64,000 nt of DNA from an uncultured Flavobacteriaceae bacterium. GTDB lineage: Bacteria; Bacteroidota; Bacteroidia; Flavobacteriales; Flavobacteriaceae. Under the pieces are notes generated by a model, which ran no database searches, was not told the DNA's origin, and saw only the letters and a program-made list of their open reading frames with translations. The DNA is taken from contig CAJJAZ010000007.1 of assembly GCA_905182295.1 (NCBI GenBank), positions 62,001-126,000 of the forward strand. The letters are read 5' to 3'. A program made the position numbers and the translations under genes. Shown here piece by piece: positions 1 to 64,000 of the stretch. Each line of letters starts with the position of its first letter. Position 1 is the stretch's first letter.

Positions 1-937
1 CAATTTCTGCAATGAGGCTTCCCATTCCATATTCATTGTAGTCTTCATTGGTCAATTTCAGCACCGCTTTACTTCTTGTTTCAGACAACCAAATGGTTGC
101 TTTTTTGATGAGTCCTTCTGTCCAGTCACAATCCCCTACAAGCCAAGGAGTTGCTTCTCTAGTAAGACTTGTCGCTGCTGCCCTGTCAATGATGAAATCA
201 CAATTGGGGTGTGTTTGAAGAAAGGTAGCAGGTACAGATTCTTGGATGGGGCCTTCTACGGCTTGTTTAATGATATTTGCTTTGCCTTCTCCCCATGCCA
301 TTAGGACAATTCTTTTGGCATCCATGATGGTACCCACGCCCATGGTGATTGCTTTTGATGGAACGTTTTCTTTTCCAAAAAAATCACTGGCTGCGTCTAA
401 ACGGGTAATCCTGTCTAGGCGAACCAGGCGGGTTTTACTTTTTAAAGAGGAGCCAGGTTCGTTAAAACCAATATGTCCTGTTCTTCCAATGCCTAGAATT
501 TGAATATCTATACCACCAGCTTCTATGATTTTTTGCTCGTAATTCTGGCAATATGTTCTAACGTCCTCTTTTGTTTGCTGTCCATCAGGAATGTGAATTT
601 GGGTATTTGGAATGTCTAGGTGGTCAAATAAATGTTCCCGCATGAAACGAACGTAGGAATGTACAGATTCCCTATCCATAGGGAAGTACTCATCTAGGTT
701 AAAGCTGATCACATTTGAAAAACTAATTCCTTCTTCTTTGTGTGCCTGAACCAGGTATTCATAGACTTTAATAGGGGTAGAGCCTGTAGCAAGTCCAAGC
801 ACCATTTTTTTTCCTTCTTGTTGTCTTTGGGTGACTAATGAAACAATCTCTTGAGCCACATAATAGGAGGCCTCCTGAGAATTTTCGTGAATAATAGTAT
901 TTATTCTTTCAAACTTTTTTTGTTCTTCGGCTACCAT
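1..937 (-). CDS. nagB: glucosamine-6-phosphate deaminase, long form (truncated by window start)
   Basis: Minus-strand frame from ATG at 937 reads MVAEEQKKFERINTIIHENSQEASYYVAQEIVSLV...VLGLATGSTPIKVYEYL...SFNLDEYFPMDRESVHSYVRFMREHLFDHLDIP...GIGRTGHIGFNEPGSSL; open to base 1 (~312 aa). Confidence 0.9.
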   Translation of the reverse strand, partial: MVAEEQKKFERINTIIHENSQEASYYVAQEIVSLVTQRQQEGKKMVLGLATGSTPIKVYEYLVQAHKEEGISFSNVISFNLDEYFPMDRESVHSYVRFMREHLFDHLDIPNTQIHIPDGQQTKEDVRTYCQNYEQKIIEAGGIDIQILGIGRTGHIGFNEPGSSLKSKTRLVRLDRITRLDAASDFFGKENVPSKAITMGVGTIMDAKRIVLMAWGEGKANIIKQAVEGPIQESVPATFLQTHPNCDFIIDRAAATSLTREATPWLVGDCDWTEGLIKKATIWLSETRSKAVLKLTNEDYNEYGMGSLIAEI

Positions 938-1120
938 TCTTAGTTTGGTTGGTTATTATAGACGTATCAAATATAGAAAAAAAATGCAAAATCTGCTGTT
1001 TTATGCTTTTTATTTTGCTGTTTATAGAAAATTATGAGAGCGGTTCGCATTTATACTGAAAAAAACGGCAATATTTTTTAATATATTTGTGTTACTTTAT
1101 ACGTACTTTAATTAAAGAAT

Positions 1121-1870
1121 ATGCTCAAAGAGGAACGTCATTTAAAAATTCTAAACGAAGTGGCCCTGCACAATAGGGTATTACTCACAGATATAGCAGA
1201 AAGTCTCAATGTTTCTATTGATACGGTTAGAAGGGATGTAAAGGAGTTGGACGTACTGAATAAACTAAAAAAGGTACACGGAGGTGCTATTGCATTAGGG
1301 TTTGTGAGTTTTAGCCCAAAAAACACCAATATTTACGCTCTCGCTGAAAAAACCACTATAGCCCAAAAGGCTATTACTCTAATTAAGGATGGTAGTGTAA
1401 TACTGATCGATGGGGGAACCACCTGTTTGGAACTGGCCAGACTCATACCACATAAACTGCATTTAACTTGTTTTACTTTAAGCTTACCTGTAGCCTTAGA
1501 AATGCTCACCAAACCGAATGTTGAGGTTATTTTTATAGGGGGAAAACTCTCCAAAGATGCCCAACTATCTATAGGGGCAAATGCGGTAAATAATTTGTCA
1601 AATATTCGAGTAGATTACAGTTTTATTGGAACTGGATATGTAGATCCCGTGTATGGACTTACTGAGTTTGACTGGGATATTGTACAATTAAAAAAAGCCG
1701 TAATAGATGCCTCAAAAAAGACCGTGTTACTTTCAATATCAGAAAAACTAAATTCCCAACACCGTTACAAAACAGCAGATATTAGCGCTATAAATACTAT
1801 GGTCACTGAGTTAGAGCCTACCAATTCAAAGCTCAATTCATTTAGAAATTACGACATTAAATTACTTTAG
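1121..1870 (+). CDS. DeoR/GlpR family transcriptional regulator
   Basis: N-terminal HTH (MLKEERHLKILNEVALHNRVLLTDIAESLNVSIDTVRRDVKEL) plus DeoR sensor domain (DGGTTCLELARLI); next to nagB and murQ. Confidence 0.9.
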   Translation: MLKEERHLKILNEVALHNRVLLTDIAESLNVSIDTVRRDVKELDVLNKLKKVHGGAIALGFVSFSPKNTNIYALAEKTTIAQKAITLIKDGSVILIDGGTTCLELARLIPHKLHLTCFTLSLPVALEMLTKPNVEVIFIGGKLSKDAQLSIGANAVNNLSNIRVDYSFIGTGYVDPVYGLTEFDWDIVQLKKAVIDASKKTVLLSISEKLNSQHRYKTADISAINTMVTELEPTNSKLNSFRNYDIKLL

Positions 1871-1965
1871 TAGGCTTGTCGTAAACGGTTTAATACTTGT
1901 AATGAGACTTTTAATATTTCCTTTAAAAACCTATTTGCATTTTCAACGCTATTTAATTCTTTTTC

Positions 1966-2778
1966 ATGTCATTTAATAAACTAACAGAGTCTGCTTCTCA
2001 TTACGATCATTTAGAAGAAAAATCTATTTTGGAGATCCTTCAGGATATTAATAAAGAAGACCAAACCATTGCCCTAGCTGTAGCTCAGTCTATTGATCAG
2101 ATGACTCCAGTTATAGAAATTTTGGTGTCTAATTTTAAAAAGGGCGGACGTCTATTTTACATCGGTGCAGGGACTTCTGGTCGTTTGGGTATATTAGATG
2201 CTTCAGAGATTCCCCCAACCTATGGAATGCCTCATGGACGCGTGATAGGTCTTATTGCTGGAGGAGATACCGCCATTAGAAAAGCGGTGGAAAACGCAGA
2301 AGATCACCAGACTCAAGCTTGGATAGATTTAAAAGCACATGGCATAAATAATTTAGATGTTTTGGTTGGTATTGCTGCGTCAGGAACCACTCCCTATGTT
2401 ATTGGTGGTGTAAAGGCGGCTAAAGCTGCAGGCATTACCACCGCTTGTATTACTAATAATTTAGGATCTCCTCTGGCCCTTGCGGTAGATTACCCCATAG
2501 AAATTCCAGTAGGCCCAGAGTACGTTACGGGAAGTACCCGAATGAAAAGTGGGACAGCTCAAAAGCTCGCCCTCAATATGCTCTCCACCGCTTATATGAT
2601 TAGAGTGGGTAGGGTGAAGGGCAATAAAATGGTGCATATGCAGCTCAGCAATGATAAGTTGGTTCACAGAGGTGCCTCTTATGTAGCTCAAGCATTGGGT
2701 GTTTCGGAGGAAATAGGAAAAACCATGCTAAAAAAATACGGTTCAGTACATGCAGCTATAGCAGCAGAAAAATCCTGA
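1966..2778 (+). CDS. murQ: N-acetylmuramic acid 6-phosphate etherase
   Basis: SIS-domain signature FYIGAGTSGRLGILDASEIPPTYGMP and VTGSTRMKSGTAQKLALNMLSTA. Confidence 0.95.
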   Translation: MSFNKLTESASHYDHLEEKSILEILQDINKEDQTIALAVAQSIDQMTPVIEILVSNFKKGGRLFYIGAGTSGRLGILDASEIPPTYGMPHGRVIGLIAGGDTAIRKAVENAEDHQTQAWIDLKAHGINNLDVLVGIAASGTTPYVIGGVKAAKAAGITTACITNNLGSPLALAVDYPIEIPVGPEYVTGSTRMKSGTAQKLALNMLSTAYMIRVGRVKGNKMVHMQLSNDKLVHRGASYVAQALGVSEEIGKTMLKKYGSVHAAIAAEKS

Positions 2779-2803
2779 ACCGCCTATTTTATTTAGGAAA
2801 GTT

Positions 2804-3925
2804 TTATTTTTTAGGCACCAATTTCACAATTCCTTTACCTTCTACTGCAGCATAGATGAATCCATCAGGTGCTTGTCTCACACACCTAACCCTTCCAATG
2901 TCTGCCAATAATTTTTCTCTGTAAATCACTTTAGTTCCGTCTAATTCCAATCTTTCAAGGTATTGAAATGAAAGTGAACCCACCAAAAGATTGCCTTTCC
3001 AAGAAGGGTATTTATCACTAGTTACATAAGCCATTCCACTAGGCGCAATAGAGGGAACCCAGAAATGAATAGGCTGCTCCATATCAGGCATACTGGTCTT
3101 ATCTGTAATAGGCGTGCCACTATAATTAATACCATAAGTGATCACTGGCCACCCATAATTGGCTCCTTTTTTAATAATATTAAGCTCATCTCCACCCCTA
3201 GGGCCATGCTCATGTGCCCACATTTCTTTTCTTATAGGATGGTAAATAAGTCCCTGAGGGTTTCTGTTTCCATAGGTATAAATAGCTGTTTTAGCGCCTT
3301 CTATCCCTACAAATGGATTGTCAGAAGGAATACTTCCGTCTGCGTTTATTCTATAGATTTTTCCACCATCCCTTTTAATATCCTGTGGGTTAACATCTCT
3401 ATCTCCGCGTTCTCCAATGGTAAAATATAAATAGCCATTTTGGTCAAATTCTAGTCTAGATCCAAAGTGTTGTCCCTTGGTGGTATTGGGTCCTGCTTTA
3501 TAAAGCACTTCATTTTCTACCAAGCTATTTCCTTTGAGTTTAGCCCTCATAATAGCCGTATGTCCTCCTTTTTCATTGCCCTCTTCAGAGGCGTAGGATA
3601 TATAAATCCATCCATTTTTAGCATAATTGGGGTGCAACTCAAGATCTAAAAGACCGCCTTGCCCTCTCACATATACCTTTGGGGCGTTTGAAATGTCAGT
3701 TTTTACCCCAAGACTCACTTTTATGAGCGCCCCTTCCTTATCAGATACCAGCATACTCCCATCTGGTAAGAAAACCATTCCCCATGGATTGTTAATTCCC
3801 TCCACTACGGTTTCTATCGTGAATAATTCCTCTTTAGGAAGGTTCACTTCGTTGGGTTTATTTTGGCCGCAGGCCGATGCCGTGATCAATAAAGCAACAG
3901 CAGCAATAGCATTTTTAAAAGTCAT
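2804..3925 (-). CDS. PQQ-dependent sugar dehydrogenase (glucose/sorbosone dehydrogenase-like), lipoprotein
   Basis: Lipobox-like LLITASACG; INNPWGMVFLPDGSMLVSDK, GNRNPQGLIYHP, HEHGPRGGDELNII, GANYGWPVITYG. Confidence 0.9.
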   Translation of the reverse strand: MTFKNAIAAVALLITASACGQNKPNEVNLPKEELFTIETVVEGINNPWGMVFLPDGSMLVSDKEGALIKVSLGVKTDISNAPKVYVRGQGGLLDLELHPNYAKNGWIYISYASEEGNEKGGHTAIMRAKLKGNSLVENEVLYKAGPNTTKGQHFGSRLEFDQNGYLYFTIGERGDRDVNPQDIKRDGGKIYRINADGSIPSDNPFVGIEGAKTAIYTYGNRNPQGLIYHPIRKEMWAHEHGPRGGDELNIIKKGANYGWPVITYGINYSGTPITDKTSMPDMEQPIHFWVPSIAPSGMAYVTSDKYPSWKGNLLVGSLSFQYLERLELDGTKVIYREKLLADIGRVRCVRQAPDGFIYAAVEGKGIVKLVPKK

Positions 3926-4057
3926 GAGGTCTATTTTTAATTCCCGTAAATATACTAAAGATTCCCTTTTCTAAATTAAGGTCACATCTTTTTAAAAAGA
4001 TGCTATTTTTTGTTTGGCTTTATATTATATTTGCACCGCTGTAAAAGCAGCTACACT

Positions 4058-4132
4058 CGGGGTGTAGCGTAGCCCGGTTATCGCGCCGCGTTTGGGACGC
4101 GGAGGTCGCAGGTTCGAATCCTGCCACCCCGA
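4058..4132 (+). tRNA. tRNA-Pro (anticodon TGG)
   Basis: Acceptor CGGGGTG/CACCCCG, anticodon stem-loop CCGCG-TTTGGGA-CGCGG, T-arm GCAGG-TTCGAAT-CCTGC. Confidence 0.96.
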
Positions 4133-4134
4133 CA

Positions 4135-4171
4135 AAAAAAACCAACTACAATGTAGTTGGTTTTTTTGTTT
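4135..4171 (+). terminator. Rho-independent terminator after tRNA-Pro(TGG)
   Basis: AAACCAACTACA-at-TGTAGTTGGTTTTTTTG hairpin with T-tract. Confidence 0.8.
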
Positions 4172-4223
4172 TACAGCTATTTTTCATCAAAAAGGCTTGA
4201 TATAGATCGAGTGATAAGTAGTT

Positions 4224-5771
4224 TTAATTTTTAGAAAAGAGTCCTTTTTCAAGTATAGGAATTTGAAACTTTTTAATCTTTGATTTACTATGGGCTTCAG
4301 AAAATATTTCTAAAGCTCTTAATTTTAATTCAGGATGAAGATCTGCAATATTATTAGATTCCTCAGGATCTTGATCTAAATTATATAGTTCTATAGTACT
4401 TGGTAATGAATCATTTAAATGTTGACGAACCCATTTGTAGTTATCAATCCGTATAGCTATTTGTCCACCATACTCAGGAAATTCCCAATATAAAAAATCA
4501 TGTTTTTTTTGATTACTTTGTCCCAACAAAGTTGGAAGAAAACTAATTCCATCTTGTTCTTCAGCAATAGAAAACCCAGTAAGATCACTCATAGTAGCTA
4601 GTAAATCATATTGTGCAGAGATATGATTTGAAATTGAATTAGATGGAATTTTTCCAGGCCAAGAAGCTATCATAGGAACCCTTATTCCTCCTTCATAAAC
4701 AAATCCTTTTCCTTTTCCGTAGTTTTCCCCAAAAATTCCTGAAGAATTAAAAAAAGAGCCATCAGTTCCACCCGAATACGTAACTCCATTATCAGATGTG
4801 AAAATAATCATAGTATTTTCATAAAGCCCCTTATCTTTTAGCGTATTAATTAGTGCGCCAATATTTTCATCTAAAAAAGAGATCATTGCTGCATAGGTTG
4901 CTCTAGGTGTTTGATTTGGGAAGTACCCTTTGTTACCATCATAAGGAGCTTCTTTTCCGAATTTTTCTTGATAATACTCAACCCAGTGCTGTGGAGCTTG
5001 CAATGGATTGTGGGGGATTGGCGTGGCCCAATACAAAAAGAATGGTCTGGTTCTTTCTTCTTTAACAAACGCTAAGATTTTATTTTTAATTAAAGTTGGA
5101 GCGTATTGATTTTGAGTGTAATGACTATAATTATTCCTCTTACCTAATGATACACCAACATCAAGCTTTGTATGTGGCGCTATTGTGTCATTAGATAAGG
5201 GTACTCTATGTTCATTCTCATACAAATGAACAGGATAATAGGTATGTGCTTGTCTTTGACAATTATAGCCATAGAAATAATCAAAACCCATTTTAGTTGG
5301 AATGGAGTGAGACTCAGGAGCACCCAATCCCCATTTTCCAAATATTGCTGTAGTATAACCTACAGATTTTAAGCGGTGAGCTAAAGTGACTGTAGCTTTA
5401 GGCATAGGTCTTTGCCCTTCTAGTCCTGGATCTTTTGCTACAGCTTTATAGTTCCACACATCACCCCTTTCATCCCATTCATCATTACCTCTTATATATG
5501 CATGACCAGAATGTTGTCCAGTCATAAGCATATACCTTGCAGGTGCACATACAGGTGCACTTGAATAATGTTGAGTAAATAACATCCCTTGTTTTGCTAG
5601 TATATCTAGATTAGGAGTTTCTATTAAAGTCTGACCATAGGAACCGAGTTCTCCATATCCAAGGTCGTCTGCTAAAATATATATTATGTTTGGAGACTTT
5701 TCTATTGAGGGTTTTGATAAGTTGCAATTAGTAAGCAAAAAGCACACACAAATAAGTTTAATAAAACGCAT
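4224..5771 (-). CDS. sulfatase (arylsulfatase family), lipoprotein
   Basis: PNIIYILADDLGYGELGSYGQ, active-site motif CAPARYMLMTG (C-x-P-x-R), GKWGLG. ORF track begins at 5816; MRFIKLICVCFLLTNC start at 5771 preferred because it gives a lipoprotein signal and removes overlap with the upstream ORF. Confidence 0.92.
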   Translation of the reverse strand: MRFIKLICVCFLLTNCNLSKPSIEKSPNIIYILADDLGYGELGSYGQTLIETPNLDILAKQGMLFTQHYSSAPVCAPARYMLMTGQHSGHAYIRGNDEWDERGDVWNYKAVAKDPGLEGQRPMPKATVTLAHRLKSVGYTTAIFGKWGLGAPESHSIPTKMGFDYFYGYNCQRQAHTYYPVHLYENEHRVPLSNDTIAPHTKLDVGVSLGKRNNYSHYTQNQYAPTLIKNKILAFVKEERTRPFFLYWATPIPHNPLQAPQHWVEYYQEKFGKEAPYDGNKGYFPNQTPRATYAAMISFLDENIGALINTLKDKGLYENTMIIFTSDNGVTYSGGTDGSFFNSSGIFGENYGKGKGFVYEGGIRVPMIASWPGKIPSNSISNHISAQYDLLATMSDLTGFSIAEEQDGISFLPTLLGQSNQKKHDFLYWEFPEYGGQIAIRIDNYKWVRQHLNDSLPSTIELYNLDQDPEESNNIADLHPELKLRALEIFSEAHSKSKIKKFQIPILEKGLFSKN

Positions 5772-5794
5772 ATTTATTTTGTTTAACAGCTTGA

Positions 5795-7192
5795 TTAAAA
5801 CCACTTGGTGGTCCATTCGCTGAGTTTCTTTTTGAATGGGGTATAGGGGGGCATGAGCATTTCTATGGCACTAAAGCTAAATTGTTTTAAGATGCTTCTT
5901 TGGTTGGAAAATTCTTGAAATCCATAATACCCATGGGCTTTTCCTATACCACTATTGTTGCTCCCTCCAAAGGGGAGGTGGTGGTTTGAATACTGAACCA
6001 CGCTGTGGTTTATGGCAGTACTACCAGCCCTAGTATTATTAATGACTCTTTTAATGATGGATGCTTTTTTACTGAAAAGATATAAGGCCAGTGGTTTTTC
6101 ACCTGCATTGATATAGTCAATAACTTCTTCTATTTTTTCAAATATTTTAAAGGGTAGTATTGGGCCAAAAATTTCATCTTTGAACAAAGAGGCATTGGCT
6201 GTTAAGCCAGAAATTAGAGTGGGGGAGATATAGTTATCAGAAGCTATGACATGGCCTCCCATTTCAATGACGCCCTCATTTTTTTTGGCATCTGCTAGAT
6301 GAGCGGCAAGTCTTTGAAAATGATTCTCATTCACAATACGGCAATAATCCTCTGATTGCGCCGCCTGTTTGCTATAAAAATGCTCTGTGTGCTTTATAAA
6401 AGCTTTTACAAAAGCGTCTTTGATGTTTTTATGTACCCATAGATAATCTGGAGCCACACAAATTTGGCCATTGTTTAAAAACTTACCCCAGGCAATCTTT
6501 TTAGCTGCTTGGTCAATATTTGCACTCGCATCTACAATGGTGGGAGATTTACCTCCTAGCTCTAAGGTGACCGAGCTGAGGTTTTTGGCAGCGGCATTCA
6601 TGACAATTTTTCCTACTGCTGGGGATCCAGTGAAAAAGATATGATTGAAAGGCAGTGATAGAAGGGATTGTGCCACGGTGGCGTCTCCCTGGAATAAAGC
6701 TACTTCTTCTGGTTTAAAAACACTTGCCACTATGTCTGCCATGACAGAAGCGGTATTTGGAGTCATTTCAGAGGGTTTGATCATGACCGTATTTCCTGCT
6801 GCAATTGCGGAAACTAGCGGACCAAAAGTGAGGTTTACAGGGAAATTCCATGGGGAAATAATTAGGCAAACGCCCTTTGGTTCATGATGTACGTAGGCAC
6901 TTGAGCCTATAAACACAAGAGGTGACTTGACCCTTTGGGGTTGCATCCAGGATTTTAATTGTTTTTTCACGAGTTTAATCTCACTAATCACGGGGTGAAT
7001 TTCAGTGAGATCTGTCTCTAAAGCGGGTTTTTTAAAGTCTTTATACAAGGCCTCCTGGAGTTGGCTCCTATAGGTGGTCTCTAGAGCTTTTTTTAAAGCG
7101 TTTAAGCGACTAATCCTTTGGGAAGCACTGCTATTCCCCAGTTTGTACTGGTGCTGGCTTTGTGCTTTAAAAATTTCTTGAATATCTTTCAT
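5795..7192 (-). CDS. aldehyde dehydrogenase family protein
   Basis: ISPWNFPVNLTFGPLVSAIAAGNTVMIKPSE, FTGSPAVGKIVM, VTLELGGKSPTIVD, NNGQICVAPDY, LPFGGSNNSGIGKAHG. Confidence 0.95.
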   Translation of the reverse strand: MKDIQEIFKAQSQHQYKLGNSSASQRISRLNALKKALETTYRSQLQEALYKDFKKPALETDLTEIHPVISEIKLVKKQLKSWMQPQRVKSPLVFIGSSAYVHHEPKGVCLIISPWNFPVNLTFGPLVSAIAAGNTVMIKPSEMTPNTASVMADIVASVFKPEEVALFQGDATVAQSLLSLPFNHIFFTGSPAVGKIVMNAAAKNLSSVTLELGGKSPTIVDASANIDQAAKKIAWGKFLNNGQICVAPDYLWVHKNIKDAFVKAFIKHTEHFYSKQAAQSEDYCRIVNENHFQRLAAHLADAKKNEGVIEMGGHVIASDNYISPTLISGLTANASLFKDEIFGPILPFKIFEKIEEVIDYINAGEKPLALYLFSKKASIIKRVINNTRAGSTAINHSVVQYSNHHLPFGGSNNSGIGKAHGYYGFQEFSNQRSILKQFSFSAIEMLMPPYTPFKKKLSEWTTKWF

Positions 7193-7264
7193 AGCGTTAA
7201 AAACTTAAAGATATGTTTTTATTAATTCAAGGGATGTAACCTATTTTGATTTATTGTGAGTTGG

Positions 7265-7723
7265 TTACTTTACAATAGGTATATACATACTCACCAGGCA
7301 TTTCTTTTCAGGATGTGACTGATAATCGTTGTGGTATATCTCAAAAGGGTTTTGACCGCTTGGTCTGTACCCATTGGCATTCATCCAGTCATACAAACTA
7401 GCCCAAGTGCCCGGAAATTCATGCAGGCCTATTTCAAAATCACCTATGATACAAGTACAAGCCTCTATAATAATGTTGTCTAGTGAACTATCTTCCAAGG
7501 CTCTAGATCTTGTTACACAGGCACTCATTCTCACTTCGTTTGCAGGTGTGTCTCTAAAGCTATCATGAAAAATGCTAAGAATTTTCGTCTGAGGATCTTC
7601 CATGACTCCTTTCTCTATAGCCAAATGAACCACCTTTGTTAAGGATGGTGACAGATTTTCTACTCCTATACATGGAACGGCTAGTAAGGATAAGGGGCTA
7701 ATTCCTTGTACACGTACTTTCAT
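7265..7723 (-). CDS. GyrI-like (AraC effector-binding-like) small-molecule-binding domain protein
   Basis: EVRMSACVTRSRAL...GDFEIGLHEFPGTWASLYDWMNANGYRPSGQNPFEIYHNDYQSHPEKKCLVSMYIPI. Confidence 0.75.
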   Translation of the reverse strand: MKVRVQGISPLSLLAVPCIGVENLSPSLTKVVHLAIEKGVMEDPQTKILSIFHDSFRDTPANEVRMSACVTRSRALEDSSLDNIIIEACTCIIGDFEIGLHEFPGTWASLYDWMNANGYRPSGQNPFEIYHNDYQSHPEKKCLVSMYIPIVK

Positions 7724-7726
7724 TGA

Positions 7727-8182
7727 TTACTTTTTAGCGAATTCTAAGACTTTGTTTTCTTTTTTTAAAGCTTGATCTCTCCATGCACCAAGAGCCATCC
7801 CAACCGACATTCCTGTACCTAGACCTATTGCTAGACCTGTGCTTGGATGTATACTTAAACCTATTGATTGTCCTAATACCATACCTAATATCATGAAGAG
7901 TGTAGTGTAATAACCACTTGTCACCCATCCGAAACGTTCTCGTAAAAACTTTTTAAACCTATTGAGCTTTTTTTTATTTTTAGCATAGGTGTTTTCCTCT
8001 AAAGCTTTTAATCGGTACCCTTTTAGTTCTAGCTCTATTGTATTTCTCTCAATTTCAGTTAAAGGTCTGTCAATTAAAATATGACAAAGCTCAGCAAAAC
8101 CTTTATACGTTCTTTTATGAAATTTTCTGGTCGCTTCTTTGGACTTAGATTCAAAGAAAGATTTGGTTTCTTCTAGGGTCAT
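7727..8182 (-). CDS. hypothetical protein with two predicted TM segments
   Basis: Charged N-terminus then GYYTTLFMILGMVLGQSIGLSIHPSTGLAIGLGTGMSVGMALGAW; 3-bp gap to the GyrI-like gene. Confidence 0.7.
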   Translation of the reverse strand: MTLEETKSFFESKSKEATRKFHKRTYKGFAELCHILIDRPLTEIERNTIELELKGYRLKALEENTYAKNKKKLNRFKKFLRERFGWVTSGYYTTLFMILGMVLGQSIGLSIHPSTGLAIGLGTGMSVGMALGAWRDQALKKENKVLEFAKK

Positions 8183-8340
8183 GAGTATGGTTACAGAATT
8201 AATAAAGGCCTAATATAACATTCTTTAGTGCACTATAAAAACAGCCTTTATTTTATGTGATATTTTATGGAGGTAAAACAAATAAACTTTCTGCTTTAGT
8301 AATTAGAATCTTTTGTTATTTTTGACATTCTTATCGGAAT

Positions 8341-8420
<80 letters not shown>

Positions 8421-8457
8421 CATAATATAAACTCTTGATTTACAAGGGTTTATATTA
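8421..8457 (+). terminator. Hairpin/terminator after tRNA-Pro(GGG)
   Basis: ATAATATAAACTCTTG-attta-CAAGGGTTTATATTAT, 16-bp stem with one T-G pair. Confidence 0.65.
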
Positions 8458-8518
8458 TTTAAAAATGTATTGGTCACCACATAGGTCACTAAATTTATAT
8501 TTTCATATATTTGATATT

Positions 8519-8758
8519 ATGAAAATATTCCTTCTTCATAAAACATATAAAAATAATAAAAAAGAATCTCCTCTGTTTGTTAGAGTTAGGGGTAAGAATT
8601 CAAATGGTGTTTTTTCAAGTTCATTAATCTCCACAGGAGTTAATATTTTACCTAAGAATTTTTCATCAGGAACCATAAAAACATCTACTCCAAATTATAC
8701 ACACAAGCAAAGGATTGTAAATACCATACTAAATGATTTTAATGAAATTATAAAATAA
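8519..8758 (+). pseudogene. Tyrosine-recombinase arm-binding-domain remnant (80-codon ORF without catalytic domain)
   Basis: MKIFLLHKTYKNNKKESPLFVRVRGKNSNGVFSSSLISTGVNILPKNFSSGTIK resembles Bacteroidota integrase N-terminal arm-DNA-binding domains; no catalytic R-H-x-x-R/Y region follows. ORF-track start at 8435 lies inside the tRNA-distal hairpin. Confidence 0.6.
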
Positions 8759-8792
8759 AAAAACCCACATAATATTATGTGAGTTTATTTTT
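8757..8792 (+). terminator. Terminator between integrase remnant and convergent gene
   Basis: AAACCCACATAATATTATGTGAGTTTATTTTT imperfect hairpin flanked by A and T tracts. Confidence 0.6.
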
Positions 8793-8809
8793 ATTGATTA
8801 ATGTATCGT

Positions 8810-9427
8810 CTATTTGGGAGATTGATAATCATAATACCCTTCTACAGGTATCATTAAATGATCATATCCAGTTCCTTTAAACATTACATATGGTGCTCCA
8901 GAATTAAAGTTTGTAGTTTGACCATCTAAAGATGCAGGATCTTTAGGGAATAACATTAAATGTGCTCCAGATTCAATCCATTCTCCCTCCACAGCATCTT
9001 CTTTGTTAAATACAAGATGTTTTGTGTTGTCTTCTCCCATATCTCCGTGTAACATCCACGCCCATCCGTCTGAATCCATTTTTGGTATTTTTCCACCCAT
9101 GTAAGCCATTGCCCATTGCATAGCTGGACCATCTCCAACCATAGGCATTGCTTCGTGAGCATCTTTCCAACCATTTTCAGGATCTGACATACCTCTAGGG
9201 TTAGCAGCCATTGCTGTCCATCCGTTAGTTCCTTCTCTAAGCATTGTACCGTCCATTGCCATTACTGAGCAGTTAGCAGCAATAAATGATGGAGCTGCAG
9301 TACTGTATGCCCAAACTCTCCATTCTATAGATGTATGAGGGCCTACTGGCTCAGCTGTTGGTTCAACTGTTTGTTGTGAAAACATTATCATTGGGAATAA
9401 TAACAAGAGGCAAAGTAAGTTTTTCAT
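8810..9427 (-). CDS. secreted hypothetical protein
   Basis: Signal peptide MKNLLCLLLLFPMIMFSQQ; Trp/Met/Gly-rich body with no family recognised. Confidence 0.75.
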   Translation of the reverse strand: MKNLLCLLLLFPMIMFSQQTVEPTAEPVGPHTSIEWRVWAYSTAAPSFIAANCSVMAMDGTMLREGTNGWTAMAANPRGMSDPENGWKDAHEAMPMVGDGPAMQWAMAYMGGKIPKMDSDGWAWMLHGDMGEDNTKHLVFNKEDAVEGEWIESGAHLMLFPKDPASLDGQTTNFNSGAPYVMFKGTGYDHLMIPVEGYYDYQSPK

Positions 9428-9527
9428 TTTTTTGAGTTTTGGTTGAAATATAAAAATAGTTAAAAAAACTTAAACATCTCAAAATCAACTAGTAATATTC
9501 TCGTTAATATATTTTGATGGTTTATAT

Positions 9528-9555
9528 AAAAAAAAATAGTTCAAAGTTTGAACTA
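9528..9555 (-). terminator. Rho-independent terminator, minus strand
   Basis: Perfect palindrome TAGTTCAAAGTTTGAACTA (9537-9555) preceded on + by an A-tract (U-tract on minus). Confidence 0.6.
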
Positions 9556-9591
9556 ATTACTTTCTAAACAAATTATTATATATTGGTTAAC

Positions 9592-9730
9592 GATGGTAAG
9601 GTTAAAGAGGTTGTAGTATAAGAACTCTCAAGATTGGGTTAAGAATACCATTGACACATTAACTACTCTTAAATCGTTTGAGGAAAAGGGAATCAATGCA
9701 GTGGATAGAGGTATTATTATAATCAAGTAA
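9592..9730 (+). pseudogene. Serine recombinase (resolvase/invertase) fragment with stop and frameshift
   Basis: GATGGTAAGGTTAAAGAGGTTGTAGTA-TAA-GAACTCTCAAGATTGGGT reads DGKVKEVVV*ELSRLG; after one extra base at 9640 it continues KNTIDTLTTLKSFEEKGINAVDRG, matching the ELSRLGRNTxDxLxTLxxFxEKGI region of serine recombinases. Confidence 0.7.
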
Positions 9731-9767
9731 TCAAGAATTTAGTGATTACTCTCTAATATGATTTTAT

Positions 9768-10757
9768 TTATTCTTGTTTTATATCTTTTCCTTTACTCGA
9801 ATTATTCTTTACACGAGATGGAGGAGGGTTGTTAACCACAGGTTTAGTGATAATTTCTTTTGGTAGAGTGGATGTAGGAGAAACTACTCTTCGGTTTGGT
9901 TGGATTTGATTAGTTGTTTTTGTATTAGGTCTTTGAATAACTCCGTATGGGGTGTTTGGAGTAGGTATTACTTTTCTCGCTTCATTTACATTTTTAATTG
10001 TACGTACATTTATACCCAAATCTCTTAACAATTTAACATCTTTGTCAAGTTGTGAATCTTCAATAATTTGACCGGTATTATTTGATATTCTAGTTTGGTC
10101 ATAAGTAGAACCTCTTCTATCTTCAGATCTTACTTCATTTAAATTAGATTCATTACTCACTATTTTTGTCTGGTCATAACTAGAACTTCCTATATCTTCT
10201 TTTCTTACTATATTTTGATTTGATTCATTTCTTCGATAATTTGGAATATCATGATTAGGTAATCTATTCCATCTATAACCACTTAAGTATCCATTCCAAC
10301 TATTAAAATTCCATGAGTTGTTCCACCCCCAAGAATTTCTATACCATTGATCATTATTCCAGGTATTAGCAAACCCTAACATATCTTGATTTCTAAAACC
10401 ATTCCACATGTAAAATGGATAATTCATATTCCAATCGAACCACATTTTAGGTGCGTTGAGATACATGTCAAATGGTGACACACCACTTCTCGAACCTCCC
10501 AAGTAGTTGTAGTTTCTATAATACCAACCAATATCTTGGTTTAGTGCAAACCACGTAAAATCTTGACGAAAACTCCAATCGTTACGAAGTTTTCTTGCAA
10601 AATCCCAATCATTATCGATTATATCAAATTTTATAGTTTGTGTGGAATATAAGCCATCATTAGATACTTCATTATTTGACTTAGAGGTATTCATTTTGGA
10701 AGAACTACATGAAGTCAAAATGCAAAAAATAAATAAAATATAAAGTATTTTTTTCAT
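9768..10757 (-). CDS. Trp/Asn-rich putative lipoprotein with internal repeat
   Basis: Lipobox LFIFCILTSCSSS; aromatic/Asn-rich middle (TWNNDQWYRNSWGWNNSWNFNSWNGYLSGYRWN); two ~25-aa repeats NESNQNIVRKEDIGSSSYDQTKIVS / NESNLNEVRSEDRRGSTYDQTRISN. Confidence 0.75.
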   Translation of the reverse strand: MKKILYILFIFCILTSCSSSKMNTSKSNNEVSNDGLYSTQTIKFDIIDNDWDFARKLRNDWSFRQDFTWFALNQDIGWYYRNYNYLGGSRSGVSPFDMYLNAPKMWFDWNMNYPFYMWNGFRNQDMLGFANTWNNDQWYRNSWGWNNSWNFNSWNGYLSGYRWNRLPNHDIPNYRRNESNQNIVRKEDIGSSSYDQTKIVSNESNLNEVRSEDRRGSTYDQTRISNNTGQIIEDSQLDKDVKLLRDLGINVRTIKNVNEARKVIPTPNTPYGVIQRPNTKTTNQIQPNRRVVSPTSTLPKEIITKPVVNNPPPSRVKNNSSKGKDIKQE

Positions 10758-11018
10758 AGTTTATATTGTTAATCACAATCAAATATAGTGATTAATATAT
10801 AAAAAAAATAAAGTTCATCAGTTAATTTTATGTTTTTTATATATTAATTGGATATTGATGAAAACAAGATTTTAGTAGATACTATTATATTGATGTAATT
10901 AGATTTAACAGAGGTTAGATTTTATAATAATATTTTGGTGAGTAATGGTCACCAAAATGATATAAAATACTAAATTCTCAATAATTAAGTAATTGATAAT
11001 CATATACTTAACTAATAA

Positions 11019-11045
11019 GTTTAAATACTGTCATCCCGACTTAAA
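11019..11045 (+). repeat. attR-like repeat (partial tRNA-Pro 3' end)
   Basis: GTTTAAATACTGTCATCCCGACTTAAA; 25/27 to 8394-8420. Confidence 0.8.
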
Positions 11046-11085
11046 AACTCTTAAAACCCTTGTTTTACAAGGGTTTTAAGAGTTT
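11045..11085. terminator. Bidirectional terminator hairpin at attR
   Basis: AAACTCTTAAAACCCTTG-tttta-CAAGGGTTTTAAGAGTTT, 18-bp perfect stem. Confidence 0.75.
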
Positions 11086-11747
11086 CGATTTTTCTTAAAT
11101 TTAGCTGTTCGCTTTTTTTGTTCTTCAAGGTTCCATTCAAAATTAAATCTATTCTTTAGAAATATAGCAATGGAGTCAAGTCCAATTTCAGTTCTTCTTT
11201 TATCGATATTTTCTGGTTCAAAAACAGGCCAAAGATTAAATTGTTTCGTTTCGGGATAATATTTCATTTGTCCGCCATAAATTTGTAATTCTCCTCTTTC
11301 AGTCGCTATTCTATCTTCTGTTCGAACTAAAAACCGTGGCTCCAATTTTTTGTCTATTACAGCCTGCCTCATCATTGGAAGGTATTGTATTCGAACCTCA
11401 TTATTTGAATGTTGAATAACATTGCATATTGTCCAATTTCCTTGTTCACCAGCCATTTCTTTTGTAGGCCATCCATTTGTATTTAAAAGATTTTTTACTT
11501 TTCGTTCATTGATTTTGTGATTGCTTTTATAAATGGCTTGTTGTGTCTTAACTAATTCTGATTCGGCACCATAAATTTCCATAAGCGAATCTCTTAACCT
11601 TATTGGGCGTTGTTCTGTATTCCAGATAGTATCTAGAAGGGCCATTAGGTTTACTTGATTCTCTGCTGTTGTTGGTGCTTCCTTTGATTTCGTTTTACTA
11701 GAACAACTTAGTACTAATAGTAAATAGAATAATAATAAATATTTCAT
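11076..11747 (-). CDS. DUF6624-like lipoprotein
   Basis: MKYLLLFYLLLVLSCSS; NGWPTKEMAGEQGNWTICNVIQHSN...LPMMRQAVIDKK...TEDRIATERGELQIYGGQM. Confidence 0.65.
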   Translation of the reverse strand: MKYLLLFYLLLVLSCSSKTKSKEAPTTAENQVNLMALLDTIWNTEQRPIRLRDSLMEIYGAESELVKTQQAIYKSNHKINERKVKNLLNTNGWPTKEMAGEQGNWTICNVIQHSNNEVRIQYLPMMRQAVIDKKLEPRFLVRTEDRIATERGELQIYGGQMKYYPETKQFNLWPVFEPENIDKRRTEIGLDSIAIFLKNRFNFEWNLEEQKKRTAKFKKNRNS

Positions 11748-12208
11748 AATTGTGATATAAACGCTTTTAAAGCCTCTGGCTTTTGTGTGCCAATCAGTAG
11801 TCTTTTGCCGCTTTTTAATTCAAGTGCCAAACCAAATCTTCCTCGGATATTGTAAACAGTGCCATAGGAAGTAAAAAGCCTTATTCCCCAACCACCTACA
11901 AATCCATAGTCTACCACTTCTGCATTGGCTACCTCCTCCCAATCAATTTTTTTTCTAACCAAAGGGAATAAATGAAAATGAATACTCTTGCTGGTGATTT
12001 TTGTTTTTAACTGTAGCATTCTCATAAAAATAAGCAGCCCAAGCAAAGGAATGAAAACAATGGCTAAACCTTCATTACTCATGGGCTTATTCCCAAATGA
12101 ATTTCCTGTAGTAGATTGATAATAGATTCCAATCAATGGTATAAAAGTCATCCCAATGATTATAAGCCACACCCACCATTGGTTAAAACGTTGATTCTCT
12201 TGAAACAT
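11744..12208 (-). CDS. hypothetical membrane protein, possibly PH-like C-terminal domain
   Basis: Two N-terminal TM segments then KITSKSIHFHLFPLVRKKIDWEEVANAEV...GGWGIRLF; 4-bp overlap with downstream gene. Confidence 0.6.
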   Translation of the reverse strand: MFQENQRFNQWWVWLIIIGMTFIPLIGIYYQSTTGNSFGNKPMSNEGLAIVFIPLLGLLIFMRMLQLKTKITSKSIHFHLFPLVRKKIDWEEVANAEVVDYGFVGGWGIRLFTSYGTVYNIRGRFGLALELKSGKRLLIGTQKPEALKAFISQL

Positions 12209-12370
12209 ACATCGGAGTTGAATAGATATTTAAAATTACCTCTTTTTATTGAAAGTTTCAAATGAGATTGGCTATGTAACAATGGTTACTTTTTAAATGT
12301 TTCTCTTGCTGTAACTTTGATTCAAACAAGTAAATGGACAGACTTGTGATTATAATTTGGTTGGTTAATC

Positions 12371-12401
12371 AAGAGCAGTGGGAGACTGCTGCTCTTTTTT
12401 T
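12371..12401 (+). terminator. Intrinsic terminator/attenuator upstream of rhodanese gene
   Basis: AAGAGCAG...CTGCTCTTTTTTT hairpin with T-tract, no complete + strand ORF upstream. Confidence 0.65.
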
Positions 12402-12465
12402 AAAATGCTTTCTAATCCAAACCATATTCTAACTACTATATAAATTAATTAACAAAAAAGTTATT

Positions 12466-12807
12466 ATGTCATTCTTAAGTAAACTATTTGGATCAGGCGC
12501 TTCTTCAGACCACATTAAGGTGTTGGGTATTGAAGATTTCAAAGCAGGCATTGTTAATAAAGGTACGCAACTTATAGATGTTAGAACGGCTTCTGAGTTT
12601 AAATCAGGCGCGATTGCAAATGCCAAAAATATTGATTTTTTTAATAGAGCAGCTATGGAAATTGCCTTTAAAAAATTAGATCCTTCTAAGGCAGTCTATC
12701 TGTATTGTAGATCTGGAAACAGAAGTGGTAAGGCAGCCAAATTATTAGTTTCACTAGGCTTTAATGAAGTATACGACCTTAGAGGAGGCTATACCTCATG
12801 GAGATAA
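12466..12807 (+). CDS. rhodanese-like domain protein
   Basis: LIDVRTASEFKSGAIANAKNIDFFN...AVYLYCRSGNRSGKAAKLLVSLGFNEVYDLRGGYTSW. Confidence 0.92.
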   Translation: MSFLSKLFGSGASSDHIKVLGIEDFKAGIVNKGTQLIDVRTASEFKSGAIANAKNIDFFNRAAMEIAFKKLDPSKAVYLYCRSGNRSGKAAKLLVSLGFNEVYDLRGGYTSWR

Positions 12808-12824
12808 TAAAAAATAAATCGCAT

Positions 12825-12955
12825 ATGAAAACATCCATTATTGTTCAAAATTTAAGGTGTGGTGGTTGTGTCACAGCTAAGATTGGAAAAAAGGATTAAT
12901 GAAACAATTGTTTCAAAGATTAAAGTTTTGACTGGTTATATTTAAGAATTAAACA
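12825..12955 (+). pseudogene. Heavy-metal-associated (HMA) domain fragment, frameshifted
   Basis: MKTSIIVQNLRCGGCVTAKIGKKD* stops after 24 aa; the adjacent frame reads LEKRINETIVSKIKVLTGYI, consistent with an HMA continuation. Confidence 0.55.
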
Positions 12956-12967
12956 TTAACCAGACCA

Positions 12968-13561
12968 ATGAAAAAACAACATCAAATTGTTATTATAAGC
13001 GGTGGAACAGCCGGTATAATGACCGCTACTCAGTTACTTAAGAAAAACAACCATTTAGATATTGCTATCATAGACCCAGCAGATACGCATTACTACCAAC
13101 CTGCATGGACTTTGGTGGGTGCAGGAGCCTATGATTATGACAATAACGCTAGATCTATGGCTAGTTTAATTCCTAAAAAGGCTAGCTGGATAAAAGACTT
13201 TGTCACTTCATTTAATGCAGATGAAAACACTTTAGACACTAAAAATTCAGGACAAATTGGATATAAATTTTTAGTGGTTGCACCAGGATTGGTTATGGAT
13301 CCATCCTTGATTGAAGGGCTTCCAGAAGCTATGGAGAAAGGGATTGTTTGTTCTAATTATACCGATCCAAAGCACACTTGGGAAACTATTAAAAATTGGT
13401 TTGCCTCTAGCGGAATTCAAGTAGATTCCGAATTGGTATTTTCTTTTGTAGCAGAAGAGAAAATTGCGCCTTTATTCAAAGCCTTAAGGGCCTTTAACGA
13501 ATCTCTTGAAGATGCTAGTCCTATTCACGCAGTGGTCGTGCCAATAGAACAAAGCTTATAA
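12968..13561 (+). pseudogene. Truncated sulfide:quinone reductase-like N-terminus fused to an unrelated C-terminus
   Basis: MKKQHQIVIISGGTAGIMTATQLLKKN...DPADTHYYQPAWTLVGAGAYDYDNNARSMASLIPKKASWIKDFV...IVCSNYTDPKHTWETIKN is SQR-like, then NWFASSGIQVDSELVFSFVAEEKIAPLFKALRAFNESLEDASPIHAVVVPIEQSL; 197 aa versus ~400 aa for a complete SQR. Confidence 0.65.
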
Positions 13562-13591
13562 AATAAAACCGATTAATTAAAACACCATTAT

Positions 13592-13777
13592 ATGTTACAC
13601 AGAATGATCAAAGGAATTGCAGGATCTTTTATATTAATTAGTCTTGCGTTATCTATTTATGTCAATCAAAATTGGTTGTGGTTTACAGCCTTTGTAGGAG
13701 CCAATTTATTTCAATCATCTTTGACCAATTGGTGCTTAATGGAAGTTATTTTAAAAAAGTTAGGCGTAAAGAAATAA
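13592..13777 (+). CDS. YgaP-like transmembrane (DUF2892) protein
   Basis: MLHRMIKGIAGSFILISLALSIYVNQNWLWFTAFVGANLFQSSLTNWCLMEVILKKLGVKK. Confidence 0.85.
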   Translation: MLHRMIKGIAGSFILISLALSIYVNQNWLWFTAFVGANLFQSSLTNWCLMEVILKKLGVKK

Positions 13778-13796
13778 TTGTATTGAAGCAGGGTCA

Positions 13797-13831
13797 AAAA
13801 AAAGGCGGACCGTTGGTCCGCCTTTTTTTTT
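13797..13831. terminator. Rho-independent terminator
   Basis: AAAGGCGGACC-gtt-GGTCCGCCTTTTTTTTT. Confidence 0.9.
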
Positions 13832-13849
13832 GAATAATAATATTTATTC

Positions 13850-14293
13850 CTAGGGATTCATTTTTTTGTAATGCGATTCCTTTTCCTCAGTGTAATTCTT
13901 GGTGTCTTTTTTGAAAACCTTCTGAGTGGTGTTTTGAGAAAGTTGCTCAAGAAAATCTGTATGATCAGTAGCTTGTTCAGGATAGTATTTATACGTCCAT
14001 CTCATTACTTCTAATTGAATGGTGTATAACTCCAAACCCTTTTCAGTTAAAAAATAATACTTGGTTTTTCTATTGTCTGCAGCGTGGTAAAAAGAAATAA
14101 TATTATTAATGCTCAAGCTTTTAAGCCTGTCTGCTAAAATATTTGTCGCTACGCCTTCTTTAGATAGTCTCATTTCTGTGAAGGTTTTTTTTCCTCCCAT
14201 TAGGTCTCTTACGATTAATAAAGACCATTTATCACCAATAATATCCAAGCCCGTGGCTAAACCACAGTGGGATCTAAATGTTGAATTACTCAT
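13850..14293 (-). CDS. HxlR family transcriptional regulator
   Basis: CGLATGLDIIGDKWSLLIVRDLMGGKKTFTEMRLSKEGVATNILADRLKSL. Confidence 0.92.
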   Translation of the reverse strand: MSNSTFRSHCGLATGLDIIGDKWSLLIVRDLMGGKKTFTEMRLSKEGVATNILADRLKSLSINNIISFYHAADNRKTKYYFLTEKGLELYTIQLEVMRWTYKYYPEQATDHTDFLEQLSQNTTQKVFKKDTKNYTEEKESHYKKMNP

Positions 14294-14502
14294 TTTTTGA
14301 ATTGTTTGTTAGGGAATCCCCTAAATTTATAATACCCATTTCAAAAGTAATGATTTTGTAGGAATATACTTTCTTTTTTGATTATAATTTCAAAATATTA
14401 CTGTTTTTCGTTTTTATTTTTATAACGTCCTTCGTGAAATTTCATATGCTTGAATAAGCTATTATTGGCTTTTTTGTACATTCATATTTTATATCTTTTT
14501 CT

Positions 14503-15528
14503 ATGAAGTACTTTCAACCGATTTTACTGGCCTCTATATTTATGTTTTATTCCTGTAATCAAGGCTCAAAAACCCAAGCACCACCAGATGGAATGATTTG
14601 GATTCCAGCAGGGAAATTTATACAAGGCGCTGTAATGGGCGACAAAATGGCTATGAGTCATGAAAAGCCTTCGCATGAAGTTTCTATCAGTGGATTTTTC
14701 ATGGATACTACTGAGGTTACCAATGCCCAATTCAAAAAATTTGTAACAGCTACCCATTACATTACTATTGCTGAGCGGGCTATTGATTGGGATGAAATGA
14801 AAAAACAGCTTCCGTTAGGGACTATAAAACCTCACGATAGTATCTTACAAGCAGGTTCTTTAACTTTTAAACCATCAGAAGATAAATTGCCTAATTTATA
14901 CGATTTTTCTCAGTGGTGGCGTTGGACCATTGGCGCCAATTGGAGGCACCCTCAAGGACAAAATTCAACTATAGAAAGAAAAGACAACCACCCTGTAGTA
15001 CATATTGCTTATCAAGATGCCTTGGCCTACTGTGAGTGGAGAGGAAGAAGCCTCCCTACCGAAGCCCAGTGGGAATATGCAGCCAGAGGGCAGCAAGATG
15101 GAATATATGCTTGGGGTACAGATGGGGCTATACTCTCTAAACAAGCCAATAGTTGGGAAGGTAGTTTTCCCGATACAAATACCATGATGGATGGTTTTTT
15201 AGGTACCGCGGTAGTGGGCAGTTTTCCGCCCAATCAATTTAATTTATACGATATGAGCGGGAATGTTTGGGAATGGACTTCTGATTGGTATGACCCCAGG
15301 TATTACAAGATGTTGGCAACAACTAAAGGGCTTATTAAAGATCCCAAAGGAGCTACAAATGCCTATAATCCTAACAATCCCTATACCCCTGAAAGAGTGA
15401 TTAAAGGAGGGTCTTTTTTATGTAATGCTGCTTATTGTGCCAGTTATAGAGTATCGGCCAGAATGGCCAGTTCAGAAGACTCCGCGTCTGAGCATAAAGG
15501 TTTTAGAACAGTAATAAACCTAGATTAA
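14503..15528 (+). CDS. formylglycine-generating enzyme (SUMF1/EgtB/PvdO family), lipoprotein
   Basis: GMIWIPAGKFIQGA...FFMDTTEVTNAQFKKFV...LPTEAQWEYAARG...NVWEWTSDWYD; both catalytic-type Cys in GGSFLCNAAYCASYRVSAR. Confidence 0.9.
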   Translation: MKYFQPILLASIFMFYSCNQGSKTQAPPDGMIWIPAGKFIQGAVMGDKMAMSHEKPSHEVSISGFFMDTTEVTNAQFKKFVTATHYITIAERAIDWDEMKKQLPLGTIKPHDSILQAGSLTFKPSEDKLPNLYDFSQWWRWTIGANWRHPQGQNSTIERKDNHPVVHIAYQDALAYCEWRGRSLPTEAQWEYAARGQQDGIYAWGTDGAILSKQANSWEGSFPDTNTMMDGFLGTAVVGSFPPNQFNLYDMSGNVWEWTSDWYDPRYYKMLATTKGLIKDPKGATNAYNPNNPYTPERVIKGGSFLCNAAYCASYRVSARMASSEDSASEHKGFRTVINLD

Positions 15529-15626
15529 TCTCCTAAATAATCATGTAATAACTTTTGATAACTTTCCAGGAAAAAAGGCAGCCAAATTGTTTAATTTTGG
15601 GTTTTAATTATTAAAATTCATTGTAA

Positions 15627-16574
15627 ATGTCTCAAAATATAGAACGTATTAAAACCCTTATAGTTGGGTCAGGGCCAGCAGGATATACTGCAGCTATTTA
15701 CGCAGCAAGAGCAGATTTAAAACCTGTTTTATACACTGGTATGGAACCAGGTGGACAATTAACAACGACTACCGAGGTGGATAATTTCCCTGGTTACCCT
15801 CAGGGTGTAGACGGTCCTACTATGATGGTGGAATTGCAAGAACAGGCAGAGCGTTTTGGTACCCAAGTGCGTATTGGAATGATCACAGAAGTACAATTGA
15901 GTAAAGAAATTGGGGGTATTCACAAAGCTATGGTAGATGGTAAAACACCTATTGAAGCGGAGACAGTGATTATTTCTACAGGGGCTACGGCCAAATATTT
16001 AAACATACCTAGTGAACAAAAACTAAGGGGAGGTGGTGTTTCTGCCTGTGCGGTATGTGATGGTTTTTTCTATAAGGGCCAAGAAGTGGCTATAGTAGGT
16101 GCTGGAGATACTGCAGCAGAGGAAGCCTCTTATTTAGCCAATATTTGTAGCAAAGTTACCATGCTAGTTAGAAAAGGGGAGATGAGGGCGTCAAAAGCCA
16201 TGCAACACAGGGTAAATAGTTTAGACAACATAGTGATTAAATACTTTACAGAAGTAGAAGAGGTCCTTGGAGACCAAGTGGTAGAAGGCCTAAGAATGGT
16301 TAACAACCAAACAGGAGAAAAGGAAGATATTGCCATTACAGGACTCTTTATCGCTATTGGACACAAACCGAATACAGACATATTCAAGGGTCAATTAGAC
16401 ATGGATGAGACCGGTTATGTTCACACCAAAGGGAAGACTACTAAAACAAATTTACCAGGAGTTTTTGCCTGTGGAGATGTTCAAGATAAAGAGTACAGGC
16501 AGGCTATTACTGCTGCTGGGACAGGATGTATGGCCGCATTAGACGCGGAACGTTACTTGGCTACTGTGGAATAA
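15627..16574 (+). CDS. trxB: thioredoxin-disulfide reductase
   Basis: GSGPAGYTAAIYAARADL, redox motif CAVCDG, GAGDTAAEEASYLA, FACGDVQDKEYRQAITAAGTGC. Confidence 0.97.
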   Translation: MSQNIERIKTLIVGSGPAGYTAAIYAARADLKPVLYTGMEPGGQLTTTTEVDNFPGYPQGVDGPTMMVELQEQAERFGTQVRIGMITEVQLSKEIGGIHKAMVDGKTPIEAETVIISTGATAKYLNIPSEQKLRGGGVSACAVCDGFFYKGQEVAIVGAGDTAAEEASYLANICSKVTMLVRKGEMRASKAMQHRVNSLDNIVIKYFTEVEEVLGDQVVEGLRMVNNQTGEKEDIAITGLFIAIGHKPNTDIFKGQLDMDETGYVHTKGKTTKTNLPGVFACGDVQDKEYRQAITAAGTGCMAALDAERYLATVE

Positions 16575-16608
16575 TTAAACCAGTAGCGGACAAGTTTTAG
16601 CAGTGTAT

Positions 16609-17667
16609 TTACGCTTGCTTTAAAGAAGGAATAAGGGTGTTGATAGCTTTGCAAAGCGATTCAATATCCTTTTTTTTGTGCCCTGCGCTAATGACAATTC
16701 TACTCATTATAGGATCTTTTTCTGTGGGATATGGAAAATTTGTCACTACAAAACCAGCCTCTTTAAGTTCTTTTGATAATTTGGGCGATTGAAATCCAAA
16801 AGCGGGGTGTCCTAAGTGATTGTCAAAGAATTCAGGACAGTCAAGTCCTTTCATAAAACGCTTGGTATTTTTATGTAATTTAAGGAGTTGTTTTTGATAA
16901 ATTTCTGGCGCTTCTATGTAAGCATAAAGGCCAGCTAAAGCCGCAGGGCTTGCGCCGCCATAGGTAGCACTAGCCATAATAACTACTGCTCTATGGTCCT
17001 CGCACAATACTATACCGCCACTAATACCCATTCCTTTTCCCATAGAAGCGGTAACAATTAATTCTCTTGGCTTTAATTGTTTTAATATTTCATAGGATCC
17101 TTCTCCGTTTAAGCCACATATTCCAAGGGCGTGAGAGTCGTCTACAACCAAAATGCAAGAAGAAAGATCAATGCCTTTTAATGGACGGAATTCAGGATAA
17201 TGCCTCCCTTTAAAATCAATACTGTCTAAAAAAATCACGGGTTGTTTTTTTAAAGCAAGCAGCTCATTTAATTTTGCTTCAAGACTATCGTAATTAGTTT
17301 CTACGGCATTAGGATCTATTTTTAAGGCACTGTGTGTACCTGGCAAATAGATTGGAACAAAAGGATCATTTAAAAACTGTTTGGCTACCATCTGACCAGC
17401 CAAATATCCAGAAGAGCTCAGCAGAGCTCGAGGCGCTTTGGTTTGTTGGGCCAATACCTTTTCTACTTTTTCAAACAAGGATAGTCTAATATTTGACTGA
17501 CGGGATGCACCGTGATGTGCCCCGTACTTGAGAATTCCTTTTAACAACCAACGTTTAAACCTGTAATGGGTTTGAAGGCTGAGGTAGCTAGTGCCTCCAA
17601 AATACAAATAAGATTTTTCATTGAAAGACAAATAGGGGCCAATAGCCTTGTTAAAATACTGTATCAT
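16609..17667 (-). CDS. aminotransferase class I/II, AONS/KBL-like PLP enzyme
   Basis: YLSLQTHYRFKRWLLKGILKYGAHHGASRQSN, VVDDSHALGICGLNGEGSYE, IVTASMGKGMGISGG. Confidence 0.8.
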   Translation of the reverse strand: MIQYFNKAIGPYLSFNEKSYLYFGGTSYLSLQTHYRFKRWLLKGILKYGAHHGASRQSNIRLSLFEKVEKVLAQQTKAPRALLSSSGYLAGQMVAKQFLNDPFVPIYLPGTHSALKIDPNAVETNYDSLEAKLNELLALKKQPVIFLDSIDFKGRHYPEFRPLKGIDLSSCILVVDDSHALGICGLNGEGSYEILKQLKPRELIVTASMGKGMGISGGIVLCEDHRAVVIMASATYGGASPAALAGLYAYIEAPEIYQKQLLKLHKNTKRFMKGLDCPEFFDNHLGHPAFGFQSPKLSKELKEAGFVVTNFPYPTEKDPIMSRIVISAGHKKKDIESLCKAINTLIPSLKQA

Positions 17668-18680
17668 ATGTCAAGCAATTCTATTCCGCTACCACCCAAA
17701 ATAGGATAGGTAAGCGAAGCGTCTTCATGTATTATAATGCCTTTGGCAATATCTTTTTTGAGCAATAATGCACCATCCATATCTACATAATCTAATTGGG
17801 GAAGTAGCTGGCCTATGGCCGATATCCCAACGCTAGACTCTGTCATACATCCTATCATCACTTTTAAACCCAAAGCTTTAGCCTCCTTAATCATGGTTAA
17901 AGCAGGGGTTATACCCCCGCATTTGGTGAGTTTAATATTAATTCCATGAAAGTGTCCCACACATTTAGCCACATCTTCAGGAACCAGGCAACTCTCATCT
18001 GCTATAAGCGGTAAGCAAGAAGTTTCAAATACTTTTTTCATTTCTTCCCATTGGTCTGCTGCCAAAGGTTGCTCAATAAATTCAACCCCTAAATCTTTAA
18101 GAATTCGAGCATTTGAAATGGTTTCATCTGCTTCCCAAGCACAGTTGGCATCTATTCTAAAAACAGCGTTTGTTTTAGCTCTCAGTGCCTTTACAATTGC
18201 AATATCTTGTGAAGTGCCTAATTTTACTTTGTAAATAGGCCAGGGTTTTTCTACCATTTTAGCCACCATTTTTTCTACGCTATCTATTCCAATAGTATAA
18301 TTGGTTGTGGCCAAGTTTTGGAGGTTTGTATTCCAAAATTTATAGAGTGGCATATTATTTAATTTTCCAAACAAATCCCAAGCGGCCAAATCTAACGCAC
18401 ATTTTGAGAAGTTAGAAAGGGATAATGGATTCAGCAGTTCGTAGAATAACTCAGGTGTTTTAAAATCGTGGGCTTCTAATAGGTCTTTATACAACCCAAT
18501 TTCTTTGGCCATACTGGCCGACGTTATTTGATAATACCCATTGGCAGTCGCTTCTCCATATCCACTTTTTCCCTCATGAGACAAAGTAACTATTAAGCTA
18601 TCTTGAAAGTCATGAGACGCTCTAGAAATGCTAAAGGTATGTGCCAACTCCAGTTGGTAGGGGGTAAGGGTGATTCGCAT
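17664..18680 (-). CDS. dipeptide epimerase (enolase superfamily, L-Ala-D/L-Glu epimerase-like)
   Basis: YKVKLGTSQDIAIVKALR...FRIDANCAWEADE...EFIEQPLAADQWEEM...PLIADESC...INIKLTKCGGITPALTMI...MIGCMTESSVG. Confidence 0.9.
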   Translation of the reverse strand: MRITLTPYQLELAHTFSISRASHDFQDSLIVTLSHEGKSGYGEATANGYYQITSASMAKEIGLYKDLLEAHDFKTPELFYELLNPLSLSNFSKCALDLAAWDLFGKLNNMPLYKFWNTNLQNLATTNYTIGIDSVEKMVAKMVEKPWPIYKVKLGTSQDIAIVKALRAKTNAVFRIDANCAWEADETISNARILKDLGVEFIEQPLAADQWEEMKKVFETSCLPLIADESCLVPEDVAKCVGHFHGINIKLTKCGGITPALTMIKEAKALGLKVMIGCMTESSVGISAIGQLLPQLDYVDMDGALLLKKDIAKGIIIHEDASLTYPILGGSGIELLDI

Positions 18681-18734
18681 AATGGGTTTGGTTATTTAAA
18701 ATAAATATAGCCAAACCCTTGAATAAATTTGTCT

Positions 18735-18902
18735 TTAGAACAAAAAAAGTATGCTGAATAAAAATGCGATAAAAATTTTAGCTAGCGCTATCATAAAATT
18801 GATATTAAAATCAGGTCTAGTAAAGGTGTGAGATTTAGGAGGTGTTATAAAATAATAGATACCCAGTTGTATTAATCCATGGATGAATGACAACTTATAC
18901 AT
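18735..18902 (-). CDS. 55-aa hydrophobic small ORF, 31-bp overlap with pspC-like gene
   Basis: Not in the ORF track (below 60 aa): MYKLSFIHGLIQLGIYYFITPPKSHTFTRPDFNINFMIALAKIFIAFLFSILFLF*. Confidence 0.35.
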   Translation of the reverse strand: MYKLSFIHGLIQLGIYYFITPPKSHTFTRPDFNINFMIALAKIFIAFLFSILFLF

Positions 18903-20503
18903 TCTAAAACACCAGTTTCACCCATTCTCCACGTCTCATTAGGCAGGTCTTTTCTGTACATATCTTGGTCATTTTTATTTCCCCATCCCATGATTTCACT
19001 CATGCTAGGATCTATTTTTACAATGGTTCCGTTTGGAATGATTAAGCTCATCTCAATTTTTTGATTGCGCATTTTTTGATTGGGTGCACTTATAAAATAG
19101 TCCTCAAAATAAAGGGTATTTCCCATTTGTTCTATATTGTAGGATAAGGCAGCAGCCCTGTTTTTAGCATCTTCATAAGAATAACCATGGGCACTTTTAT
19201 AAGTCTTTATGGATATATTATTTTCAATCGTATTCTTAATATTAACAGAAACCCTTTTTGAGTAGAGTACTTCATTGCCATTTGTGTCGTAACTTATGGT
19301 AATTCCATCAAAAAAATTATGGTCCAAATAGTCAAAATGTTCCGAGCTTTTTGCTATGAGATATAGCGTATCAGGTACTTGGACTCCAATATTATTCGCG
19401 TCAAATAAGGATACTTGTTCTATTTGGTTTCCCCTTACTGAAAATGAATTGGCTTGTTTAATTCCGTAAAATATTAAGCAGCCTACCGCTATAAACCAAA
19501 TACTAAATAAACTTACTTTAGTGATATTCCCCATTTTTTTGAGGTTCTTAGTAACCACAGTAAGTCCTACATAGAGCAAACCATAAAATGGAATTCCAAC
19601 GGCTAAAAAAAGTAAAATTGAAAGTATCCAGATCGGTAATTCAGAGGCATTGATAAGGGGAAAAAATTGAATTCCAGATAAATTACTAAGGTCTAAAATG
19701 CCCACTGTGAATAGTCCAAAAAAAAGCCCCAACAAGGTTGCAGAACCAATAAGAATAAGAAGTAAACCAATAAATTTTCCAAAAAGGTTAAAAATAGTAC
19801 TGATTATTTTCCCAATAGCAGAAAAAATTATTCCAATAAAATCACCTAATGCTTTTACAAAACTATTTCCACCTTCTTTAACAGCATTTTCTACCCCTTT
19901 ATAATCTGCGTTTTTAACGGTATCTGAAACAGAGTCAAATCCTTCTTTAATTTTTTTTTCAATATTGCTGAGGTTCGCAGCTTCTCCTTGCATGTCTAAT
20001 TTTTGAGCAGTAGTAGTTGCTTCCGGTACAATAGCCCAAAGGATAATATAGGTTATTACAGAAAAGCCACCGCCAAATAAGAATACAATAAAAAGCAATC
20101 TAATCCATAGCGGATCTATTGATAGGTAATGTCCAATACCACTACACACCCCGCCCATCAGTTTCTGATCTCCATCTCTGTACAATTTTTTCACACGAGT
20201 GCTGGTTTTTGTTTTAGGCGCCTCATCAAAAATATCTTCATCTATAGAATAGTCTTCTGGTTGTCCCATTACTTGAATGATTTGCTCTACATCCTGCAAT
20301 ACAATAACTTGTTTTTCAGTGGTTAATTTTTCTGAAAAAAGTTCTGAAATTCGAGCCTCAACGTCGGCTAATATTTCTTCTTTACCCTGGGTACCAGTTA
20401 AATATTTTTTAACAGCTTCTAAATACCTTTGTAACGCTTGGTAGGCATTTTCATCTATATTGAATATGCTATTGGCTAAGTTTATGGTGAGTGTTTTATT
20501 CAT
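18872..20503 (-). CDS. PspC domain-containing protein
   Basis: KKLYRDGDQKLMGGVCSGIGHYLSIDPLWIRLLFIVFLFGGGFSVITYIILWAIVPEA. Confidence 0.93.
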   Translation of the reverse strand: MNKTLTINLANSIFNIDENAYQALQRYLEAVKKYLTGTQGKEEILADVEARISELFSEKLTTEKQVIVLQDVEQIIQVMGQPEDYSIDEDIFDEAPKTKTSTRVKKLYRDGDQKLMGGVCSGIGHYLSIDPLWIRLLFIVFLFGGGFSVITYIILWAIVPEATTTAQKLDMQGEAANLSNIEKKIKEGFDSVSDTVKNADYKGVENAVKEGGNSFVKALGDFIGIIFSAIGKIISTIFNLFGKFIGLLLILIGSATLLGLFFGLFTVGILDLSNLSGIQFFPLINASELPIWILSILLFLAVGIPFYGLLYVGLTVVTKNLKKMGNITKVSLFSIWFIAVGCLIFYGIKQANSFSVRGNQIEQVSLFDANNIGVQVPDTLYLIAKSSEHFDYLDHNFFDGITISYDTNGNEVLYSKRVSVNIKNTIENNISIKTYKSAHGYSYEDAKNRAAALSYNIEQMGNTLYFEDYFISAPNQKMRNQKIEMSLIIPNGTIVKIDPSMSEIMGWGNKNDQDMYRKDLPNETWRMGETGVLECISCHSSMD

Positions 20504-20509
20504 GGTTTT

Positions 20510-20833
20510 TTATTTTGTAACGAGTTGTACGGCATTTTTAAGGGCATTCCAAGTAGTGTCTAATTCTTTTAAGAATAATACACCAGTTTCAGTGAGTGCA
20601 TAGTATTTTCTAGGGGGTCCTGAACTAGATTCCTCCCATCTATAGGCCAATAGACCAGCATTTTTCAATCTGGTGAGTAGGGGGTAAATGGTCCCTTCTA
20701 CCACAAGAAGTTTGGCGTTCTTTAACGATTCTAATATTTCAGAGGCATACTTATCTTCTCCATTTAATATGGAGAGGATACAGTATTCTAGCACCCCTTT
20801 TCTCATTTGTGCTTTGGTATTTTCAATATTCAT
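20510..20833 (-). CDS. PadR family transcriptional regulator
   Basis: MRKGVLEYCILSILNGEDKYASEILESLKNAKLLVVEGTIYPLLTRLKNAGLLAYRWEESSSGPPRKYYALTETG. Confidence 0.95.
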   Translation of the reverse strand: MNIENTKAQMRKGVLEYCILSILNGEDKYASEILESLKNAKLLVVEGTIYPLLTRLKNAGLLAYRWEESSSGPPRKYYALTETGVLFLKELDTTWNALKNAVQLVTK

Positions 20834-21017
20834 AAATTGAAATAATTGTGCAGTTTTTCCTGATGAATTTCATCTGTAAGCTACATTACTATGCAAATAT
20901 ATATCTATTAAAAGGTATTATGCAATACAAAGTACTATAATTTAACATTTAATTAACAAAACAGCATGATTCATTACTAGGATTAAATGATGTATTTTTA
21001 ATGAAATTTTTAAAAAT

Positions 21018-21470
21018 ATGGCTACTTCTGTTTTTAAGTTTAATACCTATCTTTTTTTTAAGCTACCTGCTGCTTGGTGGTGTGGTGTTAGACTAAAGCG
21101 AATCACAGAGAATATAGCAGAAGTGAGTGTTACCCACAGATGGATCAATCAAAATCCCTTTAATTCCATGTTTTGGGCGGTACAGGGTATGGCTGCGGAA
21201 TTGGCCACTGGAGCGATGGTAATTGATCAAATTAAACAATCTGGCCTATCTATATCTATGTTGGTAGCTCATAACAAGGCATCTTTCACTAAAAAAGCTA
21301 CAGGACGAATTGTTTTTAGCTGTGAAGATGGACACTTGATAACGCCAGCCATCCAAAAAACAATCACTACAGGAGAAGGAGAGACCTTTTGGATGAAAGC
21401 AGTTGGGATAAACGAGTTAGGGGTAACGGTAGCTACTTTTGAATTTCAATGGACTATTAGAAAAAAATAA
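21018..21470 (+). CDS. DUF4442 domain (hotdog thioesterase-like) protein
   Basis: FKLPAAWWCGVRLKRITENIAEVSVTHRWINQNPFNSMFWAVQGMAAELATG. Confidence 0.8.
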   Translation: MATSVFKFNTYLFFKLPAAWWCGVRLKRITENIAEVSVTHRWINQNPFNSMFWAVQGMAAELATGAMVIDQIKQSGLSISMLVAHNKASFTKKATGRIVFSCEDGHLITPAIQKTITTGEGETFWMKAVGINELGVTVATFEFQWTIRKK

Positions 21471-21473
21471 AAA

Positions 21474-22274
21474 ATGAATGCACACGAAATAGAATACGAG
21501 ATATCTGGAGAGGAAATGCAGTTTGTAGAAGTAATTTTGGATCCAGGGGAATCTGTTGTAGCTGAGGCTGGTAGTTTTATGATGATGGACCAAGACATTC
21601 AAATGGAAACGATCTTTGGAGACGGCTCTAAACAAAATGAAGGGGTATTGGGCTCCTTATTTTCTGCAGGGAAAAGATTACTGACAGGAGAAAGCCTATT
21701 TATGACTGCTTTTTTAAATATAGGTCAAGGAAAAAAAGGAGTGAGCTTTGCCTCTCCTTATCCAGGAAAGATTATACCGATAGACCTCTCTGCTTTTGGC
21801 GAAAAATTCATATGCCAAAAAGATGCTTTTTTATGTGCTGCTAAAGGCGTTTCTGTTGGAATTGAGTTTTCCAGAAAGCTTGGAAGAGGATTTTTTGGTG
21901 GAGAAGGTTTTATTATGCAAAAGTTAGAGGGAGATGGCCTTGCTTTTATTCATGCTGGCGGAACTATTGCAAAAAAAGAGCTCAAGGCTGGAGAAATTTT
22001 AAAGGTAGATACGGGTTGTTTGGTAGGATTTACTCAAAAGGTACAGTATGACATTAGTTTTGTGGGTGGTATTAAAAATACTTTGTTTGGAGGAGAAGGT
22101 TTGTTCTTCGCGTCTTTACAAGGGCCAGGGACTGTCTATGTTCAGTCATTGCCTTTTAGTCGTTTGGCCAGTAGGGTTTGGGCAGCAGCACCTAAAATGG
22201 GTGGAAAAGGGAAAGGAGAGGGCAGTCTTCTTGGAGGTATAGGAGATTTATTGGATGGAGATAATAGGTTTTAA
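21474..22274 (+). CDS. TIGR00266/AIM24 family protein
   Basis: EIEYEISGEEMQFVEVILDPGESVVAEAGSFMMMDQDIQMET...GEGFIMQKLEGDGLAFIHAGGTI. Confidence 0.9.
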   Translation: MNAHEIEYEISGEEMQFVEVILDPGESVVAEAGSFMMMDQDIQMETIFGDGSKQNEGVLGSLFSAGKRLLTGESLFMTAFLNIGQGKKGVSFASPYPGKIIPIDLSAFGEKFICQKDAFLCAAKGVSVGIEFSRKLGRGFFGGEGFIMQKLEGDGLAFIHAGGTIAKKELKAGEILKVDTGCLVGFTQKVQYDISFVGGIKNTLFGGEGLFFASLQGPGTVYVQSLPFSRLASRVWAAAPKMGGKGKGEGSLLGGIGDLLDGDNRF

Positions 22275-22313
22275 TCATACAGTTTTGGAACTTATTAAAA
22301 TAGGTTTTTTATA

Positions 22314-23663
22314 TTAATACTGATCTCTAATAGCCTCTAATACCATTTCCATTTCCTGCTTAATTTGACTAATTGGCTTGGTGAAATGATTGTTCATATA
22401 GCTGAATATTAGTCTTTTATTGTTTTTTGTAATTAAAAAACCACTGAGACAATAGGTATTCCCAAGACTACCTGTCTTTGCATATATATAGGGTTTTTGC
22501 TCCCCTTTGAACCAATTGTTTAGCGTACCTTTTTCTCCTCCTGCTGGAAAGAAATGAATCAGTTTATCCCAAGGATATTTTAGATACATTTTATGGAGTA
22601 CTTGTGTGATGGATAGTGGTGTAAATAAATTGTACCTAGACAGTCCGGAACCATCTACCCACCTTGGTTGCTGCGCCAAGTCTTTTAAACTTCCTTTTAA
22701 TATATATTTTTGAATACTAGAAACTTGCATGCTGTCTAAAGTGAACTCAGCAGCGCTAAGTAACAGTTGTTCTGCTAAAAAATTATCACTCACTTCCATC
22801 ATTCGTTCTAAAACACTGTCTGTTGAAATACCATAAGCTATGTCGGTTTTGTCTGTAAACTCTGGTAAGATAAAAATCTCTTTTTTTAACAAATTTCCAA
22901 GAAGAATAGCCGTTAAACTATCCGAAGTTTTATAGGGTATTTCAAGAGACAATGTCTCTTTTTCCGGCAGGTAAAAAATATTCTTTTCTGCACTTCTATA
23001 AAATTGTTTTTCATCGTCTTTCTTTTTAACAAATGATGCGAATAGAGATGGTTCTTGGATGGAAACGCTGTCATTCTTAATCACATTAAATACGTTTCCA
23101 TAAAGGGGTAAAGCTGCGCGCTCTGGGGCGTAATAAGTGTCGTAGTCTTCCCATGCCCACCCTGGACCATAGGGGAAATCTAATAGCTTGTTGGCTACAA
23201 TTCCAACATGGGTATATTGCGTTAACGCACTGACTAAACTACTGTCTTTGAAAAATGGATGAAATGGAGTAGGATTTCCCATTCCAGAAATTAGTATTGA
23301 ATCTATTCCTTTTTTCTGGTATCTGAATAAAGGCATTTTTTCTGGGAGTAATTCAAGTGCTGTGAACAGGGTGAAAATCTTTGTATTGCTGGCTGGAATA
23401 AAATATTGGCTCCCATTTATATTAACGATAGCATCATTATTTTCTGGATCTATCACAACCAATCCAGTCATTTGATTTTCATAGCCTTCCCCTTTAAAAT
23501 GCTTGTGGATATTTTTTTGTTGCACCTTAACGACTCCTCCGCAACCCGTAATAAGACTGCTAATCAAAGCGATATAAGCTATTGCTTTTGTTTTTTTGAT
23601 GAGGTAATTATAGTGACTCATGGCTTTGTATATTTTTAACATGAATGTAGTTGTTTTTAACAT
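22314..23663 (-). CDS. D-alanyl-D-alanine carboxypeptidase/endopeptidase (PBP4/DacB-like)
   Basis: FIPASNTKIFTLFTALELLP (SxxK), WVDGSGLSRYNLFTP, YAKTGSLGNTYCLSG (KTG); ORF-track start probably too long. Confidence 0.85.
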   Translation of the reverse strand: MLKTTTFMLKIYKAMSHYNYLIKKTKAIAYIALISSLITGCGGVVKVQQKNIHKHFKGEGYENQMTGLVVIDPENNDAIVNINGSQYFIPASNTKIFTLFTALELLPEKMPLFRYQKKGIDSILISGMGNPTPFHPFFKDSSLVSALTQYTHVGIVANKLLDFPYGPGWAWEDYDTYYAPERAALPLYGNVFNVIKNDSVSIQEPSLFASFVKKKDDEKQFYRSAEKNIFYLPEKETLSLEIPYKTSDSLTAILLGNLLKKEIFILPEFTDKTDIAYGISTDSVLERMMEVSDNFLAEQLLLSAAEFTLDSMQVSSIQKYILKGSLKDLAQQPRWVDGSGLSRYNLFTPLSITQVLHKMYLKYPWDKLIHFFPAGGEKGTLNNWFKGEQKPYIYAKTGSLGNTYCLSGFLITKNNKRLIFSYMNNHFTKPISQIKQEMEMVLEAIRDQY

Positions 23664-23731
23664 TTCTTATAAAATAATGAATGCTTATTTGTTCTAAATT
23701 TGAGTATGTTTAATTTAAATATAATAAACTT

Positions 23732-23941
23732 ATGGCTAGAGCAATGCTAGAGTATACCAAAATGGTGCTTCAAAAAGTGAGTTTCAATATGGGTTTATTT
23801 AGAAGAGAATTATTAAAAGCTTCGAAAAGGCTATTGCCCTATGAAATAGAAGAGCTGATTATTTGGCTCAGAGAATTTAGCAAAGAAAATCCAAAGGTGA
23901 AAACTACTTTGATTTATTTGGAAAATAAGCGGTGTAGATAA
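23732..23941 (+). CDS. small hypothetical protein (69 aa)
   Basis: MARAMLEYTKMVLQKVSFNMGLFRRELLKASKRLLPYEIEELIIWLREFS; followed by a terminator. Confidence 0.65.
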   Translation: MARAMLEYTKMVLQKVSFNMGLFRRELLKASKRLLPYEIEELIIWLREFSKENPKVKTTLIYLENKRCR

Positions 23942-23971
23942 GACTGTAGATTGATTGTTTAATTTGGTTAA

Positions 23972-24005
23972 TAAAAAAAGAGGTCTTAAAAGACTTCTTT
24001 TTTTA
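23972..24005. terminator. Bidirectional terminator
   Basis: AAAAAAAGAGGTCTTAAAAGACTTCTTTTTTT. Confidence 0.8.
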
Positions 24006-24023
24006 TTGTGAAACATTTTATTA

Positions 24024-24965
24024 TTATGCCTTGTTTAAAGGGCTAATGATCTTAACATCTTGAAAAGCTATAGCACCACGAATAATATTAGAAATAATTT
24101 CTTTGAGTGCTTCTGTGATTTGAATTTTCAAAGCCCTGTTGTGGTATATAAGACTTACCTCTCTTGCTGGAGAAGGCGCCTTAAAATGTTTTAAGGAACT
24201 TTTTTTAGCAGGGTCCAAAGCCAGTGAATTTAGATAAGGAAGTAGTGTCATACCCAGCCCTTCATCTGATAAATTAAGAAGGGTTTCAAAACTACCGCTT
24301 TGAATTTGGAAATGACTGTGGTCTAATTTGTTATTGGCTTGACATAAATTCAAAATTCCATCTCTAAAGCAATGTCCATCTTTTAAAAGTAAAATTTCAG
24401 AAAGATCAATATCTTCTTCAGTGAGTTCTTTTACATTAGAAAGTCTATGGCTTTTTGGTACATAACCCACAAATGGTTCATGGTAAAGAGGGCGCTCTTC
24501 TAAATCTTCAATTTCTAGTGGTGTAGCTGCAATTGCGGCATCTATAGTACCTTCTTTAAGACTTTCTATGAGTTGGTCCGTATTTTGTTCCTTTATAATT
24601 AAATTGACTTCAGGGTACTTTTCAATAAACGATTTTAAGAACATTGGAAGTAGTGTAGGCATTATTGTCGGTATAATACCTAGGGTGAATGGCCCACCAA
24701 CATAACCTTTATCTTGGGCTACAATATCTTTGATTCTCAATGCCTCATTCACAATATTTTTTGCCTGTGCTACAATTTTTTCTCCAACTGTAGTAATGGT
24801 AAGTGGCTTTTTACTTCTGTCGAACAAGATAACATCCAACTCTTCCTCTAATTTTTGAACTTGCATACTTAGTGTAGGCTGAGTAACAAAACTTTTCTCT
24901 GCTGCTAGCGTAAAATTTTTATATTCTGCTACAGCTAATACATATTGAAGTTGGGTAATGGTCAT
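24024..24965 (-). CDS. LysR family regulator, OxyR-like
   Basis: MTITQLQYVLAVAEYKNFTLAAEKSFVTQPTLSMQVQKLEEELDVILFDRSKKP; Cys at DGHCFRDGILNLC as in OxyR. Confidence 0.9.
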   Translation of the reverse strand: MTITQLQYVLAVAEYKNFTLAAEKSFVTQPTLSMQVQKLEEELDVILFDRSKKPLTITTVGEKIVAQAKNIVNEALRIKDIVAQDKGYVGGPFTLGIIPTIMPTLLPMFLKSFIEKYPEVNLIIKEQNTDQLIESLKEGTIDAAIAATPLEIEDLEERPLYHEPFVGYVPKSHRLSNVKELTEEDIDLSEILLLKDGHCFRDGILNLCQANNKLDHSHFQIQSGSFETLLNLSDEGLGMTLLPYLNSLALDPAKKSSLKHFKAPSPAREVSLIYHNRALKIQITEALKEIISNIIRGAIAFQDVKIISPLNKA

Positions 24966-24994
24966 GATGTGATTTGAACCGTAAAGTTAAAAAA

Positions 24995-25618
24995 CTATTT
25001 TGAAGGGGAATGGTTTGCTTTTTTCATTGCTTTTGAGATCTCCGTAGCCTGAAAATTATTCTTGTGCACTAACTCACTTTCAATAGATTGATGGTCTTCT
25101 TTTCTAGTTTGAGATAATTTATATGCCCCTTCTAATGTATCGATTGAAATGGTGAAACCAATAATTCCTTTGTATTGATTCATTGTTTCTGGACGCATTT
25201 TTTTTAAATCCACAGGGTTCTTTTCATGCTTCTCGTGCTGAGAGACTAATTCATGTAATGAATCTAAAAGTGCTTTGTCAGATTGGATAGAAACAGATCC
25301 ATACGCGTGCACTGCAATATAATTCCAGGTAGGTACTTCTTCTTGCTTATACCAGGAGGAAGATATATAATGTTGTGGACCATTAAAAATTACCAGCACA
25401 GACAATGAATCTTTCAGTAATTGTGCTATTTGATTTTTTTTAGAGAGGTGCCCTACAAGATGGTATCCATCTTCAGGCGATCCTTTGATCATAAATGGAA
25501 TATGCGACGCAATAGGAGCATTTTCTCCTTGAACAACTATAATACCGAACGGATTTTCATTAATAAAACCAATAATTTCCTCTTGGTTTTCATTTTTGTA
25601 ATGATCTGGAATATACAT
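24995..25618 (-). CDS. FMN-binding negative transcriptional regulator (PaiB-like)
   Basis: MYIPDHYKNENQEEIIGFINENPFGIIVV...ASHIPFMI...HYISSSWYKQEEVPTWNYIAVHAYG. Confidence 0.92.
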   Translation of the reverse strand: MYIPDHYKNENQEEIIGFINENPFGIIVVQGENAPIASHIPFMIKGSPEDGYHLVGHLSKKNQIAQLLKDSLSVLVIFNGPQHYISSSWYKQEEVPTWNYIAVHAYGSVSIQSDKALLDSLHELVSQHEKHEKNPVDLKKMRPETMNQYKGIIGFTISIDTLEGAYKLSQTRKEDHQSIESELVHKNNFQATEISKAMKKANHSPSK

Positions 25619-25620
25619 GA

Positions 25621-26355
25621 TTACTCGTTTTCAGTTTTTGTAGAGTCTTCTAATAAACCTTTTAGTTCACTGAGTTCCTTTGGGCTAAAGTTTCTCCATT
25701 TTCCCAAAGGCACATCTAAAGAGATGTTCATGATCCTAACCCTTTTTAGTAGTTGCACTTCATAGCCAAGGTATTCACACATGCGCCTAATTTGCCTATT
25801 AAGTCCTTGGGTTAAGACAATTTTAAATGTGGTGCTATTTATAGCAGTAACATTACATTGTCTTGTAACGGTATCTAAAATGGGCACTCCCTGACTCATT
25901 TTTGAAATAAAATCAGGGGTGATTCTTTTGTCTACAGTAACCACATATTCTTTTTCATGATGGTTTCTGGCCCTTAAAATTTTATTGACAATATCTCCAT
26001 CACTGGTTAGAAAAATTAAGCCTTCGCTTGGTTTGTCAAGTCTTCCAATGGGAAATATTCTTTTGGGATAATTTATAAAGTCAATGATGTTGTCTTTTTC
26101 TACCCTTGTATCTGTAGTGCAAACAATCCCGACGGGTTTGTTAAAAATTAAATAAACGTGTTCTGTTTCTTTTTTGCCTACTTCAATTCCATCTATAGCA
26201 ACTATGTCTCCTTCCTGAATCTTAGTGCCCATTGCAGGAACAACGCCATTAATGGTCACTCTAGCTTCTTCTATAAGTTTGTCTGCACCCCTTCTAGAGC
26301 AATGGCCAATTTCGCTTAAGTATTTATTAATTCTTGTGCCTGCCGTAGGTTTCAT
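25621..26355 (-). CDS. rluF: 23S rRNA pseudouridine synthase (RluF-like)
   Basis: RINKYLSEIGHCSRRGADKLIEEARVTING, IFPIGRLDKPSEGLIFLTSDGDIVN, LTQGLNRQIRRMCEYLGYEVQLLKRVRI. Confidence 0.92.
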   Translation of the reverse strand: MKPTAGTRINKYLSEIGHCSRRGADKLIEEARVTINGVVPAMGTKIQEGDIVAIDGIEVGKKETEHVYLIFNKPVGIVCTTDTRVEKDNIIDFINYPKRIFPIGRLDKPSEGLIFLTSDGDIVNKILRARNHHEKEYVVTVDKRITPDFISKMSQGVPILDTVTRQCNVTAINSTTFKIVLTQGLNRQIRRMCEYLGYEVQLLKRVRIMNISLDVPLGKWRNFSPKELSELKGLLEDSTKTENE

Positions 26356-26385
26356 GTTAGAAATTGAAATGTAAAAATAAACAAT

Positions 26386-27672
26386 TTATGAATTTCTCTG
26401 ACGGCTGTCTGAATTTCTCTGAGGTCTTTGTCCCCTTTGGTTGTTTCTTCCTCCTTGTGGTCTTCCAGACTTATTTTGATTGGAGTGCGAATTTTTGCCC
26501 CCTCCTTTAGAAAACTGTTTTTTCTGTAATTCCCCTTCAAGACTTTCATTTTCAAACTCATGTCCTTTTATTACGGGAACATCTTGTTTTATGAGTTTCT
26601 GAATATCTTGTAGGTAGGCTATTTCAGTTTCGTCACAAAAAGAAATGGCTACTCCGCTAGCACTTGCTCTTCCGGTCCTTCCTATCCTATGTACATAGGT
26701 TTCTGGTACATTAGGAAGCTCATAATTAATGACCAAAGATAATTGGTCTATATCAATTCCTCTAGCAGCTATATCTGTGGCAACTAAAACATTTAATTTT
26801 CCATCTTTAAAACCTTCGAGTGCTTTTTGTCTTGCTGCCTGTGATTTATTGCCATGTATGGCAGCCCCTTTAATGTTAAATTTCTCTAATTTTTTAACAA
26901 TATTATTGGCTCCGTGTTTGGTCCTTGAGAAAACGAGTACTGCAGGCGCTTCTGATTGTTCGACCAATGAAGCCAAGAGTTTAATTTTGTTTTCCTTGTC
27001 TACAAAATAAACTCCTTGAGTTATTTTTTCTGCTGTAGCTTGTTCTGGCTTGATTGTAATTCTTTGAGGGTTCCCCAATATTTGCCCAGATAACTGCACA
27101 ATACTTTGTGGCATAGTAGCAGAAAAGAATAAGGATTGTCTTTGCGCTGGAAGCTTTGCAATTAATTTTTTTATGTCATGAATAAACCCCATATCTAACA
27201 TTTGGTCTGCCTCATCTAAAACAGCATATTCAATATTTTTAAGACTTATAAATCCTTGATTCATAAGGTCTAGTAGCCTACCTGGTGTGGCAATTAAAAT
27301 ATCTGGTTTTTTTCTAAGTGCATCTGTTTGCTTTCCTTGCTTCACTCCTCCAAAAATCACCTGAGTCTTAAGCTCAGTGAAATGGGTATACTCTTTGAAG
27401 TTTTCTTCAATTTGTATGGCCAATTCTCTTGTTGGTGTAACAACAAGTACTTTAATGAAATTATTTTTCGAAGTACTTGAAAGTAATCTTTCAATAATTG
27501 GAATAGCAAATGCGGCTGTTTTACCAGTTCCAGTTTGTGCACATCCTAACAGATCTTCACCTTTGAGGACAATTGGAATAGCTTGTTCTTGTATGGGGGT
27601 TGGGGTATGGTAGTCTAAACGATCTAAAGCGTCTAGAAGAGGCTTAGATAGCCCGAGTTCTTTAAAAGTCAT
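26386..27672 (-). CDS. DEAD/DEAH-box RNA helicase (RhlE-like)
   Basis: PTPIQEQAIP, AQTGTGKTAAFAIP, VLDEADQMLDMGF, SATMP, VATDIAARGIDI, HRIGRTGRA; basic Gly/Asn/Gln-rich tail. Confidence 0.95.
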   Translation of the reverse strand: MTFKELGLSKPLLDALDRLDYHTPTPIQEQAIPIVLKGEDLLGCAQTGTGKTAAFAIPIIERLLSSTSKNNFIKVLVVTPTRELAIQIEENFKEYTHFTELKTQVIFGGVKQGKQTDALRKKPDILIATPGRLLDLMNQGFISLKNIEYAVLDEADQMLDMGFIHDIKKLIAKLPAQRQSLFFSATMPQSIVQLSGQILGNPQRITIKPEQATAEKITQGVYFVDKENKIKLLASLVEQSEAPAVLVFSRTKHGANNIVKKLEKFNIKGAAIHGNKSQAARQKALEGFKDGKLNVLVATDIAARGIDIDQLSLVINYELPNVPETYVHRIGRTGRASASGVAISFCDETEIAYLQDIQKLIKQDVPVIKGHEFENESLEGELQKKQFSKGGGKNSHSNQNKSGRPQGGRNNQRGQRPQRNSDSRQRNS

Positions 27673-27776
27673 ATGTATTTATAAGTTGCAAAGGTATGGC
27701 TAATATTTTCAATTCATCCTGAAAAAACTACAATTGGGTGAATCGCTTTTTTTACTTTTAGAGATAGGGACTACTT

Positions 27777-29147
27777 TTGGCTCTCAATCTAAATAGACCA
27801 TCTAAAAACATGTATAAAATTCTAAAAACAACTTTTCTTATAGTTCTACTCTTTATGGGGGTATATTTTAGTGTGTTTTATTCTGAGAATCAATCCTTTG
27901 AAACTATTTTATTTGTAGTGGCAGAGGCATTTACCTATGCTTTTTCAATGACTTATTTGAACAATGAATTTCATGTCAAATTGGGCAATTACTTTCCTTG
28001 GAATAATAGCGCAAAAGAAAGACTAATAATAGGTGGTATAGGATCAATTGTAATTAATATGATTGTTTTTTTTCTAATAAGATTGATTGAGGGCGTTTTA
28101 ATAGCGGGTGAAAGCATTTCTGTATTTATTGACAATGAACCAACTTCATACTACATTATTTGTTTGGTGTTTTCAGTTTTAGCGACCCTGATTTATCACC
28201 TCATTTATTTTTATAAATCTATTCAGGATAAAAAAGTAGCTAGCCATAAAATTAAAGAGGGAAGGGTCACCGCTCAATTAGGTGCTTTAAAGAATCAGTT
28301 GGACCCACATTTTTTATTTAACAGCCTAAATGTGTTAACTAGTTTAATTGAGGAGTCTCCAGAAAAAGCACAGCAATTCACCACTACTTTATCTAGGGTG
28401 TACCGATACGTATTAGAACATAAAGAGGAAGACACCATCTCGCTCAAAGAAGAATTTAAGTTTGCCAATGCTTATATGAAGTTATTAAAGATGCGCTTTG
28501 AAAATGGTCTGTTGTATCATATTCCTGAATCTCCTTCGGAGAGTCATTTAAAAATAGCGCCTTTATCCCTTCAATTACTTCTTGAGAATGCTATTAAACA
28601 CAATTCAATTTCTGAAACATCTCCCTTAGAAATTCAGGTATATGAAGAAGATGGGTACTTATTTGTTTCTAATAACATTCAATTAAAGAAATCTTTTCCC
28701 AGCAGTGGGATTGGTTTGCAAAATATCATTAAGCGTTACAGATCATTAACAGATAAAGAAGTACTCATTTCAGAATTGGACAACCAATTCGTGGTGCAAT
28801 TACCCATATTAATCAATTCAAATTTTAAGATGCAAACAACAAATCAATTATTAGATGAAAAAAGGTATTTAAGGGCCAAGGCAAAAGTTAAAAAAATTAT
28901 GGGTTTTTACTACCACCTATTTTTTTATGTTGTTGTCATAACTTCGTTGGGTTGGTTAAATTACCAAACAACTGATTTTCCATGGGTTGTTTTTCCTATA
29001 TTAGGTTGGGGCTTTGGATTGACAGGACACGGTTTAGAGGCTTTTGATAGATCGCTCTTTTTTGGAAAAGAGTGGGAGCAGAGAAGTATTGAAAAAATAA
29101 TGGCTCAAGAAGAGAAGCTTAGCCCAAAATTTAAAAAAGAGACATAG
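27777..29147 (+). CDS. LytS-type sensor histidine kinase with C-terminal 2TM domain
   Basis: LGALKNQLDPHFLFNSLNVLTSLIEESPEKA (His_kinase), IAPLSLQLLLENAIKHN; C-terminal RAKAKVKKIMGFYYHLFFYVVVITSLGWLNY...WEQRSIEKIM. Likely start at 27810. Confidence 0.9.
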   Translation: MALNLNRPSKNMYKILKTTFLIVLLFMGVYFSVFYSENQSFETILFVVAEAFTYAFSMTYLNNEFHVKLGNYFPWNNSAKERLIIGGIGSIVINMIVFFLIRLIEGVLIAGESISVFIDNEPTSYYIICLVFSVLATLIYHLIYFYKSIQDKKVASHKIKEGRVTAQLGALKNQLDPHFLFNSLNVLTSLIEESPEKAQQFTTTLSRVYRYVLEHKEEDTISLKEEFKFANAYMKLLKMRFENGLLYHIPESPSESHLKIAPLSLQLLLENAIKHNSISETSPLEIQVYEEDGYLFVSNNIQLKKSFPSSGIGLQNIIKRYRSLTDKEVLISELDNQFVVQLPILINSNFKMQTTNQLLDEKRYLRAKAKVKKIMGFYYHLFFYVVVITSLGWLNYQTTDFPWVVFPILGWGFGLTGHGLEAFDRSLFFGKEWEQRSIEKIMAQEEKLSPKFKKET

Positions 29148-29148
29148 C

Positions 29149-29466
29149 ATGGAAGGAGAAAATAAGAATTTTCAAGGTGTTGATAACAATCAAAAAGAGA
29201 TGGCCTTATCAGAAGCAAAAAAAAAGGTTAGAAAATTAAAAGACTTCTATAGGAGTCTGACCAGTGCAGCTTTTACGGTATTGATTGTTGCTTCAGTGAA
29301 TTATTACGTCAATGAGTGGTCAAGTCCATGGTTTCTATGGGTTGTTTTTGGACTCTCCATTTCGTTGTTTTTTAAAGCTTTAAAAGTATATGACATCTCT
29401 GTATTTAGTAAGGATTGGGAAGAGAGAAAGATTAAAGAGTACATTGATAAAGAAAAATTTAATTAA
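29149..29466 (+). CDS. 2TM domain-containing protein
   Basis: SEAKKKVRKLKDFYRSLTSAAFTVLIVASVNYYVNEWSSPWFLWVVFGLSISLFFKALKVYDISVFSKDWEERKIKEYI. Confidence 0.85.
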   Translation: MEGENKNFQGVDNNQKEMALSEAKKKVRKLKDFYRSLTSAAFTVLIVASVNYYVNEWSSPWFLWVVFGLSISLFFKALKVYDISVFSKDWEERKIKEYIDKEKFN

Positions 29467-29468
29467 GG

Positions 29469-29807
29469 ATGGACAAGAAGACAGACGCCTACAAAAGGGC
29501 TAAAAAAAAAGTAAATGATTTGAGGGGATTTTACATACATTTATTGGTATATGCTCTTGTTAATGTTTTTTTTTCTATTAATGTATTGGTTAGAGAATGG
29601 TTTGGAGGGAGTTCATGGAAAGAGAGCATTGAAGATTTCTCATTTTTTTCATTATGGTTTTTTTGGGGACTCGGATTACTTTTCCACGCCTTAATTGCAT
29701 TTGATCTTAATCCATTTTTTTCTAAAGATTGGGAAGCTAAAAAAATCAATCGAATTTTAGAGGCTGAAAAATGCGAGGAGGAGCAGTTTTCAAATAGAAA
29801 CAACTAA
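29469..29807 (+). CDS. 2TM domain-containing protein
   Basis: KRAKKKVNDLRGFYIHLLVYALVNVFFSINV...WFFWGLGLLFHALIAFDLNPFFSKDWEAKKINRIL. Confidence 0.88.
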   Translation: MDKKTDAYKRAKKKVNDLRGFYIHLLVYALVNVFFSINVLVREWFGGSSWKESIEDFSFFSLWFFWGLGLLFHALIAFDLNPFFSKDWEAKKINRILEAEKCEEEQFSNRNN

Positions 29808-29816
29808 AATAAGCTT

Positions 29817-30569
29817 ATGAATGTTGTTGTCATAGAAGACGAACAAGCTGCTTCTAGAAGGTTAATTAGAATGTTGAAAAAGCAAGGGCTAATAGTATTG
29901 GCTAGTCTTTCCTCAGTAGAAAATGCCATTGAATGGTTTAAAAACAATTCCCATCCTGAATTAATTTTCTTAGACATACAGTTGTCAGATGGGTTGTCTT
30001 TTTCAATTTTTGAATCTATAAATATTAACAGTGCTATAATTTTCACCACTGCATTTGACGCTTATGCACTTCAGGCTTTTAAACTCAACAGTATAGATTA
30101 TCTCTTAAAGCCAATTGATGAAGATGAATTGAAAACAGCAGTGAATAAATACCAAAATATCCATCAAGAAAGTTCCCTTCAAAATTTTGATTTTGAAGAT
30201 ATTAAAAAGATGTTGTATCGAGATAAAGAGGTCTATAAAAACAGGTATACCGTGCAAGTAGGAACACATATAAAGATTTTAGCTGTTCCAGAAATTGTTT
30301 GTTTTTACAGTGAAAATAAAGGCACTTATGTGCTCATGGATTCTGGGCGTTCATACCTCATGGGCCAAACGATTGAAGCTTTAGTTCAAGAAATTGATCC
30401 CAATACTTTTTTTAGAATTAGCAGGAAATGCATTATTCAAATTTCTCATATTAAAGACATAGTAGCCTATTCAAAAGCAAGATTGAAAATTGAGGTGCTT
30501 CCTAAAATAGGTTTAGATTTAGTCGTGAGTAGAGAGCGGGTAAAAGACTTTAAGCTTTGGATATCTTAA
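29817..30569 (+). CDS. LytTR-family response regulator
   Basis: MNVVVIEDEQAASRRLIRML receiver with LIFLDIQLSDG; LytTR domain PEIVCFYSENKGTYVLMDSGRSYLMGQTIEALVQEIDPNTFFRISRKCIIQISHI. Confidence 0.93.
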   Translation: MNVVVIEDEQAASRRLIRMLKKQGLIVLASLSSVENAIEWFKNNSHPELIFLDIQLSDGLSFSIFESININSAIIFTTAFDAYALQAFKLNSIDYLLKPIDEDELKTAVNKYQNIHQESSLQNFDFEDIKKMLYRDKEVYKNRYTVQVGTHIKILAVPEIVCFYSENKGTYVLMDSGRSYLMGQTIEALVQEIDPNTFFRISRKCIIQISHIKDIVAYSKARLKIEVLPKIGLDLVVSRERVKDFKLWIS

Positions 30570-31756
30570 GGGATTCTATTGTCGTCAAAAGCACTCGGGA
30601 GTAACTTAGGAATAAGCTTTATAAAAATAGGTAAAAGCATAGCCCCTCCTGGAAGTATAAAAATAGCCAGCGAGGGAATACTTTTAAAAATATCTAGAAG
30701 CTGCTCTTGTATTTTCTTTTTTTCTTGAGCAGATAAGTCACTGTGGGTAGATTTTGTAATTAAGCGCACCAATTCTTGACTTCCTTTAATCTCTTTAAGC
30801 AGTCTCTTACTGTTTCTAAGAATTAATTTATTGACTAAAAATGTGAGATTTTCGTAGAGCTGTTCCCCCATGGCCATAGTTTTTAGACCAGGGATTTGTT
30901 TTTTATTTACCTCTATAAATTCTTCTAAATCGGAGAGTTCTAAGTGAATTCTTTGGGAAGAAACCCCTAAAAATTCAGCAGTGAAATTTATATAGTTTGA
31001 AAGATTATTTATGTCTTTTTTATTTGGCAGGATATTTAAAGAACTGATTATTATTAGGTATTGAAGCTCTTCTGGAGATAAATGAAACCCATTGCCATCT
31101 TTGGGTGTAGGTTTATACCCTTTTAAAAGCATGGATTTTTGATATAGTTCTATTTGATTTTTTTCGCTTTTAAAAAGGACCACTGATTTTTGAATTAATG
31201 TTATTCCTACTTTGTCTATTTGATGTAAAGCAGTCATAAAGTGATCAGGATCTGATAAGAAGCGTTTAAACCCCAAATAATCAATAGTTACATATGGATT
31301 TAAAGAAAAATTTCCAAAAGCTTTATGGATCATATTGGCCTCAACAAAAACCCTTTGATCAAAAATACGGGCTACGACTTCATCGTTTTTAGATTCACCT
31401 AAAAAACCTTCAAAAAGGTTTTTTTTTATACTATTTAAACCTTCATAGTATTTAATAATTTGTTCTAAAAACGCATTAAAATCTCCTACTTTTTGTATGC
31501 TTTCTTTTAACGAACCCCTATTAAAATGGGCTTCATAGGCACTGTGCATAGCAAAAATGAGATTTATTTTAGTACGTTCGTCAATAGACGCTTCGTGCTC
31601 AGTAATAATAAATTCTGGTATAGCTATATTTAATCCATACAGAAAGCCTAGTGACTTTAATTGATTAAATAAGGCCATATTCTCAGCAAGGACAAGTCTT
31701 TTATCTTTGAGAATATGGCCAAATTTTGTGACCCAACCTGAAGCAGATGGATTCAT
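30566..31756 (-). CDS. LETM1-related protein
   Basis: SGWVTKFGHILKDKRL...LLKEIKGSQELVRLITKST...IPSLAIFILPGGAMLLPIFIKLIPKLLPSAF. Confidence 0.75.
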   Translation of the reverse strand: MNPSASGWVTKFGHILKDKRLVLAENMALFNQLKSLGFLYGLNIAIPEFIITEHEASIDERTKINLIFAMHSAYEAHFNRGSLKESIQKVGDFNAFLEQIIKYYEGLNSIKKNLFEGFLGESKNDEVVARIFDQRVFVEANMIHKAFGNFSLNPYVTIDYLGFKRFLSDPDHFMTALHQIDKVGITLIQKSVVLFKSEKNQIELYQKSMLLKGYKPTPKDGNGFHLSPEELQYLIIISSLNILPNKKDINNLSNYINFTAEFLGVSSQRIHLELSDLEEFIEVNKKQIPGLKTMAMGEQLYENLTFLVNKLILRNSKRLLKEIKGSQELVRLITKSTHSDLSAQEKKKIQEQLLDIFKSIPSLAIFILPGGAMLLPIFIKLIPKLLPSAFDDNRIP

Positions 31757-31774
31757 AAAAAATCTTTAAGGGTA

Positions 31775-32338
31775 TTATTCAATAATTCCTGTGCAACTTA
31801 CTCTTGCACCAGCAGCACCACTAGGTTGAGAAACCAAGTCGTCTTCTCCTTGGTGCACAATGACTGCTTTCCCTAAAATATTGGTTGTTGGATCTTCTCC
31901 ACCAATAGTCCATAGGTCTGTCATAAAATGCACTGTAGCATTTCCATCTTCGTCTGTAGTGAAATTACCAATATCTCCTCTGTGAAAGCCCTCTTCTGCT
32001 CCCCAAGTGCCGTGTGGTTCAAAGGTTGGGTTCCAGTGACCTCCAGTAGATTTTCCGTCTTCTGAAGAACAATCTGCTGTTTCGTGAAGGTGTATGGCAT
32101 GCGTTCCAGGGGTTAAGCCTGACAAATAAGCCATCATCATTACTTGGCCATTATTCTCCTGTGTGAAAGTAACTGTTCCTTTCACTTCTGACGCACTCTT
32201 AGGGGTCATTTCAAATGATATTTTAGTCATTTCTTCAGCTGCTACCTTCATTTCAGGAGCGCTTTCTGCTTGTTTTGGTTTGTCTTTGCAGGATATAAGT
32301 CCCAATAATATTGCAGTAGTGTATAAAATTTTTTTCAT
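31775..32338 (-). CDS. sodC: superoxide dismutase [Cu-Zn]-family lipoprotein
   Basis: GTHAIHLHETADCSSEDGKSTGGHWNPTFEPHGTWG...HRGDIGNFTTDEDGNA...GKAVIVHQGEDDLVSQPSGAAGARVSCTGI. Confidence 0.93.
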   Translation of the reverse strand: MKKILYTTAILLGLISCKDKPKQAESAPEMKVAAEEMTKISFEMTPKSASEVKGTVTFTQENNGQVMMMAYLSGLTPGTHAIHLHETADCSSEDGKSTGGHWNPTFEPHGTWGAEEGFHRGDIGNFTTDEDGNATVHFMTDLWTIGGEDPTTNILGKAVIVHQGEDDLVSQPSGAAGARVSCTGIIE

Positions 32339-32390
32339 GAGATAGTTTTTTAGGTGTTTCTTTTAAATTAAGGCTAATTTTTGATAGATA

Positions 32391-35300
32391 CTATTCTAAA
32401 TCAAATGTTTTGGTTTCTTTAAATGGATTTCTATCTATTTTTTTCATTTCAGCTTCAAATACAGGCCATGTTGTTTCAAAAAAGGCATTTTGTTTCTCTA
32501 GTGCCATTGAAAGTTCATTTTTCGCAAAGCGCATTAACTGTTCTTCAGTAGTAGTCATCCCTGTTTTTCTACTTCCAACATAACTAGAAGCCGCTCCAAT
32601 TCTTTGCATTACAGTGACTTCTGGGTTTCTTGTAATTCCTTGTCTCTTATCTATTGTTCCTAAATAAAGGGCTAATAAACTGTCTATTTCTTTAGAAATA
32701 CCTTTGGCTTTTTTAATACTTTCTTTATGGGTCTTTTTATCTAAACCAGTCAGCTCTTTAGACAATAGGTCTACAATTTGCTTACTTTCTACCAATTGTT
32801 TTACAGCATCTGCAGCGGTTTGCATATAGCCTTCCAGTACCTTTTCAGCATTGTAAACAGCTTCCATTGAAGCGAGGGAAGTTCCAAGTCTAGGATCAGC
32901 AGCTACGGTTATTTCTTGATCACTTTCAAGAATACCATCGGTTAATACTAGCTTGTATGTTCCTGGAAGAACAGATTTTCCACCACGCTCTGTTTTACGT
33001 TTAGAGATGCTTCTTGAGGGTCTGTCTGCTCCTTTTTCATCCATATTCCAATACATTCTATGAAATCCGGACTTTTTAGGTTTTTTAAAACCAATGGTTC
33101 TAATGAGTGCTTCTCCATTAAATACTTTTAAAAAAAGAGAGTCTTTAGAAGCTTTAGACTTATTGTCTTCCTCATTTTCATCAGTTTGAGGTTTTTCCTC
33201 AGGGCCTTTGTCATCTTTTTCTTTAGCCCCTTCTTTGGCAAAGTAGGTAATCATTGCACCGTATTTTTTGTTTTCCCCTTGGTATAAGGCATCGGCGCCA
33301 AAACGGCTTCCGGTGGGTTGCTGATAAGCAGCTAGGTAGGCCGTTGGAGGCGCAAATAACTGAAAGGACTCCTCTAGGACATTAGGATTTTCTGCTATGG
33401 CTCTCAATGGTCTAATGTCGTCTAGTATCCATGCGGCCCTTCCAAAGGTGCCAATCACCAAATCTTCTTCTCTTGGGTGAATGGCTAAATCTTTGGTAGA
33501 AACTGTAGGGAAACCTGCAGTCCATTTTTGCCATGCTTCCCCAGCGTTGAGGGACATATAAAGTCCGTCATCTGTACCCAAAAACAATAAGTTAGGGTTT
33601 TTTGGATCTTCTATGATTGAAAGGGTATAACTCGCCACGTCTTTTTCATCTACAATACGCTCCCAAGTTTTACCGTAGTTTTTTGTGCGGTAAGCATAAG
33701 GAGTATAGTTGAATCTTCTGTAATCATTAGCGATTAAAAGGGCCTCTCCTTTGTTGTTTGCAGAGGCTTTGATCTGAGTAATCCAACTGCCTTTTGGAAG
33801 GCCTTTGATGTTTTTTGTTACCTCATTCCAAGTGGTTCCACCATCTTGAGTAAAGTGAGCACGACCGTCGTCTGTTCCTATCCATAACATGTCTTTTTCC
33901 ACCGGTGAGGGTTCTATAACGAGTATGGTACAGTGGTTTTCTGCTCCAGTGGCGTCCATGGTTAGACCACCGCTTTCACTTTGTTTTTGTTTTTCTGGAT
34001 CATTGGTGGTAAGGTCACCGGATATTACTTCCCATGTCAATCCTTTGTCTGTGGATTTATGCACAAATTGGCTTCCAAAATACACTGTGCTATTGTCAAA
34101 TGGATCTTGTCCAATGCCTGCATTCCAGTTAAACCTTAATTTCATTTTTTCATCAGGTGCAGTAGGTCTTACTGAATAGTTGTTTCCAGTTTTCCAATCG
34201 TATCTAGATACAAAGCCTTGCTGGCTCATGGCGTAACCAAATTGAGCATTGTCTTTATCTGGAACAACGTCAAATCCATCTCCAAAGGCTATTTCTTGCC
34301 AATAGGAGTTTCTAATACCCTGAACTTTCCATACATAGGCTGGACCCCTCCAAGAACCATTGTCTTGCATTCCTCCATATACGTTGTAAGGATATTCGTT
34401 GTCTGTACTAATGTGATAAAATTGTGCTACAGGAATATTTCCAACAAAACGCCACGAAGCACCACCGTCTCTAGTAATATTCATTCCTCCGTCATTTCCG
34501 TCCATCATGAATTGACCGTTCTTTGGGTGTATCCACCAGGCATGGTGGTCTGGATGAACGCCATTGTCTACGCCATAGGCTGGCATAAGTTCTGTGAAGT
34601 TTTTCCCTCCGTCTTCAGATACATTTACATAAGTAAATACAGAGTACACCCTGTTTTCATTTTGTGGGTCTACAAAAATATCAGAATAATAAAACGGCCT
34701 ATTACCAATGTCTTCTTTGTCATTGACCATTTTCCATTGACTTCCGCCATCGGTAGATTTGTACAAGGCATTTTTCTTAGATTCTATAAGTGCATACATT
34801 ACATCTGTTTTACTAGCTGCAATGGCGAGTCCAATTCTTCCTAACTCTCCTTTTGGCAAACCTTCTTTGTCAGATAGCTTTTTCCAGTTTTCCCCTCCGT
34901 CGTAGGTTAAATGAAGTCCACTTCCTGTACCTCCAGATTTAAAGAACCAAGGATCTCTTTTGTGGTCCCATAATGCGGCAATAATTTTATTTGGATTTTT
35001 AGGATCCATCACCATATCTGCTACTCCAGAGGTGGTATTACTAAAGAGTATTCTACGCCAGTTTTTTCCGCCATCTGTTGTTTTATACACCCCTCTTTCT
35101 TCATGTGCTCCCCAGGGAGAGCCAATAGCACCAACATAAACGGTATTTGGATCTGTTGGATCTATGAGTATTTTGTGGATATGCCTGGTTTTCTCCAAGC
35201 CCATAGCAGTCCATGTTTTACCACCGTCTAAGGTTTTAAAAACACCATAGCCTCCATTTAAAGAGTTTCTAGGATTTCCTTCTCCAGTTCCGACCCATAC

Positions 35301-35597
35301 CACAGAAGGGTTGGATTGCTGAATGGCAACGGCACCAACTGATGCGGTAATTTGTTTGTCAAAAATAGGGGCCCATTTTATTCCTCCAGAGGTAGATTTC
35401 CAAAGTCCTCCAGAGGCAGTTCCTACGTACATTACTTCAGGATTGTTGTGAACTGCGTCTATAGATGTCACACGACCACTCATACCTCCTGGCCCAATAT
35501 TTCTGGGTTTAAGGTTTTCTAGTTGTTCCATGGTCAGTTGCTGGGCCACAGAAATACTGGCACAAAAAAGTGCCAAAAGCAAGAAGGTTTTTTTCAT
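32391..35597 (-). CDS. secreted VPS10/sortilin-like BNR-repeat (glycosyl hydrolase-annotated) protein
   Basis: Signal peptide; LKPRNIGPGGMSGRVTSIDAVHNNPEVMYVGTASGGLWKSTSGG and multiple Asp-box repeats (VYKTTDGGKNW, LYKSTDGGSQW, HFTQDGGTTW). Confidence 0.88.
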   Translation of the reverse strand: MKKTFLLLALFCASISVAQQLTMEQLENLKPRNIGPGGMSGRVTSIDAVHNNPEVMYVGTASGGLWKSTSGGIKWAPIFDKQITASVGAVAIQQSNPSVVWVGTGEGNPRNSLNGGYGVFKTLDGGKTWTAMGLEKTRHIHKILIDPTDPNTVYVGAIGSPWGAHEERGVYKTTDGGKNWRRILFSNTTSGVADMVMDPKNPNKIIAALWDHKRDPWFFKSGGTGSGLHLTYDGGENWKKLSDKEGLPKGELGRIGLAIAASKTDVMYALIESKKNALYKSTDGGSQWKMVNDKEDIGNRPFYYSDIFVDPQNENRVYSVFTYVNVSEDGGKNFTELMPAYGVDNGVHPDHHAWWIHPKNGQFMMDGNDGGMNITRDGGASWRFVGNIPVAQFYHISTDNEYPYNVYGGMQDNGSWRGPAYVWKVQGIRNSYWQEIAFGDGFDVVPDKDNAQFGYAMSQQGFVSRYDWKTGNNYSVRPTAPDEKMKLRFNWNAGIGQDPFDNSTVYFGSQFVHKSTDKGLTWEVISGDLTTNDPEKQKQSESGGLTMDATGAENHCTILVIEPSPVEKDMLWIGTDDGRAHFTQDGGTTWNEVTKNIKGLPKGSWITQIKASANNKGEALLIANDYRRFNYTPYAYRTKNYGKTWERIVDEKDVASYTLSIIEDPKNPNLLFLGTDDGLYMSLNAGEAWQKWTAGFPTVSTKDLAIHPREEDLVIGTFGRAAWILDDIRPLRAIAENPNVLEESFQLFAPPTAYLAAYQQPTGSRFGADALYQGENKKYGAMITYFAKEGAKEKDDKGPEEKPQTDENEEDNKSKASKDSLFLKVFNGEALIRTIGFKKPKKSGFHRMYWNMDEKGADRPSRSISKRKTERGGKSVLPGTYKLVLTDGILESDQEITVAADPRLGTSLASMEAVYNAEKVLEGYMQTAADAVKQLVESKQIVDLLSKELTGLDKKTHKESIKKAKGISKEIDSLLALYLGTIDKRQGITRNPEVTVMQRIGAASSYVGSRKTGMTTTEEQLMRFAKNELSMALEKQNAFFETTWPVFEAEMKKIDRNPFKETKTFDLE

Positions 35598-35642
35598 GAT
35601 GTTGGGTGTTTATTTATAATAATAAATATAGAAAAAGTGTGC

Positions 35643-36419
35643 TTAAGAATCCCTATTGGAAAGTGATTTTCTAAGGACAATAAAAGCAATGAGTGCTACA
35701 TTAGCATATAAAATGATTGGTATTACCAAGTGCATTTGGTTTAAAGCTATTAAAAATGCCATCACTAACAATTGAAAACCGAGTCCAAATGTAGACAAAG
35801 CAGTCATAAACCATTTAGGAAAATTTTTATTCGTAGCCGCTTTGTAATCTAGGGTGTAAATGATTTTGTCAAATATTCCATAACAAAACTTGTACGTGTA
35901 ATACAACCTATTGACCCACTTTTGATTTTCGGATCCTAATGCTTTTGGGACTTTACGTTCAAATATCCTAGAAGTCGTGTCTCCCTGGTGTTCATTTCTC
36001 AGGATAACATAGTAGTAGTTGTAAAGAGTTCCTTGTAATTGTAAGCTAGCAAAAGCGAGAAGGGCGATCCAAATAGGGGTATTTGTCAAGTGTCCAATAC
36101 TCAGGATAAGACACAAATTAATAAGGATATCCGACACGGAATCTAAGTACCTTCCAATATAAGAAGGCCTGTTTTGAAGTCTCGCAAGTTCTCCGTCTGC
36201 CGCATCTATGATAGATTTTAACACCAATAGTATTGCAGCGGTAATAGGATAGTCTTGCCATAAAAAAGCAAGGGCTATAATGGCAGTAATCACAAATAGA
36301 AGGGTTACGTGAACTGCGTGAAAACGGCTGTGTTGTAATTGTTTTGCTATGACTTTTCCAAAAGGCCTGCCATAATCTGAAAGGTCTAAAAATTGGTATT
36401 CTGAAGGTAATTTTGACAT
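35643..36419 (-). CDS. CDP-alcohol phosphatidyltransferase family protein
   Basis: Motif DAADGELARLQNRPSYIGRYLDSVSD (DG-AR-G-D-D), multiple TM segments. Confidence 0.9.
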   Translation of the reverse strand: MSKLPSEYQFLDLSDYGRPFGKVIAKQLQHSRFHAVHVTLLFVITAIIALAFLWQDYPITAAILLVLKSIIDAADGELARLQNRPSYIGRYLDSVSDILINLCLILSIGHLTNTPIWIALLAFASLQLQGTLYNYYYVILRNEHQGDTTSRIFERKVPKALGSENQKWVNRLYYTYKFCYGIFDKIIYTLDYKAATNKNFPKWFMTALSTFGLGFQLLVMAFLIALNQMHLVIPIILYANVALIAFIVLRKSLSNRDS

Positions 36420-36648
36420 GCTTTTAAAAGAATTTCAAAACACTAAAAAACGAAAACACGCTAGTTTAGCTCTGGTAAAGTCATTCTTTTGAGGCGCAAA
36501 TTTACAACTTTAGAATGAATTACATGAAGCGCTAATAAAGAACTCAAAAAGCCATACTAAAAAAGTAGATTTATTGTTAGAAATTCAAATGGCCTTAATG
36601 AGTGAATTTTCCCAAAAACTGCTTTTTAAGTTTTCTTGATTCAATTTA

Positions 36649-36966
36649 TTAAAAACAAATGCCATAAGGTCTGCGTATTTGCTTGGCCAATTCCATGATA
36701 CTGGTATTCTTTCCTGTTCTTAGAAATTCTTTTCCCTCTAAAAATAGTATTAAGGTAGGGACATTAAAGATCCTTAATTGCGCGGTTAATTCATTACTTC
36801 CTTCACTTTCAGGCACTGAAATAAATGTAAATTTTGGAAATTCTGTTTCTAATAGTGCTTTTATTTTTGGTTCTAGCACACTGCAAACACTACAGCGCTC
36901 CCCCTTAAAATAAAGTGCAGTGGCTGCTTGGCTTTGAATTTCTTCTAAAATATTTAATTCGCTCAT
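36649..36966 (-). CDS. thioredoxin family protein
   Basis: ALYFKGERCSVCSVLEPKIKALLETEFPKFTFISV...LRIFNVPTLILFLEGKEFLRTGKN. Confidence 0.88.
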   Translation of the reverse strand: MSELNILEEIQSQAATALYFKGERCSVCSVLEPKIKALLETEFPKFTFISVPESEGSNELTAQLRIFNVPTLILFLEGKEFLRTGKNTSIMELAKQIRRPYGICF

Positions 36967-37029
36967 TAATTGATTGTTACGGCCAATCCATAGGCCTGAA
37001 ACAACTATTTATTACACTAAAAAGCGTGA

Positions 37030-38397
37030 TTATCGCTGAATCTTATTAGGAAATTTCACCACGCTTTCCTGTCCGTTAGCGCCTACGGCCGATACCCCAA
37101 AAAAGTAGTTGTCTACCACCATTCCTTTTAAGGTAAAAGAAGTCACATTGCCCACATTTCTAGACATATCCCAGGTAGGAGAGGTGGTGTCTCTCCAATA
37201 AATTTTATACCCAACAGCTCCTGGCACTGCATCCCAAGAGAAGGTAGCTGCTGATGCTACGGCGCCTCCTAAGGCCACTGTTTCTGGAGGGGTAGGTGCC
37301 CATGCTAAACCCGCTAGAGAAATGGCATTTACTGCGGTGAGTTTGGCAGCATAATCAAAGTTTACATGTTCTAGGACATCGCCGTAGGCAATACCCCCTT
37401 CTTCTCTTATATCTTGGTGTTGTTGGGTGTAGTTTTCATGGGCTTCCATGATTCTAACTCCAGCAAAACCAGCGTCATTAAAAGGTCTGTGGTGGCCCCC
37501 TCGTCCAAATCTATCCAATCTATAGATGAGCATTGGATTCATTTCTGGCATGTATTTTTTTACTTGCTTGTGAATGTGTCTGGCCAATTGTCTGGAAATA
37601 CCATCTACCTCTCCACCATAGAAACGTCTGGCATTTCTTTCTCTTTCTGTTTCTGTTGGGGGAACTGGCTCAGAAAAAATTCTAAAATCAGTATTGCTAA
37701 TCGTTCCATCTACACCGGTAATATTACCTATCATGTCGTTATTTAAAATCCCAATAATTTCCCATCCTTGTGCTTTGGCATATTCCGCCAATCCTTTTCC
37801 ACCAAATAAGCCTTGCTCTTCACCCGAAAGCCCAACATATATAATACTGTTTTCAAAAGTGTATTTAGACAATACTCTTGCAGCTTCCAGTGTTCCAGCC
37901 ATACCAGAGGCGTTGTCATTGGCTCCTGGAGAAGTGGAGGTATAGTCTGTTGGATCACTGACTCTGGAGTCAATGTCTCCACTCATAATGATAAATTTAT
38001 TGGGGTATTTACTGCCTCGTTGAATAGCCAACACATTGACAATATTAACATCTTTAACGATTCTACCGTTGGTTCCTTTTTTGACTAAATTCCCTTGGTA
38101 AAAAACTTCCAAGCAATCCCCACAATTGGCAGCGGTGTTTTCAAAACTTTTTTTGATCCATCTTCTTGCAGCCCCTATACCTGTTTTATTAGAGAGGGTG
38201 TCTGACAGCGTATGTCTGGTGCCAAAATTAACCAGGCTGGTCATATCTTGTTCTATGCGCGTTGCAGACACCTGATCTATGATTGAATAGATGTCCTGAT
38301 CTGTCTGTGCTTGAACGTTTGTAGTGCTCAGCCCAAAAAAGAGTAGCGACAATAAAGTGAAAAAAGGCATCTTGAAAGCGAAACTTAGGTTTTTCAT
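37030..38397 (-). CDS. M28 family peptidase with C-terminal fibronectin type III-like region
   Basis: FIIMSGDIDSRVSDPTDYTSTSPGANDNASGMAGTLEAARVL...VGLSGEEQGLFGGKGLAEYA; C-terminal FSWDAVPGAVGYKIYWRDTTSPTWD. Confidence 0.88.
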   Translation of the reverse strand: MKNLSFAFKMPFFTLLSLLFFGLSTTNVQAQTDQDIYSIIDQVSATRIEQDMTSLVNFGTRHTLSDTLSNKTGIGAARRWIKKSFENTAANCGDCLEVFYQGNLVKKGTNGRIVKDVNIVNVLAIQRGSKYPNKFIIMSGDIDSRVSDPTDYTSTSPGANDNASGMAGTLEAARVLSKYTFENSIIYVGLSGEEQGLFGGKGLAEYAKAQGWEIIGILNNDMIGNITGVDGTISNTDFRIFSEPVPPTETERERNARRFYGGEVDGISRQLARHIHKQVKKYMPEMNPMLIYRLDRFGRGGHHRPFNDAGFAGVRIMEAHENYTQQHQDIREEGGIAYGDVLEHVNFDYAAKLTAVNAISLAGLAWAPTPPETVALGGAVASAATFSWDAVPGAVGYKIYWRDTTSPTWDMSRNVGNVTSFTLKGMVVDNYFFGVSAVGANGQESVVKFPNKIQR

Positions 38398-38449
38398 GGG
38401 TGGATGGTTGTTTAATTTAAAAAAACTAAAAATACAATTATTAGCGGAT

Positions 38450-39889
38450 TTATTTAAGATTCTGAAGTATGGGTTTGGCCAATTCTTTTAAATGGGTCAA
38501 CAAAGCGCTTAAGATTTCTGGATCTGTTTTTGGATTCATAATAGTGACCCTAAGGTAATGGGTACCCCTGAGTTTTGTTTGTACGATATAAAAGGAACCT
38601 TCTTGAACCAATGCAAATCTCAAGCGTTCATTTAATGTATTGAGCTCTTTTTCAGACAGTTGTTTTTGTACCATCCTAAAACAGACAATATTGGTCTGTG
38701 GCTCTAATGCCAATTCAAAATTGGCGTCTTTTTTGATGATTTCTGAAAAGCGGCGACCCATTTGGTAAAGCTTAGTCACAAATTCATCGAATACTGAGGG
38801 GCCGTATTGATTCAGTAATACAAACCAATGAATAGACATCATACTTTTAGTGCATTCAAAGGTACGCTTGGCCATATTGTACCAATCCTCATGATCTGCA
38901 TCTGACAATAAATAATCTGCTTTTTGACTGAAGGTTTGGTAACTGTGTGAACCGTCTTTAAATAATAGTGCAGTGGTCAATGCAGGCATCATCATCATTT
39001 TGTGGCCGTCTATGGCTACCGAATCTGCTTTTTCTATACCCGCTAAATCTTTTTTAAAGTGTTGGGCGTAAATGGCTGCTCCGCCATGGGCAGCATCTAC
39101 ATGAAACCACAGCCCGTGCTTTTGAGCAAAAGAAGCGATCTCGTCTAATGGATCTATGGTTCCAGTGGCTGTAGAGGGGGCACTACCTACAATAGCAAAC
39201 ACCTGAATCCCCTCCTGCTTTGCTTTTTCTATGGTGGCCTCCAAGGCCTTGGTATCCATAGCGTAATTTGTTGTTGCCGGGACTTTTAAAATACCCTTAT
39301 CTCCCAAGCCCATAATTCTTGCCGCTCGGTCTACACAATAGTGCGCTTCTTCACAAACTAGAATACCTAGGGATTCTTCATGTCCATTTTTCCATACACC
39401 GGAACGGTCTTTTACACTTCTAGCAGCTAGTAAAGCGGTAAGGTTGGCTAGAGTGCCGCCTGAGGTAAGGTAGCCCCTTGCATGGGAGTCAAACCCTAAT
39501 TGAGAACACAATTGATCTGTAATAATACGTTCTATAGCTGTATTGGCTATGCCCATTTCATATACCGCAGAACCATTGTTTAAAAAAGAGGTGAGCATGG
39601 AGGACACTGCTGTAATAGGGGCCGGTGGGGCTACTTGGTGCCCTATGTATTTGGGCTGGTGTACGTGTATGGACCGGTCAATAAGGTCCTGAACCAAGGT
39701 TTGGAAATCTTGCTTTTCTGGGTATTCTTCCCAGAATTTTCTTTCTATTTCAGGGTCTGTATACGGGATGGTTTTGTGGGTAGCCTTTTGAGCTGCTTTT
39801 AAGTGTTTACCCAATAGGTCCACCATTTGGTGTCCATGAGTTTGGAAGGCGTCTGCTGCGTAAACTTTTGCTAAAATGGATGCTTTCAT
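38450..39889 (-). CDS. PLP-dependent decarboxylase (group II type)
   Basis: PKYIGHQVAPPAPITAVSSMLTSFLNNG, GYLTSGGTLANLTALLAAR, FHVDAAHGGAAIYAQ, SVAIDGHKMMMMPALTTALLF. Confidence 0.88.
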   Translation of the reverse strand: MKASILAKVYAADAFQTHGHQMVDLLGKHLKAAQKATHKTIPYTDPEIERKFWEEYPEKQDFQTLVQDLIDRSIHVHQPKYIGHQVAPPAPITAVSSMLTSFLNNGSAVYEMGIANTAIERIITDQLCSQLGFDSHARGYLTSGGTLANLTALLAARSVKDRSGVWKNGHEESLGILVCEEAHYCVDRAARIMGLGDKGILKVPATTNYAMDTKALEATIEKAKQEGIQVFAIVGSAPSTATGTIDPLDEIASFAQKHGLWFHVDAAHGGAAIYAQHFKKDLAGIEKADSVAIDGHKMMMMPALTTALLFKDGSHSYQTFSQKADYLLSDADHEDWYNMAKRTFECTKSMMSIHWFVLLNQYGPSVFDEFVTKLYQMGRRFSEIIKKDANFELALEPQTNIVCFRMVQKQLSEKELNTLNERLRFALVQEGSFYIVQTKLRGTHYLRVTIMNPKTDPEILSALLTHLKELAKPILQNLK

Positions 39890-39948
39890 AGGAATTTCTA
39901 AAGCCTCTAAATTAAGTTAAAACACTTAATAATTAGGGGTACAGGATG

Positions 39949-39981
39949 CAAAAAAAAAAGCGCCACCCGAAGGGTGGCGCT
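39949..39981 (-). terminator. Terminator of beta-oxidation operon
   Basis: AGCGCCACCC-gaa-GGGTGGCGCT stem with A-tract on the + 5' side (U-tract on minus). Confidence 0.88.
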
Positions 39982-40034
39982 ACATACATAAAATATAAAA
40001 ACCAGTAATAAGTATGTATCTACTTTAAGAATGT

Positions 40035-41843
40035 TTAGTCAAAGCTGTATCCGTTGTCTGCAGCCACTTTATCTGCAATGAGATGGGTGAGGGCTACAAT
40101 GTTAGGGTAGTTGGTGTACTTGGTGAAACGTTTAAGTCCCATGAGCATCATACGCTGTTCGTCTCCTTCTGCAAAAGAAATAACAGCTTCTTTTCCTCTA
40201 GATTGAACAATTTCTACCGCCCTGTAAAGGTACAGTTGCGTCATGGCAATTTGTGTCTTTTGAGCGTCTTCTCCAAAACGTTTGGCGTTTTTCTCTGTTC
40301 TGAGTAGGGTAGATTCCGCCATATACACTTCGATAAGGATGTCTGCTGCAGCCATTAATAATTGCTGATGGGATTCTAGATCTGGTCCAAATTTTTGTAC
40401 GGCAGATCCTGCGACCATTAAGAACACTTTTTTAAGTCTCTTGATAATGTCTTTTTCCTCTGCAAACAATGTGCTGTAGTCAGGTGTGTCAAAAGAAGGA
40501 ATTCCCATGAGCTCTTCACCAACAGCAGTTGCTGGGCCTAATAGGTCTACATGCCCCTTCATGGCTTTTTTCACAAGCATTCCAACGGCTAACATTCTAT
40601 TGATTTCATTGGTTCCTTCGTAGATTCTTGAAATTCGAGCATCTCTCCAAGCAGACTCCATAGGCGTGTCTGCACTAAAGCCCATACCGCCAAAAATTTG
40701 AATTCCTTCATCTGCACATGCCTGAACATCTTCAGATACGGCTACTTTTAAGATAGAACACTCAATGGCATATTCTTCTACGCCTTTTAATTCTGCATCT
40801 TGATGTGAGTTACCCTCCGCTTCTCTGAGCGAAATTCTGTCTTCAATATTTTTAGCAGCCCTGTACGAGGCAGCTTCATCTGCATAGGTATTGGTAGCCA
40901 TAGCGGCAATTTTGGTCTTAATAGCTCCAAAGTTTACGATAGGCGTTTTAAACTGAACGCGCTCGTTGGCGTAGTTAACGGCCTCTTTAATAATCCTTCT
41001 TTGGGCGTCCAAACAAGCTGCTGCTAATTTGATTCTACCCACATTAAGCGCATTCATCGCAATTTTAAAACCATTCCCTCTTTCTGAGAGCATATTTTCT
41101 GCAGGCACCTTGGTATCTGTAAAAAATACTTGACGGGTAGAGGAGGAGTGAATCCCTAGCTTCTTCTCTTCATCTCCCATGGTAATTCCATTGGAGGGAT
41201 CATTTTCTACAATGAAACCAGTAATATTTTTGTCGTTTTCTATACGAGCAAATACTATAAACATATTGCAGAAGCCCGCATTGGAAATCCACATTTTTTG
41301 ACCTGATATAAGGTAGTGGCTTCCATCTTCAGATAAAACTGCTTTGGTTTTACCAGAGTTTGCGTCTGATCCTGCGCCTGGTTCTGTAAGGCAATAGGCA
41401 CCAAACCATTCTCCAGTAGCCAATCTAGGCACGTATTTTTGTTTTTGTGCTTCAGTACCATATAGTGTAATGGGCATGGTGCCAATTCCAGTATGCGCTC
41501 CAAAAGCGGTACTAAAAGATCCTGTTGCGCCTGATATATAGTCACAAACTAACATAGTAGAGACAAAACCCATTCCTAAACCACCGTATTGCTCTGGTAC
41601 CGCAACACCTAAAAGACCCATTTCACCTGCTTTACGCATGGTTTCTTCTGTAAAGGCGTAGTCTTTCTTTTCAAATCTTTCCCAATGTGCCCACAGCTCT
41701 TTGTCTACAAACTCTTTGGTACTATCACGCATCATTTTTTGCTCTTCACTTAGATCTTCTAAGGTGAAAACATCTTCACAGGCCGTTTCTTTTACTAAGA
41801 ACTGTCCTCCGCGTAACAATTCATTTTGTTCTGTTGCACTCAT
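40035..41843 (-). CDS. acyl-CoA dehydrogenase family protein
   Basis: AFGAHTGIGTMPITLYGTEAQKQKYVPRLATGEWFGAYCLTEPGAGSDA, KMWISNAGFCNMFIVFAR, DEGIQIFGGMGFSADTPMESAWRDARISRIYEGTNEINRM. Confidence 0.95.
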   Translation of the reverse strand: MSATEQNELLRGGQFLVKETACEDVFTLEDLSEEQKMMRDSTKEFVDKELWAHWERFEKKDYAFTEETMRKAGEMGLLGVAVPEQYGGLGMGFVSTMLVCDYISGATGSFSTAFGAHTGIGTMPITLYGTEAQKQKYVPRLATGEWFGAYCLTEPGAGSDANSGKTKAVLSEDGSHYLISGQKMWISNAGFCNMFIVFARIENDKNITGFIVENDPSNGITMGDEEKKLGIHSSSTRQVFFTDTKVPAENMLSERGNGFKIAMNALNVGRIKLAAACLDAQRRIIKEAVNYANERVQFKTPIVNFGAIKTKIAAMATNTYADEAASYRAAKNIEDRISLREAEGNSHQDAELKGVEEYAIECSILKVAVSEDVQACADEGIQIFGGMGFSADTPMESAWRDARISRIYEGTNEINRMLAVGMLVKKAMKGHVDLLGPATAVGEELMGIPSFDTPDYSTLFAEEKDIIKRLKKVFLMVAGSAVQKFGPDLESHQQLLMAAADILIEVYMAESTLLRTEKNAKRFGEDAQKTQIAMTQLYLYRAVEIVQSRGKEAVISFAEGDEQRMMLMGLKRFTKYTNYPNIVALTHLIADKVAADNGYSFD

Positions 41844-41864
41844 AATAGGAAGTTTATTAATGTT

Positions 41865-43055
41865 TTAATTTAAAAATTCAAATATCCCAGCAGCGCCTTG
41901 CCCAGTTCCCACACACATGGTCACCATGCCGTATTTACCCTGCATTTTTCTAGCCCTCATCTCACTGAAGAGCTGTACCGAAAGCTTTGCTCCAGTACAG
42001 CCCAAGGGATGTCCTAGTGCAATGGCACCACCATTGACATTGATCATATCTGGATTCAAGTCTAGTGCTCTAATCACGGCTAATGATTGGGAGGCAAAAG
42101 CTTCATTTAATTCAATTAACTCTATGTCATTTTGAGACAATCCAGCTTGTTTTAAGGCTTTAGGGATGGCTTTTACAGGACCAATACCCATAATTCTTGG
42201 CGGCACACCTGCCGCTGCATAATTGACCATCCTTGCAATAGGTTCTAGTCCAAGTTCTTTAACCATGTCTTCACCCATCACCAATACAAAGGCAGCTCCA
42301 TCACTCATTTGTGACGAATTTCCTGCGGTAACGGATCCATCTGCAGCAAATACCGGCCTCAATTTAGACAGTGCCCCTACATTAGTTCCTTTCCTAGGCC
42401 CTTCATCTTGGGTAACTGTATATGATTTTACTGACTTTTTACCTGATTCATCTAAAAAGGTTTCTTCAATATTGATCGGGACAATCTGATCGTTAAACTT
42501 TCCTTCTGCCTGTGCTTTTAATGCTTTTTCATGAGAAGAAAATGCAAAGGCATCTTGATCTTCACGAGAAATATTAAATTCATTGGCTACAGCTTCTGCA
42601 GTTAAGCCCATTCCCCAATAATAGTCTTCATGACCGTCTTTGGCTAAGGCGTAGTCTGGAGTAGGTTTGTACCCCCCCATAGGTATGTAACTCATACTTT
42701 CTGCACCACCAGCAATAATACAGTCTGCCATTCCAGATTGAATTTTTGCTGTAGCCATGCCTATGGTTTCTATACCAGAGGCACAATATCTATTGACCGT
42801 TACCCCAGGGACATCTTCAATTTTAAGTCCCATTAAAGAAATGAGTCTGGCCATGTTTAAGCCTTGTTCTGCCTCAGGCATAGCGTTACCCACCATGACG
42901 TCGTCTATTCTAGTTTTATCTAATTCTGGCAATTCCTTGAACATATATTCCAAGGTTTCTGCCGCTAATTCATCAGGTCTTTTAAATCTGAATACGCCTT
43001 TAGGTGCTTTACCAACTGCCGTTCTATACGCTTTAACTATATATGCTGTTTTCAT
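41865..43055 (-). CDS. acetyl-CoA C-acyltransferase (thiolase)
   Basis: VNRYCASGIETIGMATAKIQSGMADCIIAGGAESMS, NGGAIALGHPLGCTGAK, GMVTMCVGTGQGAAGIFE; start MKTAYIVKAYRTAVGK at 43055, shorter than the track ORF. Confidence 0.95.
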   Translation of the reverse strand: MKTAYIVKAYRTAVGKAPKGVFRFKRPDELAAETLEYMFKELPELDKTRIDDVMVGNAMPEAEQGLNMARLISLMGLKIEDVPGVTVNRYCASGIETIGMATAKIQSGMADCIIAGGAESMSYIPMGGYKPTPDYALAKDGHEDYYWGMGLTAEAVANEFNISREDQDAFAFSSHEKALKAQAEGKFNDQIVPINIEETFLDESGKKSVKSYTVTQDEGPRKGTNVGALSKLRPVFAADGSVTAGNSSQMSDGAAFVLVMGEDMVKELGLEPIARMVNYAAAGVPPRIMGIGPVKAIPKALKQAGLSQNDIELIELNEAFASQSLAVIRALDLNPDMINVNGGAIALGHPLGCTGAKLSVQLFSEMRARKMQGKYGMVTMCVGTGQGAAGIFEFLN

Positions 43056-43063
43056 AAGTCTGA

Positions 43064-45469
43064 TTAGTTTCTTAAAGGTTTTCCTACTTTGAGCATATGT
43101 TGAATACGCTCCAGTGTTTTTCGTTCCGTACAAAGAGACAAGAAAGCTTCTCTCTCTAGGTCTAACAGATACTGTTCGTTCACTAGGGTAGGTTCAGAAA
43201 GATCTCCACCTGCCATGACGTAAGCCAATTTATTGGCCATTTTTTGGTCATGTGCTGAAATATATTTACCCGCTTGCATGGCATCTGTTCCCACTAGAAA
43301 CATACCAAGGGCTTGTTTTCCAAGTACTTTTATGTCATTCCTTTTTGCTGGTTGAGAATACCCAGATTCTGCCATTAATTTAGCATGTGCTTTTGCTGTG
43401 GCTATTTGCCTGTCTTTATTCACGACAACTATATCCTTTCCTTTTTGTAAGATACCACTGTCGAAAGCTTCGTAAGCAGAGGTAGCTACTTTAGCCATAC
43501 CAATGGTTAAGAAATACTCTTGAAGTACATTGAGTTCTACGTCATTTTTCTTAAAGGTATCTGAAGCCCTTAAAGTCATTTCTTTGGTTCCACCACCACC
43601 GGGGATTACACCAATACCAAACTCTACCAAACCTATATAGGTTTCTGCGGCAGCAACTACTTTGTCTGCATGAAGCGACAATTCACACCCTCCACCAAAT
43701 GTCATTCCATGGGGCGCAGCTACAGTAGGGATAGCGGAGTAACGCATTCTCATCATGGTGTCCTGGAACATTTTAATAGCCATATTTAGCTCGTCATATT
43801 CCTGTTCTACAGCCATCATGAAAATCATACCAATATTGGCCCCTACAGAAAAATTAGGTCCTTGGTTTCCAATCACCAATCCTTGAAAATTCTTTTCCGC
43901 AATGTCTACGGCAGTGTTTAATCCTTGGAGTACTTCCCCTCCAATGGTGTTCATTTTTGATCTAAATTCAAGATTTAAAATACCATCTCCAATATCGTGT
44001 AGTACCACACCAGCATTTTTATATACGGCAGGTTTTTCTCTAATATTATCTAAAATAATAAAGGCGTCTTGACCTGGTTTTTTCTCAAAGACCTTTGCCC
44101 CAATTTCATAATAATAGGTGGCCCCGTCTTTCACTTCATAGAAACTTGCTTTTCCATCTGAAACCATGTCGTGTACCCAAGAGGCCACTTTTTGTCCAGA
44201 GGCCTCAGCAAGTTCAATTCCTTTGGCCAAACCAACTGCATCCCAAATTTCAAAAGGACCGTGTTCCCATCCAAAGCCTGCTTTCATGGCGTCGTCTATT
44301 TTGTATAGGCTCTCAGATATTTCAGGAATCCTTTGAGATACATAAGCAAATAGAGCGCCAAAAGATTGTCTATAAAAATCTCCAGCTTTGTCCTTGCCGG
44401 CAATTAGAATAGGAAATCTATCGGCTACATGATCAATAGTCTTGGTCCCCTCCAGGGTGGCAAATGAAGCCCTCTTTTTGGATCGGTATGCTAAAGTATC
44501 TAAATCTAGAGTGAGTATTTCTGAACTGCCATCTGCCTTTTTTTCTTTTTTATAGAATCCTTGTCCTGTTTTACTCCCCAACCATTTGTTGGCCATCATT
44601 GTTTTTACAAATTCAGGCAACTCAAATAAGGCATGCTGTTCGTCATTAGGGCAATTATCTTTAATGCCATTGGCTACATGTACCAACGTGTCTAATCCTA
44701 CTACGTCTACCGTTCTGAAAGTAGCAGATTTAGGTCTACCGATTACGGGTCCCGTAAGTTTGTCTACTTCTTCAACAGTCATTCCCATACTTTTAACGGA
44801 GTGGAATAAACTTTGAATGCTAAAAATACCGATTCTATTCCCTATGAAAGCAGGGGTGTCTTTAGCCACTACTGCTGTTTTACCTAGAAATTGCTCTCCA
44901 TAATTCTCTAGGAAGTCCAATACATGTTGTTGTGTCTTTGGGCCAGGAATAATTTCAAATAATTTTAAATAACGGGCTGGGTTAAAAAAGTGGGTGCCAC
45001 AGAAATGGGCTTGGAAGTCTTCAGAGCGTCCTTCACTCATAAAAGAGATAGGAATACCGGAAGTGTTAGAGGTAATAAGTGTTCCCGGTTTTCTGTATTT
45101 CTCAATGGCTTCAAATACTTGCTTTTTAATGTCAAGACGTTCTACGACCACTTCAATGATCCAATCTACAGAAGCAATTTTATCCAAATCGTCTTCTAAA
45201 TTTCCTATGGTAATTCTATTGGCGAATTTTTGATCGTAAATAGGAGCGGGTTTAGATTTTAAAGAAGTCGCCAAAGCCTCTTTAACAAGTCTGTTTCTTA
45301 CTGCTTTATCTTTGATCGAATGTCCCGCAGCAGATTCTTTGTCTGTTAGGGTATTTGGTACAATATCTAATAGAAGGACTTCTACCCCAATATTGGCAAA
45401 ATGACAAGCAATTCCACTTCCCATAATTCCAGATCCAATGACTGCAACTTTTTTAATGTGTTTGTTCAT
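43064..45469 (-). CDS. 3-hydroxyacyl-CoA dehydrogenase/enoyl-CoA hydratase fusion
   Basis: VAVIGSGIMGSGIACHFANIGVEVLLLDI, HFFNPARYLKLFEIIPG, C-terminal crotonase GQNGPNFSVGANIG-like segment and GGGCELSLHADKVVAA. Confidence 0.95.
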   Translation of the reverse strand: MNKHIKKVAVIGSGIMGSGIACHFANIGVEVLLLDIVPNTLTDKESAAGHSIKDKAVRNRLVKEALATSLKSKPAPIYDQKFANRITIGNLEDDLDKIASVDWIIEVVVERLDIKKQVFEAIEKYRKPGTLITSNTSGIPISFMSEGRSEDFQAHFCGTHFFNPARYLKLFEIIPGPKTQQHVLDFLENYGEQFLGKTAVVAKDTPAFIGNRIGIFSIQSLFHSVKSMGMTVEEVDKLTGPVIGRPKSATFRTVDVVGLDTLVHVANGIKDNCPNDEQHALFELPEFVKTMMANKWLGSKTGQGFYKKEKKADGSSEILTLDLDTLAYRSKKRASFATLEGTKTIDHVADRFPILIAGKDKAGDFYRQSFGALFAYVSQRIPEISESLYKIDDAMKAGFGWEHGPFEIWDAVGLAKGIELAEASGQKVASWVHDMVSDGKASFYEVKDGATYYYEIGAKVFEKKPGQDAFIILDNIREKPAVYKNAGVVLHDIGDGILNLEFRSKMNTIGGEVLQGLNTAVDIAEKNFQGLVIGNQGPNFSVGANIGMIFMMAVEQEYDELNMAIKMFQDTMMRMRYSAIPTVAAPHGMTFGGGCELSLHADKVVAAAETYIGLVEFGIGVIPGGGGTKEMTLRASDTFKKNDVELNVLQEYFLTIGMAKVATSAYEAFDSGILQKGKDIVVVNKDRQIATAKAHAKLMAESGYSQPAKRNDIKVLGKQALGMFLVGTDAMQAGKYISAHDQKMANKLAYVMAGGDLSEPTLVNEQYLLDLEREAFLSLCTERKTLERIQHMLKVGKPLRN

Positions 45470-45472
45470 ATA

Positions 45473-45934
45473 TTATGACTTAATACTTTTTTCTTCTATT
45501 TGGTATATTTCTTTATGCGCTATAAGCGAATTAATCCGATCAGTCACCTCAAAAAATGCTTTTAATTGTGATTTACTCACCGCATTTTCTACCACTTTAT
45601 TAAATTGTAACACCACTTGTTTAGAGATATTTCTCTTTTCTAGACCACTAGGTGTTAAGTGAATTAGTACGCCCCTTCCATCTAAGGGGTTGGGTTTTCT
45701 CACTATAAAATCGCGTTCTTCCAACGTCTTTAAAATTCTGGACAAACTGGTCGCCTCAATACCCATCATTGGGCCTAGTGCGGTAGAGGGTGTGCCTGTT
45801 TTTGGGTCTATACTTAGAAGTGTGAACCCAAGTGTCATAGTGGTGCCAAAATTTTTAGCCTCTTCATTATACATCTTACTTACCGCTTGCCAAGTGGTTC
45901 TAAGCGTGTAATCTATGGTTTGTTCTTTACTCAA
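45473..45934 (-). CDS. MarR family transcriptional regulator
   Basis: LGPMMGIEATSLSRILKTLEERDFIVRKPNPLDGRGVLIHLTPSGLEKRNI; 3-bp gap to the HAD/crotonase gene. Confidence 0.93.
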   Translation of the reverse strand: MSKEQTIDYTLRTTWQAVSKMYNEEAKNFGTTMTLGFTLLSIDPKTGTPSTALGPMMGIEATSLSRILKTLEERDFIVRKPNPLDGRGVLIHLTPSGLEKRNISKQVVLQFNKVVENAVSKSQLKAFFEVTDRINSLIAHKEIYQIEEKSIKS

Positions 45935-45953
45935 AATGGGGATTTATTTCTAC

Positions 45954-45961
45954 CAAATATA
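45954..45961 (-). promoter_or_regulatory. Candidate Bacteroidota -7 element of marR operon
   Basis: Minus strand TATATTTG (TAnnTTTG), 20 bp upstream of the marR start. Confidence 0.5.
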
Positions 45962-45966
45962 GTAAA

Positions 45967-45990
45967 ATTTATTATGCATGCATAGTAAAT
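45967..45990. promoter_or_regulatory. 24-bp palindrome, candidate MarR operator
   Basis: ATTTATTATGCATGCATAGTAAAT; palindromic except one symmetric pair. Confidence 0.6.
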
Positions 45991-46051
45991 TAGTAAAAAT
46001 GTTTTTGTCTAAGTACGCATGCATGATCGCTAATGATGGATAAGTTTTACC

Positions 46052-46079
46052 AAAAAAAAACCCCAACAATTTGCTGGGG
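46052..46079 (-). terminator. Terminator after acyl-CoA synthetase gene
   Basis: AAAAAAAAACCCC-aacaatttgct-GGGG; U-tract on minus strand. Confidence 0.65.
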
Positions 46080-46114
46080 CGATTATAGATGCCTTAAGTT
46101 CAATTTAAAGTGAA

Positions 46115-47890
46115 TTAATTTCCTCTGTAAATATCCTCATACAGGGTTTTATATTTTTCTTTGATTATTTTTCGCTTTAATTTAAGGGTAGGGGTTACAT
46201 GTCCTGCTTCTATACTCCAGATGTCTGGGGTTAGTCTAAACTGCTTTACTTTTTCCCATTTGGCAAATTGCGCATTGGCTTCATCTACATCTTCCTGAAT
46301 TCTAGCAAGGACTAACGGGTCAGAGACTAATGCCTCGTTAGAGGCAAAAGTTTTATTGTGTTTGCGTTTGGCCCAATCTTTAATAAATTCGAAATTTGGC
46401 TGTATTAATGCTGCTGGCATTTTTTCTCCCTCTCCTACCACCATTAATTGTTCTACAAACCTGGATTGTTTAAATCGGTTCTCAAGAAGCTGAGGGGCCA
46501 CATATTTACCTCCTGAAGTTTTAAACATTTCTTTTTTACGATCGGTAATCTTCAAGAAACCATCTGCGTCAAATTCTCCAATGTCTCCAGTATGGAAGTA
46601 ACCATCAATAATAACTTCTGCTGTTTTTTCAGGGTCTTTGTAATAACCCATCATAACTTGTGGGCCTTTCACACAGATTTCTCCATCTGCGGCAATTTTA
46701 ACTTCAGTTTCCGCAATAAGTTTTCCAACAGTCCCTATTCTAAATAGACCGTTTCTCATGTCGTTAACGGTCACAACAGGAGAAGTTTCCGTAAGGCCAT
46801 AGCCTTCCATAACACCCATTTCTGCTGCATTAAAAATTCTTGCTAGTCTGGGTTGAAGGGCTGCACTTCCAGAGGCTATTACAGATAAATTTCCTCCCAA
46901 AGCTTCTTTCCATTTACTGAAAATAAGTTTTCTAGCAATCTTTAATTTAAATTCATACCAGGCACCATTTTCTCCGTAAGGCGCATAATTCAAGCCTACC
47001 TCAACCGCCCAAAAAAATAAGGCTTTTTTTATGCCGGTGAGCTGTGTTCCTTTAGCTATAATACTGTCGTATACCTTTTCCAGTAATCTAGGAACAGCCG
47101 TCATAACATGTGGCTTGTGTTCTTTTAAGTTGTCGGAAATAGTCTCCATAGATTCTGCGAAATAGATACTCACGCCTTTAATCATATAAAGGTACATAAT
47201 GACTCTCTCGTAAATATGGCATACAGGCAGGAAACTCAAGGCTTTAGCAGTTCCTCCAGGAAGTGGAATTCTTTCAGAAGCATAGAGCGCATTGCTCACC
47301 ACATTGTGATGAGAAAGCATGACCCCTTTTGGTTTACCCGTGGTTCCTGAAGTATAAATGATGGTCGCTAGCATTTCGGGTAAAACGGCTTTTTTTCTGG
47401 CTTCAACTTCTGTTTGAATAGCGTTGTCTTCACCTAATTTTTCTACTTCTGACCAATGGGCACAACCTGTTATTTCTTCAAAACAATACACGCCTTTTAA
47501 AGCAGTCTGATCCATGATTGCTTTAACTTTGGCATATACCGTAGCACAAGACACAAAGCAGTATGAAGCGCCAGAGTGATTGAGTATATAAGCGTAATCT
47601 TCCTGAGATATGGTGGGATAAATAGGTACATTCTGAGCACCCACTTGTAACACCCCTAAATCCATAATATTCCACTCTGTTCTATTGGTCAGAGAAATGA
47701 CTGCAATTTTGTCATTTGGCTGTACGCCTAACTTTATGAGTCCTCTAGAAATGGCATTTCCTCGGTCTATGAATTCTTGGGTAGAAGTGGCCACCCATTC
47801 TCCCTTAGACTTGGTTACAAAGGCCTTGTCTAAGTTGTATTCCTTTAGTTGGTAATAAGGAAAATCAAACAAACGGGTAATGTCTTTCAT
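46115..47890 (-). CDS. long-chain fatty acid--CoA ligase (AMP-binding)
   Basis: ATIIYTSGTTGKPKGVMLSHHN, GYGLTETSPVVTVN, YFHTGDIGEFDADGFLKITDRKKEMFKTSGGKYV; start MKDITRLFDFPYYQ preferred. Confidence 0.93.
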   Translation of the reverse strand: MKDITRLFDFPYYQLKEYNLDKAFVTKSKGEWVATSTQEFIDRGNAISRGLIKLGVQPNDKIAVISLTNRTEWNIMDLGVLQVGAQNVPIYPTISQEDYAYILNHSGASYCFVSCATVYAKVKAIMDQTALKGVYCFEEITGCAHWSEVEKLGEDNAIQTEVEARKKAVLPEMLATIIYTSGTTGKPKGVMLSHHNVVSNALYASERIPLPGGTAKALSFLPVCHIYERVIMYLYMIKGVSIYFAESMETISDNLKEHKPHVMTAVPRLLEKVYDSIIAKGTQLTGIKKALFFWAVEVGLNYAPYGENGAWYEFKLKIARKLIFSKWKEALGGNLSVIASGSAALQPRLARIFNAAEMGVMEGYGLTETSPVVTVNDMRNGLFRIGTVGKLIAETEVKIAADGEICVKGPQVMMGYYKDPEKTAEVIIDGYFHTGDIGEFDADGFLKITDRKKEMFKTSGGKYVAPQLLENRFKQSRFVEQLMVVGEGEKMPAALIQPNFEFIKDWAKRKHNKTFASNEALVSDPLVLARIQEDVDEANAQFAKWEKVKQFRLTPDIWSIEAGHVTPTLKLKRKIIKEKYKTLYEDIYRGN

Positions 47891-47990
47891 AGCTATTTTT
47901 TTTAGTGTTGGAAAAATAGTGAAAGATTGCGATATTTTCAAATACTTCCCCTTTTTTTCATGAAATTATGAATGAAAGGGGGCATTATTT

Positions 47991-50900
47991 TTAGTTCTTT
48001 TCAATAATCCAGTTTCTAACATTGACAAATGCTTCAATCCATGGAGATACTTCATGCGCCATCTGATTTGGATAGTAGGCCCAATTCCAAGGAAATATGG
48101 AACGTTCAATATGTGGCATGGTCACCAAGTGACGCCCAGTGGCATCGGCCAGCATGGCCACATTATAATCACTGCCATTAGGATTGGCTGGATAGTCTTC
48201 ATAACCATAGGTACCTACCACATGGTAGGCGTCTTGTTCCATAGGGAGTTGAAATTTCCCTTCCCCATGCGAGATCCAAACCCCCAGGGTGGTGCCCACA
48301 AGGCTAGAAAGCATGACGGAATGATTCGCCTCAATTTTCACAGAAGTAAAATTACTCTCGTGCTTTTTAGAGTCATTATAGGTCATTTTTCCATGGGTGT
48401 GGTGCTCTGGGTGAATGAGTTCTAGCTCCATAAAGAGCTGACACCCGTTACAAATACCCACAGACAAAGTATCTGGTCTTTTAAAGAAGTTCTCAATGGC
48501 CGCTCTGGCGTTTTCATTGTATTTAATAGCACCTGCCCATCCTTTGGCAGACCCCAATACATCTGAATTAGAAAAACCTCCAACAGCACCAATGAATTGT
48601 ATGTCTTCCAAATTTTCTCTACCACTCATGAGGTCGGTCATGTGAATGTCTTTCACATCAAAACCAGCAAGAAACATGGCGTTGGCCATTTCTCTCTCGG
48701 AATTACTCCCTTTTTCTCTTAGGATAGCCGCTTTGGGCCTTGCGCCAGTGAACGGTGCTAAAGTACCTGTAAAATTTTCAGGAAAACTGTAGTGTAAAGC
48801 TTGGTGTTTATAATTTTCAAAACGCGCTATTCCACGACCGTTTGCAGTTTGCTTTTCATCTAGTAAAGCGGAGGTACGCATCCAAGTATCTCTTAAAGAA
48901 GCTACCGGTAAGCCAATGGCTACACGGTCATTTTTAATCTCTAGGGTAGGGGTATTGGTCACTTTACCTATGTGGTGGTACTGAATACCAGCCCTGTCTA
49001 GAATCTCATTAGAGGCATTTGCTTTTAATTGAAAAACAACGCCTGCATTTTCTGCAAACAAAAGTTTAATCGTATCGGATTCTCCCAGTGCACTGAGATC
49101 TAAAGAAGCCCCTAGGTCAAGATCTGCAAAACACATCTCTAATAGTGTGGTAATAAGCCCACCAGATCCAATATCGTGGCCTGCTACTATTTGATCTTTC
49201 AAGATCATTTCTTGAAGCGCATTAAAGGCATTTTTTACAAAAGTGGGATCTTTAACATCTGGGGCAACAGCGCCAATTTTATTTAAGGTTTGGGCAAATG
49301 AAGATCCGCCCAATTGGAAAGCGTCTTGTGAGAAATTAATATAATAGAGCTGCCCCGCTTCTTTTTGAAGTACCGGTTCTACTACCTGTTTTATTTGGTT
49401 ACAGTGGCCTGCGGCCGATATTATAACGGTTCCAGGCGCCACTACATCTCCATCTGGGTAGCGTTGCTTCATGGACAGTGAATCCTTCCCAGTGGGAATG
49501 TTTATGCCTAAGGCTATAGCAAAGTCAGACACTGCTTCTACAGCCTCGTATAACCTAGCGTCTTCTCCTTCATTGTTGCAAGGCCACATCCAGTTGGCAG
49601 AAAGGGATACTGCTTTTATTTGGTCTTCTAATGGAGCCCAAACCAAATTGGTGAGTGCCTCAGTAATGGCATTCCTACTTCCTGCTGCTGCGTTAATAAG
49701 TGCAGCTACAGGGCTGTGTCCCATGGCAGTAGCTACGCCTTCTTTGCCTTTGAAATCTAAGGCCATTACCCCGCAATTATTTAAGGGCAATTGTAAAGGA
49801 CCCACACACTGTTGTACAGCCACTTTACCCCCCACACAACGGTCTACCTTATTGGTGAGCCAATCTTTGGAGCCTACAGCTTCTAATTGAAGTACTTGGT
49901 CTAAATATTCTTGAAATTTCCCTAACTCGTATTCGGGCGACTCGTATTTTCTTGAAATGGTTTTGTCTACCATCTGGGTCTTTGGCGCACTGCCGAACAT
50001 GTCTTCTAAATCCATGTCCATTGGTCGTTCTCCAGTTGTTTTGGAGACAAAAGAAAACCTTTTGTCTGCGCTCACTTCACCCACATTAAACATGGGGGCT
50101 CTTTCTCTTTCCGCTATGTCTTTGAGTAAGCTGAGGTCTTTTTCTGCTATCACAAGTCCCATGCGTTCTTGAGACTCATTTCCTATTATTTCTTTGGCAG
50201 ATAGGGTAGGGTCTCCTACCGGTAATGCGTCTAGATTTATGTGACCTCCTGTGTCTTCTACCAATTCAGAAAGACAGTTGAGGTGTCCTCCAGCACCGTG
50301 GTCGTGAATGGATACAATTGGGTTGTGGTCAGATTCTACCAAGCCTCTAATGGCATTGGCAGCTCTTTTCTGCATTTCAGGATTAGACCTTTGAATGGCG
50401 TTAAGTTCAATAGTGGATCCAAAAGCACCGGTGTCTGCGCTAGATACAGCAGCACCACCCATACCAATTCTGTAGTTATCACCTCCTAGAATGACAATTC
50501 TGTCGCCTGCTTTAGGCGTATCTTTTAGGGCGTCTTTTTGTGTGCCATAGCCAATACCACCCGCTTGCATAATGACTTTGTCATAGCCCAATCTTCTATC
50601 TTGTTCTGTGTGCTCAAAAGTCAGCACAGACCCATTGATCAGTGGTTGTCCAAATTTGTTACCAAAGTCAGATGCTCCATTGGAAGCTTTGATGAGAATA
50701 TCAATGGGATTTTGGTACAACCAAGGTCTTTCTGGCATGCTTGGTTGGAATCCTTTTTCCGCTTGAATTCTAGAGTAGGGGGTCATATACACGGCGGTAC
50801 CCGCTAAGGGTAAAGAACCTTTTCCTCCTGCCAAACGGTCTCTGATTTCTCCACCTGATCCGGTAGCAGCCCCATTAAAAGGTTCTACAGTGGTAGGGAA

Positions 50901-51650
50901 ATTATGTGTTTCTGCTTTAAGAGAGAGCACAGAAGCCACTTCTTTTTCTTTATACTCACTCGCTATGTCTGCTCTTTGTGGCGCAAATTGCGTGATGGTA
51001 GGGCCTTTTACAAAAGCTACATTGTCTTTGTACGCAGACACCACCGTATTTGGATGGGTAGCCGTAGTCTTTTTGATCAACTTAAATAGCGAACTTGGTT
51101 TGGTCGAACCATCTATGATAAATTCACCATTGAATATTTTGTGCCTACAGTGTTCAGAGTTTACCTGGCTAAAACCGAACACCTCTGCATCTGTGAGTTT
51201 TCTGTCTATTTTCTTTGCTATGCTGTCCAAGTATTCTACCTCCTCAGCAGAAAGTGCCAAACCTTCTTGTTTGTTGTACGCGGCAATATCTTCAATTTCT
51301 AGGACAGGCTCAGGTGTTGTAGTTACTTTAAAAATAGCTTGATCTAATTGCGCATACTTTGCAGAAAGCATTGGATCAAATGTACTGCTGTTTTCTTTGC
51401 AACTGGAGAAAGACTCTATTCTAATCATTCCAGAAACACCCATATTTTGTGTAATTTCTGTAGCATTGGTACTCCACGGTGTAACCATAGCAGCTCTTGG
51501 CCCAATAAAAAAGGCGTCTATAGACGCCGCATTTATTTTGGGAGCTCCCCCAAATAACCAAGATAACTTTTCGCTGTCTTGGGTAGAAATTTCGCCAGTA
51601 GTTTGAAGGGCGTAAACAGTTGCTGTGGGGTGACCAAAAAAATGAATCAT
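47991..51650 (-). CDS. purL: phosphoribosylformylglycinamidine synthase
   Basis: LKAETHNFPTTVEPFNGAATGSGGEIRDRLAGG, GQPLINGSVLTFE, VSIHDHGAGGHLNCLSELVE, C-terminal glutaminase SVGICNGCQLFMEL; start MIHFFGHP preferred. Confidence 0.96.
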   Translation of the reverse strand: MIHFFGHPTATVYALQTTGEISTQDSEKLSWLFGGAPKINAASIDAFFIGPRAAMVTPWSTNATEITQNMGVSGMIRIESFSSCKENSSTFDPMLSAKYAQLDQAIFKVTTTPEPVLEIEDIAAYNKQEGLALSAEEVEYLDSIAKKIDRKLTDAEVFGFSQVNSEHCRHKIFNGEFIIDGSTKPSSLFKLIKKTTATHPNTVVSAYKDNVAFVKGPTITQFAPQRADIASEYKEKEVASVLSLKAETHNFPTTVEPFNGAATGSGGEIRDRLAGGKGSLPLAGTAVYMTPYSRIQAEKGFQPSMPERPWLYQNPIDILIKASNGASDFGNKFGQPLINGSVLTFEHTEQDRRLGYDKVIMQAGGIGYGTQKDALKDTPKAGDRIVILGGDNYRIGMGGAAVSSADTGAFGSTIELNAIQRSNPEMQKRAANAIRGLVESDHNPIVSIHDHGAGGHLNCLSELVEDTGGHINLDALPVGDPTLSAKEIIGNESQERMGLVIAEKDLSLLKDIAERERAPMFNVGEVSADKRFSFVSKTTGERPMDMDLEDMFGSAPKTQMVDKTISRKYESPEYELGKFQEYLDQVLQLEAVGSKDWLTNKVDRCVGGKVAVQQCVGPLQLPLNNCGVMALDFKGKEGVATAMGHSPVAALINAAAGSRNAITEALTNLVWAPLEDQIKAVSLSANWMWPCNNEGEDARLYEAVEAVSDFAIALGINIPTGKDSLSMKQRYPDGDVVAPGTVIISAAGHCNQIKQVVEPVLQKEAGQLYYINFSQDAFQLGGSSFAQTLNKIGAVAPDVKDPTFVKNAFNALQEMILKDQIVAGHDIGSGGLITTLLEMCFADLDLGASLDLSALGESDTIKLLFAENAGVVFQLKANASNEILDRAGIQYHHIGKVTNTPTLEIKNDRVAIGLPVASLRDTWMRTSALLDEKQTANGRGIARFENYKHQALHYSFPENFTGTLAPFTGARPKAAILREKGSNSEREMANAMFLAGFDVKDIHMTDLMSGRENLEDIQFIGAVGGFSNSDVLGSAKGWAGAIKYNENARAAIENFFKRPDTLSVGICNGCQLFMELELIHPEHHTHGKMTYNDSKKHESNFTSVKIEANHSVMLSSLVGTTLGVWISHGEGKFQLPMEQDAYHVVGTYGYEDYPANPNGSDYNVAMLADATGRHLVTMPHIERSIFPWNWAYYPNQMAHEVSPWIEAFVNVRNWIIEKN

Positions 51651-51746
51651 GGGCATTGTGCTATTAAAAATAATAAAGCCCAAATTTATGATTTTATGTC
51701 ATAAAAACCCATGCTTTTTTTAATAGGATTCACATAGTTTTAAACA

Positions 51747-53354
51747 CTATTCCTTAGTAACTTTTTTGACTTTAGTGGCTGGTTTTTTAGCCACTTCTTC
51801 AGACGCTTTTGATTTGGGCGTTTTGGCAGCCGTTTTAGACTCCGCCTTAGAAGTCGTTTTGGCTTTTGGTGTTTTTGTCTCCGCTTTCTTGGGGGTAGCT
51901 TTTGTGGCTTCTGCTTTCGCTACTTTTGGCTTGGTTGTAGTCTTCTTAACCGCAGTAGCAGCTGCTTTAGGTGTTTTAGACGTCGCTTTCTTGGGGGTAG
52001 CTTTTGTGGCTTCCGCTTTTACTACTTTTGGCTTGGTTGTTGTCTTCTTAACTGCAACTGTAGCTACTTCAGTCTCTGTTTCAGCTGTTTTGGCTTCTAG
52101 TTGAACAGCTTTTGCCTTTGGTGTATTTTCTTGAGTTGTTGTGACTTTTTTCTCTAACAGCGCAATATAAAAACCATCAAAGCCACTTTTAGAAGCATAC
52201 ACTTTTTGTTCTCTTGTAAGGGTAAAGTTTGCTCCAGCCTCAGATTTCAGGAAGTGGGCTACTTGTTGGCTGTTCTCCTGGGGAAGGATGGAACAAGTGG
52301 CATACACCATTTTACCACCATCTTTAACCATCTTACTGTAATCTTGAAGAATATCCCTTTGAGTTTGGGTGATTTTTTCTAAAAAGGATTCTTGAAGTTT
52401 CCATTTGGCATCTGGATTTCTTCTCAAAACACCTAAACCACTACAAGGCGCGTCTATAAGAACCCTGTCTGCCTTTTCATGAAGTTTTTTAATGACCTTC
52501 GTGCTGCTAATGTGCCTGGGTTCAATATTAAAAGCCCCAGCTCTTTTAGCCCTTCTTTGAAGTTCTTTAAGCTTATTGGCATAGATATCCATAGCGATAA
52601 GCTGCCCCTTATTTTCCATAAGTGCGGCAAGGTGAAGGGTTTTTCCACCTGCTCCAGCACAACAATCTACCACCCTTTGACCAGGCTTAACGTCCAAAGC
52701 CTCTGCTACCAATTGTGAAGAAGCATCTTGAACTTCAAACCAACCACTATTAAAAGCCTCAGTAGTAAAAACATTGGCCCTTTGTTCGAGCCTTAAAGCT
52801 TGCGAATGTCCTTTGATGGAATCGGTATAAATACCGAGTTCCGTGAGGGTATCTCTGAGTTTGTCTTTGGTTGTTTTAAGGGTGTTGGTTCTGAGAATTA
52901 CACTGGCTTGCACATTTAAAGCGGCGAGTTCTTTGGTCCATAAAGCATCTCCTAAGGCTTTTTCTCCTAATAAGTCTAGCCAATCGGGTACAGACTCACG
53001 GTATTTTCTTATTTTAGAAAGTTCGTCAAATTTTCCTTTAATTCTTCTCTCAGGGGTCAGTTCAATCTGTTTCCAATCCGGTAATTTTATTCCTTTTAAA
53101 ACGGCCCATACGGCAAACATTCTAAAAAGTTTAGGTCTTGTGTAGGGTGCTTTTATCTCTCCAATTTCACTGTACAAACGTTTCCATCTGACCATATCGT
53201 AAGTGGTCTCAGCTATAAAACCTCTATCTCTCGCACCCCATCTTTTGTCGTATTTGAGTACTTTTTGAACCACTTTATCTGCGTATTCTCCTTCATTGAA
53301 AATAAAGCCTAAAGCATCTACAACGGCAAAAACCAAATTTCTATGTAGTTTCAT
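51747..53354 (-). CDS. RsmB/NOP family rRNA (cytosine-C5) methyltransferase with Lys/Ala/Pro/Thr-rich C-terminal tail
   Basis: VQDASSQLVAEALDVKPGQRVVDCCAGAGGKTLHLAALM, VLIDAPCSGLGVLRRNPDAKW, MVYATCSILPQENSQQV; ~130-aa basic repetitive tail. Confidence 0.92.
   Translation of the reverse strand: MKLHRNLVFAVVDALGFIFNEGEYADKVVQKVLKYDKRWGARDRGFIAETTYDMVRWKRLYSEIGEIKAPYTRPKLFRMFAVWAVLKGIKLPDWKQIELTPERRIKGKFDELSKIRKYRESVPDWLDLLGEKALGDALWTKELAALNVQASVILRTNTLKTTKDKLRDTLTELGIYTDSIKGHSQALRLEQRANVFTTEAFNSGWFEVQDASSQLVAEALDVKPGQRVVDCCAGAGGKTLHLAALMENKGQLIAMDIYANKLKELQRRAKRAGAFNIEPRHISSTKVIKKLHEKADRVLIDAPCSGLGVLRRNPDAKWKLQESFLEKITQTQRDILQDYSKMVKDGGKMVYATCSILPQENSQQVAHFLKSEAGANFTLTREQKVYASKSGFDGFYIALLEKKVTTTQENTPKAKAVQLEAKTAETETEVATVAVKKTTTKPKVVKAEATKATPKKATSKTPKAAATAVKKTTTKPKVAKAEATKATPKKAETKTPKAKTTSKAESKTAAKTPKSKASEEVAKKPATKVKKVTKE
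51880..52060 (-). repeat. In-frame imperfect repeat encoding KKTTTKPKVxKAEATKATPKKA
   Basis: Two near-identical copies around 51890-51955 and 51990-52055 (GGGGGTAGCTTTTGTGGCTTCYGCTTT...ACTTTTGGCTTGGTTGTNGTCTTCTTAAC). Confidence 0.8.
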
Positions 53355-53535
53355 GGGTGATCTAATTTTGAAAAATGCCCTTCTAATTCTTGTAATACTC
53401 TGTGTTAAAACAATAACTGGCTTGCTTATAAGAATATAAATGGCTTAAATTAATTTGGATGCAAAGGTATTGCTTTAAAGCTAGTTTACCTTATTTGGCA
53501 CTTTATAATTAATATATTTGGTTAAAATATCTGTC

Positions 53536-54573
53536 ATGAAATTTTATAGCCCCCTTTTTTTCCTCTTGTTATTTTTTTCATGCTCAAATGAAATTTCAGC
53601 CCCAGCAACTTTTATAGGGGTCAAAGTACAAAAGATTTCAATGGACTCTCTTTCTATTAGAGCCATTGAGCTCATGCAAGGGAATGTGGTTTTTGCGGCA
53701 AATAAAGGGACTTTTGGTATGCTTTCTTTACCTGAACTCGAGCTTAAAAAAAACCGTATTAAGGGAGATAAACAAAGCACTTTAGAATTTAGGTCTGTGG
53801 CCCATACCCCAGAAGACTTTTTTATGCTCTCAGTAGAAAACCCTGCTATGTTATACAAGACAGGAGACCAGGGTCAAATGGAGTTGGTGTATACGGAAAA
53901 TGCTCCAGGTGTTTTCTATGACGCAATGACTTTTTTTGACGCGCAAAAAGGCATTGCGGTAGGCGACGCAGTAGGAGGGTGTCTTTCTATTATTCGCACT
54001 ACAGACGGCGGAAAGACCTGGCATAAAACCCCTTGTGATCAATTGCCTGCCAGCGAAGAAGGGGAGGGGGCATTTGCGGCCTCTAACACCAATATTAAAA
54101 CTCTGGGATCTAAAGCTTGGATGGCCACCACTGCTGGGAATATTTATTATTCCCAAGATTATGGACAGCAATGGGAGGTGTTTCCTACACCCGTAAAAAA
54201 TGATACTATTGAGGCCTACGGTATTTACAGTATTGACTTTTGGAATGCCCAAGAAGGGATTGCTTACGGGGGTAGTTTTCTGAGTCCCAAAGACGCCTCT
54301 GCGAACCTAGCTACTACCAAAGATGGGGGTAAGACTTGGAAGTTACAAGCAGTGAACGAAAACCCAGGCTATAAAAGTTGTGTGCAATATGTTCCAGGTA
54401 CCAAGGGACAAGGCATTGTGGCCCTTGGTTTTAAGGGCATCTCCTATTCCAAAGATGGTGGGCTACATTGGGAAACCCTCTCAGATGCCTCTTTTTACAC
54501 CCTGAGATTTGCCAACTCCACCACAGCTTATGCTGCAGGGAAAGGGGCTATGGCAAAGTTGGTATTTTATTAA
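53536..54573 (+). CDS. Ycf48/HCF136-like BNR-repeat lipoprotein (oxidoreductase-annotated)
   Basis: MKFYSPLFFLLLFFSCSNE; Asp-box repeats TTDGGKTWHKTP, SQDYGQQWEVF, TKDGGKTWKLQ, SKDGGLHWETL. Confidence 0.82.
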   Translation: MKFYSPLFFLLLFFSCSNEISAPATFIGVKVQKISMDSLSIRAIELMQGNVVFAANKGTFGMLSLPELELKKNRIKGDKQSTLEFRSVAHTPEDFFMLSVENPAMLYKTGDQGQMELVYTENAPGVFYDAMTFFDAQKGIAVGDAVGGCLSIIRTTDGGKTWHKTPCDQLPASEEGEGAFAASNTNIKTLGSKAWMATTAGNIYYSQDYGQQWEVFPTPVKNDTIEAYGIYSIDFWNAQEGIAYGGSFLSPKDASANLATTKDGGKTWKLQAVNENPGYKSCVQYVPGTKGQGIVALGFKGISYSKDGGLHWETLSDASFYTLRFANSTTAYAAGKGAMAKLVFY

Positions 54574-54784
54574 GGGGCTACTTTTAATTTAATAATTTGT
54601 GCTTTTGCTAGCGCATGGATGGTCTCTATGTACGTCTCTTTTTTTTAAAAGTCATTGATATGTGTTTACATCTAAGTTCATCTCAAAAAAACTACTTCTA
54701 CTAAGGCTCTTATTGAATAGCATTTTCTGAAATGCTTAAGTGATATAATGGCCTATAATAATCCATCCAATTATCTGTTCATAA

Positions 54785-55024
54785 TTATTGTTTAAAATAC
54801 AATTCTTTGAAGTAAATAATTGACCAAATGGGTACTATAAACTTCCAGATATCTTTATTGTTAACTATGCCTCTACTTTTTAAAACATAATAATCTAGAA
54901 TACATCTGTATATATAGTAACAGAAGATCAGTAAAATTATTCTACTTTCATTAAAATACAAAGTAGCACTGATGATTAAAATTAATGGTAAAAATATAGC
55001 TGTATAGTATTTTTTTAAAGTCAT
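54785..55024 (-). CDS. small predicted membrane protein (79 aa)
   Basis: MTLKKYYTAIFLPLILIISATLYFNESRIILLIFCYYIYRCILDYYVLKSRG...IWKFIVPIWSIIYFKELYFKQ; directly downstream of the lipoprotein gene. Confidence 0.6.
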   Translation of the reverse strand: MTLKKYYTAIFLPLILIISATLYFNESRIILLIFCYYIYRCILDYYVLKSRGIVNNKDIWKFIVPIWSIIYFKELYFKQ

Positions 55025-55033
55025 TTTTTTTAT

Positions 55034-55774
55034 TTAAAAAGATTCATAACATTGACCACCTGTAGGATAATTATCATAAGCACACAAAGCGGCCATGCCT
55101 ATAGCAACTTGTGGAACAAAAGCTGTTGATATTGAAACAAAAAGCGATGTCCAGCCTCTTTTAGAGTAAACATCTTCCATACAATCCACTATAGCTTGTC
55201 CATATGATCCTTCAAAACATTTAAATCCACTTTTTATAATACCAAAAGAACTTTTTTTATTTATTGGTGATGATTTAAATTTAATTTCTTTTGATATTTT
55301 GTTGAAGGTTACGCTCATTATTGATTTACCACTTAAACTAAAATATTCAATTTTTTTAATATTTTCAGAAAAATTTAAAGTTTTAACATGAAACAAAGGT
55401 CTTATGACTCCATTCTCTTTTAAAAAACTAACACCATTATTTTCTGAATTATTTGGATTAATATTTTTTTGATTCACTATGATAAACTCTTTATCATCGA
55501 TTTTATATGAATTGACATTATTAAAATCCAAATCGAACTCACTATTTTTGTTAATTAAATTTTCAGTAATTTTAGATTCATGCCATTTTTTAATCCTCTC
55601 TATATTTGCATTGTTAGTTTTATCAAATTGCAATTCATTAAGAGGATGTTCAATTATGTTTTCTGATCTTTGATTTTTATCCAATACATTAAGCTCCGTT
55701 GTTGATTCATTGGAACAACTTACTAAAAAGATTAAGATACAAGTTAAACTACTTTTTAAGAAAATATTTTTCAT
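55034..55774 (-). CDS. hypothetical lipoprotein with C-terminal Cys-containing hydrophobic domain
   Basis: Lipobox LTCILIFLVSCSNE; C-terminus GFKCFEGSYGQAIVDCMEDVYSKRGWTSLFVSISTAFVPQVAIGMAALCAYDNYPTGGQCYESF. Confidence 0.7.
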   Translation of the reverse strand: MKNIFLKSSLTCILIFLVSCSNESTTELNVLDKNQRSENIIEHPLNELQFDKTNNANIERIKKWHESKITENLINKNSEFDLDFNNVNSYKIDDKEFIIVNQKNINPNNSENNGVSFLKENGVIRPLFHVKTLNFSENIKKIEYFSLSGKSIMSVTFNKISKEIKFKSSPINKKSSFGIIKSGFKCFEGSYGQAIVDCMEDVYSKRGWTSLFVSISTAFVPQVAIGMAALCAYDNYPTGGQCYESF

Positions 55775-55935
55775 CTTGATTAATTTAATTTAAGGTAAAA
55801 ATGCGCCTTAATGTTACTATCAAAATAAAAATATGGGATTAAGTATTTATTGATACTCTAATCTGTTTAAAAGCATACATTTAAGGATTAAATGTATTTG
55901 AAGTAGTATTATTTAGTAGTTATAGATAAGAAATC

Positions 55936-56418
55936 CTACAACTTAGGCATTTCTTCCTCTTTCTTTTGACGCTGTTCGTTTCGGTTTTTGCGGTAAAGGC
56001 TCATGAGGTGTCTTCTAAAGCCTTCTTCTACATGAACGAGTGCTAATGCTTTTTTGGCGGGTAGAACGCCTTTGAGCGCCTTGAACATTTTTTGAAGTGA
56101 AGCTTCTTCGCTGCTTTTTTTACTGAGATATTCAGATAGTTTGTCCCCAGCTTCTGATTCATTCAATTCATCTGCTTTGAGAATACGGTGGTTCATATTC
56201 TTTCGCATATAAGAGTACATTTCTATCTGAACTGTTTCGTGTTGGTTGTAGATGGGCCAGAATTTTTCTGCTTCTTCAGGGCTCAAGGCTAAGTGCTCTG
56301 TAAAGTATGCCACTTTCAGGGTTTTAATTTTTTCTAAGTCTTCCTTGGATTGGGCTGTATTTATCTGGCTGGATCCAAAGGCCAATAGGCACATAATCAA
56401 CATCTTATTCATAGTCAT
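55936..56418 (-). CDS. periplasmic sensor-like protein of ECF sigma module
   Basis: Signal peptide; LKVAYFTEHLALSPEEAEKFWPIYNQHETVQ...RNRNEQRQKKEEE; in operon with sigma factor. Confidence 0.75.
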   Translation of the reverse strand: MTMNKMLIMCLLAFGSSQINTAQSKEDLEKIKTLKVAYFTEHLALSPEEAEKFWPIYNQHETVQIEMYSYMRKNMNHRILKADELNESEAGDKLSEYLSKKSSEEASLQKMFKALKGVLPAKKALALVHVEEGFRRHLMSLYRKNRNEQRQKKEEEMPKL

Positions 56419-56956
56419 TTGGATTAAATTCTATTGCTTCTATAGGGTGTAACTGTGTATTTAAATAGTCTTCGAGCCCTTCGCTTAGCGGACTGTTCTC
56501 TGCCCATTGTGTGGAATTGTCATCTATAAATTCAGCCATGTCATAAGCGGTAATCGCATCTGTGGCATAGTCCCAATACTGGTCTATAGCAGCAACATCC
56601 ATAGTGTCTAAACTATCAGTAGGAGACTTAAAAATAAAAGGAGTGCTTAGTAAAAACACCAACATTGCTGCTGCTGCCAAGGCTGGTTGTACCCAAGACA
56701 TTGAAATGACTTTAGGATTGTGTTCAAAAGGCTGCTCTGGAGGAATATTTTGACCAAACTTTTCTAACAGCGCTTCTTCTGGCAGGGAAACGGTAAAATT
56801 TATCAGATACTGCGCTGGTGTTTTAAATGGATCCTGAAACTCAGAAGACCCACTACTGTCTTTAGCCCTAAGGTCTTTGGGAACAGATACCTTAAATGCC
56901 TCGAAAAAGTTTTCGGGCGTTTTAAAAGGTGAGGATGCTTTGTTTTCAGGTTTCAT
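56405..56956 (-). CDS. putative anti-sigma/membrane-anchored protein of ECF module
   Basis: Single TM (VQPALAAAAMLVFLLSTPFIF); overlaps downstream sensor and follows sigma gene. Confidence 0.65.
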   Translation of the reverse strand: MKPENKASSPFKTPENFFEAFKVSVPKDLRAKDSSGSSEFQDPFKTPAQYLINFTVSLPEEALLEKFGQNIPPEQPFEHNPKVISMSWVQPALAAAAMLVFLLSTPFIFKSPTDSLDTMDVAAIDQYWDYATDAITAYDMAEFIDDNSTQWAENSPLSEGLEDYLNTQLHPIEAIEFNPNDYE

Positions 56957-56986
56957 ATTAGTAAGACGTTATTTTTTTACTTTGGT

Positions 56987-57526
56987 TTAATTCGAGCTCA
57001 GGTATTTTTTTAGTTTTTGAATTGCTAGGTGATAGGACGTTTTAAGTGCCCCTTCAGAAGTGTCTAGTATTTCAGACATTTGTGCGTAGGGCATTTCTTG
57101 ATAGTAACGCATATTAAAAACCAATTTTTGCTTCTCGGGCAGGCTGGCAATGGCTTTTTGTAAAGAGAGCGCTATGTGGTCTCCCTCAAAATAGACATCG
57201 GCCGTGAGGCCTTCTAATTGTTTTTCTTGATATTCTCCCAAGGGAACGCCTCCTTTTTGAGCCTCGATTTTTAAATAAGTAAGGGCTTCATTGGTCGCAA
57301 TTCGGTACATCCAGGAGAACAATTTACTATCGCCTTTGAAACCATCTAGATTTCTAAATACCTTAATGAAGGTATTCTGAAGGACGTCGTCTGCGAAATC
57401 GTGTTGGAGTACAATCCTTCGGATATGCCAATAGAGACGCTCTTTATAGGTCTCTACCAAAATAGTAAAGGCTTTTTCAGAGCGAATGGGATTTTTAAGG
57501 GCTTCTATGAGGGCTAATTCTTCCAA
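56987..57526 (-). CDS. ECF RNA polymerase sigma factor
   Basis: DDVLQNTFIKVFRNLDGFKGDSKLFSWMYRIATNEALTYLK (region 2), LPEKQKLVFNMRYYQEMPYAQMSEILDTSEGALKTSYHLAIQKLKKYL (region 4). Confidence 0.95.
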   Translation of the reverse strand: MEELALIEALKNPIRSEKAFTILVETYKERLYWHIRRIVLQHDFADDVLQNTFIKVFRNLDGFKGDSKLFSWMYRIATNEALTYLKIEAQKGGVPLGEYQEKQLEGLTADVYFEGDHIALSLQKAIASLPEKQKLVFNMRYYQEMPYAQMSEILDTSEGALKTSYHLAIQKLKKYLSSN

Positions 57527-57641
57527 TCAATTGTTGTCTGATACTAAGATACCACAATAGGTAAAAGGTTTAATACAGCTTTTAAAATACTGTTGGTTTT
57601 TAGCGTTTTCAGTCCTTTCAGTCTCTTGCTTATTTTCGTTT

Positions 57642-59462
57642 CTATGCAAGTGTCTGCAAGGTCACTAACTTGTGGTAATGGCCCTTTTGGTTTAAAAGTG
57701 CTTGGTGGGTGCCCTGCTCGATAATTTTTCCTTGCTGCATAACCACAATGAGTTGGGCATGTTGGATGGTGGAAAGTCTGTGGGCAATGACAATTGAAGT
57801 CCTGTTTTTCATGAGGGTTTCTAAGGCATCTTGTACCAGCTTTTCACTTTCAGTATCTAGGGCAGAGGTAGCCTCATCTAAGATCATTAATGGCGGGTTT
57901 TTTAAAATGGCCCGGGCAATAGATATTCTTTGTTTTTGTCCGCCACTGAGCTTGTTTCCTGAATCTCCAATATTGGTGTGGTAGCCTTCCTTAAACTGAC
58001 TAATAAATTCGTGACAATTGGCCAGTTTGGCTGCAGCTATAATGTCTTCTTCAGATGCGTCTGGTTTTCCGAGCGCTATATTGTTTAAAATACTGTCATT
58101 GAACAGTAAGGCGTCTTGAGAAACAAGCCCCATTAGTTTTCTGAGGTGGGGGAGTGGTACTTCATTGATGGGGGTACCATCTATGGTAATACTTCCTTTT
58201 TGTGGGTCGTAGAAGCGCATGAGTAAATTGGCTAAAGTACTCTTACCACTTCCTGATTGTCCTACCAAAGCCACTGTTTGCCCCTTGGTGACCTTTAGGT
58301 TAAAATGGTCCAAAACCAATTCTTTGTCATAAGAGAAGGATAGGTCTTTGAATTCTATTGCTTCATGAATGGTTTCTATCTCTTTTTGACTAGAAATATC
58401 TAGTGGGTTTTTTGCTTCCAGTATTTCCAATACCCTTGCAGCGGCGGCATTTCCTTTTTTAACACCATAACTCGCTTTACTCATCGCTTTGGCAGGGGTG
58501 AGTATTTGGTAGGCCAAAGACATATAGGTAATAAATAATTCTGGCTTTAAACTGCCTTCTACCAAGACCATTCTACCTCCGTACCACAATAGGATCCCAA
58601 TTACGGTAATGCCTAAAAATTCAGAGGAGGGTGAGGCTAAGTTTTGGCGGTTTAGTAGGCTGTTTGAGAATTTGTAAAAACGCTGGGTGGAGGCTTTAAA
58701 TTTATCTGAAAAAAGCGGTTCTGCAGTAAAGGCTTTAATGATTTTCAGACCCCCTAGAGTTTCTTCTACAATAGATAAAAAATGGCCTTGTTCTTCTTGA
58801 ACTCTGTCAGATTTTTTCTTCAATGATTTTCCCAATAAGGAGATGAGGTATCCTGAAATGGGTAGAAATACAAATACAAACAAGGTGAGCTTGGCACTCA
58901 TGATAAGCATGGCTGTAATAGTAAAAAGAATGGTTAATGGTTCCCTAACGACCAATTCTAAAACCGATAAAAAGGAGTGTTGTATCTCCAGAACATCTGA
59001 AGAAATTCGGGCCATAGTATCTCCCTTTCGCTTCTCTGAATAGAAGCCTAAAGGCAGTGAAATACTCTTGTCATAAAGCGCGTTTCTTAGGTCTTTGAGC
59101 ACTCCGTTTCTCAGAAATGTAATGAAGTACATGGCCAAATAACCAAATAGGTTTTTTAGAAAAAACATCCCTATAACGAGTCCTACCATGAATAAAAGGG
59201 CAGTTCCTTCTCCCTCAGAGGCCTTTTGAGTGACAAAGTAGTTTAAGGCTTGTTCTACATATACTTTTGTGTTGGAAATACCTTGCCAATTTGGGGGGGT
59301 GTATAAAGCTTCTGTTTGCTTGAATAAAACAGACAGCATGGGGAATAAAGAGACCATGGCTAAGGTGCCGAATAAGGCATAAAAAATATTGGCGATAATG
59401 TTTAATACCGCATACTTTTTGTAAGGTCTTGCATAACGCAATATTTTTTTAAAATACTCCAT
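57642..59462 (-). CDS. ABC transporter, ATP-binding/permease (MsbA-like)
   Basis: Six-TM N-terminus; Walker A GQSGSGKST, signature LSGGQKQRISIARAIL, Walker B LMILDEATSALD. Confidence 0.94.
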   Translation of the reverse strand: MEYFKKILRYARPYKKYAVLNIIANIFYALFGTLAMVSLFPMLSVLFKQTEALYTPPNWQGISNTKVYVEQALNYFVTQKASEGEGTALLFMVGLVIGMFFLKNLFGYLAMYFITFLRNGVLKDLRNALYDKSISLPLGFYSEKRKGDTMARISSDVLEIQHSFLSVLELVVREPLTILFTITAMLIMSAKLTLFVFVFLPISGYLISLLGKSLKKKSDRVQEEQGHFLSIVEETLGGLKIIKAFTAEPLFSDKFKASTQRFYKFSNSLLNRQNLASPSSEFLGITVIGILLWYGGRMVLVEGSLKPELFITYMSLAYQILTPAKAMSKASYGVKKGNAAAARVLEILEAKNPLDISSQKEIETIHEAIEFKDLSFSYDKELVLDHFNLKVTKGQTVALVGQSGSGKSTLANLLMRFYDPQKGSITIDGTPINEVPLPHLRKLMGLVSQDALLFNDSILNNIALGKPDASEEDIIAAAKLANCHEFISQFKEGYHTNIGDSGNKLSGGQKQRISIARAILKNPPLMILDEATSALDTESEKLVQDALETLMKNRTSIVIAHRLSTIQHAQLIVVMQQGKIIEQGTHQALLNQKGHYHKLVTLQTLA

Positions 59463-59501
59463 GTTTTTTTATCAAATATGGGTCGCTATTCACGCGAAAT
59501 G

Positions 59502-61211
59502 TTACAAGGCTATTTCCTTGAGTATATTGTTGATTTTTAAGTCTAAGACTGCTTTAACAGTAGGGTAGTTCTCCGCTCGGTCTAAGGGCGTATTTACGCT
59601 AATATAAAACTTTATTTTAGGTTCTGTCCCTGAGGGTCTTGCCGCAAGTTTTGTGCCGTGCTCGGTAGTGTAAATTAGCACGTTAGATGCAGGAAGCGCT
59701 ATTTTTTGAATTTCTTTTGTCTTTAGGTTGGTGGCTGCTCCATTTAGATAATCATGTACCCATAGCACTTTTTCTCCATCGATAGTTTCTAGCGGTTGTT
59801 CTCTGAGACGTTTCATGTTATTCTCAATAGCGATACTCCCTTCTTTTCCTTTTTTGGTGATGGAAATTAAATGCTCCTGGTAACAACCGTATTCTAGATA
59901 AAGCGCAATGAGCTCCTCCATGAGCGTATTTCCTTTTGCTTTAGCAAAACTGGCCATTTCACAGGCTAAAAGACTGGCAGTAACAGCGTCTTTGTCTCTT
60001 ACAAAGTCTCCCACCATAAATCCAAAACTCTCTTCTCCACCCCCTATAAAGTATTGGTCTGGGTGTTTTTTAATCACATCTGCTATCCATTTAAAACCCG
60101 TCAATGTAGTCTTGCATTCAATATGATAAGCCGCCGCCATAGCATCCATCATGGGCGTGGAAACGATGGTAGAAGCTATATAGTCAGAGGCTAGTAAGCC
60201 TTGCTCTTTTCTTTTTCCCAATAAAAAAGCAGTCATTAATACCATACATTGGTTTCCATTGAGTAGTTGCAGCTTTCCGTCTAAACCTCTGACGGCTACG
60301 CCTAATCGGTCACTGTCTGGATCTGTTCCAATAACAATGTCTGCTTGGGTTTCTTCTCCTAAAGCTAAAGCCATAGCCAAGGCTTCTGGCTCCTCAGGGT
60401 TTGGAGAGCTAACTGTGGGGAAATCTCCATTTGGCTCAGCCTGCTCTTTGACAATATTTATAGTATATCCAGCTTTCTCTAGTACGGCTGGAATGGCTGT
60501 AATAGCGGTGCCGTGGAGCGAGGTAAATACAATGTTTAATGCTTTTTTATTGGGCGCATTAAAGTTTGCTTGGGCGCAGCTTTGCGTTATAAATGCCTTA
60601 TCTACTGCAGGATCTATTGTTTTTATAAAAGCTTTGTTGGGTGTAAAATGAATGGCGTCAAAAGATACAGATTCAATTTCTTTAATAATATCTTGGTCTT
60701 CCGGCGGGACTATTTGCCCGCCATCTGTCCAGTATACTTTGTATCCATTGTATTCTGGTGGATTGTGAGAAGCGGTCAGTACAATTCCTGCATGGCATTT
60801 TAAATGCTTTAGGGTAAATGATAGAGCGGGCGTTGTTCTGAGCTCAGGAAACAAATGAGCCGTAATATGGTTGGCAGAAAATACATTCGCTACAATTTGC
60901 GCCAAGGAGTCGCTTTGGTGCCTGCAATCATAAGCGATGGCTACCGAAAGATTTTGGTTTGGATACTGTTTTTTGAGGTAATTAGAAATACCCTGAGTGT
61001 TTTTGCCTAATGTGTAGGCATTAATCCTATTGGGACCTACCCCCATGAGTCCACGCATTCCACCTGTTCCAAAGGCTAGGTTTTTATAAAAAGCGTCTTC
61101 GAGTTCTAAAGGATTTTTAGTAGCTAATTGCGCTACTTCCTTTTGAGTCTGATCGTCAAAAGGTGCTTTTTTCCAAGCGGCTATTTCTTTCTCTATTTGG
61201 GCTGTGCTCAT
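59502..61211 (-). CDS. phospho-sugar mutase (phosphoglucomutase/phosphomannomutase family)
   Basis: FGTGGMRGLMGVGPNRIN, GIVLTASHNPPEYNGYKVYW, DIVIGTDPDSDRLGVAVR, ARPSGTEPKIKFYI. Confidence 0.95.
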   Translation of the reverse strand: MSTAQIEKEIAAWKKAPFDDQTQKEVAQLATKNPLELEDAFYKNLAFGTGGMRGLMGVGPNRINAYTLGKNTQGISNYLKKQYPNQNLSVAIAYDCRHQSDSLAQIVANVFSANHITAHLFPELRTTPALSFTLKHLKCHAGIVLTASHNPPEYNGYKVYWTDGGQIVPPEDQDIIKEIESVSFDAIHFTPNKAFIKTIDPAVDKAFITQSCAQANFNAPNKKALNIVFTSLHGTAITAIPAVLEKAGYTINIVKEQAEPNGDFPTVSSPNPEEPEALAMALALGEETQADIVIGTDPDSDRLGVAVRGLDGKLQLLNGNQCMVLMTAFLLGKRKEQGLLASDYIASTIVSTPMMDAMAAAYHIECKTTLTGFKWIADVIKKHPDQYFIGGGEESFGFMVGDFVRDKDAVTASLLACEMASFAKAKGNTLMEELIALYLEYGCYQEHLISITKKGKEGSIAIENNMKRLREQPLETIDGEKVLWVHDYLNGAATNLKTKEIQKIALPASNVLIYTTEHGTKLAARPSGTEPKIKFYISVNTPLDRAENYPTVKAVLDLKINNILKEIAL

Positions 61212-61220
61212 AAGATAAAA

Positions 61221-62177
61221 CTACTGCTTTTTAAAAGCAGTAGTCTCTTTAATATTATAATGTACTTGGTCTTTTTGTTGTCGGATCATAATCTCTCCAA
61301 GGAAGCCGGCTAAAAACAGTTGGGTCCCTAATATCATGGCAGTGAGGGATATGTAGAATTCAGGTCTGTTGGTAATTAATCTACCACTAGGATGAATGAA
61401 TAATTTATCTATCCCTAAATAGAAGGCAAATCCAAACCCAATAAAAAACATCACCACACCCCAGGCGCCAAATAAATGCATGGGTCTTTTGCCAAACGTA
61501 GATAAAAACCAAATAGTGATTAAATCTAAAAAGCCGTTGATGAATCTACTCATACCAAATTTTGTTTTGCCATATTTTCTGGCTTTGTGTTGTACAATTT
61601 GTTCTCCTATTTTGTGAAAGCCTGCATTTTTAGCCAATACAGGAATGTATCTGTGCATTTCACCAGATACTTCTATGTTTTTGACTACCTCCAGTTTGTA
61701 GGCTTTTAAACCACAATTAAAATCATTTAGGGATAGACCAGATGTTTTTCTAGCGGCCCAATTAAATAATTTTGATGGAATGTTTTTGGTGAAGAGGTGG
61801 TCGTATCGTTTCTTTTTCCAACCGGAGACTAAGTCTAGTCCCTGCGTGCTAATGGCTTTATGCAGTGCAGGAATTTCTTCTGGAGAATCTTGAAGGTCCG
61901 CATCCATAGTAATGACTACCTGACCTTTTACTGCTTTGAACCCAGCATGAAGTGCTTGAGATTTGCCGTAATTGGCTGTAAAACGAATCCCTTTTACTTG
62001 TGGGTATTTTTCACTTATAGATGTTATAATAGCCCATGATTGGTCTGTGCTGCCGTCATCTATAAATAGAACTTCATATAAAAAATGATTGGATTGCATC
62101 ACTGATGCAATCCAATCATGTAATTCTAATATAGAGTCTTCCTCATTTAAAAGAGGAATTACAATAGAAATATCCAT
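61221..62177 (-). CDS. glycosyltransferase family 2
   Basis: MDISIVIPLLNEEDSILELHDWI, EVLFIDDGSTDQSWAII, VITMDADLQDSPEEIP, two C-terminal TM segments. Confidence 0.93.
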   Translation of the reverse strand: MDISIVIPLLNEEDSILELHDWIASVMQSNHFLYEVLFIDDGSTDQSWAIITSISEKYPQVKGIRFTANYGKSQALHAGFKAVKGQVVITMDADLQDSPEEIPALHKAISTQGLDLVSGWKKKRYDHLFTKNIPSKLFNWAARKTSGLSLNDFNCGLKAYKLEVVKNIEVSGEMHRYIPVLAKNAGFHKIGEQIVQHKARKYGKTKFGMSRFINGFLDLITIWFLSTFGKRPMHLFGAWGVVMFFIGFGFAFYLGIDKLFIHPSGRLITNRPEFYISLTAMILGTQLFLAGFLGEIMIRQQKDQVHYNIKETTAFKKQ

Positions 62178-62220
62178 TAGTGTACTAAAGAATTAATTTT
62201 CTCAAAAGTACAATTTATAT

Positions 62221-62736
62221 TTATGCTTGAGCGTCTTTCTTTAAGATCAATCCGCCTAATAGTCCAATGATTAAACCGCCAAATGCATTAAAAATAAGCA
62301 TGAATGGGTAGGCTACCCAGAAAAACTTCGCTTGCTGGTCTGTGATCATGTCTAATTGTTCGTTAGAAATGGTAGGATTGCTTTCTATCATAGTAGCTCT
62401 AGTGAGTTCTCCAGTTTTAGCTATAAAATCTGGTTCAATAAAGTTGACCAATACAATAGTGAAAACGATAGAATAAATAGCGGCTATAACAGAACTACCT
62501 GTGCCTATTTTTAAAGCTTGTTTTAGGGTTAAGCTTCCGTTTTCTTTTCTAAAATTAAAGATTCCTAAAATTACAGCACCGACTAAAATAGCGATGCTTA
62601 CGATTGTTTTTCCACTGCCTTGATCGTATAACATATCTAGAGAGATAAGCATAAAACTAAAGACAACACTAACTATACCAGCAATAGAACCATAAGTAAA
62701 TGAGAATTTCCCAATGTTTGGACTGTTTGTTTCCAT
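62221..62736 (-). CDS. DUF4199 domain-containing membrane protein
   Basis: Four TM segments; YGSIAGIVSVVFSFMLISLDML...FRKENGSLTLKQALKIGTGSSVIAAIYSIVFTIVLVNFIEPDF. Confidence 0.82.
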   Translation of the reverse strand: METNSPNIGKFSFTYGSIAGIVSVVFSFMLISLDMLYDQGSGKTIVSIAILVGAVILGIFNFRKENGSLTLKQALKIGTGSSVIAAIYSIVFTIVLVNFIEPDFIAKTGELTRATMIESNPTISNEQLDMITDQQAKFFWVAYPFMLIFNAFGGLIIGLLGGLILKKDAQA

Positions 62737-62839
62737 GTTTATTTTAATTAAAATGATTTGTGATTAGTTAGTAAAAGTAATCTGTTTTTTGTTACAATTC
62801 AAATAAGATATTTTATTTTGTATTTTTGTAGCAGATTCG

Positions 62840-62869
62840 TTGTAAGTTTATGAAAAAGTATTAAATTTG
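62840..62869 (+). promoter_or_regulatory. Candidate Bacteroidota promoter for L31 gene
   Basis: TTG (62840-62842), 19-bp spacer, TAAATTTG (62862-62869). Confidence 0.65.
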
Positions 62870-62907
62870 CACTTCTAAAATTACAATACAGAATTAAGTT
62901 AAATATC

Positions 62908-63159
62908 ATGAGAAAAGGAATTCACCCGGATAATTACAGATTAATTGCTTTCAAAGACATGTCTAATGAAGAGGTTTTTTTAGCTAAATCTGCTGCTGAA
63001 ACAAAAGAAACTTTAGAAATAGATGGTGTTGAGTATCCAGTAATAAAAATGGAAATTTCAAGGACTTCCCATCCGTTCTACACTGGTAAAGCTAAATTAG
63101 TAGATACAGCTGGACGTATTGACAAGTTCAAGAATAAATACGATAAGTTTAAGAAATAA
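62908..63159 (+). CDS. rpmE2: 50S ribosomal protein L31, type B
   Basis: [81 protein letters not shown]; no CxxC. Confidence 0.97.
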
Positions 63160-63182
63160 ACCACTTAAGCTGAAAGACATTG

Positions 63183-63221
63183 AGTCACGTTCTGTACCTT
63201 TCAGAACGTGACTTTTTTTTT
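63183..63221 (+). terminator. Terminator after L31
   Basis: GTCACGTTCTG-taccttt-CAGAACGTGAC followed by T-tract. Confidence 0.9.
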
Positions 63222-63242
63222 AACCCATTTTGAATCAATTAT

Positions 63243-64000
63243 ATGAATTACATATTATTTGATGGTCCAAACAGAACCGCGTTATTGCCCTTCACCTATA
63301 CGAGGCCAGTAGCAGATATTGCATGGGGCATAGGTTCCATTAGAGATAGCTGGGAGAGCGTATTGGGTTACACCACCTCTACGATTACAGAGCCTTGTTT
63401 AAGTGAGGTGTGGCCCACTGTTTTTTTTGAATCAAATGTGTTTATTAATGCAGCTTATTTGCCTACGCCTGACCTAGTGAACAAAGTTAAAGAACTCAAT
63501 GAAGGGGAGGCGATTTTTGATGGCGAAGCTGTCGTGGCTTTTTTTGCAGATGACTCTGAAGAGGATATAATTTTTGACAGCTTAAAAGCTATTGATACAA
63601 CAGGTGATTTTTTATCTATTTCAAATACATGGGACATATTTTCTAAAAATGATTTAGCCATTGCGTTAGATTTTGATATTCTCACGGAAGACCGAGAAAG
63701 TGAACCCATACCTGAAAGTGTTCAGGTGATTGGGCCAGGTCAGATTTTTGTAGAAGCAGGAGCACAGTTACAATACTGTATTTTAAACGCGACAAATGGC
63801 CCAATATTTTTAGGGGCTCATTCAGAGGTCATGGAGGGTAGTTTGATTAGAGGGCCTTTTGCTTTGGGATCACACGCTATGGTTAAAATGGGCGCTAAGA
63901 TCTACGGAGCTACCTCTATTGGAGCTAAGAGTAAAGTAGGAGGTGAGTTGAACAATGTGGTGATGTTTCCTTTTTCTAATAAAGGCCATGAAGGGTTTTT
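63243..64000 (+). CDS. GlmU-like sugar nucleotidyltransferase family protein (truncated by window end)
   Basis: Open frame MNYILFDGPNRTALLPFTYTRPVADIAWGIGSIRDSWESVLG...hexapeptide-repeat region GPIFLGAHSEVMEGSLIRGPFALGSHAMVKMGAKIYGATSIG; not listed in the ORF track. Confidence 0.85.
   Translation, partial: MNYILFDGPNRTALLPFTYTRPVADIAWGIGSIRDSWESVLGYTTSTITEPCLSEVWPTVFFESNVFINAAYLPTPDLVNKVKELNEGEAIFDGEAVVAFFADDSEEDIIFDSLKAIDTTGDFLSISNTWDIFSKNDLAIALDFDILTEDRESEPIPESVQVIGPGQIFVEAGAQLQYCILNATNGPIFLGAHSEVMEGSLIRGPFALGSHAMVKMGAKIYGATSIGAKSKVGGELNNVVMFPFSNKGHEGF

Follow-up and report, generated by a model that had tools for sequence, protein, structure and literature searches.

In the 64,000-nucleotide stretch of DNA that we analyzed (the window, from contig C7 of a 1.36-Mb assembly of an uncultured Flavobacteriaceae bacterium), an open reading frame of 197 codons joins the N-terminal part of a sulfide:quinone reductase (SQR) to the C-terminal part of a small P-II-like protein (Table 1). 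As an instance of gene loss it is clear but unremarkable. We put a probability of about 0.92 on the reading that this lineage lost a sulfide/efflux module by deletion between short direct repeats and that the chimeric frame left behind is nonfunctional. The locus illustrates, cleanly and stepwise, the loss of a sulfide-oxidation and efflux module from a small flavobacterial genome via short repeats, and it carries a caution, in that the chimeric frame may get annotated as a short SQR.

Table 1. Features of the chimeric locus (positions in the window unless a congener locus is named)
Feature	Position	Strand	Evidence
Rhodanese-domain protein, intact, 113 aa	12466..12807	+	PF00581 E=2e-19; 92% to G009
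HMA-domain gene remnant, 24 aa MKTSIIVQNLRCGGCVTAKIGKKD (about 91 aa in congeners), in-frame internal deletion	12825..12899	+	Alignment to L112, L113, L115
HMA deletion junction, 9-bp direct repeat GTTGTGYCA	12865..12873	+	
Perfect dyad TGAAACAATTGTTTCA (TGTAACNNNNGTTACA in congeners), 68 bp upstream of SQR start	12900..12915	.	
Dyad in congener loci	L112 10484, L113 11435, L114 4315, L115 3310		
Chimeric ORF, 197 aa: SQR N-terminal part + P-II-like C-terminal part	12968..13561	+	
SQR part, residues 1-143 (FAD-binding N-terminal region only)	12968..13396	+	
Deletion junction, 10-bp direct repeat ATTAAAAATT, in both parents	13388..13397	+	
Exact junction DNA AACTATTAAAAATTGGTTTGCC; peptide across fusion point TWETIKNWFASSGIQ			
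P-II-like part (C-terminal ~56 residues + stop; second half of the fold)	13391..13561	+	
YgaP-like transmembrane protein, 61 aa, intact, end of ancestral cluster	13592..13777	+	PF11127 E=1.5e-10; 98% to G009

A reading frame with two parents

The original prediction, made from the window's sequence alone, held that the frame starts as an SQR whose second half is missing and ends as a small P-II-like protein. Both parts of this description agree with the relatives. Residues 1-143 align to congener SQRs, with identities over the compared region of 93% to the G010 protein and 89% to the G009 protein, and the homology then stops, 143 residues into a protein of 420. The stretch from residue ~142 to 197 matches a P-II-like protein whose parent gene lies 6.7-7 kb downstream in congeners, and both that gene and the predicted fold of its product bear out the proposed origin of the C terminus. 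Past the fusion point the reading frame is that of the P-II-like gene; the other two frames hit stops within 10 codons.

When 60 relatives were searched, only the chimera's own genome matched it over its full span (residues 1-197). Four congeners matched at two separate places, not one: residues 1-150 fell within a long SQR frame (89-93% in G001, G009, and G010; 79% in G011), and a stretch from about residue 111 or 139 to residue 197 fell within a short frame, open over 110 codons. This bears on the possibility, raised with the prediction, that many genomes share a genuine short family of this two-part architecture. Nothing that we found favors such a family. SQRs stay open well past the junction in the congeners and at 80 loci of other genomes, P-II-like homologues are separate frames of ~101-110 aa, and no other genome among 400 of the family has a match spanning the junction. 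Within the collections searched this reading is refuted, and its probability is close to nil.

The intact cluster in relatives

In the four congeners, the two parents lie 6.7 kb apart in a cluster ordered rhodanese, (HMA), SQR (420 aa), TolC-type outer-membrane protein (451 aa), periplasmic adaptor (MFP, 357 aa), RND permease (1,065 aa), P-II-like protein (101 aa), and YgaP-type transmembrane (TM) protein (61 aa). The rhodanese-HMA-SQR-...-YgaP order against which the prediction had proposed to align the locus is present in congeners. The cluster is intact on a single strand in G001 (locus L112), G009 (L113), and G011 (L114), and in G010 it is split over two contigs (L115 and L116), which part within the RND gene. 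On the cluster's flanks, window and congeners are colinear. The state seen in the window is derived, because the SQR-pump-P-II arrangement is found in G011 too, a more distant genome. Going by family membership, the intact module (rhodanese, HMA, SQR, RND pump, P-II-like, YgaP-TM) would form one cluster for sulfide oxidation and efflux, pairing the former with export of a metal or another substrate.

The HMA-domain-like gene, about 91 codons long with a CxxC metal-binding motif, stands between rhodanese and SQR in the congeners. No HMA gene is detectable there in G011 (L114, 4236-4382), apparently through an independent loss or replacement.

Two deletions between short direct repeats

Agreement with the relatives reaches position 13397 on the SQR side and starts at 13388 on the P-II side, and the 10 bp of ATTAAAAATT are therefore common to both parents. 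The probability that random breakpoint pairs in the region share at least 10 bp is about 2.8e-5. The geometry is that of a short-repeat deletion: relatives and outgroup have the intact arrangement, a direct repeat stands at both breakpoints, and one copy is left. The missing DNA amounts to 6,700 bp against G009 and 6,702 bp against G001. The prediction had placed the junction near 13388-13402, as we find it, and had attributed the gene fusion to an internal deletion, which the intact relatives confirm; its estimate of perhaps a kilobase or more, however, fell well short of the 6.7 kb lost, which also included the complete TolC, MFP, and RND genes, and a second deletion, in the HMA gene, had gone unreported. 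There, 201 bp are gone between copies of a 9-bp repeat (null probability, 9e-5) and 24 codons are left.

We read the course of events as follows. An ancestor carried the cluster rhodanese-HMA-SQR-TolC-MFP-RND pump-P-II-like-YgaP-TM. Two copies of the 10-bp repeat, one in SQR codons 141-144 and the other in the P-II-like gene, were joined via recombination, slippage, or end-joining. As the comparison with relatives shows, the resulting 6.7-kb loss took two thirds of the SQR, all three parts of the efflux pump, and the P-II-like gene's first half, and its ends met in frame by chance. The 201-bp deletion between the 9-bp repeats took most of the HMA gene. The lineage appears to have dispensed with the module.

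We also considered relocation of the lost genes and rejected it, as no copy was found in the assembly, though this is 61% complete: the SQR query returned the truncated copy only, the RND protein had no match in the rest of the assembly, and the missing DNA segment gave only short chance matches.

A different concern is that the junction arose during assembly or amplification and that the organism keeps an intact cluster. The assembly is a draft, 61% complete in 8 contigs, and amplification chimeras also exploit short homologies. Against this, usual assembly overlaps are longer than 10 bp, the missing DNA is on no other contig, and colinearity with G009 holds in the rest of the window. Moreover, the HMA deletion, two substitutions of invariant residues, and a mutated dyad (see below) all lie within 600 bp. 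An artifact is improbable on this evidence, and we take the junction as real because a short repeat, several independent marks of decay, and clean colinearity elsewhere come together.

What the chimera retains

Even the retained SQR part is altered. As the prediction had noticed, the first Gly of the GxGxxG motif (Gly11) is Ser (SGGTAG); this Ser occurs only here, all 81 intact SQRs having Gly, and the chimera lacks the motif expected of a functional SQR. Thr60, whose column is invariant in the 81 intact SQRs, is replaced by Asn (T60N). Beyond the junction, and hence absent from the chimera, lie Cys160 (conserved in 81/81) and Cys357 (80/81; congener numbering), which the alignment places within motifs common to mitochondrial/human SQOR and which, from what is established for SQOR, we take to be the catalytic redox cysteines. 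The C-terminal quinone-binding and membrane-anchoring region is likewise not in the chimera.

The second parent is P-II-like by its modeled fold. The intact protein is predicted (pLDDT 76) to form a beta-alpha-beta-beta-alpha-beta fold, in which one loop (residues 36-54) is of low confidence, and the model matches solved P-II and P-II-like structures at E about 4e-6. Membership of either the Pfam P-II family or NCBIfam PG0541 is not established, because the intact protein scores under both cutoffs. The deletion breakpoint falls inside the 36-54 loop, and of the complete fold the chimera keeps the last beta-alpha-beta only. The chimera's own model, built from a shallow alignment, has a pLDDT of 51.5, with values below 45 in every block past the junction; the parent reached 76 despite an even shallower alignment.

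With both SQR cysteines, the quinone-binding and membrane-anchoring C terminus, and half of the P-II fold lost, we infer that the chimera is a nonfunctional fusion pseudogene without SQR or P-II activity. Inactivation of the SQR, which the prediction had proposed, is likewise favored by the lost catalytic cysteines, the lost C terminus, and G11S. Two observations count against decay: the frame is open over 197 codons with no stop acquired, and both deletions are in frame, an outcome expected in 1 of 9 cases by chance. They would suit an incipient gene born by deletion, in which a flavin-binding remnant and a P-II-like remnant make up a new small protein that is expressed and selected. Such a protein would, however, have to work with a broken motif (SxGxxG), changed conserved residues, and neither the catalytic cysteines nor half of each fold; the model past the junction is of very low confidence, and no other genome among the 400 of the family has the chimera. 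We regard a functional fusion as very improbable.

Substitution counts are suggestive only. Nonsynonymous and synonymous changes in the chimera stand at 5:5 on the window lineage, compared with 2:8 on the G010 lineage (Fisher P = 0.17; few changes) and with 2:15 in the window's rhodanese gene (P = 0.04; few changes), a pattern consistent with relaxed selection on the chimera; a formal case was dropped for too few changes. The rhodanese gene has a dS of 0.52 versus G010, with values of 0.15 for the adjacent SQR part and 0.12 for YgaP, and 15 synonymous changes on the window lineage; its higher synonymous divergence possibly marks a recombination boundary.

The wider window

The decay is local: of the 54 ORFs that G009 has in the syntenic span, 44 reach at least 90% coverage in the window. 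Outside the locus, window and G009 align colinearly in long blocks that share about 84-90% identity. Decay of the whole genome and poor assembly were rejected as accounts, since losses relative to G009 within the window cluster at the chimera locus and two gene-content replacements. About 3 kb is missing relative to G009 near 7.2 kb (7220-7278), and a segment near 55 kb is replaced (54632-55659). A further 1.1 kb or so (14391-15511) is not at that place in G009, G001, or G010; it holds most of a gene (14503-15528) whose product looks by eye like a formylglycine-generating/sulfatase-modifying protein.

A conserved dyad upstream of SQR

Of 80 related flavobacterial loci, 40 have the dyad TGTAACNNNNGTTACA upstream of SQR, at a distance of 59-87 bp (median, 70; 37 measured). 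It occurs exactly once per genome, just upstream of SQR, in five of the six congeners searched (G001, G003, G009, G010, and G011); G004 has zero copies. Judged by conservation and position, it appears to be an operator, whose regulator would serve SQR almost exclusively. The window has TGAAACAATTGTTTCA instead, with symmetrical changes in both arms that preserve the dyad, and the window's genome has no copy of the canonical form. A switch in operator specificity was considered and set aside: counts of TGAAACNNNNGTTTCA in these genomes are 0-3, versus 0-1 for a reversed control, with no clear sign of a new regulon. Our literature search on the dyad found nothing. The conserved dyad of the intact module points to an identifiable regulator and may interest specialists more than the deletion does.

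Comparison with known systems

The intact congener SQR matches mitochondrial SQOR (PDB 6oi5, 6mo6) at E about 4e-94, and residues 1-143 of the chimera align with the N-terminal FAD-binding part of that enzyme. The chimera differs in lacking both catalytic cysteines and the C-terminal two thirds and in having Ser for the first Gly of GxGxxG.

Its C-terminal ~56 residues resemble RND-linked P-II-like proteins (P-II-NG, PMC7726332; NCBIfam PG0541; CPII 5d4l by fold), with which the congeners' intact gene also shares its place directly after an RND gene; the chimera differs in lacking the N-terminal half. A literature search linking PII-like with RND in those words found nothing, and one relevant paper, on P-II-NG, was found. 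Because that paper describes P-II-NG proteins near CzcABC pumps (PMC7726332), the remark made with the prediction, that P-II-like proteins are often found near such loci, was sound.

As in known deletions between short direct repeats, by replication slippage or alternative end-joining, one copy of the 10-bp repeat and one of the 9-bp repeat are left; the case stands out only because one cluster underwent two such events and because the fusion is in frame.
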